From positions 1-29,509 of IMG/VR virus record IMGVR_UViG_3300030104_003770: a stretch of DNA of 29,509 bases; one strand, written 5' to 3'. The position numbers and the translations under genes are program-made. Of the stretch, positions 1 to 29,509 are shown in pieces; within the stretch, counting starts at the first letter, position 1; each line of letters begins with the position of its first letter. Below the pieces are notes generated by a model. The model saw only the letters and a list, made by a program, of their open reading frames with translations. It was not told the origin of the DNA and did no database searches. This stretch comes from a virus.

Positions 1-143
1 GCATCTTTATAAACAAGTTGACCTTTCTCTAAAAATTCAAAGTAAGACTTTAAAAAAGAGACAAACCGAGGTCCTTCTTCTTGATAAAACTCAGGAAGAA
101 GTTCTTCAATCTGATCAGCTATTCTGTCATGAAATATTGGCAT
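1..143 (-). CDS. N-terminus of a long baseplate/tail-fibre-type virion protein (partial)
   Basis: Only the first 47 codons lie in the window; the rest runs off the left edge. The start ATG is at 143, ten bases after the stop of the preceding 152-aa gene. The N-terminus (MPIFHDRIADQIEELLPEF, then EEGPRFVSFLKSYFEFLE) is the kind that begins long structural proteins placed after gp6 in marine T4-like phages. An amphipathic helix rich in E, F and L is visible. The role as baseplate-proximal fibre or wedge protein is inferred from position and N-terminal resemblance; I cannot see the body of the protein. Confidence 0.6.
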   Translation of the reverse strand, partial: MPIFHDRIADQIEELLPEFYQEEGPRFVSFLKSYFEFLEKGQLVYKD

Positions 144-152
144 CGTTAATTA

Positions 153-611
153 TTAAGCTAATGTAGCGTTTCCACCAATCATCACCCAACCAATCGCTGA
201 GTAATAAAGTAAAGCGTTATCACCTACTGCATCAAAAGTAATAGTTGTGTAACCAGCTAATGTAGTTGGTGTTACAACAGTTGTTTGACCAGAAGAAGTC
301 TCTACTTTAGTGTAAAGAATTTTTAACTGACCAGCAATACCATTAGCTAATGTTACTGCGTTATTACCAGAGTTATCAGTATCAGTTGTGAAAGCTGTTA
401 CCATGCTTGTTACATCTGCAGCTCCAGCTCCAGTCAAAGACTGTTCTGATTGTGCAAACGCCAAGAAATTAGGAAGGTACTTAGTTACATTCTCTATTGA
501 AACCTTTTTGTTTACTGGAGTTCCAGAAGGGTCATCAATTACATGCAACAAGTCAGCACTTGCTATTCCTGTACTCAAATCCGTGAGTGCGGTTATTTTC
601 TTATCTGCCAT
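153..611 (-). CDS. small virion structural protein
   Basis: A 152-aa protein between gp6 and the tail-fibre-type gene on the late baseplate operon. The N-terminus (MADKKITALTDLSTGIASAD) is typical of trimeric fibre or head-fibre attachment proteins in marine T4-like phages. The rest is Thr/Gly/Ala/Val-rich and probably beta-structured, ending in a hydrophobic strand (LLYYSAIGWVMIGGN). It has no Cys. AGAGGA lies 8 nt before the ATG. A terminator hairpin upstream separates it from gp6, so it may have its own expression level. The family is recognised only loosely. Confidence 0.65.
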   Translation of the reverse strand: MADKKITALTDLSTGIASADLLHVIDDPSGTPVNKKVSIENVTKYLPNFLAFAQSEQSLTGAGAADVTSMVTAFTTDTDNSGNNAVTLANGIAGQLKILYTKVETSSGQTTVVTPTTLAGYTTITFDAVGDNALLYYSAIGWVMIGGNATLA

Positions 612-637
612 TTTCGTTTCCTCTTATTAGCATTGTT

Positions 638-656
638 AAAACCCTCACCATGAGGG
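638..656 (-). terminator. intrinsic terminator after gp6
   Basis: On the minus strand, CCCTCA-TGG-TGAGGG forms a perfect 6-bp stem with a 3-nt loop, followed by TTTT. It lies 34 nt past the gp6 stop. A second small hairpin (CCATG/CATGG, 666-681) sits between them. This would lower expression of the two genes downstream relative to gp6. Confidence 0.55.
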
Positions 657-689
657 AATTCTACTCCATGCATATACATGGACCATTAT

Positions 690-2555
690 TTAAGAGTAAC
701 TAGATGAGGTTGTATAACCTACTCCAGCACTCGTTTCACCACTTGCTACAGTATCTGCAGTACCCGTTACTGAGACTTCTGAAGCTGTGATATCCAACAA
801 TTGGTTCCTTGACGAAATAATATCATTCGAATCGGGAATAATTGTGAAATCTATAGATGTATCTGTATTAGATGTTGAACTATATGTCAACGAATTAATA
901 CTTACCACACCTGTTGAATATGTTATTGTACCTGCTGTATTATCAGCATATACTCTTGTTGAACCGTCTAAGTAATATCTTCTAACATTACCTTTACCAT
1001 CGTCATCAAAGAAATAATTATTTGTATCTCCTGAGATAAAGAAACCAGTTGAAGTTAATACACCACCACTGTCTGCATTATGTCCTGAATGTGGATTGTA
1101 AATTGCGTTACCAAAATCTAATTTAATAGATGACTTTGTACCGTCTACAGTTGCCGTGTAATTTTTTCTTAATTTGATATTTGTAATGTTTGAAAGAATA
1201 GAAGTTTCTGTATTATCTATCTGTCCTGTTAATTGTGAATGTCTAAACAATGTATCGAATCCTGATAGTTGATTATTATCATAAGAGATAATAGATGCTC
1301 TTACTAAAGTTTCTAAAGCTGATTTAGTTTGAGATGTTTTAGTAGGATCATATTTAAAATTAGTTGTTATTAATATTTGTAATATTTCAGCATCAACAAT
1401 TTCAGGTCTTACAGTCAATACACTTAATTTAGAAAGACTATTTTTTAAATCAGTTTTTTCAGCTGTTGTTAAATTGTTTGAATATTGAGATGGTTTAAGT
1501 GAAACAAATACTTTGCCATATTGTATAGGATCAGCATCTTCACCTCCCCATACAGCAATTGAATCTGCACCAGGATAAAGTTCTTGTAGTTTTGCTTTAT
1601 AATCTTGTACTGTTACTAATCTGTTTTGTGAAGTATAAAATTTAGAAGCTGAAAATTTAATTTGATCTGTTGTCTCTATATCTTTACCACCTGATGCACT
1701 TACAGTATTTGTAAATACAACATCAGAATTACCACTTATAGATGTTGACATAGAAAAAGTACTAGCACCATTTGCATGTGTATCGTCTGTTACTAGATAT
1801 GATATAGAAATTTGATCACCATCTTTAGGTTGAGCACCTATAATACCATCTCCAAAATATACTTCGAATAAACCTTCGTCATTTTCTTGAACATAAAAAA
1901 CAGTTGATGAAGAATTGATACCTGTTAAGTCACCTGCTTTCGTCCAAGCAGTAACTGTATTATTTGAAGTGATATTAATTTTAATTGTACTTGTATCGAT
2001 ATTAGAATTTAACAAAGCAAATCTTTGATTTGAAATTTGATTATCAAATCTGTAAATATCTGTAGTTAATTTACCTTGAAATATTTCTAAATCTTTAAAA
2101 GTAAATGTACCACCATCAGGACTTATTGTTTTATTATCCAATGCAATAAATGTAAATGATGTACCGTCAAAGACTGTTGTAAATTCATGTCCTCTATTAA
2201 TTGTTAAACTAGAAGGAACAACACCACCGACCCTTGGACTAGTTACTGTTAAATCGAATTTAGCTTTTGCAGCTGTTCTAGACGAAGGTGTGTAACCTAA
2301 TTCTTTTGCTCTTGATACTACATTCTTTCTAATCTGTGCTGTGTCTAAGAACATTTCTGATGCTACCATATTAGCATTGAAAGCTGATGTATGAGCTGAG
2401 TATGCTAAGAGATCAATTAATGTAGCTAAGTTTGAACCCTCAAAGTTATAATCTTTAAGCGTTGTTTGTCCTTTAAGATATTCTTTAAGACTACTTTCTA
2501 CATCTTCAAAGTCTAAATCTGTTATGTTAATGTTTGAACTGTTTATCGTTGCCAT
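690..2555 (-). CDS. 6: baseplate wedge subunit gp6 (baseplate J family)
   Basis: A 621-aa protein close in length to T4 gp6 (660 aa). The N-terminal part has the gp6/baseplate-J pattern: an acidic start, then YNFEGSNLATLIDLLAY and a helical stretch (SEMFLDTAQIRKNVVSRAKE) before a beta-rich body. Further on, QDYKAKLQELYPGADSIAVWGG matches the conserved core of the gpJ-like fold. gp6 forms the inner iris ring of the baseplate wedge. It overlaps the stop of gp25 by one base and is translationally coupled to it. The C-terminus is Ser/Thr-rich. Confidence 0.93.
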   Translation of the reverse strand: MATINSSNINITDLDFEDVESSLKEYLKGQTTLKDYNFEGSNLATLIDLLAYSAHTSAFNANMVASEMFLDTAQIRKNVVSRAKELGYTPSSRTAAKAKFDLTVTSPRVGGVVPSSLTINRGHEFTTVFDGTSFTFIALDNKTISPDGGTFTFKDLEIFQGKLTTDIYRFDNQISNQRFALLNSNIDTSTIKINITSNNTVTAWTKAGDLTGINSSSTVFYVQENDEGLFEVYFGDGIIGAQPKDGDQISISYLVTDDTHANGASTFSMSTSISGNSDVVFTNTVSASGGKDIETTDQIKFSASKFYTSQNRLVTVQDYKAKLQELYPGADSIAVWGGEDADPIQYGKVFVSLKPSQYSNNLTTAEKTDLKNSLSKLSVLTVRPEIVDAEILQILITTNFKYDPTKTSQTKSALETLVRASIISYDNNQLSGFDTLFRHSQLTGQIDNTETSILSNITNIKLRKNYTATVDGTKSSIKLDFGNAIYNPHSGHNADSGGVLTSTGFFISGDTNNYFFDDDGKGNVRRYYLDGSTRVYADNTAGTITYSTGVVSINSLTYSSTSNTDTSIDFTIIPDSNDIISSRNQLLDITASEVSVTGTADTVASGETSAGVGYTTSSSYS

Positions 2556-2974
2556 TATCTTACTCTCTCTAAAGTTATATTTATTTCGTGTGGTGCCGGG
2601 TCATTTTGAACAGTAAAATACATTGATACATCTAAACTATTACCTTCTAAAAATGTAACTACATCTGTTACTTGAGCTCTAGGTTCAAATTTATTTATAA
2701 CTGCTTTGATATCATCTTCTAAAACATCTGTACCAACAAAACTTGTAGATAATTCAAATAACATACCTCTTAAATCAACACCTAAACTAGGTTTGAATGG
2801 TCTCTCGTAAAGATTAGTTGATAATAAATTTCTTACTGATCTTTTTACAGCATTGAGGTCTTGTTTTAACGACATATCACCACTTTGAGGATGCAATGTA
2901 AAGTTAGTATCAATATCAGTAAACCACCTTCTTGCTACTCTAGAACTTTTATTTTTACTATTAAACTGTGCCAT
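2555..2974 (-). CDS. 25: baseplate wedge subunit gp25
   Basis: A 139-aa protein with the T4 gp25/GPW fold signature: a Phe/Asp-rich opening (WFTDIDTNFTLHPQSGDM), then DLNAVKRSVRNLLSTN and ERPFKPSLGVDLRGMLFE. This is the conserved EPR-type loop region that joins wedge to sheath; here it reads ERPF. T4 gp25 is 132 aa. It lies between gp5 and gp6 as in cyanophages. No Shine-Dalgarno sequence is visible; instead CATAAATA, a late-promoter variant, sits 5 nt before the ATG. Confidence 0.92.
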   Translation of the reverse strand: MAQFNSKNKSSRVARRWFTDIDTNFTLHPQSGDMSLKQDLNAVKRSVRNLLSTNLYERPFKPSLGVDLRGMLFELSTSFVGTDVLEDDIKAVINKFEPRAQVTDVVTFLEGNSLDVSMYFTVQNDPAPHEINITLERVR

Positions 2975-2979
2975 ACTAT

Positions 2980-2987
2980 TATTTATG
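2980..2987 (-). promoter_or_regulatory. late-promoter variant abutting gp25
   Basis: CATAAATA on the minus strand, one base from the T4 late consensus TATAAATA, lies in the 17-nt gap between gp5 and gp25. It is followed by 5 nt and the ATG. If it is used, gp25 has a leaderless late mRNA. Confidence 0.4.
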
Positions 2988-2991
2988 TCAA

Positions 2992-4263
2992 TTAATCAGG
3001 TACTTCTGTTTTACCAGCAGACGAACCTGAACTTATTGTATGTGTATGTGTATCAAGAACTATCTCTTTACCTGTTATGCTATCAGTAGCTGTAATTGTT
3101 GAATCATTAGTTTGTTCATCTGTAACATGAAGTTTACCTGTAATTGTTGTATCTGAAATAATTTCTGTTGTATCATTACCTGTAATTGTTATCTTACCTT
3201 CAGAAGTTACATCACTTGTACCTGTTATAGTAGCTTTAAGATTACCACCAACTGTACTTGTACTGTCACCTGTAACATTCATGTGAGCGTTACCTGTTAT
3301 ATTTACAACAACATCTCCTGTAATTGTAACAAAATCATTTCCAGCTACTACAGAATATTTGTCTTTTACAATTTTCTCTACATAATTACCCTCTTTATCT
3401 ATTTCAACTCTTGTACCTGTTCTATGATAAAGATGTATTCTTTCATAATCAGGTGTATCATCTAATTCTATTATATGACCTGACTCTGTTTCGTGAACAT
3501 GGTTGAAAGGATACTTCGGTTTTAAATATGTTGTAACATCTCTAAGAGCTGTATTATTTTCACCTTCAGTTTTACCTACTTCTAAATTTTCTAAACCAGG
3601 ACCTTCCTGAGTATCTAAAGTAAGAATAGGATATATATCTTTTACTGGATTACTATTTTCAGAAGCATAGTCTGTTGCTCTTGCCAAATAGTTTACACTT
3701 GATGATGCTTTATATTCTTTTTTCGGATAAGATGAACCTTCTGTTTCACCAAATCTTCTAGGTGATGTTTCGAGGTCTAATGATAGGCCATAATTTCTAT
3801 TAATGTGTTTTGGATTAGGTCCGTCAGGTGTACCTTCGTATTCAGAAACACTTTTTAATCTAGGATCATTAAATCCTTCTTTTGTAGTTCTTTTAACTTC
3901 TGTAAATGTTCGTGTACCTTTATCATCTATCTGTTCATCTATTCTATAGATATCAGTCATAATACCTGAAAAAGATCCTATCACGACAGCATCTTGCATT
4001 TCTTCACCATCTCTATAGAAACCCATGACTGTAGAACCTTCAACTAACCCATGATGAGATGTACCAAGACCTGATACAGAAGGTGTTGTTACAGGCATCA
4101 TTACTTGACACCATGGTAAGTCTGGTGTTGCTATCATTTGTTTTTCCCAAGTATGAGACCCGTGTATTCTAACACGAACTCTATTTTGGAACAAAGGATC
4201 GTTTCTATCTTCTACGACACCCGTGAACCAAATGAAACCTGTTTTACCTTGATATTTTAACAT
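2992..4263 (-). CDS. 5: baseplate central spike gp5 (lysozyme-less)
   Basis: A 423-aa protein with an N-terminal OB-fold of the gp5/VgrG type (residues about 8-105: GFIWFTGVVEDRNDPLFQNR, later LVEGSTVMGFYRDGEEMQD). A linker follows, then a C-terminal beta-helix of repeating V-x-G units (about 310-390: VVNITGNAHMNVTGDS, TITGTSDV). T4 gp5 has a lysozyme domain between these parts; none is recognisable here, as in many marine T4-like phages. It forms the needle that pierces the outer membrane. The ATG overlaps the stop of the upstream hub gene (TAATG-type overlap at 4263), and the pair would form the hub-spike complex. Confidence 0.9.
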   Translation of the reverse strand: MLKYQGKTGFIWFTGVVEDRNDPLFQNRVRVRIHGSHTWEKQMIATPDLPWCQVMMPVTTPSVSGLGTSHHGLVEGSTVMGFYRDGEEMQDAVVIGSFSGIMTDIYRIDEQIDDKGTRTFTEVKRTTKEGFNDPRLKSVSEYEGTPDGPNPKHINRNYGLSLDLETSPRRFGETEGSSYPKKEYKASSSVNYLARATDYASENSNPVKDIYPILTLDTQEGPGLENLEVGKTEGENNTALRDVTTYLKPKYPFNHVHETESGHIIELDDTPDYERIHLYHRTGTRVEIDKEGNYVEKIVKDKYSVVAGNDFVTITGDVVVNITGNAHMNVTGDSTSTVGGNLKATITGTSDVTSEGKITITGNDTTEIISDTTITGKLHVTDEQTNDSTITATDSITGKEIVLDTHTHTISSGSSAGKTEVPD

Positions 4264-5720
4264 TATATTGTTTTTCCATATTCTAAAGCTGTAGTTTCAA
4301 TATTATTAATTACTGAATCTTTAATACATCTTACATTTAAATCACATGATGAGGGTCCTAAAATCCATTGACAATGTGTAATTAAATGTTTACCATTATA
4401 AAATTTAGGGTCTACTTCATCTTGTCCTGGGTTAGGGTTTGGTATATCTAAATTAATTAGTTGACCAACTGAGATATCTGTTCTTGCTGACAATACTAAA
4501 TCTACTGAATGATAATTTAATAATTCATTTGCAGCTGCTCTAAATTGATGTGAACCTAAATGTATTTGATGATTAGCTTGATGAATATTATTTTTTTCAT
4601 CATTCACAAAAGATTGATCACTAACTAATATTTGATGAGCATCATGATAAGAACTAATTGAATTACCTTCTTTTGAACCTGATATAGCAACTTCTCCTTC
4701 ATCGGATGATTCTCCAATATGTAAAACTTCTGGTTCTACTCTAACAAAAGGATGTTGTTCAATAGCTTGTGATTGACCACCATAAAACTTTTCTAAAAAA
4801 CTGTAAGACTTTTCTGTAAAAAATTGATATGTATTATCTATAGTAGTTTGTTTAGACCCAAATAATCCTTTGACAGTAGCTTCTAATACATTAGCATGAT
4901 TAGTTATTTCATACGATAATATTCTTCTACTAGCACCAATAGTTTCCTCGGTTGAATCAGCAGGTACATCTTTAGTACTATCTGCTGCTACAGCTTGTGA
5001 ATATGTAAATGGTCTACCACCAGCGTAATCAATCAACATCATACTTGCTAATGACTGTATTCTGTAACTACCATTAGCTGTCTGATACCAATAAAAAGAA
5101 TCTTGTAGTCCTGATGATTCATCAATACCTTGTGATTGTGAACACAACCAATTTATTGAATAGTTTACTGTCCAATTAGGTATGACTACATGATAATTAT
5201 CACCTTGTGATTTTTCTCTTACTTCGAAATGAGGTATTAATTTTTCTTTTACAGTTTCATTTTTAATACCTAAATGATCCTCTGCTAACAAAGCAGCCAT
5301 GTTAGTCATTGAACCTCTTAGTGCTTGACTAACTCTTTTTCTTCTAGACTCTAAAAACTCATTTGCTGTAAAGAATAACATGAGTACTTGAGTTTGATCT
5401 TCAAGTCTTGATTGACCAACTTTATATATTCTAAATACTTGATCGATTACATCTTCATCATCAATTTCATCATTCTTACCAGATGGTTGTCTAAATCTAA
5501 GTCTTAAAGATTCTTGACCAAATATTTTAGCGTTCTCTAAAAGATTAATAGAATCACCTAACATTAAATGACCTTGTAAAAAATTAGATTGTATTGATTC
5601 ACTTAGAACACATTCTATCATGAGGTCACGAACATCAAATCCTTCACCTTCATTATTTACTATTGTCAATATTTCTAACTCATAACTATCCGGTTTAGAG
5701 TTATCTATTCCTACTGCCAT
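4263..5720 (-). CDS. baseplate hub protein, gp27-like
   Basis: A 485-aa protein directly upstream of gp5 and overlapping it by one base. The N-terminus (SYELEILTIVNNEGEGFDVR, then MIECVLSESIQSNFLQGHLM) and the C-terminal pattern (VGQLINLDIPNPNPG, then GKHLITHCQWIL) resemble the gp27/VgrG tail-hub domains that bind the OB domain of gp5. T4 gp27 is 391 aa, so this one is longer. The hub identity rests on adjacency to gp5 and these patterns. It could instead be called a gp27-type conserved structural protein. Confidence 0.78.
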   Translation of the reverse strand: MAVGIDNSKPDSYELEILTIVNNEGEGFDVRDLMIECVLSESIQSNFLQGHLMLGDSINLLENAKIFGQESLRLRFRQPSGKNDEIDDEDVIDQVFRIYKVGQSRLEDQTQVLMLFFTANEFLESRRKRVSQALRGSMTNMAALLAEDHLGIKNETVKEKLIPHFEVREKSQGDNYHVVIPNWTVNYSINWLCSQSQGIDESSGLQDSFYWYQTANGSYRIQSLASMMLIDYAGGRPFTYSQAVAADSTKDVPADSTEETIGASRRILSYEITNHANVLEATVKGLFGSKQTTIDNTYQFFTEKSYSFLEKFYGGQSQAIEQHPFVRVEPEVLHIGESSDEGEVAISGSKEGNSISSYHDAHQILVSDQSFVNDEKNNIHQANHQIHLGSHQFRAAANELLNYHSVDLVLSARTDISVGQLINLDIPNPNPGQDEVDPKFYNGKHLITHCQWILGPSSCDLNVRCIKDSVINNIETTALEYGKTI

Positions 5721-5722
5721 AA

Positions 5723-6463
5723 CTAATCTCTAACTAATGTTTTAAATTCTTTTACAACTTTATCTATAAATTTAGGTTCTATTATACGAATTAAAAACTT
5801 ATCCTCATTTAAATCTCTTTCATATTCTTCATTTGAAACTGATGTATTTCCTGTAGAAACAGTTGTCTTTAAATCATTTGAATCTGTATAATGATGTACT
5901 ATATCTTTTTCAGTTGCTACAGAAGTAACTGTAAAACTTTTTTCTGAATCTGCACCGACTACAGTACCATTTGTAAATGTACCATCAACACTATTCAATA
6001 TTATTCTATTAAATGTTGGATCGACTTGAGTAACAAATCCAAAAGCATTTGATGATGATTGTGAAACTTTTTCTCCTAGTTGAAATTTACTAGATACTTC
6101 TGTTGTATGATTAAATGAAACTATATCTGTAGATGAACTTCCAATTAAAGCTGTACCAGAATATTTTCTTTCTATGAATCTATGAAATACTGGACCTGAT
6201 TTTGGCCAATCATTAAAGTCTTGTAAATTTTCATTGACTAAAAAGAAAGTCCAATATAATGTAGAGTCACCATACAATTTAGATGCAACAACATCAGGTC
6301 TTTCTCCTTCTGTTATTCTATAATAATTATATCCTGCGATGCCTTCTTGTAGATAACTCCAAGTAGAAACTTTACGAAATAAATCTTTAGCACGAAAATA
6401 TTTACCATCACTTTTGAAGTCATACCTTATATCAGGTATATGTTTAAAAAAACCTCTGGCCAT
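5723..6463 (-). CDS. 53: baseplate wedge subunit gp53
   Basis: A 246-aa protein. Residues 40-100 carry the gp53 core: GIAGYNYYRITEGERPDVVA, LYGDSTLYWTFFLVNENL and DFNDWPKSG, a LysM-like segment. T4 gp53 is 196 aa; the extra length comes from a beta-rich Ser/Thr insert (about 105-185). gp53 clamps wedges together in the baseplate. The ATG overlaps the gp48 stop (TAATG), so translation is coupled. Confidence 0.9.
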   Translation of the reverse strand: MARGFFKHIPDIRYDFKSDGKYFRAKDLFRKVSTWSYLQEGIAGYNYYRITEGERPDVVASKLYGDSTLYWTFFLVNENLQDFNDWPKSGPVFHRFIERKYSGTALIGSSSTDIVSFNHTTEVSSKFQLGEKVSQSSSNAFGFVTQVDPTFNRIILNSVDGTFTNGTVVGADSEKSFTVTSVATEKDIVHHYTDSNDLKTTVSTGNTSVSNEEYERDLNEDKFLIRIIEPKFIDKVVKEFKTLVRD

Positions 6464-7740
6464 TATATATCTCTCCCAGGACCTACTGGAGGACCAATTT
6501 GTCTACCATTACCGACAGGAGGACCTATCTGTCTTCCATTTCTAGAAGTACCATCAGGTTCAGTTCTAGCTTCTTTTGCTTTCTTCTCTTTTGCTTTTGC
6601 TTCTTTTTCTTTTCTAGCTTTTTCTGATGCTTGTCGTTTTTGTTCATTAGTAGTAACTACATCACTACCCATCTCTTGACTTTGTTCACGACCATCACTA
6701 TTAGCATTCAAGAATGCTGATGATTTATTTTTATACTTATCTCTTGTAAGAGTAGATGTTTCTGTAAAGTTTAATGTCAAACCAACAGAAGTGGGTGCAC
6801 CATCAATAAATGTAGAGAATGATTGACCGTCTGTATAATTAACTTCAACACCTGTACATACTGAAACTAAAGGATAATCAATATGGTCTTTGAAAGGACC
6901 TCTAAATCTTATTGCCCACTCATTTGGGAAAGTGTATATTCTGTTTGCTTCTCCTGCTGTACCTGGTAAAGCAGATAGTTTAAAAGCATGAATTATTTCT
7001 TGTATTGACTGAGCATCATCTGCGTTCTTAGGTCGTAAATTAAATGTATAAGAATATGTTCTAAAACTTACACCTTCAAATAATTGAAACTTTAATGGAT
7101 TGACAGCTTTACCGATTGATTGCATAACCAAATCACCACCAGGAGCTCCTGATTTAATTAGATTAAGTATTTCTTCTCTACTATTTTGAGAACCAAAGTC
7201 TTCATTCATAAACAAAGAACCAATCATACCTTCTACAATACCTTTTTCTGCTTCTTTATAAGTCACAGCTACATTATCTTGTAAAGTATCAGGTACATAT
7301 AAAAATATATCATATACATCTTCACCAGCATGGTCTTTAACATTTCTATCTAATGATCTAAAATGAATATAATTTGTAAGAGGTTGTCCTGAACCATCTT
7401 CTTTTCTAAATTCTTTTGGGAATGCTAAAGCTATTTTATTACTTGGTGATTCAGCACTTCTACCTTTTGAAGGGTCATTAAGAATAGCTGCTCGTGCTTC
7501 TCTATTCTTACCTTTCATATCTAATACTTCTGCAGATATTTCTGGTATATTAGATACACGAATACCTGTAAGACCTGTTAGTAAATCAGATAATCCGTCT
7601 GCTACTCTTTGATCGAACTTATTTCCTAGTTCACCAATCTTTGAATCTATATTTTTAACATCATTAACTATATTGTTAAGATCACCTTTAACTGAACTTA
7701 CATAGCTTTTTGCTGTTGCTTTTACTTTTTTGAAACTCAT
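6463..7740 (-). CDS. 48: baseplate tail-tube cap gp48
   Basis: A 425-aa protein starting the leftward late operon. The central part (YSYTFNLRPKNADDAQSIQE, then FPNEWAIRFRG and VCTGVEVNYTDGQ) is characteristic of gp48, the tube-fold protein that caps the hub and nucleates the tail tube. T4 gp48 is 364 aa. The extension here is a charged Lys/Glu/Ala segment (about 367-395) followed by a 10-residue tandem repeat (NGRQIGPPVG twice) and PGRDI. That tail looks disordered and is not part of the T4 fold. Confidence 0.88.
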   Translation of the reverse strand: MSFKKVKATAKSYVSSVKGDLNNIVNDVKNIDSKIGELGNKFDQRVADGLSDLLTGLTGIRVSNIPEISAEVLDMKGKNREARAAILNDPSKGRSAESPSNKIALAFPKEFRKEDGSGQPLTNYIHFRSLDRNVKDHAGEDVYDIFLYVPDTLQDNVAVTYKEAEKGIVEGMIGSLFMNEDFGSQNSREEILNLIKSGAPGGDLVMQSIGKAVNPLKFQLFEGVSFRTYSYTFNLRPKNADDAQSIQEIIHAFKLSALPGTAGEANRIYTFPNEWAIRFRGPFKDHIDYPLVSVCTGVEVNYTDGQSFSTFIDGAPTSVGLTLNFTETSTLTRDKYKNKSSAFLNANSDGREQSQEMGSDVVTTNEQKRQASEKARKEKEAKAKEKKAKEARTEPDGTSRNGRQIGPPVGNGRQIGPPVGPGRDI

Positions 7741-7783
7741 AATTCTTGATACTCTATTCTCTATTGTAATATATACTTATAGT

Positions 7784-7791
7784 TATTTATG
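7784..7791 (-). promoter_or_regulatory. late-promoter variant for the gp48 operon
   Basis: CATAAATA on the minus strand lies 43 nt before the gp48 ATG, in the divergent gap between gp48 and gp4. It overlaps the gp4 start codon on the other strand. It differs by one base from the T4 late consensus. Confidence 0.5.
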
Positions 7792-8244
7792 TCTTATAAA
7801 GGAAAGTTTAGACCCAAGAATCCAAATAAGTATAAAGGTAACCCTAGTAATATTATTTATCGCTCTTTATTAGAGCGTAGATTCATGGTTTATCTAGATA
7901 GTAATCCCTCTATATTAAAATGGTGTTCAGAAGAAATTGTTATACCGTATGTATCACCGGTAGATAATCGTGTGCATAGGTATTTTCCTGATTTTTACAT
8001 TAAGTATAAAACAAAAGATGATATGATAGTAGAAGAACTAATTGAAGTGAAACCTTTCGTTCAATGTTCACCTCCAAATCCCAAGAAGAAACTTACTAAA
8101 ACAGGTAGAACTTCTAAAAGATATCTAAAAGAAGTACAAACTTACATAGTTAATGATGCAAAATGGAACTCAGCTATGAAGTATTGTAAAGATAGAAAGT
8201 GGAAATGGAGAATTCTAACAGAAAAAGATATTAACATCTACTAA
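7789..8244 (+). CDS. 4: head completion protein gp4
   Basis: A 151-aa protein; T4 gp4 is 150 aa. It shows a PD-(D/E)XK/TnsA-like nuclease-fold pattern: E29 (SLLERRF), D68 (RYFPDFYIKY) and E86-V-K88 (LIEVKP). These features belong to the gp50/gp4 head-completion family needed to make heads competent for tail joining. It is the first gene of the rightward late operon and is divergent from gp48. There is no clear Shine-Dalgarno sequence before the ATG; an upstream AT-rich segment is the only candidate promoter. Confidence 0.88.
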   Translation: MSYKGKFRPKNPNKYKGNPSNIIYRSLLERRFMVYLDSNPSILKWCSEEIVIPYVSPVDNRVHRYFPDFYIKYKTKDDMIVEELIEVKPFVQCSPPNPKKKLTKTGRTSKRYLKEVQTYIVNDAKWNSAMKYCKDRKWKWRILTEKDINIY

Positions 8245-8248
8245 CTGA

Positions 8249-8256
8249 CATAAATA
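8249..8256 (+). promoter_or_regulatory. late-promoter variant before the outer-membrane gene
   Basis: CATAAATA lies 5 nt after the gp4 stop and 55 nt before the ATG of the next gene. The leader contains ATGAT/ATCAT, a 5-bp hairpin near 8270-8284, and ends with AAGGAG 7-8 nt before the ATG. Confidence 0.45.
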
Positions 8257-8310
8257 CTTTATTAACATTATGATTTTATATCATGAAAACTAATATTTAA
8301 GGAGTAATAT

Positions 8311-8925
8311 ATGAAAAACATATTAGTATTATTATCGACTTTTTCTATTATGTTCTCAGGAGCAGTTAGTGCTCTTTCTGGAGAGTATGGAATAAGTTCG
8401 GATTATATGTGGAGAGGTGTATCACAATCTGATGGTAAACCTTCAGTATACGCTTGTGCAGACCAAGCATTAGGACAAGGGTTCTATGTTGGTTCATGTG
8501 CAGCTTCTATTGATTTTAATAATGACTCAAAGGTCGAACTCGATCTTTATGGTGGTTATAGTATTTCAAAAGGAAAATTCACAATGGATGTAGGATATAT
8601 ATCTTACAGATATCCTAAAGAAGATTCTATGAATTTTGAAGAAAAATACATAGTACTTGGATATGATGCGTTAAGTATAGGTCATGCTTCAGGTATGGAC
8701 GATGCACCAGACTATGATTGGGTAGATTTATCTGTTCCTTTCATTGACTTTGCTGATGTCACATTACACTATGGAGATTATGATGGTGTTAAAGATAAGA
8801 GTATCAATGTTGAATACGCTTTATCTGATTCAATGAGTCTAGGAGTATTAATACAATCTAATGTTCAAGATGATCATGTCGCCATTGGTGATGCTGTATC
8901 ATTACATTTTAAAACATTATTCTAG
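8311..8925 (+). CDS. outer-membrane beta-barrel protein, Gcw_chp/TIGR02001-like
   Basis: A 204-aa protein with a clear signal peptide (residues 1 to about 21: Lys, then a hydrophobic stretch ending AVSA). The mature start (EYGISSDYMWRGVSQSDGKP) is the hallmark of the TIGR02001 family, bacterial presumed outer-membrane barrels. Alternating strands follow (VELDLYGGYSISKGKFTMDV, GYISYRYP) and the protein ends in a C-terminal strand with a terminal Phe (HFKTLF), as barrels do. Two Cys (near 49 and 58) could form a disulfide. It has its own late promoter and a strong AAGGAG. The function in a phage is unknown: surface remodelling, exclusion or lysis are possible. It sits in a virion-assembly operon, which is odd for a host-type envelope protein. 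Confidence 0.8.
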   Translation: MKNILVLLSTFSIMFSGAVSALSGEYGISSDYMWRGVSQSDGKPSVYACADQALGQGFYVGSCAASIDFNNDSKVELDLYGGYSISKGKFTMDVGYISYRYPKEDSMNFEEKYIVLGYDALSIGHASGMDDAPDYDWVDLSVPFIDFADVTLHYGDYDGVKDKSINVEYALSDSMSLGVLIQSNVQDDHVAIGDAVSLHFKTLF

Positions 8926-8934
8926 GATAAATAA

Positions 8935-9513
8935 ATGGCTGGGAGATTATTCGACAAACTTGAACAAGAAGCTTTTAGAGCAGGAATAGCTGCTAGAACA
9001 AAAGCTTCTATGGATTGGTTTCAAGACCGAGTAAGTAATGTCAATGTCTCCCGTGCCGGTTTACTTAGAGACGGTCCTACAAGAGCTCGACAAGTTTATG
9101 GTAGTATGTACAACTTTCAATATGATCCAAAAACAAAACAGACACTACCTTATTACGATAGATTTCCACTAGTCATACCTGTACAACCTGCTAAGAATGG
9201 TTTTCATGGTATGAATTTACATTATATAGCTCCAAATATTAGAGCTCAGTTCTTAGATTCGTTAATGGATATAACAAATAACGATAAATATGATAGAAGC
9301 ACAAAATTTAAATTAACTTATCAAATATTAAAGAGAGCGACACAATACAGATTTTTTAAACCATGTTTTAAACATTATCTATCAGAACATATTCAATCTA
9401 AATTATTATTGATTGAACCTCAAGATTGGGAAATAGCTATATTCTTACCAACTGAGTCATTTAGAAAAGTTAGTAAAGATAGTGTTTGGAAAGAAAGTAG
9501 GAGTAAATTTTAA
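8935..9513 (+). CDS. conserved T4-like marine phage assembly protein
   Basis: A 192-aa protein. Its N-terminus (LFDKLEQEAFRAGIAARTKA) and middle (YGSMYNFQYDPKTKQTLPYY, FPLVIPVQPA, FHGMNLHYI) are strongly patterned like a family kept beside gp4 and the tube-like gene in marine T4-like phages. I do not know a proven function. The aromatic-rich middle and a helical C-terminal half suggest a structural or baseplate-hub role. It is followed by the tube-like gene with the stop and start sharing one base (TAATG). Confidence 0.6.
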   Translation: MAGRLFDKLEQEAFRAGIAARTKASMDWFQDRVSNVNVSRAGLLRDGPTRARQVYGSMYNFQYDPKTKQTLPYYDRFPLVIPVQPAKNGFHGMNLHYIAPNIRAQFLDSLMDITNNDKYDRSTKFKLTYQILKRATQYRFFKPCFKHYLSEHIQSKLLLIEPQDWEIAIFLPTESFRKVSKDSVWKESRSKF

Positions 9514-10121
9514 TGAATATCAATAGATTTATGGCAGCTCATATTGACAATATGGTGCGTCAAAATAAATTTGAAGTTGAGATATTCGGTCCAGCAGGTA
9601 TTAGAAGTAGAGGACTTAGATGTACCAACATAAACATACCAGGTAAACAAATAGTCTTTGCAGAGATGTCTGAGTATGGTGGTGGACCTATGAGAAAACA
9701 CCCAAACAAAATTGACTATGGTGGTGGTCTTGTTACTATGACATTTATGTGCGATCATACTTTTGAAGATAAACAAAAATTTGAATTATGGCAACAATAT
9801 ATTCATGATGAAGGATATGGTTTCCAATATCAAGATGACTATACAGGTTCAATAAAAATAAGACAAATGGGTCAAGATAATCTATCTGTATATGAAGTAG
9901 AATTACATGAAGCATTTCCACAAAACATTCAAGAACAAACATTAGATGCAACAGCATCAGACATACAAACATTTACAGTTTCAGTAGCATTTAGATCCTG
10001 GTCATCATCATTTGAAAATTCACCTGGTGGTTTACTTGGTGGTCTATTTAATAAGTTTAAAAGAAAAATTAAAAGTAAAGTTAAAACGAAAGTTCAAGAC
10101 AAACTATTTGGAAGACTATAA
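9513..10121 (+). CDS. tail-tube-like protein (gp19/gp54 type)
   Basis: A 202-aa protein resembling T4 gp19-type tube proteins: RQNKFEVEIFGPAGIRSRGL near the start, then GGGLVTMTFMCDHTFEDKQK, LWQQYIHD and YEVELHEAFPQNIQEQTLD, which is the conserved tube segment. A basic tail (about 178-196, KFKRKIKSKVKTKVQDK) is added. T4 has a tube protein (gp19) and a paralogous baseplate-tube initiator (gp54). Because this copy lies in the hub operon beside gp26 and away from a sheath gene, the gp54-like role is favoured by inference. Confidence 0.75.
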   Translation: MNINRFMAAHIDNMVRQNKFEVEIFGPAGIRSRGLRCTNINIPGKQIVFAEMSEYGGGPMRKHPNKIDYGGGLVTMTFMCDHTFEDKQKFELWQQYIHDEGYGFQYQDDYTGSIKIRQMGQDNLSVYEVELHEAFPQNIQEQTLDATASDIQTFTVSVAFRSWSSSFENSPGGLLGGLFNKFKRKIKSKVKTKVQDKLFGRL

Positions 10122-10124
10122 ATA
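10117..10124 (+). promoter_or_regulatory. T4-type late promoter before gp26
   Basis: Exact TATAAATA, overlapping the end of the tube-like gene and 24 nt before the gp26 ATG. TTGAGG lies 10 nt before that ATG as a ribosome-binding site. Confidence 0.7.
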
Positions 10125-10148
10125 TACATTATTATTGAGGAATAAATT

Positions 10149-10856
10149 ATGGCATTACCTAAACTTGAGGCAGTTCGGTATACTACAGAACTACCTATTA
10201 CAAAAAAGAAAGCAGACTTTAGACCATTTCTGGTCAAAGAACAAAAAGTATTATTATCAGCTTTAGAAGGTGAAGATGATAAAACTATACAAACTTCAAT
10301 GTTCGATCTAATCAAAGCATGTGTTTATAATGAAGATGAAATCAAACTAGATTATCTACCATTAACAGATGTAGAATGGTTATTCGTACAAATTAGAATT
10401 AAATCAGCTGGTGAGACAGCAGACCTACTATTAGGTTGTGATTGTCAAGAAGAAGCTAGAACTCAAGTTCAAGTTGATTTAAGAAATTTAATAATTCATG
10501 AAGGCAGTCAAGAAAAAACTATAGAACTTACAGAAAATATTGGAATAAATTTATCATATCCTAATATAATATCACTTCAAAACACTAGTTCTGATATAAA
10601 TAGTAATGATATGTTTAATATGTTAGCAGCATGTGTTGAATCAATATATGATGGTGATGAAGTTCACACTAGAGAAGATTTCGATAAAAAAGAATTGATG
10701 GAGTTTATGGAATCATTATCTACAGAACAGTTTGAAAGAATCCAAGCATTCTTTGAAGACATGCCTAGACTTATTAATAAAGTATCTTATGAATGTAGTG
10801 AATGTGGTAAAACACAAGATAGAGAGTTACAGGGGATTTCGGATTTTTTCGGATAA
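10149..10856 (+). CDS. 26: baseplate hub assembly protein gp26
   Basis: A 235-aa protein (T4 gp26 is 208 aa) of the T4 baseplate-hub gp26 family. An N-terminal segment (LPITKKKADFRPFLVKEQKV) and an acidic central helix region are followed by two Cys pairs, C97-x-C99 and C216-x-x-C219 (YECSECGKTQD), which could bind a metal. The last codons are GAT TTT TTC GGA TAA and contain the canonical -1 slippery heptamer T TTT TTC at 10844-10850. Slippage leads without a stop into the short gp51-like ORF. In other tailed phages such pairs are tape-measure chaperones, and a gp29-like tape measure follows here. Confidence 0.85.
   Translation: MALPKLEAVRYTTELPITKKKADFRPFLVKEQKVLLSALEGEDDKTIQTSMFDLIKACVYNEDEIKLDYLPLTDVEWLFVQIRIKSAGETADLLLGCDCQEEARTQVQVDLRNLIIHEGSQEKTIELTENIGINLSYPNIISLQNTSSDINSNDMFNMLAACVESIYDGDEVHTREDFDKKELMEFMESLSTEQFERIQAFFEDMPRLINKVSYECSECGKTQDRELQGISDFFG
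10844..10850 (+). promoter_or_regulatory. -1 ribosomal frameshift site (T TTT TTC)
   Basis: In the gp26 frame the codons are GAT TTT TTC, so bases 10844-10850 read T TTT TTC, an X XXY YYZ heptamer. Both Phe-decoding tRNAs can re-pair on TTT TTT after a -1 shift. The stop codon of gp26 is two codons downstream. The -1 frame is open from 10850 to the TAA at 11030-11032. No strong downstream pseudoknot is obvious, so any stimulator is unproven. Confidence 0.65.
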
Positions 10857-10885
10857 GCCTCTCTCACGAAAGTTTGTATAATTAT

Positions 10886-11032
10886 ATGCAAACAAACTTC
10901 GCGATGATGCAGTATCACAATTATAGTTTAACTGAACTAGAAAATATGATACCATGGGAGAGAGAGGTCTATGTTACATTATTAATGAAACATCTTGAAG
11001 AAGAAGAAAGAAAGATGAAACAAAGACAATAA
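10886..11032 (+). CDS. short gp51-like ORF, probable C-terminal extension of gp26 by frameshift
   Basis: A 48-aa ORF if started at ATG 10886. It carries the conserved-looking block NYSLTELENMIPWEREVYV followed by a charged helix (EEEERKMKQRQ). Similar short ORFs follow gp26 in marine T4-like phages. No Shine-Dalgarno sequence precedes the ATG, but the frame is open all the way back to the T TTT TTC site. Read through a -1 shift, it would give a 294-aa fusion: 232 gp26 residues, FF, and 60 new residues. This matches the G/GT logic of tail-assembly chaperones. Expression as a separate peptide cannot be excluded. Confidence 0.7.
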   Translation: MQTNFAMMQYHNYSLTELENMIPWEREVYVTLLMKHLEEEERKMKQRQ

Positions 11033-11045
11033 GAGGTAAAGAACA

Positions 11046-11429
11046 ATGGCAGATAGAGATGAGTTTCGAGGTGATATGTCCAGAAATGAGGTTGAGATCG
11101 ACCTTAATAAATTTATGGAGATGGTTACTGAGAACAATGAACTCAAACAAAAAATATGGGAACTTGAACATGATGATAAAAAGAACCCATGGCAAAAAGT
11201 TATCTTTTTAGCAAAAGCAGTTGACGCTTGGAGAATATGGCCAAGAGCATTTTTAAGTGTTTACATATTCTTAATTTACTATGTAGTGATGTGGTTCTTA
11301 GATTTACCAGAACCATCTATCGAACAATCAGGACTTATTAGTATTCTAGTAGGTGCTGGTGCTGCATGGTTTGGTTTATATGTTAACAGTGCTGCAAAAG
11401 ATCACGATTCAGATAACAAAGCAAAGTAA
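11046..11429 (+). CDS. two-TM membrane protein, possibly holin-like
   Basis: A 127-aa protein with a hydrophilic, probably coiled N-terminus (residues 15-45) and two predicted membrane segments (about 67-84, RAFLSVYIFLIYYVVMWFL; and 96-113, GLISILVGAGAAWFGLYVN). A polar tail follows. The Gly/Ala-rich second helix and overall layout recall small phage holins of the GTA type, but the position between the gp26/51 pair and the tape measure could equally mean a tail-tip or DNA-entry role. AGAGG lies about 9 nt before the ATG. Confidence 0.6.
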   Translation: MADRDEFRGDMSRNEVEIDLNKFMEMVTENNELKQKIWELEHDDKKNPWQKVIFLAKAVDAWRIWPRAFLSVYIFLIYYVVMWFLDLPEPSIEQSGLISILVGAGAAWFGLYVNSAAKDHDSDNKAK

Positions 11430-11436
11430 GTAAACC

Positions 11437-13137
11437 ATGGCAGACGAACCAATAGACAAGTCCATTAAAGAGTTAGTTGATAGTAACGAACAGGTTGTTG
11501 ATAGCGTTGAAGATCTCAACAGTAGCATTCGCCAAGCTTCTAAAGATATAGACGATGCAGCATTTGAGATGGATTATCTTGGTAATACTTTAGCTAAAAA
11601 ATCCTCGAATGTTGAAGTTGGGAAAAAAGAACAACAATCAAAAGACGAAACTAAAAAAACTAAAGAAGCAATTGAACCTGGGTTAACTAGTATTACAGCT
11701 AAGCTTGGTGAAGTAATTGATAAAGCTAATAAGAATACTAAAACATTATCAGAAAGATTTACCGAGGGATTTAAAAATCAATACGAAAGTTTACAAAAGA
11801 ATGCTGATGTCTTAGGTAACACTAGAGATGCATTAAAAAATGATCTTGGTAAACTTAGTATAGCTTTTGCACCGTTACAAGCAATACCTGGTGTTGAAAC
11901 ATTAATGACATTTGTAAAAAGTATTTTGTCTAAGTTATTACTTGCTAGTATAAGGTTTTTTAGATTTCAAAGAAAAGAAGCGAACCAAAAGAAAGGTGCA
12001 GATAGATTAAAAGCATTACAAGGTGGTGGTGCTGATGCACCTGACATTGATGCACCTGATTTACCAGATAAGAAAGGTGTATTTAAATTATTCTTTGGTG
12101 GTCTAGCTGTCGCATTATCAGTTTTCTTTAAAGGATTCCTCGCCGGATTCAAACAAGGACTTGCAAAAACATTAGCATTCTTTGGTATTAACAGATGGAC
12201 TAAATCTTTAAAAGCAGGAGCTTTGAAAAACTTACAACAAATGGGTGGTAAGATTACAGCTTTTGGTAATAAAGTTAGAAAGTTTTTTGCTCCATTAGGT
12301 AAAGTAAGTAAAGTATTTCAACCCGTAATTAAAGTAATTACAGGCATACTATCTAAAATAGGTATGTTTGGTAAAATACTTGGTAAGATATTCTGGCCAA
12401 TCAATGTAATTATCGGTGCAATAATGGGTTTAAAAGGAGCAGTACAAGGTTTTCAAAGATATACCGGTGAAGGACTCGCTGCTCAAATACTTGGAGGTAT
12501 TACAGGATTCCTTGGTGGTGTTACATCATACCTAATTGGTTGGCCTTTAGACTTACTTAAATCAGCTGTAACTTGGATTGGTGATAAGTTAGGATTCGAT
12601 ATGTCAGCACTTGAAGAATTCTCTTTTCAAGATATGTTTAAAGATTTATACAACTTCCTTGGTGACAATATAATTGATACATTTAATTATATTAAAGACT
12701 TATGGGCCAACATAGACTTGGGAGAATACTTGAGTGGTTTATTATCACAAGCTATGAATAAATTAAAAACAATCTTTATGAAAGTTATGGCATTCCCTAA
12801 AGCTATTGCAAAGGGATCTGCTGCAGCCGTTGGAGCTTTATTACCAGGTGGTGAATCACCAAGAGAAGCTTTCAATAGAGCATTCAATGAATCTATGGCT
12901 GGTTCTGAAGCTAGAATTAAAGCAGAAGTACTAAAAGGTCAAGAACTACAAGCACAAATGGATAAAACTACAGAAGCTGCTAGAGATGTTGAGTATGGTG
13001 GTAAAGATAGAGATGCTAAAACTGTTAACAATGTTGTACAAACGAATAATCAATCTGTTTCTAATACTAAAAAATCAGCACCTTCGAAACAAAGAGTATC
13101 AGACGAATTTAGTCATAGATTAGCCTTAGCTCAGTAG
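11437..13137 (+). CDS. 29: tail tape-measure / hub protein, gp29-like
   Basis: A 566-aa protein; T4 gp29 is 590 aa. The N-terminal 130 residues are acidic and helical. A Lys-rich stretch follows, then a long hydrophobic middle (about 205-400) rich in Gly/Phe/Ile/Leu (FFGGLAVALSVFFKGFLAGF, FWPINVIIGAIMGLKGAVQG, GGITGFLGGVTSYLIGW) suited to lie in the tube lumen and later insert in the membrane. The C-terminal part is polar and Gln/Asn-rich. Position directly after the gp26/gp51-like chaperone pair supports the tape-measure role. It starts 7 nt after the preceding stop. Confidence 0.82.
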   Translation: MADEPIDKSIKELVDSNEQVVDSVEDLNSSIRQASKDIDDAAFEMDYLGNTLAKKSSNVEVGKKEQQSKDETKKTKEAIEPGLTSITAKLGEVIDKANKNTKTLSERFTEGFKNQYESLQKNADVLGNTRDALKNDLGKLSIAFAPLQAIPGVETLMTFVKSILSKLLLASIRFFRFQRKEANQKKGADRLKALQGGGADAPDIDAPDLPDKKGVFKLFFGGLAVALSVFFKGFLAGFKQGLAKTLAFFGINRWTKSLKAGALKNLQQMGGKITAFGNKVRKFFAPLGKVSKVFQPVIKVITGILSKIGMFGKILGKIFWPINVIIGAIMGLKGAVQGFQRYTGEGLAAQILGGITGFLGGVTSYLIGWPLDLLKSAVTWIGDKLGFDMSALEEFSFQDMFKDLYNFLGDNIIDTFNYIKDLWANIDLGEYLSGLLSQAMNKLKTIFMKVMAFPKAIAKGSAAAVGALLPGGESPREAFNRAFNESMAGSEARIKAEVLKGQELQAQMDKTTEAARDVEYGGKDRDAKTVNNVVQTNNQSVSNTKKSAPSKQRVSDEFSHRLALAQ

Positions 13138-13140
13138 GTG

Positions 13141-13167
13141 AAAAAACTAGCCCCGCTTCCCGCTGTT
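13141..13167 (-). terminator. terminator of the candidate ncRNA
   Basis: On the minus strand AAC-AGC pairs with GCT-(A)-GTT around a 10-nt loop (GGGAAGCGGG), giving 6 bp with one bulged A. The T run continues to 13141 (TTTTTT in all). It would end the leftward transcript just before it runs antisense into gp29. Confidence 0.5.
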
Positions 13168-13311
13168 AATTCCGATATCTCCTGCCGCTTCAGATATCTT
13201 TCCTCATTGATTGTCAAGATTCCCCAATCTTAACCGACCCGTCTTTCTTAGATTACTTGAAAGACTCATGACCTGACACGAAGGTCACTTCCCATATTCC
13301 TGAATTAGGTT
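13141..13311 (-). ncRNA. candidate structured late ncRNA (new)
   Basis: This protein-free stretch lies between the convergent gp29 and gp32 genes and is visibly richer in G and C. On the minus strand it holds four consecutive hairpins: TGACCT/AGGTCA (13269-13287), GTCTTTC/GAAAGAC (13241-13265), GTTAAGATT-GGGG-AATCTTGAC (13213-13234, 9 bp) and GATATCT/AGATATC (13174-13198). A terminator-like hairpin with a T run follows. The 9-bp stem contains a G.U pair that would be a C.A mismatch on the plus strand, so the minus transcript folds better. An exact late promoter lies at its upstream end. I match it to no known RNA family. The length is about 165-170 nt and the role is unknown. Confidence 0.65.
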
Positions 13312-13315
13312 ATAG

Positions 13316-13323
13316 TATTTATA
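13316..13323 (-). promoter_or_regulatory. T4-type late promoter of the candidate ncRNA
   Basis: Exact TATAAATA on the minus strand, seven bases past the gp32 stop. The only thing downstream on that strand before gp29 antisense is the hairpin array, so it appears dedicated to the ncRNA. Expected +1 is about 13309-13311. Confidence 0.68.
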
Positions 13324-13329
13324 ACTCTA

Positions 13330-14235
13330 TTACTGGTCGTTAGCAAGTTTTTCAAAATAACTCATAGTAGAATCACCTGAGTCTGTTGAATTACTTACTG
13401 GTGCTGGTGTATCAGCCCATGGTGTATCATCAGCTGTTGCTGTTTGACCAACCGAGTTATCATCTGATATTGACTCAGCTGTTGCTGTTGATACTTCTGT
13501 ACCTGACAATCCTAAAGCTCTGTCTAACTGAGCTTTTAATTCATCATAAGATTTAAATTGGTCAGGAGCAATAATCTCTGCTAGAGAATGTTGCTTATTG
13601 TAGATACCTTCTAAAACAGAATCATCTTCTGATATAGGAGCTGGACTTGCGAACTCTGATTTATCATAGTTCCAATATCCATCTACTTTTCTAACTTTAA
13701 GTTTAAAGTCAGCACCTTCCCACATATCAAATGGATTGATAGGTTTCTCGTCCTCGAACTGAGGTTGCATTACATCTTTGACTTTCTCAAAGATTTTTTT
13801 ACCGAAACGATAAAGCATAACTTTACCTTCGTTCTCAGGATGAGTTGGATCAGAAACAACAAGAACATTACTTACATAGTGTAATCTCCTTTTTTGTTTT
13901 CTTGCTTGATCCTTTTGAGCTTCATCACCACTGTTCCATAGTTGAGTATTGTACTCACTTATCGGACAGTTTTGATTAAGTGTTGTTAAAGATTTCTCTA
14001 TTAACCAACCACCTGGTCCTTGAAAACCATGGTCCCAATATTGGACCCATGGAAGTTCTTCACCATTAGCTGCTGGTAAGAAACGAAGTACTGCATAACC
14101 ATTACCAGATTTATCTAGTTCAGGTTTCCAATACCTATCGTCACCATAGGATTTCTTTTCTGAGGTCTCTGATTCCAGAGCAGTTTGAAGTTTGTCGAAT
14201 CCGCCTCGACTGCGTTTTAATTCATTAAATGACAT
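13330..14235 (-). CDS. 32: single-stranded DNA-binding protein gp32
   Basis: A 301-aa protein, exactly the length of T4 gp32. The basic start (SFNELKRSRGGFDKLQ) is the cooperativity domain. The OB core includes GYAVLRFLPA, ELPWVQYWDHGFQGPGGW and FGKKIFEKVKDV. The C-terminus is acidic and Ser/Thr-rich, ending in SYFEKLAND, as for protein-protein tails. T4 gp32 binds zinc with one His and three Cys; only one Cys is left here (LNQNCPISEYN), so the zinc site is lost. AAGGAG lies 6 nt before the ATG. Confidence 0.95.
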   Translation of the reverse strand: MSFNELKRSRGGFDKLQTALESETSEKKSYGDDRYWKPELDKSGNGYAVLRFLPAANGEELPWVQYWDHGFQGPGGWLIEKSLTTLNQNCPISEYNTQLWNSGDEAQKDQARKQKRRLHYVSNVLVVSDPTHPENEGKVMLYRFGKKIFEKVKDVMQPQFEDEKPINPFDMWEGADFKLKVRKVDGYWNYDKSEFASPAPISEDDSVLEGIYNKQHSLAEIIAPDQFKSYDELKAQLDRALGLSGTEVSTATAESISDDNSVGQTATADDTPWADTPAPVSNSTDSGDSTMSYFEKLANDQ

Positions 14236-14283
14236 TTTATCTCCTTGTATTTAATTGTATTATTATATTATCCACTTATTTCA

Positions 14284-15009
14284 TTATATAAAACTATCGT
14301 ATGTTAACGGTTTTTTAATTCCGTCATTATATATAGTATAATTGACATTTTCAAATCTGTCAATCACTTTTTTTATCTGTGCTTCTTGAGTTCCTAATAG
14401 TGAGTTAGGATTATCTGTACCAACCCTCAAGCGAGAAGTTTCTTTCTCTCTGTCATAGGCATTAGTACCAGCATAGATATTCTGATAAGTATCATCTTGA
14501 AAGTTCCATATTGAATCGAAACCGACAAGACATACTTCATCAAAACCCATTATAGAAGCCTGAGCCATAGCTTGACTTCCTGCAAAGAAGTTGACACTAA
14601 ATCTAGGGTCTTCTTCTGTACCTTGCATGTTCGTTATTTTCCATAGTGAGTCTACACCCACAACATGAACTTCCATGATATCTGAGATATCATCTTGAAG
14701 TCCGAATATCCAACATTCTTCCCACCTGTCTAAATCAGACTCTTTAATAGTGTATGAAGAATCGAATTGTGTAAGAATTATATCTTTCATATCTATGGGT
14801 ATAGGGTCATAGTCTGGAAAGATACATTCATTATCTTTCGGATATTCTGATTTACATATTTCTTTTATAATATTTGAATCACCTGATACAAGATAATCTG
14901 GACTGTAATCTCTGTATAAAGCATTACAACCAAATGTAGTTCCATCAAGTGTATCTAAGTCTAATCCTTTTCTAGAAGGACCATTACCAATTATATAAGC
15001 TATACCCAT
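14284..15009 (-). CDS. DUF115 / MptE-like protein, possible glycan or nucleotide-sugar enzyme
   Basis: A 241-aa protein. The Rossmann-like start (AYIIGNGPSRKGLDLDTL) with GNGPS at 8-12, then GCNALYRDYSPDYLVSGD, is the signature of DUF115-type proteins related to MptE and to motility-associated glycosyltransferases. A second motif (FFAGSQAMAQASIMGFDEVC followed by LVGFDS) is typical of the same fold. Substrate unknown. It overlaps the gp59 stop by 10 nt and sits between gp32 and gp59, so it is co-transcribed with replication genes, which is not where T4 keeps such a gene. Confidence 0.72.
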   Translation of the reverse strand: MGIAYIIGNGPSRKGLDLDTLDGTTFGCNALYRDYSPDYLVSGDSNIIKEICKSEYPKDNECIFPDYDPIPIDMKDIILTQFDSSYTIKESDLDRWEECWIFGLQDDISDIMEVHVVGVDSLWKITNMQGTEEDPRFSVNFFAGSQAMAQASIMGFDEVCLVGFDSIWNFQDDTYQNIYAGTNAYDREKETSRLRVGTDNPNSLLGTQEAQIKKVIDRFENVNYTIYNDGIKKPLTYDSFI

Positions 15010-15593
15010 ATATCTCTTACTTCTTTTCTTAATTTCATTTTATCTATTTCTATGAATGGTTTCAACTTAACTAATTTTTCTTTTTCTTTTGGCCATATAA
15101 ATTGTTCGTGTATCAATTCATCAAAGTCTGTAAACACACCAAACATATAATCAAAGTAAATAAAAGTTTCAGCGTTGATATTTTTACCCAAGTATTCTTT
15201 TAGAACAGGTGGGTGTTGTCCGTTACCACATTCTAACGCTACATCAATATCATCATAACAATCTTTTAGATACCTCATGTCTTGTGTAATACAGTATGAC
15301 ATTTTTTGTTTTTTCTTTTTGAACTCTTTATAGTTGTCAACACATTCTTGATCTAATAAATTTTTTACATAGTATTTTTGTTTCGAAAGATTAGCAACTA
15401 AAAAATCTTTAAGTTCATCTCTATGTTCACGAGCTAACTTAGCAAAATGATACTTATCATTTCTTTTTAGAAATGCATTTAACTTTACTGGAACTTTACC
15501 ATTGTACTTAAAAAAATCATACGACTCTGTATGAAAGTGATTGTTAATAGCTAAGTACAAACAGTAAGCGTCAAATCCTTCACGACTTGTCAT
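15000..15593 (-). CDS. 59: gp59 helicase loader
   Basis: A 197-aa protein; T4 gp59 is 217 aa. The start (GFDAYCLYLAINNHFHTESY, then DFFKYNGKVP) and the sequence FLKRNDKYHFAKLAREHRDE match the gp59 N-terminal HMG-like domain. The helical C-terminal domain includes NINAETFIYFDYMFGVFTDF. gp59 loads the gp41 helicase on gp32-coated forks, and gp32 lies two genes downstream. Its ATG overlaps the TAA of the upstream bS21 gene by one base (TAATG). Confidence 0.85.
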   Translation of the reverse strand: MTSREGFDAYCLYLAINNHFHTESYDFFKYNGKVPVKLNAFLKRNDKYHFAKLAREHRDELKDFLVANLSKQKYYVKNLLDQECVDNYKEFKKKKQKMSYCITQDMRYLKDCYDDIDVALECGNGQHPPVLKEYLGKNINAETFIYFDYMFGVFTDFDELIHEQFIWPKEKEKLVKLKPFIEIDKMKLRKEVRDIWV

Positions 15594-15859
15594 TAATATA
15601 ATCTAGGTCTTGCTAATGTGTTATTGTTTAATTGATTTATTTGTTCTCTACGGATAGCTTCTTTTTTCTTTCTCTGTTTCTTTTGAGCAGGTTTTTCGTA
15701 ATATTCTCTTTTACGAACTTCTGCTACAATACCTGCTCGTTCACATTTCTTTTTGAACTGTCTAAGCATTACATCAAAAGGAGGTGGTCCGTCATGTCGT
15801 TTTTTCTTTTTGTTGAAATGTTTTCTTTGATGATAAGATTTTTGTCTTTGTGGTCTCAT
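15593..15859 (-). CDS. rpsU: phage-encoded ribosomal protein bS21
   Basis: An 88-aa protein. The core [19 protein letters not shown], then [20 protein letters not shown], is the bS21 family pattern (bacterial: PFDVALRRFKRSCEKAG, EVRRREFYEKP). Even the C-terminal RPRLY resembles the bacterial RTRLY. A basic N-terminal extension of about 24 residues (Gln/Lys/His-rich) is added. S21 sits next to the anti-Shine-Dalgarno end of 16S rRNA, so a phage copy could change initiation preference on the host ribosome. It lies between gp33 and gp59 in one transcript. Phage S21 genes have been reported in marine phages. Confidence 0.88.
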
Positions 15860-15862
15860 AAT

Positions 15863-16084
15863 TTATATAGGTAATTTCGCATTTGATTCTTCTTTTAAAA
15901 ACCGAAGACTTACAGCTTCTGCTTTTATTTTTTCTTTCAATGGTGGTGTTATCAACCCTTTTACTGAATCAGGTTCTAAATGATTTTGTTGACAAAAGTG
16001 AATGATTGCATCTATGTATGATAATTTCTTATCTATTACTAGTTGTTCCACCGAAGTTGTAAACTTCTTTTTAGTTAAGATCAT
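15863..16084 (-). CDS. 33: late transcription coactivator gp33
   Basis: A 73-aa protein with the gp33 pattern: basic start, then SYIDAIIHFCQQNHLEPDSV and LITPPLKEKIKAEAVSLRFL. gp33 links RNA polymerase beta-flap to the sliding clamp during late transcription; late promoters TATAAATA are present in the window. A sigma70-like promoter ends 6 nt before its ATG, so the mRNA should be leaderless. bS21 follows after 3 nt. Confidence 0.85.
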   Translation of the reverse strand: MILTKKKFTTSVEQLVIDKKLSYIDAIIHFCQQNHLEPDSVKGLITPPLKEKIKAEAVSLRFLKEESNAKLPI

Positions 16085-16090
16085 ATATCT

Positions 16091-16118
16091 ATTATACTAC
16101 CGATTCGTCACAGGTCAA
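16091..16118 (-). promoter_or_regulatory. sigma70-type promoter of gp33
   Basis: TTGACC, a 16-nt spacer, then TATAAT on the minus strand. Six bases separate TATAAT from the gp33 ATG, so +1 falls at the start codon. The -35 box overlaps the stop of the preceding 42-aa ORF. Confidence 0.6.
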
Positions 16119-16243
16119 GTTTTTAGTGTCATTGATTCTTCTGTTTGTTTCAAAGCTCGTAATATACCATACTGTCTTTCGTCAATACCATAGTTGTTGT
16201 GGGATATCATAAACAAAGTGTATAATATAATAGCTTTATTCAT
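16115..16243 (-). CDS. 42-aa small protein downstream of IscU
   Basis: The ORF starts at an ATGA overlap with the IscU stop (GTATGA), a strong sign of translational coupling. The hydrophobic N-terminus (MNKAIILYTLFMISHNNYG) could be a short signal peptide, followed by a polar helix (DERQYGILRALKQTEESM). No family recognised. It ends within the gp33 promoter. Confidence 0.55.
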   Translation of the reverse strand: MNKAIILYTLFMISHNNYGIDERQYGILRALKQTEESMTLKT

Positions 16244-16722
16244 ACCGGGTCATCATAACCAGGTCTATCATAATTGGACATAACATCAGCAGCATCATCT
16301 GCAGCACTTGGTGGGTTATTATGACCTAACATTGTATCAGGTTCCCAATTTTGTATTGCCTTCTGTATTGCTTCTTCTGCTAGTACACTACAATGTAATT
16401 TAATCGGTGGTAGTTGTAAGGCATCAGCTATATCTTTATCTTTAATCGCTTTAGCTTCATCAATAGTTTTACCTTTCAACATTTCTACAAACATAGTACT
16501 TGAGGCAATTGCTGAACCACAACCATATGTTTTGAACTTAACATCTTCTATAACATCACCTTTCATTTTCATATCTAGTTTCATCACATCACCACAAGAA
16601 GGAGCTCCTACCATCCCTGTAATAACAGTTTTATCATTAGGATCAAATCTTCCGACTGAATGTTTTTCTGGATTTTTAAGTACGCTTTCAAATCTTTCTA
16701 CTACTTCTTTACTATATGCCAT
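16240..16722 (-). CDS. iscU: IscU-type Fe-S cluster scaffold
   Basis: A 160-aa protein almost identical in pattern to bacterial IscU (about 128 aa). All key residues are present: C43 and D45 (GMVGAPSCGDVMKL), C68 (YGCGSAIASS), C111 (LHCSVLAEEAI), and the HscA-binding LPPIK at 104-108. So it should assemble a [2Fe-2S] cluster. A 28-residue acidic, Asn/Pro/Asp-rich C-terminal tail (from about 133) is extra. There is no IscS, HscA or ferredoxin neighbour here, so it would work with host partners. IscU/NifU-like genes have been reported in marine phages as auxiliary genes. Confidence 0.9.
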   Translation of the reverse strand: MAYSKEVVERFESVLKNPEKHSVGRFDPNDKTVITGMVGAPSCGDVMKLDMKMKGDVIEDVKFKTYGCGSAIASSTMFVEMLKGKTIDEAKAIKDKDIADALQLPPIKLHCSVLAEEAIQKAIQNWEPDTMLGHNNPPSAADDAADVMSNYDRPGYDDPV

Positions 16723-16761
16723 ATTTCTTTATTGATGTTGTGAATGTAAGGTTATAAATGT

Positions 16762-16769
16762 TATAAATA
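16762..16769 (+). promoter_or_regulatory. T4-type late promoter, plus strand
   Basis: Exact TATAAATA, preceded by a near copy (TTATAAATG TTATAAATA). A hairpin in the leader (ATAAGTGGAAATCA / TGATTTTCATTTAT, about 16768-16798) lies between it and the 42-aa gene at 16827. Confidence 0.6.
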
Positions 16770-16826
16770 TAAGTGGAAATCAAATGATTTTCATTTATAT
16801 AACTATTTATAACAGAGGATACTCCA

Positions 16827-16955
16827 ATGAATGTAAAACAATCATGGAGTAGACACGGCGAGGAAGTAAAGGCTTCTGCGGCCTCTCTCATTGAGATTTT
16901 GTTTGTTACTTTTGGTTGTTTCTCACCAATTTTAATAATCATGTTTACAATGTGA
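16827..16955 (+). CDS. 42-aa small membrane protein, isolated plus-strand gene
   Basis: A hydrophilic start (MNVKQSWSRHGEEVKASAAS) is followed by one membrane segment (LIEILFVTFGCFSPILIIMF). GAGG lies 8 nt before the ATG and an exact late promoter lies 58 nt upstream. It is the only plus-strand gene between gp29 and 26 kb, flanked by leftward genes. It could be a late envelope or lysis peptide; no function is known. The opposite-strand frame here is a shadow. Confidence 0.65.
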   Translation: MNVKQSWSRHGEEVKASAASLIEILFVTFGCFSPILIIMFTM

Positions 16956-16990
16956 GTATGCAGATTCATAATATATACTAGGCACTACTC

Positions 16991-17662
16991 CTATAACCCA
17001 TATTCAGTTTTATACTGAGATCGAAGTCCTAACAGTTGGTCAACCCAGCTGTCTGGACTCTCGACAAACAACTGTGCTGTACCAGTTTCTTCTACTGATA
17101 CAATAGTCACAATTCTTTCTACAGGTACTTGATACCTTTCTTCAAACATTTTAGCGTATGCTGTTTCTTGCATAAAGTAATTTTTAATCTTACTTGGTGA
17201 CTTAGCTTTTGTAGATGTCTTGAAATCTATAACTGAAACTTTACCACCCCACTCTGCAATACAGTCTACTCTACCCGCCATACAAAGGTCGTCACTATAC
17301 AATGAACCTTCTAACATATAGATGTCACCAATCTGTTCTGTTAATGATTTAGTTTGATTAAACATCATTAAGTCTAATGGTGTAGCTTTCGATAACTGTT
17401 CAGATATGTCTTTGTTATTTAGAAAATCTTCTTGAAGATAGTGATACCTTGAACCACGACCTGCTGCTTGTCTAGAAATCTTATTAGCTTTTTCTTCACC
17501 AACATTCTGTCTCCATTTCTTAATCCATTTAGCATTTAATAATCCTGTAACACTTGTAACTGAAGGATACTTATTCCCATCTGGTGTAACATAATATCTT
17601 TTTCCGTCTATATTTTCTGTAGGTAATTGTACGGACTCATAACCTTTTAAATGATTAAACAT
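16991..17662 (-). CDS. PD-(D/E)XK exonuclease, MGME1/RecB-like
   Basis: A 223-aa protein with the RecB-family nuclease motifs in order: H74 (GRGSRYHYLQEDF), E118 (YMLEGSLYS), D133 (AGRVDCIAEW), D146-F-K148 (SVIDFKTSTKAK) and Q165-x-x-x-Y169 (MQETAYA). The N-terminus (YYVTPDGNKYPSVTSVTGLL) is typical of the phage MGME1-like exonuclease group. Predicted role: single-strand exonuclease in replication, recombination or host DNA breakdown. It follows the 105-aa gene after 2 nt in the same transcript. Confidence 0.82.
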   Translation of the reverse strand: MFNHLKGYESVQLPTENIDGKRYYVTPDGNKYPSVTSVTGLLNAKWIKKWRQNVGEEKANKISRQAAGRGSRYHYLQEDFLNNKDISEQLSKATPLDLMMFNQTKSLTEQIGDIYMLEGSLYSDDLCMAGRVDCIAEWGGKVSVIDFKTSTKAKSPSKIKNYFMQETAYAKMFEERYQVPVERIVTIVSVEETGTAQLFVESPDSWVDQLLGLRSQYKTEYGL

Positions 17663-17664
17663 AA

Positions 17665-17982
17665 TTATTTCTTTTTTCTCGATTGTATCTTCGCGTGTTT
17701 TTCGACAACTTCTCTAGTCTTAACTTCTTTAGTACTTCTTCTAGTATGTTCATTAGCAACATCACTACCTGGGTGTGCTTCACCAACTTTTTGTAAGACT
17801 TCTTTGAACCCATGATTATCAACATTCATACTCATGTTTGAACCTCGAACAATACCAGGGACTTTAGTATAAGTTTGTTTCATGTGTGGATTATCTTTTA
17901 GAAACTTTTCTTTACTAGAAATAGTCATGAAGTGTTCTTCTACTTCATTAGTTTCTGTATTTAGAAAATCATAAGTTGGCAT
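17665..17982 (-). CDS. conserved phage protein with FmdB-like N-terminus
   Basis: The ATG at 17982 is chosen because AAAGGA lies 8 nt upstream; an earlier TTG has none. 105 aa: the start MPTYDFLNTETNEVEEHFM resembles FmdB-type zinc-ribbon proteins, but there is no Cys, so no zinc site. The C-terminal half is basic (REVVEKHAKIQSRKKK). Marine T4-like phages carry similar genes (PTYDF...GFKEVLQKV). Function unknown. It overlaps the 48-aa ORF upstream by 14 nt. Confidence 0.65.
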   Translation of the reverse strand: MPTYDFLNTETNEVEEHFMTISSKEKFLKDNPHMKQTYTKVPGIVRGSNMSMNVDNHGFKEVLQKVGEAHPGSDVANEHTRRSTKEVKTREVVEKHAKIQSRKKK

Positions 17983-18115
17983 TCTTAGTCCTTTCAATTA
18001 ATATATCAATCTCTTTCATTTGTTGTTTAGATTGAGGTTCATATCTCTGTAATGTATCAAGAGCTCTAAGTCTTCTCTTAGTTAATCCTTTTTTTCTCCA
18101 TGCTCTTGTTCCCAT
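17969..18115 (-). CDS. 48-aa basic small protein
   Basis: Its ATG at 18115 shares one base with the TAA of the upstream 88-aa gene (TAATG), and its end overlaps the next gene by 14 nt, so it fills the gap exactly. The N-terminus is strongly basic (MGTRAWRKKGLTKRRLRALD) and the rest is helical. It could bind nucleic acid; no family recognised. Confidence 0.65.
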   Translation of the reverse strand: MGTRAWRKKGLTKRRLRALDTLQRYEPQSKQQMKEIDILIERTKNANL

Positions 18116-18381
18116 TAATCACCTTCCTTTAAAATTTGTTTAGAATCTACAACATCAGGTATGTTGTCCATATATAATTTCATTTTAGATTCTAGTTTAC
18201 TTGACACATCTAATATTGAACCTGTAATCTCTTGAATGAATTGTCTTTCTTGTTTTAATTCTTCATTAGTATTACCAACATCTTTTAACAGTTCTTTAAT
18301 TCTTATTTGAGCTGCTTGTAACTGACCTTGAAGGTCATAGATGTTATCTTTTAGTATATCAATTTCTGTCTTTAGATCCAT
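18115..18381 (-). CDS. 88-aa coiled-coil protein
   Basis: Residues 5-75 form an uninterrupted heptad-like helix (EIDILKDNIYDLQGQLQAAQ, IRIKELLKDV), so it is probably an oligomeric coiled coil. No Cys and no known motif. It overlaps the upstream 98-aa gene by 10 nt and the downstream 48-aa gene by one base. Confidence 0.65.
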   Translation of the reverse strand: MDLKTEIDILKDNIYDLQGQLQAAQIRIKELLKDVGNTNEELKQERQFIQEITGSILDVSSKLESKMKLYMDNIPDVVDSKQILKEGD

Positions 18382-18668
18382 TTCTTTTTTTGTCCTACAA
18401 ATTTTTTAACTATCTCTAGTTCTTCTGGTTTAAAATCATTAACACTTTTCGGTCCATATAATGTACCAAACCGTACACACTTATTAGCTGCATCACAATG
18501 AGTAATCCAATCTTCATCTGTCATTTGAGTTTTATGTTGATTATCATCTGTAAATTTGAATATTGCTTGACCTACCTTTGTGAAAAAAACTTCCATCGGT
18601 GATGGGTCATAATATCCTCTTGGTTTACCTCGGTGTAGTTTGTCATTATAGACATCACTTGTCTTCAT
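18372..18668 (-). CDS. 98-aa conserved phage protein of unknown function
   Basis: A soluble, mixed protein with HRGKPRGYYDPSPMEVFF near the start and an aromatic/charged middle (DEDWITHCDAANKCVRFG) holding two Cys. I do not recognise a family. It overlaps both neighbours (14 and 10 nt), so it is translated in a coupled series. Confidence 0.6.
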   Translation of the reverse strand: MKTSDVYNDKLHRGKPRGYYDPSPMEVFFTKVGQAIFKFTDDNQHKTQMTDEDWITHCDAANKCVRFGTLYGPKSVNDFKPEELEIVKKFVGQKKKWI

Positions 18669-19080
18669 TATCTTTATCCTTATTTTTAAAGTTTCCTTTT
18701 ATTACATTGTCACTATATTTAGGTTTGGTTTCTGTTTCTACTTCAAATTTTTCTAAATCAGTTTCTTCTTTATTCAATTCAAATTCTTCAAGTCCTGCTC
18801 CTGCTAACATGATTGGTAGTAAATCTCTACCTATCAATTCAGCAGGTATACTACCTGTAGCAGAAGTTGTAATTAAATCATCTAATGCTTTTGAATTTCT
18901 TAAATAAGAATCTATCATCATTGCAAACTGTACACCAGCTTTGTAGATTTCATGGTTATCCCATTCAACTTCACGATAGATAGAATCTTCATCTTCACCA
19001 AAGATAAGTTGTACATCACGATCTTTAGTAATTCTAATGAATACATCACCTACATTACCATTAATTGTAAAATCACTCAC
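18655..19080 (-). CDS. 141-aa acidic phage protein of unknown function
   Basis: The N-terminal half looks folded (DVFIRITKDRDVQLIFGEDE, YKAGVQFAMMIDSYLRN). A Gly/Leu/Ile segment (LLPIMLAGAGLEEFELN) follows, then a charged disordered tail (KNKDKDNEDK). It overlaps the 76-aa gene by 8 nt. No function assigned. Confidence 0.6.
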   Translation of the reverse strand: MSDFTINGNVGDVFIRITKDRDVQLIFGEDEDSIYREVEWDNHEIYKAGVQFAMMIDSYLRNSKALDDLITTSATGSIPAELIGRDLLPIMLAGAGLEEFELNKEETDLEKFEVETETKPKYSDNVIKGNFKNKDKDNEDK

Positions 19081-19303
19081 CTTGTTTTTTCTTCTCCTGT
19101 CTCATGTGTTGTATGAAACGATTGAAACCTGTATCATCTAAAAAAGGTACTTCAACACCATTAGGGTTTTCGTACTTATTCTCTCTTAGATATTCTAACA
19201 TATACATAGACCCTGACTTCTCACCACTCTTGAATGAATAGTAAACAGCGATACCTACTAATCCTAAGTAAGATATCCATTGCAAAGTTATATAAGTGTT
19301 CAT
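19073..19303 (-). CDS. 76-aa protein with one N-terminal membrane helix
   Basis: The first 22 residues (MNTYITLQWISYLGLVGIAV) form a membrane anchor; the rest is charged (MRQEKKKQGE at the end). It is the first gene of a leftward operon and lies 9 nt after the -10 box of a conserved-spacer promoter, so its leader is at most about 3 nt. Confidence 0.65.
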   Translation of the reverse strand: MNTYITLQWISYLGLVGIAVYYSFKSGEKSGSMYMLEYLRENKYENPNGVEVPFLDDTGFNRFIQHMRQEKKKQGE

Positions 19304-19312
19304 AATAAATAT

Positions 19313-19342
19313 AGTATACTAAAAGTGTACCAGTGGTTACAA
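19313..19342 (-). promoter_or_regulatory. conserved-spacer early-type promoter (copy 1)
   Basis: Minus strand: TTGTAA, an 18-nt spacer CCACTGGTACACTTTTAG, then TATACT, 9 nt before the ATG at 19303. The spacer matches the shared consensus CCGCKGGTACMCTTTTTG at all but two positions. Confidence 0.65.
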
Positions 19343-19345
19343 GTA

Positions 19346-19762
19346 CTATCTAGTAATTTTTTGTAATCTGTCAATCTGTTGTTGTATGATAGCCTTTCTG
19401 TTTGGCCAATAGATGTATTCTTTATCTTCATTCTTCATCAAGTTTTGTAATAAAGGTAGAATGAGTTTTTCACATTCGATTAATCTGTCTTTAAAATCTA
19501 GTGTTTTCTTATCGTCTATAGATGATAAGTTTTCTTTATGATCATCTAGTTCACCTAATGTTTTAGAAACTAGTTTAGATAGTAAATCGACTTTAGAATC
19601 TAGTTCTTCAATCTGAGCTGAGTTTGCTTGTCCAGCAGAAGACTTAGCAACTTGTTCTAGTTTCTTTGCTACTTCTTCACCAATACCAGCATCTTCACCG
19701 GTCTTGGTTTTTAGTTCGTCTTGGTCTACAGCGGTAAACCCAAAATCGTTAATTTCACTCAT
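19346..19762 (-). CDS. 138-aa conserved T4-like marine phage protein
   Basis: The ATG at 19762 is chosen because it overlaps the upstream gene end by only 8 nt and begins with the familiar MSEINDFGFTAVDQDEL. A helical middle (SAQIEELDSKVDLLSKLVSK) leads to a conserved-looking end (LIECEKLILPLLQNLMKN, then EYIYWPNRKAIIQQQ). Such proteins are common in marine T4-like phages; the function is unknown to me, possibly structural. Confidence 0.7.
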   Translation of the reverse strand: MSEINDFGFTAVDQDELKTKTGEDAGIGEEVAKKLEQVAKSSAGQANSAQIEELDSKVDLLSKLVSKTLGELDDHKENLSSIDDKKTLDFKDRLIECEKLILPLLQNLMKNEDKEYIYWPNRKAIIQQQIDRLQKITR

Positions 19763-20177
19763 TTTTAAAATACTCTGAGAACTTTTTAAATTCTTCTTTT
19801 TTTGATAGTCTTTGTTTTTGACTATGACTATGTGTTCCTGGTTTGTTATCTTGTTTCCAAAACGACTTTCTTTGTGGTCTTGGTTTGTTAGCATCCGGAT
19901 CAACTTTTTTTGATTTATTGATCTTTGCTAGTTCAGCAGGACTATGAAACCCACCAACTACTTCCCAAGGTTCATGGTCCGGGTCTGATTTCTTTTTCAT
20001 GATATCATGATTCATCACTTTCTTAGTTGACCCATCACTAGCTTTTAAAGTAATCTCATATCGATTAATACCTTTTCTACTGTTACTAACTACAGTATAA
20101 GTTTTATTGTCCGGACTTTTAAGTTTTATATCTTTAACTACTTGTCCCGAACCGTTTTTTAAAGGTACCCAAACCAT
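19755..20177 (-). CDS. 140-aa basic phage protein of unknown function
   Basis: The N-terminal half is beta-like (VWVPLKNGSGQVVKDIKLKS, NRYEITLKASDGSTKKVMN) and could be a small SH3/KOW-like domain, which is inference only. The C-terminal half is basic, Pro/Ser/Lys-rich and probably disordered. Its ATG shares one base with the stop of the upstream 69-aa gene. Confidence 0.6.
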   Translation of the reverse strand: MVWVPLKNGSGQVVKDIKLKSPDNKTYTVVSNSRKGINRYEITLKASDGSTKKVMNHDIMKKKSDPDHEPWEVVGGFHSPAELAKINKSKKVDPDANKPRPQRKSFWKQDNKPGTHSHSQKQRLSKKEEFKKFSEYFKNE

Positions 20178-20386
20178 TAATCTTCTTTTGGTATCATTAC
20201 TATTTTGATACCTCTCCTTGTTAATTCGTTTCTAATCTTTTGTTTTACTTTTGGCTTAGTGTTATCTTTATTTAGTTCTTCGAACAATTCAGACTTCGAT
20301 ATATTTTTGATGTAGTAATGTTCAGTTTTAATTTTACCTGTTTGTCTATCTCTTACTACTGCTGATTGTTTTAGTTTTATTGGCAT
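20177..20386 (-). CDS. 69-aa conserved small basic phage protein
   Basis: A small protein (MPIKLKQSAVVRDRQTGKIK ... KVKQKIRNELTRRGIKI) of a type frequent in marine T4-like phages: a short beta hairpin and two basic helices. Possible RNA or DNA binding is inference from charge. It heads the segment after a terminator. Confidence 0.65.
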   Translation of the reverse strand: MPIKLKQSAVVRDRQTGKIKTEHYYIKNISKSELFEELNKDNTKPKVKQKIRNELTRRGIKIVMIPKED

Positions 20387-20401
20387 ATTCGTGTCTGTTA
20401 A

Positions 20402-20430
20402 TTAAAAGAAAGAGGGACATGAATCCCTCT
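20402..20430 (-). terminator. intrinsic terminator after the 78-aa gene
   Basis: Minus strand AGAGGGA-TTCATG-TCCCTCT, a perfect 7-bp stem, followed by TTCTTTT. It separates the 78-aa gene from the operon beginning with the 69-aa gene. Confidence 0.7.
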
Positions 20431-20444
20431 CACTTATATCGATA

Positions 20445-20681
20445 TTAGCTAGAGGTTTCTTCTTTTGGTCCACCATCTTCGGTTGGTGTTTCAACTGGTG
20501 TATCAACAGCTTCTGGAGCTGGTGCATCACCTTGTTGTTCTTTCACCTCAGCAAGAAAAGTTTCTCTAAGTCTTCCGACACCAGCTAGTTCTTCACCTTT
20601 AAATGCACCTCTTGACGAGCATACATCTATAATAGAGATAACACCAGCTATGTCTTGGACTGTTACTATTTTAGTTTCCAT
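20445..20681 (-). CDS. 78-aa acidic small protein with structured leader
   Basis: A folded N-terminal half (KIVTVQDIAGVISIIDVCSS, then RGAFKGEELAGVGRLRETFL) and a Pro/Glu/Ala/Thr-rich acidic tail. Function unknown. GACAGGAG precedes the ATG by 7 nt. It is monocistronic: its own consensus promoter, a 93-nt leader starting with the repeated hairpin element, and a terminator right after. That layout suggests strong or regulated expression. Confidence 0.7.
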   Translation of the reverse strand: METKIVTVQDIAGVISIIDVCSSRGAFKGEELAGVGRLRETFLAEVKEQQGDAPAPEAVDTPVETPTEDGGPKEETSS

Positions 20682-20710
20682 ATTTTTCTCCTGTCATAAT
20701 ATATGGTTCT

Positions 20711-20773
20711 TAAAAATGAATTGAGACTGATGCTCCTCTAAAACGCGGATTGACTTACACAATCTCAATTCAT
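20711..20773 (-). repeat. 63-nt repeated hairpin element, copy A (5' leader)
   Basis: 62 of 63 bases match the copy at 24755-24817. On the minus strand it begins ATGAATTGAGA and ends TCTCAATTCAT, a perfect 11-bp inverted repeat around 36 nt, then TTTTTA. Its first base is the predicted +1 of the promoter at 20780-20808. The loop contains an AGAGGAG purine tract and can form an alternative GATTG/CAATC hairpin. It ends 29 nt before the start codon of the 78-aa gene. Confidence 0.8.
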
Positions 20774-20779
20774 ATATTC

Positions 20780-20808
20780 ATTTTACTATCGAACTTGATT
20801 TCTGTCAA
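20780..20808 (-). promoter_or_regulatory. consensus sigma70 promoter of the 78-aa gene
   Basis: TTGACA, a 17-nt spacer, TAAAAT on the minus strand. The expected +1, 7 nt after the -10 box, is the first base of the repeat element. The -35 box overlaps the stop codon of the 46-aa ORF. Confidence 0.75.
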
Positions 20809-20945
20809 GCTCTGTTTCGTGTCCTCCTATAAGTGATTAATGTTTTCGTAACCTTCATGATAACAGTTTCGATCACCTCCTTATTTGAAGTTGTTGATTT
20901 CTCATTATGTAAAACCTTGTCGGGTAAAATCTCACCCACATTCAT
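20805..20945 (-). CDS. 46-aa small protein
   Basis: The ATG at 20945 lies 3 nt after the stop of the 98-aa gene, and the frame runs to the TGA inside the next promoter. A polar start (MNVGEILPDKVLHNEKSTTS) and a basic C-terminus (TYRRTRNRA). Inside it, TAAGGAGGTGATC (20871-20883) is an exact 13-nt complement of the 3' end of 16S rRNA. It may be a real peptide or a carrier for that RNA signal. Confidence 0.45.
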   Translation of the reverse strand: MNVGEILPDKVLHNEKSTTSNKEVIETVIMKVTKTLITYRRTRNRA

Positions 20946-20948
20946 GAT

Positions 20949-21245
20949 TTAACTTGGAAATCTTGACACGCTGGTTGCTTTAGCAGGAACATCACTATCT
21001 ACTTGTTTAGTGATAGGTGTCTCAAAAGAAACCTCTGCTGTGTAACCAGATTGAACTCCAATACCTTTCCATGTACTTGTACTAGAGTCCCATAAAAATT
21101 CTATTTGAGTATTTTTCATAGGGTCATGCAATGATAGTATCCCCACAACAGGGTCAAACTGTCTTAACTCACCTACCTTCTTTCCATCAGGTGTGTTGTA
21201 GAAAACAGTTCTTTCTTCTAATGTTAGTCCTAATTTATTACTCAT
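20949..21245 (-). CDS. 98-aa phage protein of unknown function
   Basis: A beta-rich soluble protein (ERTVFYNTPDGKKVGELRQF, DPVVGILSLHDP, FLWDSSTSTWKGIGV) without Cys. It reads like a small structural or decoration protein, but no family is recognised. An exact late promoter TATAAATA ends 5 nt before its ATG. Confidence 0.6.
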   Translation of the reverse strand: MSNKLGLTLEERTVFYNTPDGKKVGELRQFDPVVGILSLHDPMKNTQIEFLWDSSTSTWKGIGVQSGYTAEVSFETPITKQVDSDVPAKATSVSRFPS

Positions 21246-21250
21246 ATTAT

Positions 21251-21258
21251 TATTTATA
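21251..21258 (-). promoter_or_regulatory. T4-type late promoter abutting the 98-aa gene
   Basis: TATAAATA on the minus strand, overlapping the stop of the upstream gene and 5 nt before the ATG. +1 would fall at or next to the start codon. Confidence 0.5.
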
Positions 21259-21718
21259 CAGGTTCAGTCCATACATTAGGAAATGCTTCTGCAACTAATT
21301 TCTTAGTTATTCCTTTGTATGGTAATTTCTTCTGTACGATTGACTTTAAGAGTTCAGCTTCTGAGCTGTGAAGTGACCTATACATATTTAAATAGATTTC
21401 TTCTCTCTTAGCTTGTTGAACATCAGCACCACCTTTTACAAGATACTGAAATTGTCTGAATGCTCTAATCAATCTATCTTCTGCAGTGTCAACTGAAACA
21501 GCTGCACTAGGAACAACACCTTCTGGTAAGTCACCTTCTGGTAATAACCATTCAACATTGTCAGCATATGCTCCTCTAAGGATATGCATGAACCCTGGAT
21601 GATTTTCGTATTGTCTTAGAAGTTCGATTTTTTCTTTTTTTGTTTTAAGTTTTGATGCTGCAGTTAAGATTTCAACTGGAGAAGCATCACTTGGTATTCT
21701 ACTATAATCTATAGCCAT
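21254..21718 (-). CDS. DUF6433-like conserved phage protein
   Basis: A 154-aa protein with the pattern of a family common in marine T4-like phages: LTAASKLKTKKEKIELLRQY, LRGAYADNVEWLLPEGDLPE, QFQYLVKGG and KREEIYLNMYRSLHSSEAEL, ending in KLVAEAFPNVW. It is all-helical. Function unknown. It follows the 384-aa gene by 3 nt. Confidence 0.75.
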   Translation of the reverse strand: MAIDYSRIPSDASPVEILTAASKLKTKKEKIELLRQYENHPGFMHILRGAYADNVEWLLPEGDLPEGVVPSAAVSVDTAEDRLIRAFRQFQYLVKGGADVQQAKREEIYLNMYRSLHSSEAELLKSIVQKKLPYKGITKKLVAEAFPNVWTEPV

Positions 21719-21721
21719 AAT

Positions 21722-22876
21722 TTAATCCACCTTTAGTAATATCATATTATTATTTATTCGTCCTGTAACTTTACTAGACTTAGAGTTTATTTCACTCATA
21801 ATCTTATTTAGTACAATTGGACCACCCATTAAAACACGATCTATAAAATGATCTGTTTTAACACCAAGTTTTTTACTACCTGATGATTTGGAATCGTAAT
21901 TTTGTATAGTTGTACCTTTAACTGATAAACCAGCACGGTCTTCTTGATTATACTGTATCATTTCATTAGTCTTACTATTGAAAACCCATAACTGTTTACA
22001 ACCTATGATTTTACTAGGGTCGATTGACTTAATTCTATTTTCAGGGTCATGGTCTAAGTAGTTTAATTTAGAAACAGCCCTTGTTGCATTAATCGCTTTA
22101 GCCTTTCTTGGTTTTCTCACAGGTTTATTATTCTCCACATATCTTTCTGTATCAGTTTTTATTTTAAGTACAAAGTTATAAAAATCATCTAACTCACTTT
22201 TAGATAAATGACTATAACCTTCTTTGAGTTGTTTACATTCACCTAGTTTAACTTCTTTAAGTTCTTCAATCAAAGGTTCCCATTCATTGACGATTGAGTT
22301 CGCTACTGCTGATGAAGCTTTCTGTTCTGTTAAATATTTGTACATATCAAATGGTTCTACATCCCACATATCAATTGCACGGTCAACTTCACCTAATAGT
22401 GATTTTCCTTTATTGTTGATATTCTCTTGAACTGATACTCGTTTCTTTTTGACCACCATATCAGTATTTAATAGTTCGGGATTAAGTTCTTGTGCTGACT
22501 TATTCCAACTTCTTAATTCTTGATGAATAAATTTTTGATATCCTGATAGACCTTCTTCTTCTGGAAAGTCATTGTGTATTGGAAATTTTACACCTCTTTC
22601 TAAACCTGTGATAATGGCAGCTAATGATTGAGGTAGAAACATTCGTGCAAACTTCGGTGCATTCTTATAACCAAATTGTTTAGCATAAGAAATAATGACC
22701 TGGTTAACTTTCTTCCTGTCATACATATAATTATACCAATTGAAATACCTGTGTAAGTTACCACCTTCTTCGAAAAAGTCTACACCAGGTTCAGAACCTA
22801 TGTATTGTTCATCAAGAGTTTTAACTTGAGCTCTAGTTTTTCTAACTGATTTCTTTTTTGTCTTTTTAACTGCCAT
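21722..22876 (-). CDS. 384-aa conserved T4-like marine phage protein
   Basis: A basic start (KKTKKKSVRKTRAQVK), then an aromatic-rich block (RYFNWYNYMYDRKKVNQVII) and a long charged helical middle. The C-terminal third looks like a folded beta domain (KQLWVFNSKTNEMIQYNQED, RVLMGGPIVLNKIM). Similar proteins occur in marine T4-like phages near this position. I do not know a function. No enzyme motif is seen. Confidence 0.65.
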   Translation of the reverse strand: MAVKKTKKKSVRKTRAQVKTLDEQYIGSEPGVDFFEEGGNLHRYFNWYNYMYDRKKVNQVIISYAKQFGYKNAPKFARMFLPQSLAAIITGLERGVKFPIHNDFPEEEGLSGYQKFIHQELRSWNKSAQELNPELLNTDMVVKKKRVSVQENINNKGKSLLGEVDRAIDMWDVEPFDMYKYLTEQKASSAVANSIVNEWEPLIEELKEVKLGECKQLKEGYSHLSKSELDDFYNFVLKIKTDTERYVENNKPVRKPRKAKAINATRAVSKLNYLDHDPENRIKSIDPSKIIGCKQLWVFNSKTNEMIQYNQEDRAGLSVKGTTIQNYDSKSSGSKKLGVKTDHFIDRVLMGGPIVLNKIMSEINSKSSKVTGRINNNMILLKVD

Positions 22877-22896
22877 TTAATTATATATAATATTTT

Positions 22897-23217
22897 TTAT
22901 TTTCCGATGTGCTTTATTTCATCATTTGGTATAACTTGATACGCTCCTTTGTTATATCCTATAGCTACAGTATAGTTTTTTGATACTTCTTGTTTGTAAG
23001 AATCATCATATTTGGTTGGTGTATAACCTGTTGAAGTAAGAGAAGGATATTTCTCTCTATGTTCTTGTGCTGCTTTCATTCTATCAAGAGTTCTTTGATC
23101 AGGTTTCATTGTTGTTCTTGGTGGTGGAGTTTTTTTCTTAGTTGTCCACGCGTTTGTTTTTCTTCTTTTTCCACTTGGTCCATATCTCATTGATGAACCC
23201 AAATTTATATATGACAT
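22897..23217 (-). CDS. 106-aa basic phage protein of unknown function
   Basis: The N-terminal half is Lys/Arg/Pro/Thr-rich and probably disordered (RKTNAWTTKKKTPPPRTTMK); the C-terminal part is compact (KNYTVAIGYNKGAYQVIPND). It lies 3 nt after the SleB-type gene. Function not assigned. Confidence 0.6.
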   Translation of the reverse strand: MSYINLGSSMRYGPSGKRRKTNAWTTKKKTPPPRTTMKPDQRTLDRMKAAQEHREKYPSLTSTGYTPTKYDDSYKQEVSKNYTVAIGYNKGAYQVIPNDEIKHIGK

Positions 23218-23220
23218 AAT

Positions 23221-23796
23221 TTATTTCCTATAAAATATATGATCGTCAATTCTCGTTACCTTACTTAATGAGTTTGCCCAATAAGGATTTACTTTAGTAC
23301 TATGATAATGTGTAGCACCTTCTGTAAAGTCCATAGGTCTGTTCTCCAGGAGTTTTACAGCTAGTTCGAATGATTGTTCATATATACTCATTTCATGCTC
23401 TAAAGGGATATCTGATTTCCCATCACAATACCAACTAAATTGACAATCGTGTAAATCTATTTTACCACTAGGGTAATACTTTGCTTGTGTAACCACATTA
23501 CATATTGTATCAGGAAATCGTCTACTGTCAACCCGATTGAGAACAACCTGTCCTACAGCTAACTTACCACTCAATGATTGATTGCGTGCTTCCCAATAAA
23601 TGTTTGATGCTAAACAATGATAATCATTTGTTAGACCATATGGTGTACTTTCTAATGTGATTTGAATCTCTGTAACGATTTCGTTAGTTGATTCAATAGT
23701 TTCTTGAATTTCTTCTACTGTATCTTTAATTGAATAGTTGTAGTAGAAAACTGTTGCAACTACTGTTGCTACGAATATAGCTTGATATCTTTTCAT
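23221..23796 (-). CDS. SleB-type cell-wall hydrolase (endolysin)
   Basis: The ATG at 23796 is chosen because it forms an ATGA overlap with the holin-like gene. 191 aa: an N-terminal membrane/signal-anchor segment (about 6-20, AIFVATVVATVFYY), a helical linker, then the hydrolase_2/SleB domain. This contains E69 in IYWEARNQSLSGKLAVGQVV, the catalytic signature, plus DCQFSWYCDG and YHSTKVNPYW. It cuts peptidoglycan, probably as a lytic transglycosylase. The N-terminal anchor suggests a SAR or membrane-tethered endolysin. The lysis role is supported by the upstream membrane genes. Confidence 0.87.
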   Translation of the reverse strand: MKRYQAIFVATVVATVFYYNYSIKDTVEEIQETIESTNEIVTEIQITLESTPYGLTNDYHCLASNIYWEARNQSLSGKLAVGQVVLNRVDSRRFPDTICNVVTQAKYYPSGKIDLHDCQFSWYCDGKSDIPLEHEMSIYEQSFELAVKLLENRPMDFTEGATHYHSTKVNPYWANSLSKVTRIDDHIFYRK

Positions 23797-24083
23797 AATA
23801 TACTTTGGATTAGGTTGTTGGTTAAGAACATAAGTCCGACTCCATTTACAATAATTAATGCTCTGTCTTTCCAGAGAACAGAAACGACCAACCAACCGAA
23901 TACTCCAATAACAGATAATACTAAATCTAAATATTGAAGTTCTGGAATACCTCGTATTGACATTGCCGCCAATACAAAGCCTGAAGCCAACCACTTAATG
24001 TACCAATCCAAAGTGTACTTAGGTGTTGCTGACTTAAAAATTCTTTTTGAGTTTTCTAATTCTTTCTTTGCAAACTCCGTCAT
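23793..24083 (-). CDS. holin-like membrane protein
   Basis: The start at 24083 begins MTEFAKKELENSKRIFKSAT; the longer frame would include the upstream gene end. 96 aa with about three hydrophobic helices (28-42, 52-70, 75-94, for example DLVLSVIGVFGWLVVSVLW). It is directly upstream of and overlapping the SleB-type gene, hence the probable holin. Similar small membrane proteins occur in marine T4-like phages. GATAAATA, a late-promoter variant, lies 5 nt before its ATG. Confidence 0.7.
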   Translation of the reverse strand: MTEFAKKELENSKRIFKSATPKYTLDWYIKWLASGFVLAAMSIRGIPELQYLDLVLSVIGVFGWLVVSVLWKDRALIIVNGVGLMFLTNNLIQSIL

Positions 24084-24087
24084 GTTT

Positions 24088-24198
24088 TTATTTATCATTT
24101 GAATGACCTTCATATATAATATAATATAGACACCAAGTGATTAAAGCTACCCAGCTGAAACCACCAACTACTAAAATAATGTATTGTAAAGTGTCCAT
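24088..24198 (-). CDS. 36-aa single-TM peptide of the lysis cassette
   Basis: MDTLQYIILVVGGFSWVALI continues into a second hydrophobic stretch and a polar end (YEGHSNDK). One membrane helix. Its stop is 4 nt before the holin-like ATG, so it is the first gene of the three-gene cassette. Possible pinholin, antiholin or inner spanin part; the sequence alone does not decide. Confidence 0.6.
   Translation of the reverse strand: MDTLQYIILVVGGFSWVALITWCLYYIIYEGHSNDK
24089..24096 (-). promoter_or_regulatory. late-promoter variant abutting the holin-like gene
   Basis: GATAAATA on the minus strand, 5 nt before the ATG at 24083, overlapping the end of the 36-aa ORF. One base off the late consensus. 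Confidence 0.35.
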
Positions 24199-24213
24199 AT
24201 ATATTAAAAGGGA

Positions 24214-24314
24214 TTGAGAGAAGGAGTCAGTACACTTAGGGAAATTTCACTTGCTACAGTATATATCATTACGAAACCCAATTTACGAAATACCACTCGG
24301 GATCCCTCTCTCAA
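24214..24314 (-). other. long-range inverted repeat before the lysis cassette
   Basis: TTGAGAGA (24307-24314, minus sense) pairs with TCTCTCAA (24214-24221), enclosing about 85 nt that also hold the palindrome GGGATCCC. Then TCCCTTTTAAT follows, 16 nt before the 36-aa ORF. It may be a terminator/leader for the lysis genes. No convincing gene lies in 24199-24318. Confidence 0.35.
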
Positions 24315-24318
24315 AATT

Positions 24319-24729
24319 CTAAGCTGCCATATCTGAAATATCATGCCAAGTTGCATGACATAAGACAGCATCATCATACCCATATCTAGTATCGGTATCA
24401 TTAAAAATCCTAATTGCGTAGTCAGCAGCAAGTGAATCACACAATCCTTTACCACCAACATTCCAGATAATCTTTTCATAATCATCACCAAAATTCCTTG
24501 AGTAATGCCAATCATATAAAGAGAAAGTACCTCTTTCAGTATTTTCTGTTATATCATCATGATACTCATAATCAATCACAAACTCTGTTGTGATATTGTC
24601 ACCTTTACCTTCGAACGCTGGCTTTCCGAACATTTCTTTCAAATCAGCAAACGAAGCGTTTATGGTTCCTTGTCTAGAACCTCCCGCTGTACCAGATGTA
24701 CAGGGAATAAATAATATTGATTTCATCAT
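24319..24729 (-). CDS. 136-aa conserved phage protein
   Basis: Blocks FADLKEMFGKPAFEGKGDNI, FVIDYEYHDD, GTFSLYDWHYSRNFGDDYEK and IIWNVGGKG are well formed and of a type seen in T4-like phages, with a globular alpha/beta look. The C-terminal DAVLCHATWHDISDMAA is polar. GAGGTAAG precedes the two ATGs by 6 nt. The repeat element copy B ends 26 nt upstream. Function unknown. Confidence 0.7.
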   Translation of the reverse strand: MMKSILFIPCTSGTAGGSRQGTINASFADLKEMFGKPAFEGKGDNITTEFVIDYEYHDDITENTERGTFSLYDWHYSRNFGDDYEKIIWNVGGKGLCDSLAADYAIRIFNDTDTRYGYDDAVLCHATWHDISDMAA

Positions 24730-24989
24730 ATACTTACCTCATTAATTAAACTACTAAAAATGAATTGAGACTGATGCTCCTCTGAAACGCGGATTGACTT
24801 ACACAATCTCAATTCATTGAAATTCAAACCTAGACCGAGTGACCCTCTCGCAGGTGTCCAATCTAGGAATGGTATCAAACCAACTTTGTCTACCTCACCC
24901 ATCACGAATGAGTTCTCGGTTCCATGTCTAAGCTGGATAGCTAGTGAAGCTACGACTTGTTTGGTTAATTTCACGATACTTTTAATCAT
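24726..24989 (-). CDS. 87-aa small phage protein, 3' end formed by the repeat element
   Basis: The start MIKSIVKLTKQVVASLAIQL is amphipathic or membrane-seeking; the middle (FVMGEVDKVGLIPFLDWTPA, RGSLGLGLNFN) looks conserved. From about residue 58 the frame runs through repeat copy B and ends in unrelated-looking sequence (HQSQFIFSSLINEVSI). The natural protein may have ended near NFN before the element arrived. The ATG lies 7 nt after a -10 box, so the mRNA is leaderless. Confidence 0.6.
   Translation of the reverse strand: MIKSIVKLTKQVVASLAIQLRHGTENSFVMGEVDKVGLIPFLDWTPARGSLGLGLNFNELRLCKSIRVSEEHQSQFIFSSLINEVSI
24755..24817 (-). repeat. 63-nt repeated hairpin element, copy B
   Basis: One base differs from copy A (plus strand G at 24784 versus A at 20740; in the loop). 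The 11-bp inverted repeat (24760-24770 and 24807-24817) is intact. This copy is inside the 3' end of the 87-aa frame and 26 nt upstream of the 136-aa gene. It has no promoter of its own like copy A. Confidence 0.8.
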
Positions 24990-24996
24990 TGTTACT

Positions 24997-25026
24997 ATTA
25001 TACAAAAAGGGTACCAGCGGTTACAA
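24997..25026 (-). promoter_or_regulatory. conserved-spacer early-type promoter (copy 2)
   Basis: TTGTAA, spacer CCGCTGGTACCCTTTTTG (18 nt), TATAAT, then 7 nt to the ATG at 24989. The -35 box overlaps the stop of the upstream 110-aa gene. Confidence 0.72.
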
Positions 25027-25353
25027 GCACATTGGTAAATACCCTATTTTAACTTTTTTAAACTTTCTTCTACTTTTACTGAATGTACCAGGTCTTCCAA
25101 ATTCAACCCAATGTTCTCTATCAATGTTATTTCTAACAAAGTACCCACATAAGTTACCACCACCATTGAGAACATAAGTATGACTAGGTACTTTGAATTC
25201 TACCTTATCCCATACTGTTACTTCTTCGATACATTCAAAATTATCAAAATCTGTTATCGGTGGATACTTACGACCTTTTGAATACCAACCTTTCTCCCAT
25301 TTAGGGTGAGGATTGGTATCACTATAAACTATTGGTCTTTGGAAATTTATCAT
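25021..25353 (-). CDS. 110-aa phage protein of unknown function
   Basis: The ATG at 25353 is in an ATGA overlap with the stop of the 141-aa gene. Polar, aromatic and basic (HPKWEKGWYSKGRKYPPITD), with a compact middle (VWDKVEFKVPSHTYVLNGGG) and a basic end (KSRRKFKKVKIGYLPMCL). Three Cys, no metal motif. No family recognised. Confidence 0.6.
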   Translation of the reverse strand: MINFQRPIVYSDTNPHPKWEKGWYSKGRKYPPITDFDNFECIEEVTVWDKVEFKVPSHTYVLNGGGNLCGYFVRNNIDREHWVEFGRPGTFSKSRRKFKKVKIGYLPMCL

Positions 25354-25775
25354 AGATAATTCGGACCTGTCCATTGAACTTTGTAATCTTCCATGAAGAT
25401 GTTACCTCTTGGAGCATTGAGTGCTGGAGTTGCCCAACCAGCTGATTTAAGTAAGTCACCTTCTTTGAAGACAACTTTTGCAGGACCAGTTTTTCTTTTA
25501 CTGTCCACTTCGAAATCTGTTTTAGCAATGAAACCCCATACTGAAGCGGAACTTCCGAAAGCACCATTTACTAATCTAAGATATTTACGACCACTAGTGT
25601 CATAACCAAAGTTCTGTTTGAACTCTGTAAACATTGAATGTTCAACTTCACCATCTCTTGGTTTCATGAACTGACCATATGATTCAAAAATTCTTTGTTC
25701 TAACTCACCAAGAGCATTAAGAAATTCATCATCAAATCCTTTCAAATCTTTTAACTTAACATAATTTTTCGACAT
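25350..25775 (-). CDS. 141-aa phage protein of unknown function
   Basis: A helical N-terminus (LKGFDDEFLNALGELEQRIF, ESYGQFMKPRDGEVEHSMF) and a beta-like C-terminal half (KYLRLVNGAFGSSASVWGFI, KVVFKEGDLLKSAGWATPAL). It looks like a globular protein, unassigned. The ATG shares one base with the upstream stop, so it is coupled. Confidence 0.6.
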   Translation of the reverse strand: MSKNYVKLKDLKGFDDEFLNALGELEQRIFESYGQFMKPRDGEVEHSMFTEFKQNFGYDTSGRKYLRLVNGAFGSSASVWGFIAKTDFEVDSKRKTGPAKVVFKEGDLLKSAGWATPALNAPRGNIFMEDYKVQWTGPNYL

Positions 25776-26080
25776 TACGCTGCCTCCCTTTTATTCCTAA
25801 TTATTTGTCTTATCTCACTAGCGAATGACCAACCATTGTAGTCACCACCACATTCGATACCAAAGTCTCTATCGTTCACTACTAGTTTATAGTATTTTGA
25901 ACCATCCATCATTTCGTATCTTTTACCATTCTCAACTTTAGATGTAATCCAAAATTTATTATAAGTACCTTGAACAGGTAACAATTTCCAACCTAGACTT
26001 TTCACAAAAGTCACAATCTTATTCTTATCATAAGAACCCTCTTTCTCAGATGGGATTTTTAGTATTACATTATATTTCAT
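25775..26080 (-). CDS. 101-aa phage protein of unknown function
   Basis: The ATG at 26080 is chosen over one at 26107 because TTAGAGG lies 6 nt upstream and because it follows the promoter by a normal leader of about 22 nt. Alpha/beta look: KYNVILKIPSEKEGSYDKNK, IVTFVKSLGWKLLPVQGTYN, YYKLVVNDRDFGIECGGDYN. First gene of a three-gene set. Function unknown. Confidence 0.62.
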   Translation of the reverse strand: MKYNVILKIPSEKEGSYDKNKIVTFVKSLGWKLLPVQGTYNKFWITSKVENGKRYEMMDGSKYYKLVVNDRDFGIECGGDYNGWSFASEIRQIIRNKREAA

Positions 26081-26109
26081 ATTTACCTCTAAATTTTTAC
26101 TATACACAT

Positions 26110-26139
26110 ATTATACAAAAAGTGTACCCGCGGTTACAA
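26110..26139 (-). promoter_or_regulatory. conserved-spacer early-type promoter (copy 3)
   Basis: TTGTAA, spacer CCGCGGGTACACTTTTTG (18 nt), TATAAT. Drives the 101/141/110-aa gene set. Confidence 0.72.
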
Positions 26140-26142
26140 GTA

Positions 26143-26265
26143 TTAAGATATAACCCAGGATACAGTTTGAATTAAACCAAATATAACAACCCAAGGGAAT
26201 GTCATACCGACAGTTGGACTTGTAAAGAACCAAACATCTAGTTTTCGTAAGTAATTTTTCATCAT
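26143..26265 (-). CDS. 40-aa membrane protein on a leaderless mRNA
   Basis: The ATG at 26265 is chosen because the -10 box ends 6 nt before it; longer frames would start inside or upstream of the promoter. MMKNYLRKLDVWFFTSPTVG is followed by one membrane segment (MTFPWVVIFGLIQTVSWVIS). No Shine-Dalgarno sequence is possible. Function unknown. Confidence 0.55.
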   Translation of the reverse strand: MMKNYLRKLDVWFFTSPTVGMTFPWVVIFGLIQTVSWVIS

Positions 26266-26271
26266 GTACAT

Positions 26272-26301
26272 ATTATACAAAAAGGGTACCCGCGGTTTCA
26301 A
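26272..26301 (-). promoter_or_regulatory. conserved-spacer early-type promoter (copy 4)
   Basis: TTGAAA, spacer CCGCGGGTACCCTTTTTG (18 nt), TATAAT, 6 nt to ATGATG. The sequence after the -10 box (ATGTACATGATGAAAAAT) is almost the same as after copy 5. Confidence 0.7.
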
Positions 26302-26313
26302 TAAATAAGTAAT

Positions 26314-26481
26314 ATGAGAAGACTCTGGACAATCTGGAAACACGCTCTAGGTTCGTATAGTGAACAAGACGGATATGACCCTAGAAACGACAATGTAATC
26401 ACAATCATAAGAACATTCATAGTAGTGTCTAATCTTCTATGTGCTTATATAATCATGATAAACATAGTAAGTAAATGGTAG
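26314..26481 (+). CDS. 55-aa small membrane protein
   Basis: MRRLWTIWKHALGSYSEQDG is a well-known start among marine T4-like phages; a membrane helix follows (VITIIRTFIVVSNLLCAYII). It begins the plus-strand cluster. AATAAATA lies 6 nt before the ATG, a weak late-promoter match. The opposite-strand frame at 26453-26650 is its shadow. Function unknown. Confidence 0.7.
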   Translation: MRRLWTIWKHALGSYSEQDGYDPRNDNVITIIRTFIVVSNLLCAYIIMINIVSKW

Positions 26482-26639
26482 AAAGTAGAGAAAGAAATCT
26501 AAAACTGTTTACTCTTACAGAGGAACAACTCATACTAAAAGAAAAACGGCTTATCAAAGATAGAGAAAGAAATCTAAGAATGGTACTAGCTAAAGATATC
26601 GAAGAAGAAGAATTTAGATATATACTAGGTAGAAGATGA
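26475..26639 (+). CDS. 54-aa charged helical protein
   Basis: The ATG overlaps the end of the 55-aa gene by 7 nt. It has an internal repeat: SRERNLK near 4-10 and DRERNLR near 29-35 (DNA AGAGAAAGAAATCTAA twice). Highly charged and helical, ending EEEEFRYILGRR. No family recognised. Confidence 0.55.
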   Translation: MVESRERNLKLFTLTEEQLILKEKRLIKDRERNLRMVLAKDIEEEEFRYILGRR

Positions 26640-26698
26640 CAATAGAACAAATACTAGTACTAATCGTAGTTCTAATAACTATATGGGGATTATCATGA
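26636..26698 (+). CDS. 20-aa membrane peptide
   Basis: ATGA overlaps with both neighbours (stop of the 54-aa gene and start of the next gene) and a sequence that is a single membrane helix, MTIEQILVLIVVLITIWGLS. The double coupling argues for real translation despite the size. Confidence 0.5.
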   Translation: MTIEQILVLIVVLITIWGLS

Positions 26699-27087
26699 AA
26701 ACAATCATAACAACAATACTATTACTATTACCACTAGTCGCACACTCTGGTTTTGAAACTTGGGAACAAAAAGATAAGAATCTATGGTATACATACATGG
26801 CACTTAATGTAATAGATACAGCTCAAACATTTGACCTTATAGAGAAACAAAGAGACCCTTACTATCTACATAAGAACAATCTTATAGAGACAAATCCAAT
26901 ACTAGGTAGAAACCCAAGTAAGAAAGATTTAATTATACTTAAAACAGTAATGACAGGATTAGCATATCATATACTAGATAAGAACCCAAATGAAAGAACA
27001 CTTACATTAGGTATCATGAATGGTATCTATCTTAATACAGTATACAATAACTATGAGATAGGATTAAAGTTTAACTTCCATTTCTGA
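26695..27087 (+). CDS. 130-aa secreted or membrane phage protein
   Basis: The ATG at 26695 overlaps the previous stop (ATGA) and gives a clean signal peptide (MKTIITTILLLLPLVAHSG). A longer frame starts 12 nt earlier. The mature part carries WYTYMALNVIDTAQTFDLIE, NPILGRNPSKKDLIILKTVM and TLGIMNGIYLNTVYNNYEIG, a pattern seen in periplasmic or membrane proteins of marine T4-like phages. The terminal FNFHF resembles an outer-membrane end. Possibly part of a lysis or envelope system with the three genes before it. Confidence 0.68.
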   Translation: MKTIITTILLLLPLVAHSGFETWEQKDKNLWYTYMALNVIDTAQTFDLIEKQRDPYYLHKNNLIETNPILGRNPSKKDLIILKTVMTGLAYHILDKNPNERTLTLGIMNGIYLNTVYNNYEIGLKFNFHF

Positions 27088-27263
27088 AAATTGGTTTTCA
27101 CCCAAAAAAATATAGAAAAAAAAATTTTTAAATAACGGTTTTGAAATCCGTTTAGATCTCCTTGAACCACCAGGTTGCCATAAACCCTAGTATCGATATG
27201 AGATTTTCTGAGTCTCCACCTACCCCCCTCTTTATATACACGAAATTATATACACGAAAAAAC
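27088..27263 (+). other. intergenic region with hairpins and a 14-nt tandem repeat
   Basis: No convincing gene. TGAAAA-TTGG-TTTTCA (27085-27100) forms a hairpin at the stop codon of the 130-aa gene. AACGG/CCGTT forms another near 27134-27153. A C-rich tract lies at 27221-27229. TTATATACACGAAA is repeated exactly in tandem at 27232-27245 and 27246-27259, right before the -35 box of promoter copy 5. Confidence 0.55.
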
Positions 27264-27293
27264 TTGATAGCGCTGGTACCCTTTTGATATACT
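27264..27293 (+). promoter_or_regulatory. conserved-spacer early-type promoter (copy 5, plus strand)
   Basis: TTGATA, spacer GCGCTGGTACCCTTTTGA (18 nt), TATACT, then 9 nt to the ATG at 27303. The only plus-strand member of the family. Confidence 0.68.
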
Positions 27294-27302
27294 ATGTACA
27301 TA

Positions 27303-27506
27303 ATGAAAAATACAGAAAACAACAAGACTTACGGAATCAAACTTGAACATATAGCAACACGCATTCCTGAGATAATTAATATCTCTGAATGTCAATACTT
27401 TCTATATAGTGAAGGCCATGATAACGATGCAATGAATCATATAGAGAAAGTCAAAGGGCCTGAATGGGAACTTGATTTCTTTTATGAAGGCTTAGTAGTT
27501 AATTAA
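27303..27506 (+). CDS. 67-aa small phage protein, near-leaderless
   Basis: The ATG at 27303 is preferred over 27294 because the latter lies before the expected +1. MKNTENNKTYGIKLEHIATR, then NISECQYFLYSEGHDND and an acidic end. Soluble, one Cys, no family recognised. An early-type promoter is directly upstream and a hairpin follows. Confidence 0.6.
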   Translation: MKNTENNKTYGIKLEHIATRIPEIINISECQYFLYSEGHDNDAMNHIEKVKGPEWELDFFYEGLVVN

Positions 27507-27523
27507 AACAGTTTAGATATAAG

Positions 27524-27550
27524 CTTCCCCTAGTGTTCGTCCCGGGGAGG
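27524..27550. terminator. hairpin between convergent genes
   Basis: CTTCCCC pairs with GGGGAGG (one wobble) around 13 nt. It abuts the stop of the GIY-YIG gene. No T run, so it may stabilise ends or act with a host factor. Confidence 0.35.
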
Positions 27551-27973
27551 CTATTGTCGTGCTTGATAGCCTTTCTCTGTTAATACGAATGTATCTTTAG
27601 AATGTCGCGGCGCCCATACGACTGGAGTAAACTCTGATAAGTATTTAAGTCTTAGTCTTATGTGTATCATATCATTTAAACATAGACTGTCATGCCTACA
27701 TTGCCATTGTAGTAGAAACTCTTGTATCTTAGCTTCGTTTCTATTGGGAGACTGAAGTATTACTTCTTTCTGAAGTGTTTCGTTATTCTCTATTGCTTCT
27801 TTGACTATACTACTAGAGCCGTAGTACTTCTCGAACTGTTTCTCTGTCTTACAACTATAGCCTATATAGTAGCGGCCGTCTGGCATGTAAGTACAGTAAA
27901 CTCTATGAAGCTTTGGAGAACTCTTAGACTTTTTTCTTTTTGTTTTCACTAGGGACTTCACTTCTTCGTTCAC
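27551..27973 (-). CDS. GIY-YIG family endonuclease
   Basis: A 140-aa protein with V25-Y26-C27 and Y36-I37-G38 in RVYCTYMPDGRYYIGYS, the GIY-YIG core with the first motif degenerate, followed by KYYGSSS, which recalls T4 Seg-type nucleases. A basic N-terminus (KTKRKKSKSSPKLHR) could bind DNA. The Glu of NRNEAKIQEFLLQ is the expected catalytic acid. The start is GTG at 27973; no ATG is available before the domain. It may act as a homing or host-DNA nuclease. It overlaps the upstream 60-aa gene by 50 nt. Confidence 0.72.
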   Translation of the reverse strand: MNEEVKSLVKTKRKKSKSSPKLHRVYCTYMPDGRYYIGYSCKTEKQFEKYYGSSSIVKEAIENNETLQKEVILQSPNRNEAKIQEFLLQWQCRHDSLCLNDMIHIRLRLKYLSEFTPVVWAPRHSKDTFVLTEKGYQARQ

Positions 27974-28106
27974 GCGTCGTTTTATAGGAGTTTCTATGTG
28001 TTCTCTTTGTGTTTACAGACATTAGTTTACCCTTAGAGAGTACTAGTATCAGCCATAGCCATAGAGAAGACACTATAAGTACTATGAGAATGTCTTCAAA
28101 CCACAT
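27924..28106 (-). CDS. 60-aa single-TM protein with basic tail
   Basis: An N-terminal membrane helix (about 5-24, DILIVLIVSSLWLWLILVLS) then a basic cytoplasmic-type tail (KRTHRNSYKTTRERRSE ... KKKKV). The ATG shares one base with the stop of the ribbon-helix-helix gene. Function unknown. Confidence 0.6.
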   Translation of the reverse strand: MWFEDILIVLIVSSLWLWLILVLSKGKLMSVNTKRTHRNSYKTTRERRSEVPSENKKKKV

Positions 28107-28372
28107 TATTTCGCCTCGAATAAGTCTTTGACATCATTCTGATGAAAACCTGTACTACTGAAAGAGTCTTCTCTCTCATTCATAAACTCTCTATTCATTG
28201 GCTGACTTCGTGTGAAATTGTTTAGTCCTATACGAACTAGATGTCGTATTAAGTCACTTCTATTGAATCCTTTGTCTTTACACCATTGCGACTGTAAAGC
28301 TTCGTCTAATAGTTCTACGATATGTACTTCGAATCGTACATTTTGACTTTCTGTATATCTTCTTATTGCCAT
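28106..28372 (-). CDS. ribbon-helix-helix DNA-binding protein
   Basis: An 88-aa protein. A short strand (NVRFEVHIVE) followed by two helices (LLDEALQSQWCKDKG and NRSDLIRHLVRIGLNNF) is the CopG/Arc-like ribbon-helix-helix pattern, so it is probably a dimeric transcription regulator. A polar tail follows. An exact late promoter lies 9 nt before its ATG, so it should be made late. Confidence 0.7.
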   Translation of the reverse strand: MAIRRYTESQNVRFEVHIVELLDEALQSQWCKDKGFNRSDLIRHLVRIGLNNFTRSQPMNREFMNEREDSFSSTGFHQNDVKDLFEAK

Positions 28373-28381
28373 GATAAGAAG

Positions 28382-28389
28382 TATTTATA
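28382..28389 (-). promoter_or_regulatory. T4-type late promoter of the ribbon-helix-helix gene
   Basis: TATAAATA on the minus strand in the 21-nt gap between genes; the leader would be only about 3 nt. Confidence 0.6.
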
Positions 28390-28393
28390 ACGA

Positions 28394-28654
28394 TTATTTG
28401 AAGTCTATTTCTAGTTGTGTTTCGGGATTGATTGTATAATCTTTTGATGTATTAGGAGCGAATCTATTCTCGTCTTCTAATAGTCTATGAGCTTTCTCCA
28501 TTTCTGAATCTAAGCTCGTAACGCTCGTGCCTTCGGTTATTGTCTGTTGCGCGCGTTCTTCTGAAAAGTATAGACTTCTTACGAAAGCTCCTAACTGTTG
28601 ATCATTTGGATATGTTAAACACATACTCTTGAGTTTACTGTATGATATATTCAT
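28394..28654 (-). CDS. 86-aa phage protein of unknown function
   Basis: A helical start (ISYSKLKSMCLTYPNDQQLG, AFVRSLYFSEERAQQ) then a polar, acidic end. No known motif. The ATG is in an ATGA overlap with the upstream gene, and AAGGAG lies 4 nt before it (AAGGAGAAACA). Confidence 0.58.
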   Translation of the reverse strand: MNISYSKLKSMCLTYPNDQQLGAFVRSLYFSEERAQQTITEGTSVTSLDSEMEKAHRLLEDENRFAPNTSKDYTINPETQLEIDFK

Positions 28655-28833
28655 TGTTTCTCCTTTACTGTTGTTCTTATCTCTTTATAATATGGGCATT
28701 GGCCATCTTTTAACAATTCATATAAGTCTCTCATGATTCGTTCTCTGGTAGGATGATTGACACCATCTATTCTCTCTGATGGTTGGTCATTATAGTTTAA
28801 TACTATTTGTATTTCTACATTCTGTCTGCTCAT
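28651..28833 (-). CDS. 60-aa phage protein of unknown function
   Basis: A beta-strand start (NVEIQIVLNYNDQPSERIDG) and a helix (TRERIMRDLYELLKDG), then a short basic end. One Cys. ATGA-type overlap with both neighbours. No family recognised. Confidence 0.58.
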   Translation of the reverse strand: MSRQNVEIQIVLNYNDQPSERIDGVNHPTRERIMRDLYELLKDGQCPYYKEIRTTVKEKQ

Positions 28834-29006
28834 GTTAAATCCTCTAATTGTTGAACTTTACTGTAACTGTACCATAATCTTGAATAGACTCTTGTAGTTG
28901 TCCATTTACCATCGATTAGTTCTTCTATAATAAATCTTGGTATACCAACTAGACTTCTATCTTGCATTATTCTTTTTGTTTCGTATTGTTTGATTAATAG
29001 TCTCAT
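28830..29006 (-). CDS. 58-aa phage protein of unknown function
   Basis: The ATG at 29006 is chosen because GGAGATAAC precedes it; the longer frame would start at TTG inside the oxygenase gene. MRLLIKQYETKRIMQDRSLV, then a beta-like middle (GKWTTTRVYSRLWYSYSKV). Function unknown. It begins just past the end of the oxygenase gene. Confidence 0.58.
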   Translation of the reverse strand: MRLLIKQYETKRIMQDRSLVGIPRFIIEELIDGKWTTTRVYSRLWYSYSKVQQLEDLT

Positions 29007-29007
29007 G

Positions 29008-29509
29008 TTATCTCCAATGTGGGCCTTCAAACCAGGCTACTAATGATTTTCTTACGCCTTTTGTGACGGGTTTTACTCTATGTACATAGAATGAAGGGAA
29101 TACAAGAACTGTGCCTTTCTCTTTGTGTTCTGGTGGTAGTTGATCAATATCGCCGTCAAATTCAAAGTCTCCACCTTCATATTCAGATGCATCACTTAAT
29201 TGTACTGTTACACTAAGTTTTCTATGATATGGCTGATTGTTACGAAAGTCTACATCATGATGCCAATCATAACGGCCATTATTAGTCCCATAGTATGTTG
29301 TGTATTGTACTTCATTTAGATATCTTACATCAACATCAAAACTGTCTCGATTTGCTCTATTGACATAAGACCAGAGTAATTCAGTCATGTTTTTTTCTTT
29401 ATTGACATCAATCCAACGAATTTCACTCTCACGATAGTCTGATTTCTGTGCTTCGCCTTTGAATCCAACACTAGCTTCTTGAGGCTCGTATGACTTCTCT
29501 ATATGTGTA
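29008..29509 (-). CDS. 2OG-Fe(II) oxygenase / PKHD-type hydroxylase (5' partial)
   Basis: The frame stays open from the right edge through the Met at 29388, and the upstream residues (SDYRESEIRWIDVNKEKN) fit the family, so that Met is internal and the gene starts outside the window. Counting from that Met, the iron ligands are H43-x-D45 (YDWHHDVDF) and H103 (YVHRVKPV); R113 (GVRKSLVAW) would bind 2-oxoglutarate. GGDFEFDGD is also typical. These enzymes hydroxylate proteins or other substrates; such genes are frequent in T4-like marine phages. The substrate is unknown. Confidence 0.85.
   Translation of the reverse strand, partial: THIEKSYEPQEASVGFKGEAQKSDYRESEIRWIDVNKEKNMTELLWSYVNRANRDSFDVDVRYLNEVQYTTYYGTNNGRYDWHHDVDFRNNQPYHRKLSVTVQLSDASEYEGGDFEFDGDIDQLPPEHKEKGTVLVFPSFYVHRVKPVTKGVRKSLVAWFEGPHWR

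Follow-up and report, generated by a model that had tools for sequence, protein, structure and literature searches.

A TIGR02001-family outer-membrane barrel gene kept and exchanged between gp4 and gp2 of marine T4-like phages, with a possible role as a nutrient channel

A gene of a cellular outer-membrane protein family, kept intact between two virion genes of a lytic phage, raises the question of what its product does in the infected cell. Such a gene is found in a viral DNA of 29,509 nucleotides (IMG/VR record IMGVR_UViG_3300030104_003770, positions 1 to 29,509), which was analysed as a whole and is called the window here; the features of the locus are collected in Table 1. A sequence-only reading had described the product as a complete TIGR02001-like barrel with a signal peptide and a terminal Phe, and this description was borne out. 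The open reading frame matched TIGR02001 with an E-value of 3.8e-23 (82.3 bits vs a cut-off of 47.15) and PF09694 with an E-value of 4.8e-21 (76.2 bits vs a cut-off of 24). As read directly from the sequence rather than by a dedicated predictor, residues 1-21 are signal-peptide-like, and the protein terminates in F204, a Phe that is near-invariant across the T4-like set. The best TIGR02001 stretch covers only profile positions 31-150 of 244 and the C-terminal half has diverged, yet the AlphaFold2 model, built on an alignment of 83 viral and bacterial sequences (A3), closes a 12-stranded barrel with a pLDDT of 93.2 and a pTM of 0.82; modelling with just 12 close sequences (A1) had failed at a pLDDT of 32. 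The gene is thus an intact TIGR02001/PF09694 member with a predicted 12-stranded barrel, and a degenerate copy is ruled out by the intact frames and a low dN/dS.

Table 1. Positions of the barrel gene, the elements of its leader and its two neighbours in the window
Feature	Position	Strand	Evidence and remarks
gp4, head completion/closure protein (TnsA-like fold), upstream neighbour	7789..8244	+	PF08722, E 2.6e-22
Late-type promoter box CATAAATA, part of conserved ATAAATAC	8249..8256	+	sequence; leader alignment
AU-rich stem-loop in leader, weak	8268..8286	+	RNAfold, z -0.5 in window leader
Ribosome-binding site AAGGAG	8299..8304	+	sequence; 6 bases upstream of ATG
TIGR02001/Gcw_chp (TorF-type) outer-membrane barrel, 12 predicted strands	8311..8925	+	204 aa, signal peptide; profiles, AlphaFold2 model
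gp2, DNA end protector, downstream neighbour	8935..9513	+	tblastn matches 1961 phage records, best annotated DNA end protector

The solved folds nearest to the barrel model are KdgM, NanC and VhGalP, small outer-membrane channels that share the predicted 12-stranded monomer fold (Z 15-17; best match, KdgM/NanC, Z 16.9 and 2.5 Å over 161 aligned residues), whereas their sequences are only 8-9% identical to it. They gave no profile match, and KdgM (8% identity) was absent at E<=1 when the A3 profile was compared with the PDB sequences. Seven residues, Y32, R35, G36, Q39, E76, D78 and E111, are invariant in 83/83 viral and bacterial members and are kept in the window barrel. With the loops oriented by the usual periplasmic position of the termini, the longest predicted outer loop (30-44), which carries DYxWRGxSQ, has stayed much the same in bacterial and phage members and, at 0.72 bits, is among the most conserved parts of the protein.

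The sequence-only reading had further given the barrel gene its own late-promoter variant and ribosome-binding site; the latter is evident in the sequence, and the leaders of related loci support the promoter box. The 32 loci compared yielded 23 different leaders, 21 of which could be aligned, and ATAAATAC is invariant in all 21; on this invariance the late-type box was accepted. A single box would not be significant alone, since YATAAATA occurs 11 times in the window vs 9.5 times expected, no more commonly than by chance, and ATAAATA lies within 110 bases of 10 of the 41 listed gene starts. A stem-loop was predicted at about the same leader position in most of the 23 leaders, with shifting registers and single-sequence z values from -2.1 to +0.8; lying just past the late box in the window, the AU-rich hairpin may lie where the late transcript begins. 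A search with Rfam gave no match anywhere in the window. The gene gp55 was seen in 0/14 barrel-bearing or sister records, all of them fragments and therefore uninformative on this point.

The genomic position had been given as between gp4 and the hub genes. The upstream part stands, and a gp4 copy 92% identical to that of the window matches the PHROG for head closure; the downstream gene is gp2, however, followed by the tail tube and only then by the hub genes (cf. the order in phage C48C1). The distribution of the barrel at this position was surveyed by a scan of IMG/VR with gp2, in which the barrel itself was not used and the best 80 of 102 loci were taken. The barrel occupies the same slot in 30 of the 40 loci with gp2 at least 66% identical (five of the 30 are cut by a contig end), and in the other ten the gap between gp4 and gp2 is only 21-24 bases. 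None of the next 40 loci shows it there (slot visible in 38, cut in 2), nor does C48C1, the nearest named phage by gp2. The gene is thus neither degenerate nor confined to the window, and contamination with host DNA is rejected because three quarters of the loci closest by gp2 (30/40) carry it.

Among 50,697 phage records, 12 contain barrel matches, ten in Caulobacter phages (Bertelyvirus) and two resembling bacterial DNA. The matches in 'Acinetobacter phage MD-2021a', where catechol genes surround the barrel, look bacterial and were set aside as phage evidence. Bacterial relatives were missed by a contig scan with the 12-sequence alignment A1, which found none, whereas the broader alignment A2 found 457 matches, of which the best 80 are 31-49% identical to the barrel over the best segment. 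The term 'host-type' used in the sequence-only reading is loose in view of this low identity. A tree was built from 125 sequences. In it the barrels of unrelated phage types, 27 of them T4-like and 20 from other phages, group together (99/96), and 76 bacterial sequences lie outside this group. The root is set by midpoint only and the bacterial set is drawn from the best 80 of the 457 matches, so that a closer relative among bacteria may have escaped the sample. The barrel of Caulobacter phage CcrSC, on a long branch, and the Acinetobacter record fall among the bacterial sequences. The tree omitted L019, L138, L144, L177, L222, L223 and duplicates, and L014 was cut to its last 229 residues; the protein set omitted the repeat copies L001, L024 and L025. 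The phylogeny against bacterial TIGR02001 proteins thus places 47 distinct marine-phage barrels in one clade; together with the Bertelyvirus members, these copies tell against the earlier remark that no phage system built on this family was known.

The barrel is under purifying selection, with dN/dS values of 0.153, 0.155 and 0.217 for the window copy against L002, L003 and L004, respectively, hence about 0.15-0.22. Its history is partly independent of its neighbours. Across 32 loci with complete gp4, barrel and gp2, out of 35 (L185, on the same contig as L028, was left out), pairwise identities of gp4 and gp2 correlate at 0.73, while those of the barrel correlate with gp2 or gp4 at only 0.42. 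Loci L004 and L189 are 93% identical in gp4 and 94% in gp2 but just 43% in the barrel, and L028 and L186 share a 95% identical barrel with just 65% identity in gp2. This uncoupling suggests that the barrel is exchanged as a cassette.

A functional lead comes from the genes that adjoin barrels of this family. Among the best 80 of the 457 bacterial matches, glnK and/or amtB lie in the examined flanks of 45 loci and are missing from those of 35. One SAR86 group has the order barrel-glnK-amtB-glnK-amtB, with the transport genes immediately downstream, and the linkage is also found in Cycloclasticus, Asticcacaulis and others; no glnK or amtB was seen in the flanks of two other SAR86 groups or of most Sedimenticola and Hyphomonas. 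Some phages show the same association. In a T4-like fragment with UvsY, a helicase and the late sigma factor gp55 (L198), the order is uvsY-uvsW-gp55-barrel-amtB, the transporter being assigned by PF00909, and this barrel nests in the tree among those of the gp4-gp2 slot. In a different phage type with a ribonucleotide reductase (L235/L236), the barrel ends 12 bases ahead of amtB; the record that holds L235 (G046) carries two TIGR02001-type barrels, at C1:3513-4058 (below the family cut-off) and 24466-25032, one of them beside amtB. In L220 and L277, amtB lies 4-5 kb from the barrel on the same fragment, and L277 also has an IscU-like gene before the barrel.

The association in viruses is partial. 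A scan for viral amtB gave 76 of 80 loci without a barrel in the examined DNA, and with L220 added the barrel is present in 5/81. Nine of ten longer viral records bear amtB, and three of these nine also hold a TIGR02001 gene (raw counts that ignore kinship), the two genes being far apart in the records of 129.6 kb and 109.8 kb. Among 20 barrel-bearing records, 18 lack amtB and two have it, all being fragments in which absence proves little, and no amtB adjoins the barrel in the window. Other neighbours also occur: in CcrSC the barrel lies beside PnuC and a ribosylnicotinamide (NR) kinase, and in L209 it adjoins an 816-aa protein with a TonB-dependent receptor plug domain (2379-4829). In L216 (4210-4839 and 11930-13856), polyphosphate-kinase-2-like, curlin-like and FecR-like ORFs near a TIGR02001 barrel were noticed by eye, not by profile.

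Taken at a probability of roughly one half, our preferred reading is that the protein acts as a late-expressed small diffusion channel of the outer membrane for nutrient import, the cargo most likely being ammonium, or else some other small nitrogenous compound, that AmtB would take up. A channel that feeds an inner-membrane importer, probably AmtB, is the simplest account that covers the family, the fold, the invariant residues and the neighbours. One lineage of marine T4-like phages would have gained, at the gp4-gp2 junction, a mobile one-gene cassette consisting of late promoter, leader, ribosome-binding site and exported barrel. We infer that the protein would be exported, would insert and fold in the outer membrane of the host to give a small TIGR02001 (TorF-type) channel and would be active as a pore; it would probably widen the entry of a small nutrient to the periplasm and so feed the inner-membrane transporter, most likely with a nitrogenous substrate and with a presumed benefit, while the infected cell builds virions. 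A late promoter is unusual on a metabolic gene, which counts against this role. The sequence-only reading had proposed a late, secreted envelope protein that could block superinfection, change receptors or help rupture the outer membrane; the late-type box, the signal peptide and an intact phage-borne gene agree with its first part, whereas the neighbourhoods favour transport over the three functions. A virion component was rejected on the signal peptide and the transport neighbourhoods, not by experiment.

The main rival, to which we give a limited but real chance, is envelope remodelling or superinfection exclusion, in which the late barrel would replace, mask or crowd a receptor so that progeny or rival phages skip the infected cell or its debris. 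Its best argument lies in the other tenants of the gp4-gp2 slot, several of which, judged by their sequences, act on surface glycans. In ten of the 80 loci found via gp4, three ORFs on roughly 2.1-2.3 kb separate gp4 from gp2, and the one tested (L041, 2863-5071) encodes a HAD hydrolase, a KdsB-like cytidylyltransferase (CMP-Kdo synthetase-like) and a third ORF. The slot holds two sulfotransferases in L346 (336-1477), a GT25 glycosyltransferase ('LPS biosynthesis') in L376 (682-1332) and a nitroreductase in L042 (531-1157); since these genes, the three-ORF sets and the barrel occupy the junction in different phages, it is a cargo site. The swapping of barrel alleles between near-identical flanks (L004/L189) would also suit exclusion. 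The loops speak on both sides: across 15 T4-like copies, outer loops L2-L6, with loop 1 excluded, are more variable than the strands (1.55 vs 1.24 bits), whereas all outer loops together show no excess (1.25 vs 1.24 bits), the longest being the highly conserved one shared with bacteria and the others being short. Furthermore, the low dN/dS argues against exclusion, which also leaves the amtB neighbourhoods unexplained; PADLOC gave no match, a result that says little here, as it covers anti-phage defence.

A transport channel for a substrate other than nitrogen compounds, such as nicotinamide riboside, iron compounds or organic solutes, seems unlikely. The PnuC gene beside the CcrSC barrel, the TonB-receptor-like gene in L209 and the sugar-acid porins as nearest folds point towards it, but the commonest transport neighbours found are glnK and amtB. 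A lysis aid, which would make the outer membrane weaker or work with endolysin and spanins, would fit the timing given by a late-type promoter and the export signal. It is very improbable, since TIGR02001 proteins are ordinary outer-membrane proteins of bacteria whose genes adjoin those for transport, and since the barrels of L198, L220, L235 and L277 are surrounded by genes for DNA metabolism and transport rather than for lysis. A selfish or neutral hitch-hiker, without benefit and maintained because a permissive slot recombines often, would match the patchy distribution, the gene being missing from ten of the 40 loci closest by gp2, but is hardly credible given purifying selection, a conserved late promoter and intact frames.

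Phage-encoded outer-membrane barrels include Lom and Lc (PA-2), which we take to belong to other families and to prophages of temperate enterobacterial phages; Lc has been linked to receptor change and exclusion. The idea of a nutrient porin in phages also has precedent. According to PMC8115048, marine viruses carry a glnK-amtB-ompL porin cassette, for whose glnK and amtB its authors propose raised ammonium uptake, and phage ammonium transporters are reported in PMC7174320. The cassette resembles our locus in that a phage-carried outer-membrane barrel is linked to amtB, and differs in that its porin is OmpL, traced there to Flavobacteriales, whereas the window barrel is a TIGR02001 member in the gp4-gp2 slot with no adjoining glnK or amtB; neither TIGR02001 nor Gcw is mentioned in the main text of PMC8115048. 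Phage porins beside amtB are therefore already published, for another family. Bacterial members named 'TorF family putative porin', such as those of SAR86 beside glnK-amtB, are alike in profile score, barrel, the DYxWRGxSQ of loop 1 and the invariant charged residues, but the window barrel is 33-39% identical to the SAR86 copies, belongs to a virus-specific clade, has a late-type promoter and lies outside a glnK-amtB operon. CcrSC gp344 is a TIGR02001 member as well (109.2 bits), though of a jumbo phage and in another slot. The literature searched yielded no work on TIGR02001 or Gcw_chp, the name 'TorF family putative porin' being met in a gold-nanoparticle study, and so far as these searches reach, the family in this setting, the virus-specific clade across phage types, the late-promoter cassette and the slot are new.

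A lead on the host comes from an IscU-like Fe-S scaffold gene elsewhere in the window (16240-16722, minus strand; NifU_N, E 3.6e-38). Its product shares 66% identity with a single SAR86 copy, 60-61% with three others and 62% with that of Thioglobus, and a search of four SAR86 genomes gave no match. T4-like phages with IscU have been proposed in PMC5332604 to infect SAR86, and the best bacterial matches of the barrel by E-value (among the best 80 of 457) are from SAR86; on these grounds SAR86 is a plausible host, as a lead only. The window also encodes a second exported-looking small protein (26683-27087, plus strand; 134 aa, ending in Phe), for which neither Pfam nor NCBIfam gave a match.

Most descriptions of virus-encoded nutrient uptake in the sea concern the inner membrane. 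As a speculation to which we give little weight, unrelated marine phages might share a virus-specific channel lineage that, together with phage AmtB, makes an import route across both membranes in some infected cells, while the swapped late alleles of the gp4-gp2 slot might double as surface labels repelling competitors. A channel lineage kept and exchanged by many marine phages would mean that viruses alter either what enters the periplasm of their hosts or the surface shown to other phages. For Gcw_chp, a family of unknown function, the locus offers a link with ammonium uptake that can be put to the test, and it marks the gp4-gp2 junction as a cargo slot in marine T4-like phages.

Follow-up and report, generated by a model that had tools for sequence, protein, structure and literature searches.

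The window analysed here is the whole of a 29.5-kb virus record of IMG/VR (29,509 nucleotides), in which genes of T4-like phages were recognized, namely those for gp32, a DNA helicase loader, the baseplate, the tail tube and a DNA end protector. The gene for gp32, the single-stranded-DNA-binding protein (13330-14235, minus strand; PHROG 224, E = 5.3e-116), and a convergent 566-aa ORF, which ends at 13137 on the plus strand, face each other across a gap at 13138-13329. A preliminary description of this gap had named the two neighbors gp32 and gp29; the first name was borne out, whereas the 566-aa ORF has no match in PHROG or Pfam. The gap is, as had been described, richer in GC (45-48%) than the background (about 33%) and free of any ORF of at least 40 aa, and because the short frames in it are not conserved either, a coding role was rejected. 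The closest named gp32 proteins are those of Methylophilales phage Melnitz (58%) and Pelagibacter phage HTVC008M (55%), and on this basis the host is probably a marine heterotrophic proteobacterium. The gene immediately upstream of gp32 (14284-15009, minus strand), which is conserved also in the inspected relatives L030, L060, L064 and L066, has the motif YIIGNGPSR...SGDS, a partial match to PHROG 30607 (function unknown) and no match in Pfam.

An exact copy of TATAAATA, the TATA box of T4-type late promoters, lies on the minus strand at 13316..13323, 6 nt past the stop codon of gp32. The number of such octamers is by itself unremarkable (eight in the window, 5.8 expected). All eight positions of this one, however, are invariant in the 32 distinct sequences aligned here, and in a 129-kb relative (G001; IMGVR_UViG_3300009593_000010) nine of the 21 TATAAATA octamers lie ahead of ORF starts, within 120 nt of them (1.3 expected); both findings favor the late promoter proposed in the preliminary description. 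In T4, roughly one helical turn separates the 8-bp TATA box from the transcript start that follows it (PMC2988020), and by this rule transcription would start about 6 nt downstream of the octamer, near 13310, and yield about 170 nt. The predicted late transcript (13140..13310, minus strand) thus extends from about 6 nt past the TATA box to a U run, where the homology among relatives stops even when their convergent genes differ (L007 and L009). The sequence of its 5' leader showed no conservation in the alignment of 32. We infer that TATAAATA is a T4-type late promoter from which an RNA of about 170 nt is made chiefly late.

Five hairpins and their covariation

The four hairpins of 6, 7, 9 and 7 bp that had been described were confirmed on the minus-strand RNA, and a fifth, bulged one follows them. 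P1 (13268..13288, minus strand) has 6 bp and a conserved loop, UUCGUGUCA; 98% of the cells are paired over its five alignment pairs, four of which show double changes. P2 (13241..13265, minus strand; 7 bp) is variable in both the length and the sequence of its loop, and 83.5% of its cells are paired, with double changes in all seven pairs. P3 (13213..13235, minus strand), with 9 bp including a U.G pair, is paired in 99.7% of cells, with double changes in four pairs, and its GGGG loop is invariant in the canonical form of the RNA (T98, G99-G102 and A103 of the alignment). The linker from P3 to P4, GAGGAAAG (13198..13205, minus strand), is nearly invariant family-wide, and P4 (13174..13198, minus strand; about 7 bp), with an invariant GCGGCAG in its loop, is paired in 95.5% of cells; both statements include a mini form described below, P4 being counted over 35 sequences. 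P5 (13145..13167, minus strand) consists of AAC-AGC / GCU-A-GUU with a GGG...GGG loop and is followed by U6 in the window; its upper helix shows independent compensatory changes from AAC/GUU to AGA/UCU (L020) and to GAC/GUC (L066). A covariance model (R1) of the 70-nt core composed of P4 and P5 matches 13138..13207 (minus strand) with 86.9 bits (E = 1.2e-21), the window's own sequence being among the inputs from which the model was built.

Across the family the stems are variable, and it is the loops and linkers that are fixed: UCGUGUC in P1, UGGGGA in P3, GAGGAAAG or GCGGAAAG between P3 and P4, GCGGCAG in P4 and GGCGGG...GGGGC in P5. In L062-L065 the RNA is reduced to a mini form with a single 5' hairpin, P4 and P5, in which the G-rich loops are kept. 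No closing multibranch helix or pseudoknot was supported. A long-range helix of GGGAC with GUUUU, proposed by RNAalifold, clashes with P5, is at odds with L020 and was not adopted; a kissing pair between the P1 loop and the P2-P3 linker was also dropped, since no covariation was seen on inspection by eye.

The fold of the window's sequence alone is unremarkable (z = -1.48 on the minus strand and -1.74 on the plus strand). Such modest scores on both strands, and the fact that inverted repeats occur in DNA too, would fit a chance folding or a DNA-level element, i.e. a cruciform or a replication or packaging site. The comparison of relatives, however, far exceeds its controls and so removes the doubt about chance. 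In the full-length alignment of 32 distinct sequences, which took some of its guidance from one clade and is therefore effectively less independent than the sequence count suggests, 92.1% of the cells of P1-P5 are paired. Cells with double changes number 183, compared with 64.7 +/- 8.0 in shuffles and no more than 43 with slid partners, and the RNAalifold energy is -32.3, compared with -7.1 +/- 2.8 for shuffled columns (z = -8.9). The homologous regions therefore do have the conserved, covarying stems whose absence, by the preliminary description's own test, would have refuted it. Moreover, the structure conservation is asymmetric between the strands (SCI of 0.78 for minus and 0.44 for plus), and G-U cells outnumber A-C cells by 89 to 9 family-wide in the minus sense, which fixes that sense; it had been deduced earlier from a single G.U pair in the window. 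A DNA-level element or chance folding is thus strongly disfavored, to the point of being very improbable. In a separate core alignment, which takes in the divergent forms L059, L062, L063, L066 and L068, the pairing of P4 and P5 is maintained through independent changes. In short, the comparison shows an RNA structure of defined sense that is conserved among the relatives and consists of five hairpins in a row, with a conserved promoter octamer on its 5' side.

The last of these hairpins had been described as terminator-like, with a T run. This holds for the window, in which P5 and its U6 are terminator-like, although they are absent from the list of a consensus terminator scan. It does not hold for the family: a T run of at least five follows P5 in only 18 of the 42 distinct members, so a GC-rich hairpin with a U run is not a family-wide feature. 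P5 would then be a terminator at most in the window's own subgroup; across the family it is a conserved, covarying hairpin.

Distribution across phages

A search for relatives of gp32 gave 80 loci. Counting only those contigs that extend far enough past gp32, and defining the clade by a gp32 identity of at least 66%, the core model recognized a single copy immediately 3' of gp32 in each of the 59 clade loci and none in the 11 more distant gp32 loci with downstream sequence; gp32 is immediately upstream of the RNA in every case. Longer records of the relatives contain one strong copy each. No significant match was found when the whole records of HTVC008M, Melnitz, P-TIM68, P-SSM2, AG-345-L05 and AG-345-P14 were searched with the model, and blastn searches of named phages with three family members gave nothing credible. 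When 2.9 million viral contigs were scanned with a pattern, 39 stretches were obtained. Of all core matches in the retrieved loci, 108 follow the C-terminus of gp32. Two core matches are located elsewhere; one is at a contig edge (L096) and the other is a GC-rich chance match (L142). A degenerate pattern scan of cellular contigs gave GC-rich chance matches, and the element was in none of the matches listed.

In the outgroups that were checked, an ordinary hairpin-plus-T terminator lies behind gp32. Loci outside the clade, namely L070-L073, L076, L077, L079 and L204 (Melnitz), have other conserved stretches in the first 100 nt or so past the gp32 stop, before the terminator, and CCTTGGTGGTTGAATTGGATTCACACTGAAAG is common to Melnitz and L079 between gp32 and the terminator; perhaps these represent another structured element of the gp32 3' UTR. 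Upstream of gp32, permuted tmRNA genes were recognized in L079 (490-963), L204 (221-694) and L078 (1267-1565), and in L079 and Melnitz they adjoin a glutamine riboswitch. The permuted tmRNA of Melnitz was already known (PMC9004378), and no tmRNA was found in the window or in G001.

In the subclade with the mini form (L062-L065), a co-directional 427-aa gene follows the RNA (in L064, 5170-6453 on the plus strand). Its product has a CVVCH haem motif and a weak match to Cytochrome_CBB3 (E = 0.006, below the cut-off), and is possibly a phage-borne c-type cytochrome.

The hairpin around the promoter and the relation to gp32

The promoter octamer is bracketed by an inverted repeat, P0 (TAG.GTTATA / TATAACCTA; 13306..13329, minus strand), the 5' arm of which is in the 3' UTR of gp32, upstream of the predicted late start. 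Since the late transcript would be without this arm, P0 could form only in RNA that reads through from gp32. Of 40 distinct sequences, 30 have the octamer enclosed by five pairs or more, and P0 is missing by MFE in the remaining 10; in the window itself it is weak (-4.8 kcal/mol). In 20 representatives, with the arms taken strictly outside the octamer, the mean energy was -6.0 kcal/mol for a sequence's own arms and -4.0 kcal/mol for exchanged ones, and none of 2000 permutations was as good, although shared ancestry can inflate tests of this kind. The arm sequences are unrelated among at least four subgroups and co-vary with each other: AGGTTATA with TATAACCT in L004, GTTAGG with CCTAAC in L051, GTTTTAGTC with GACTAAAAC in L066, and TCTTATCC with GGGGTAAGA in L062. 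Because a hairpin that spans the promoter covaries, read-through from gp32 probably happens as well. The preliminary description had called the RNA stand-alone; this covariation, together with the subclade in which the RNA precedes a co-directional gene, makes the term doubtful.

In T4, the genes e, soc, 49 and I-TevI have a promoter-in-hairpin layout and are silent on early read-through mRNA (PMC3014915). The present arrangement is similar in that the 5' strand of a hairpin contains or adjoins TATAAATA, so that only RNA initiated upstream can form this hairpin. However, the T4 hairpins hide a ribosome-binding site, whereas here a noncoding RNA follows and no conserved ORF. No ribosome-binding site or start codon of a conserved ORF was found hidden by the 3' arm of P0, as the relatives have none of their short 5'-end frames in common. 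To our knowledge, a promoter-in-hairpin ahead of a noncoding RNA is a new variant of the layout. In most members P0 spans the 5' leader only and not P1-P5, and it overlaps a G-rich element only in L062 and L063; it thus does not necessarily turn the RNA off.

Other late promoters of G001 were also inspected. At position 111141 (L356:11101-11188), a hairpin of 17 bp (-26 kcal/mol) holds TATAAATA in its loop region, and its 3' arm covers GTGGAG directly before the ATG of a 315-aa ORF. This resembles the early-silencing hairpin of T4 gene e, and the T4 design is therefore in use in the clade. At position 94061 (L355:14021-14108), a strong palindrome, AAGTCATATAAATATGACT, with an energy of -24 kcal/mol over the stretch, contains a second TATAAATA, which lies 135 nt ahead of a 309-aa ORF with a clamp-loader ATPase-like N-terminus. 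Most of the other late promoters of G001 have no such hairpin.

The main rival to an RNA of its own is that the region acts only in cis, as the 3' UTR of gp32, its hairpins terminating, protecting or processing the gp32 mRNA and keeping it apart from the convergent operon, with no independent RNA made. It is favored by the strict position behind gp32, by the ordinary terminators that the outgroups carry in the same slot, by a P0 that is formable in read-through RNA alone, and by the terminator-like P5 and U6 of the window. However, such a 3' UTR needs no promoter octamer, yet the octamer is invariant in 32 of 32 aligned sequences; termination needs no invariant loop sequences, and the U run is missing in most members. 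In L064, in addition, the gene downstream is co-directional, and no other TATAAATA lies between. We regard this explanation as unlikely on balance, despite its being the strongest of the alternatives.

Possible functions and relation to known RNAs

The best reading overall, to which we would give a probability of roughly 40%, is a new family of phage noncoding RNAs, made mainly late, that probably bind a protein through their conserved G-rich loops. The late promoter TATAAATA would drive the RNA of about 170 nt late in infection. P0 would separate two forms, a gp32 read-through RNA that folds P0 at its 5' end and a late-promoter RNA without the 5' arm, and the stems would serve only to display the G-rich loops and the linkers. 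In the least certain step, the late RNA would act in trans and hold a phage or host protein on GGGA, GGGG, GAGGAAAG, GCGGCAG and GGCGGG..GGGG; the conserved loops could equally form a base-pairing or catalytic surface instead of a protein-binding one. More tentative is the possibility that the family is, for T4-type phages, the first class of regulatory RNAs to work in trans, with origin-dependent 5' folds, acting only late and capturing a host or phage protein on its G-rich loops. The late-only action in this proposal would follow from the different 5' folds that the two origins give.

If the conserved unpaired loops and linkers act by base pairing, the RNA would be a small RNA whose G-rich loops or single-stranded 5' end pair late with C-rich sites in host RNAs. 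It lies immediately behind gp32 throughout the family and has an invariant octamer, and such a place at an mRNA 3' end is typical of sRNAs derived from these ends (PMC9438474). However, the window has no other site complementary to the P4 loop, to the GAGGAAAG linker or to GCCCC, so that pairing with the phage's own mRNAs is disfavored within this fragment, and the sequence of the 5' leader is not conserved. This kind of action is doubtful, a little more so than that of a 3' UTR. Still less probable is a catalytic, packaged or virion-assembly RNA, e.g. a self-cleaving or pRNA-like one. Its size of about 170 nt, its late promoter and its invariant non-helical nucleotides would suit such a role, but no ribozyme or pRNA family of Rfam matches, no closing multibranch helix or pseudoknot is supported, and the terminase and head genes are not adjacent.

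The locus provides a candidate phage RNA whose structure is fixed by covariation, whose late promoter is conserved and whose promoter-bracketing hairpin covaries, and the alignment and the model enable a search for the transcript in existing ocean metatranscriptomes.

As the preliminary description had supposed, the RNA belongs to no family in Rfam 15, in which the window gave no match at the gathering cut-off; at E <= 5 there is only a worm snoRNA (15.4 bits, E = 0.77, gathering cut-off 48). A literature search for IMES-type ocean RNAs gave no match either in the papers covered, with the limit that an undeposited ocean RNA described only in other papers could coincide. Among the collections searched, it is a previously undescribed RNA family, in an ocean clade of T4-related phages, and by its kind a phage small RNA.

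The conserved GAGGAAAG and, loosely, the GGCAG downstream of it resemble region CR-I of bacterial RNase P RNA. However, there is no match to RF00010, and local alignments with eight bacterial RNase P RNAs mostly scored no better than shuffled sequences (two of 32 pairs at p <= 0.03), so kinship was rejected. In stringing short hairpins together, with purine-rich loops and linkers that are conserved, the RNA is reminiscent of protein-titrating RNAs of the CsrB and RsmZ type; most loop motifs here, however, are without a conserved GGA, and GGA is not enriched (4-7 copies, compared with 3.5-6.8 in dinucleotide shuffles), which argues against a CsrA-type sponge. Noncoding RNAs have also been described in T4-like marine phages, namely wcaG, PhotoRC and manA of cyanophages and CfrI (PMC2864571, PMC9602691). 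These, however, are 5' UTR elements or an antisense RNA of psbA, whereas the RNA described here matches none of the Rfam families. RNAC and RNAD of T4, a pair of small RNAs with an unknown role, are likewise stable and noncoding (PMC3014915). By description they are set apart, since they come from the tRNA region of T4, whereas the present RNA lies behind gp32 with a late promoter of its own.
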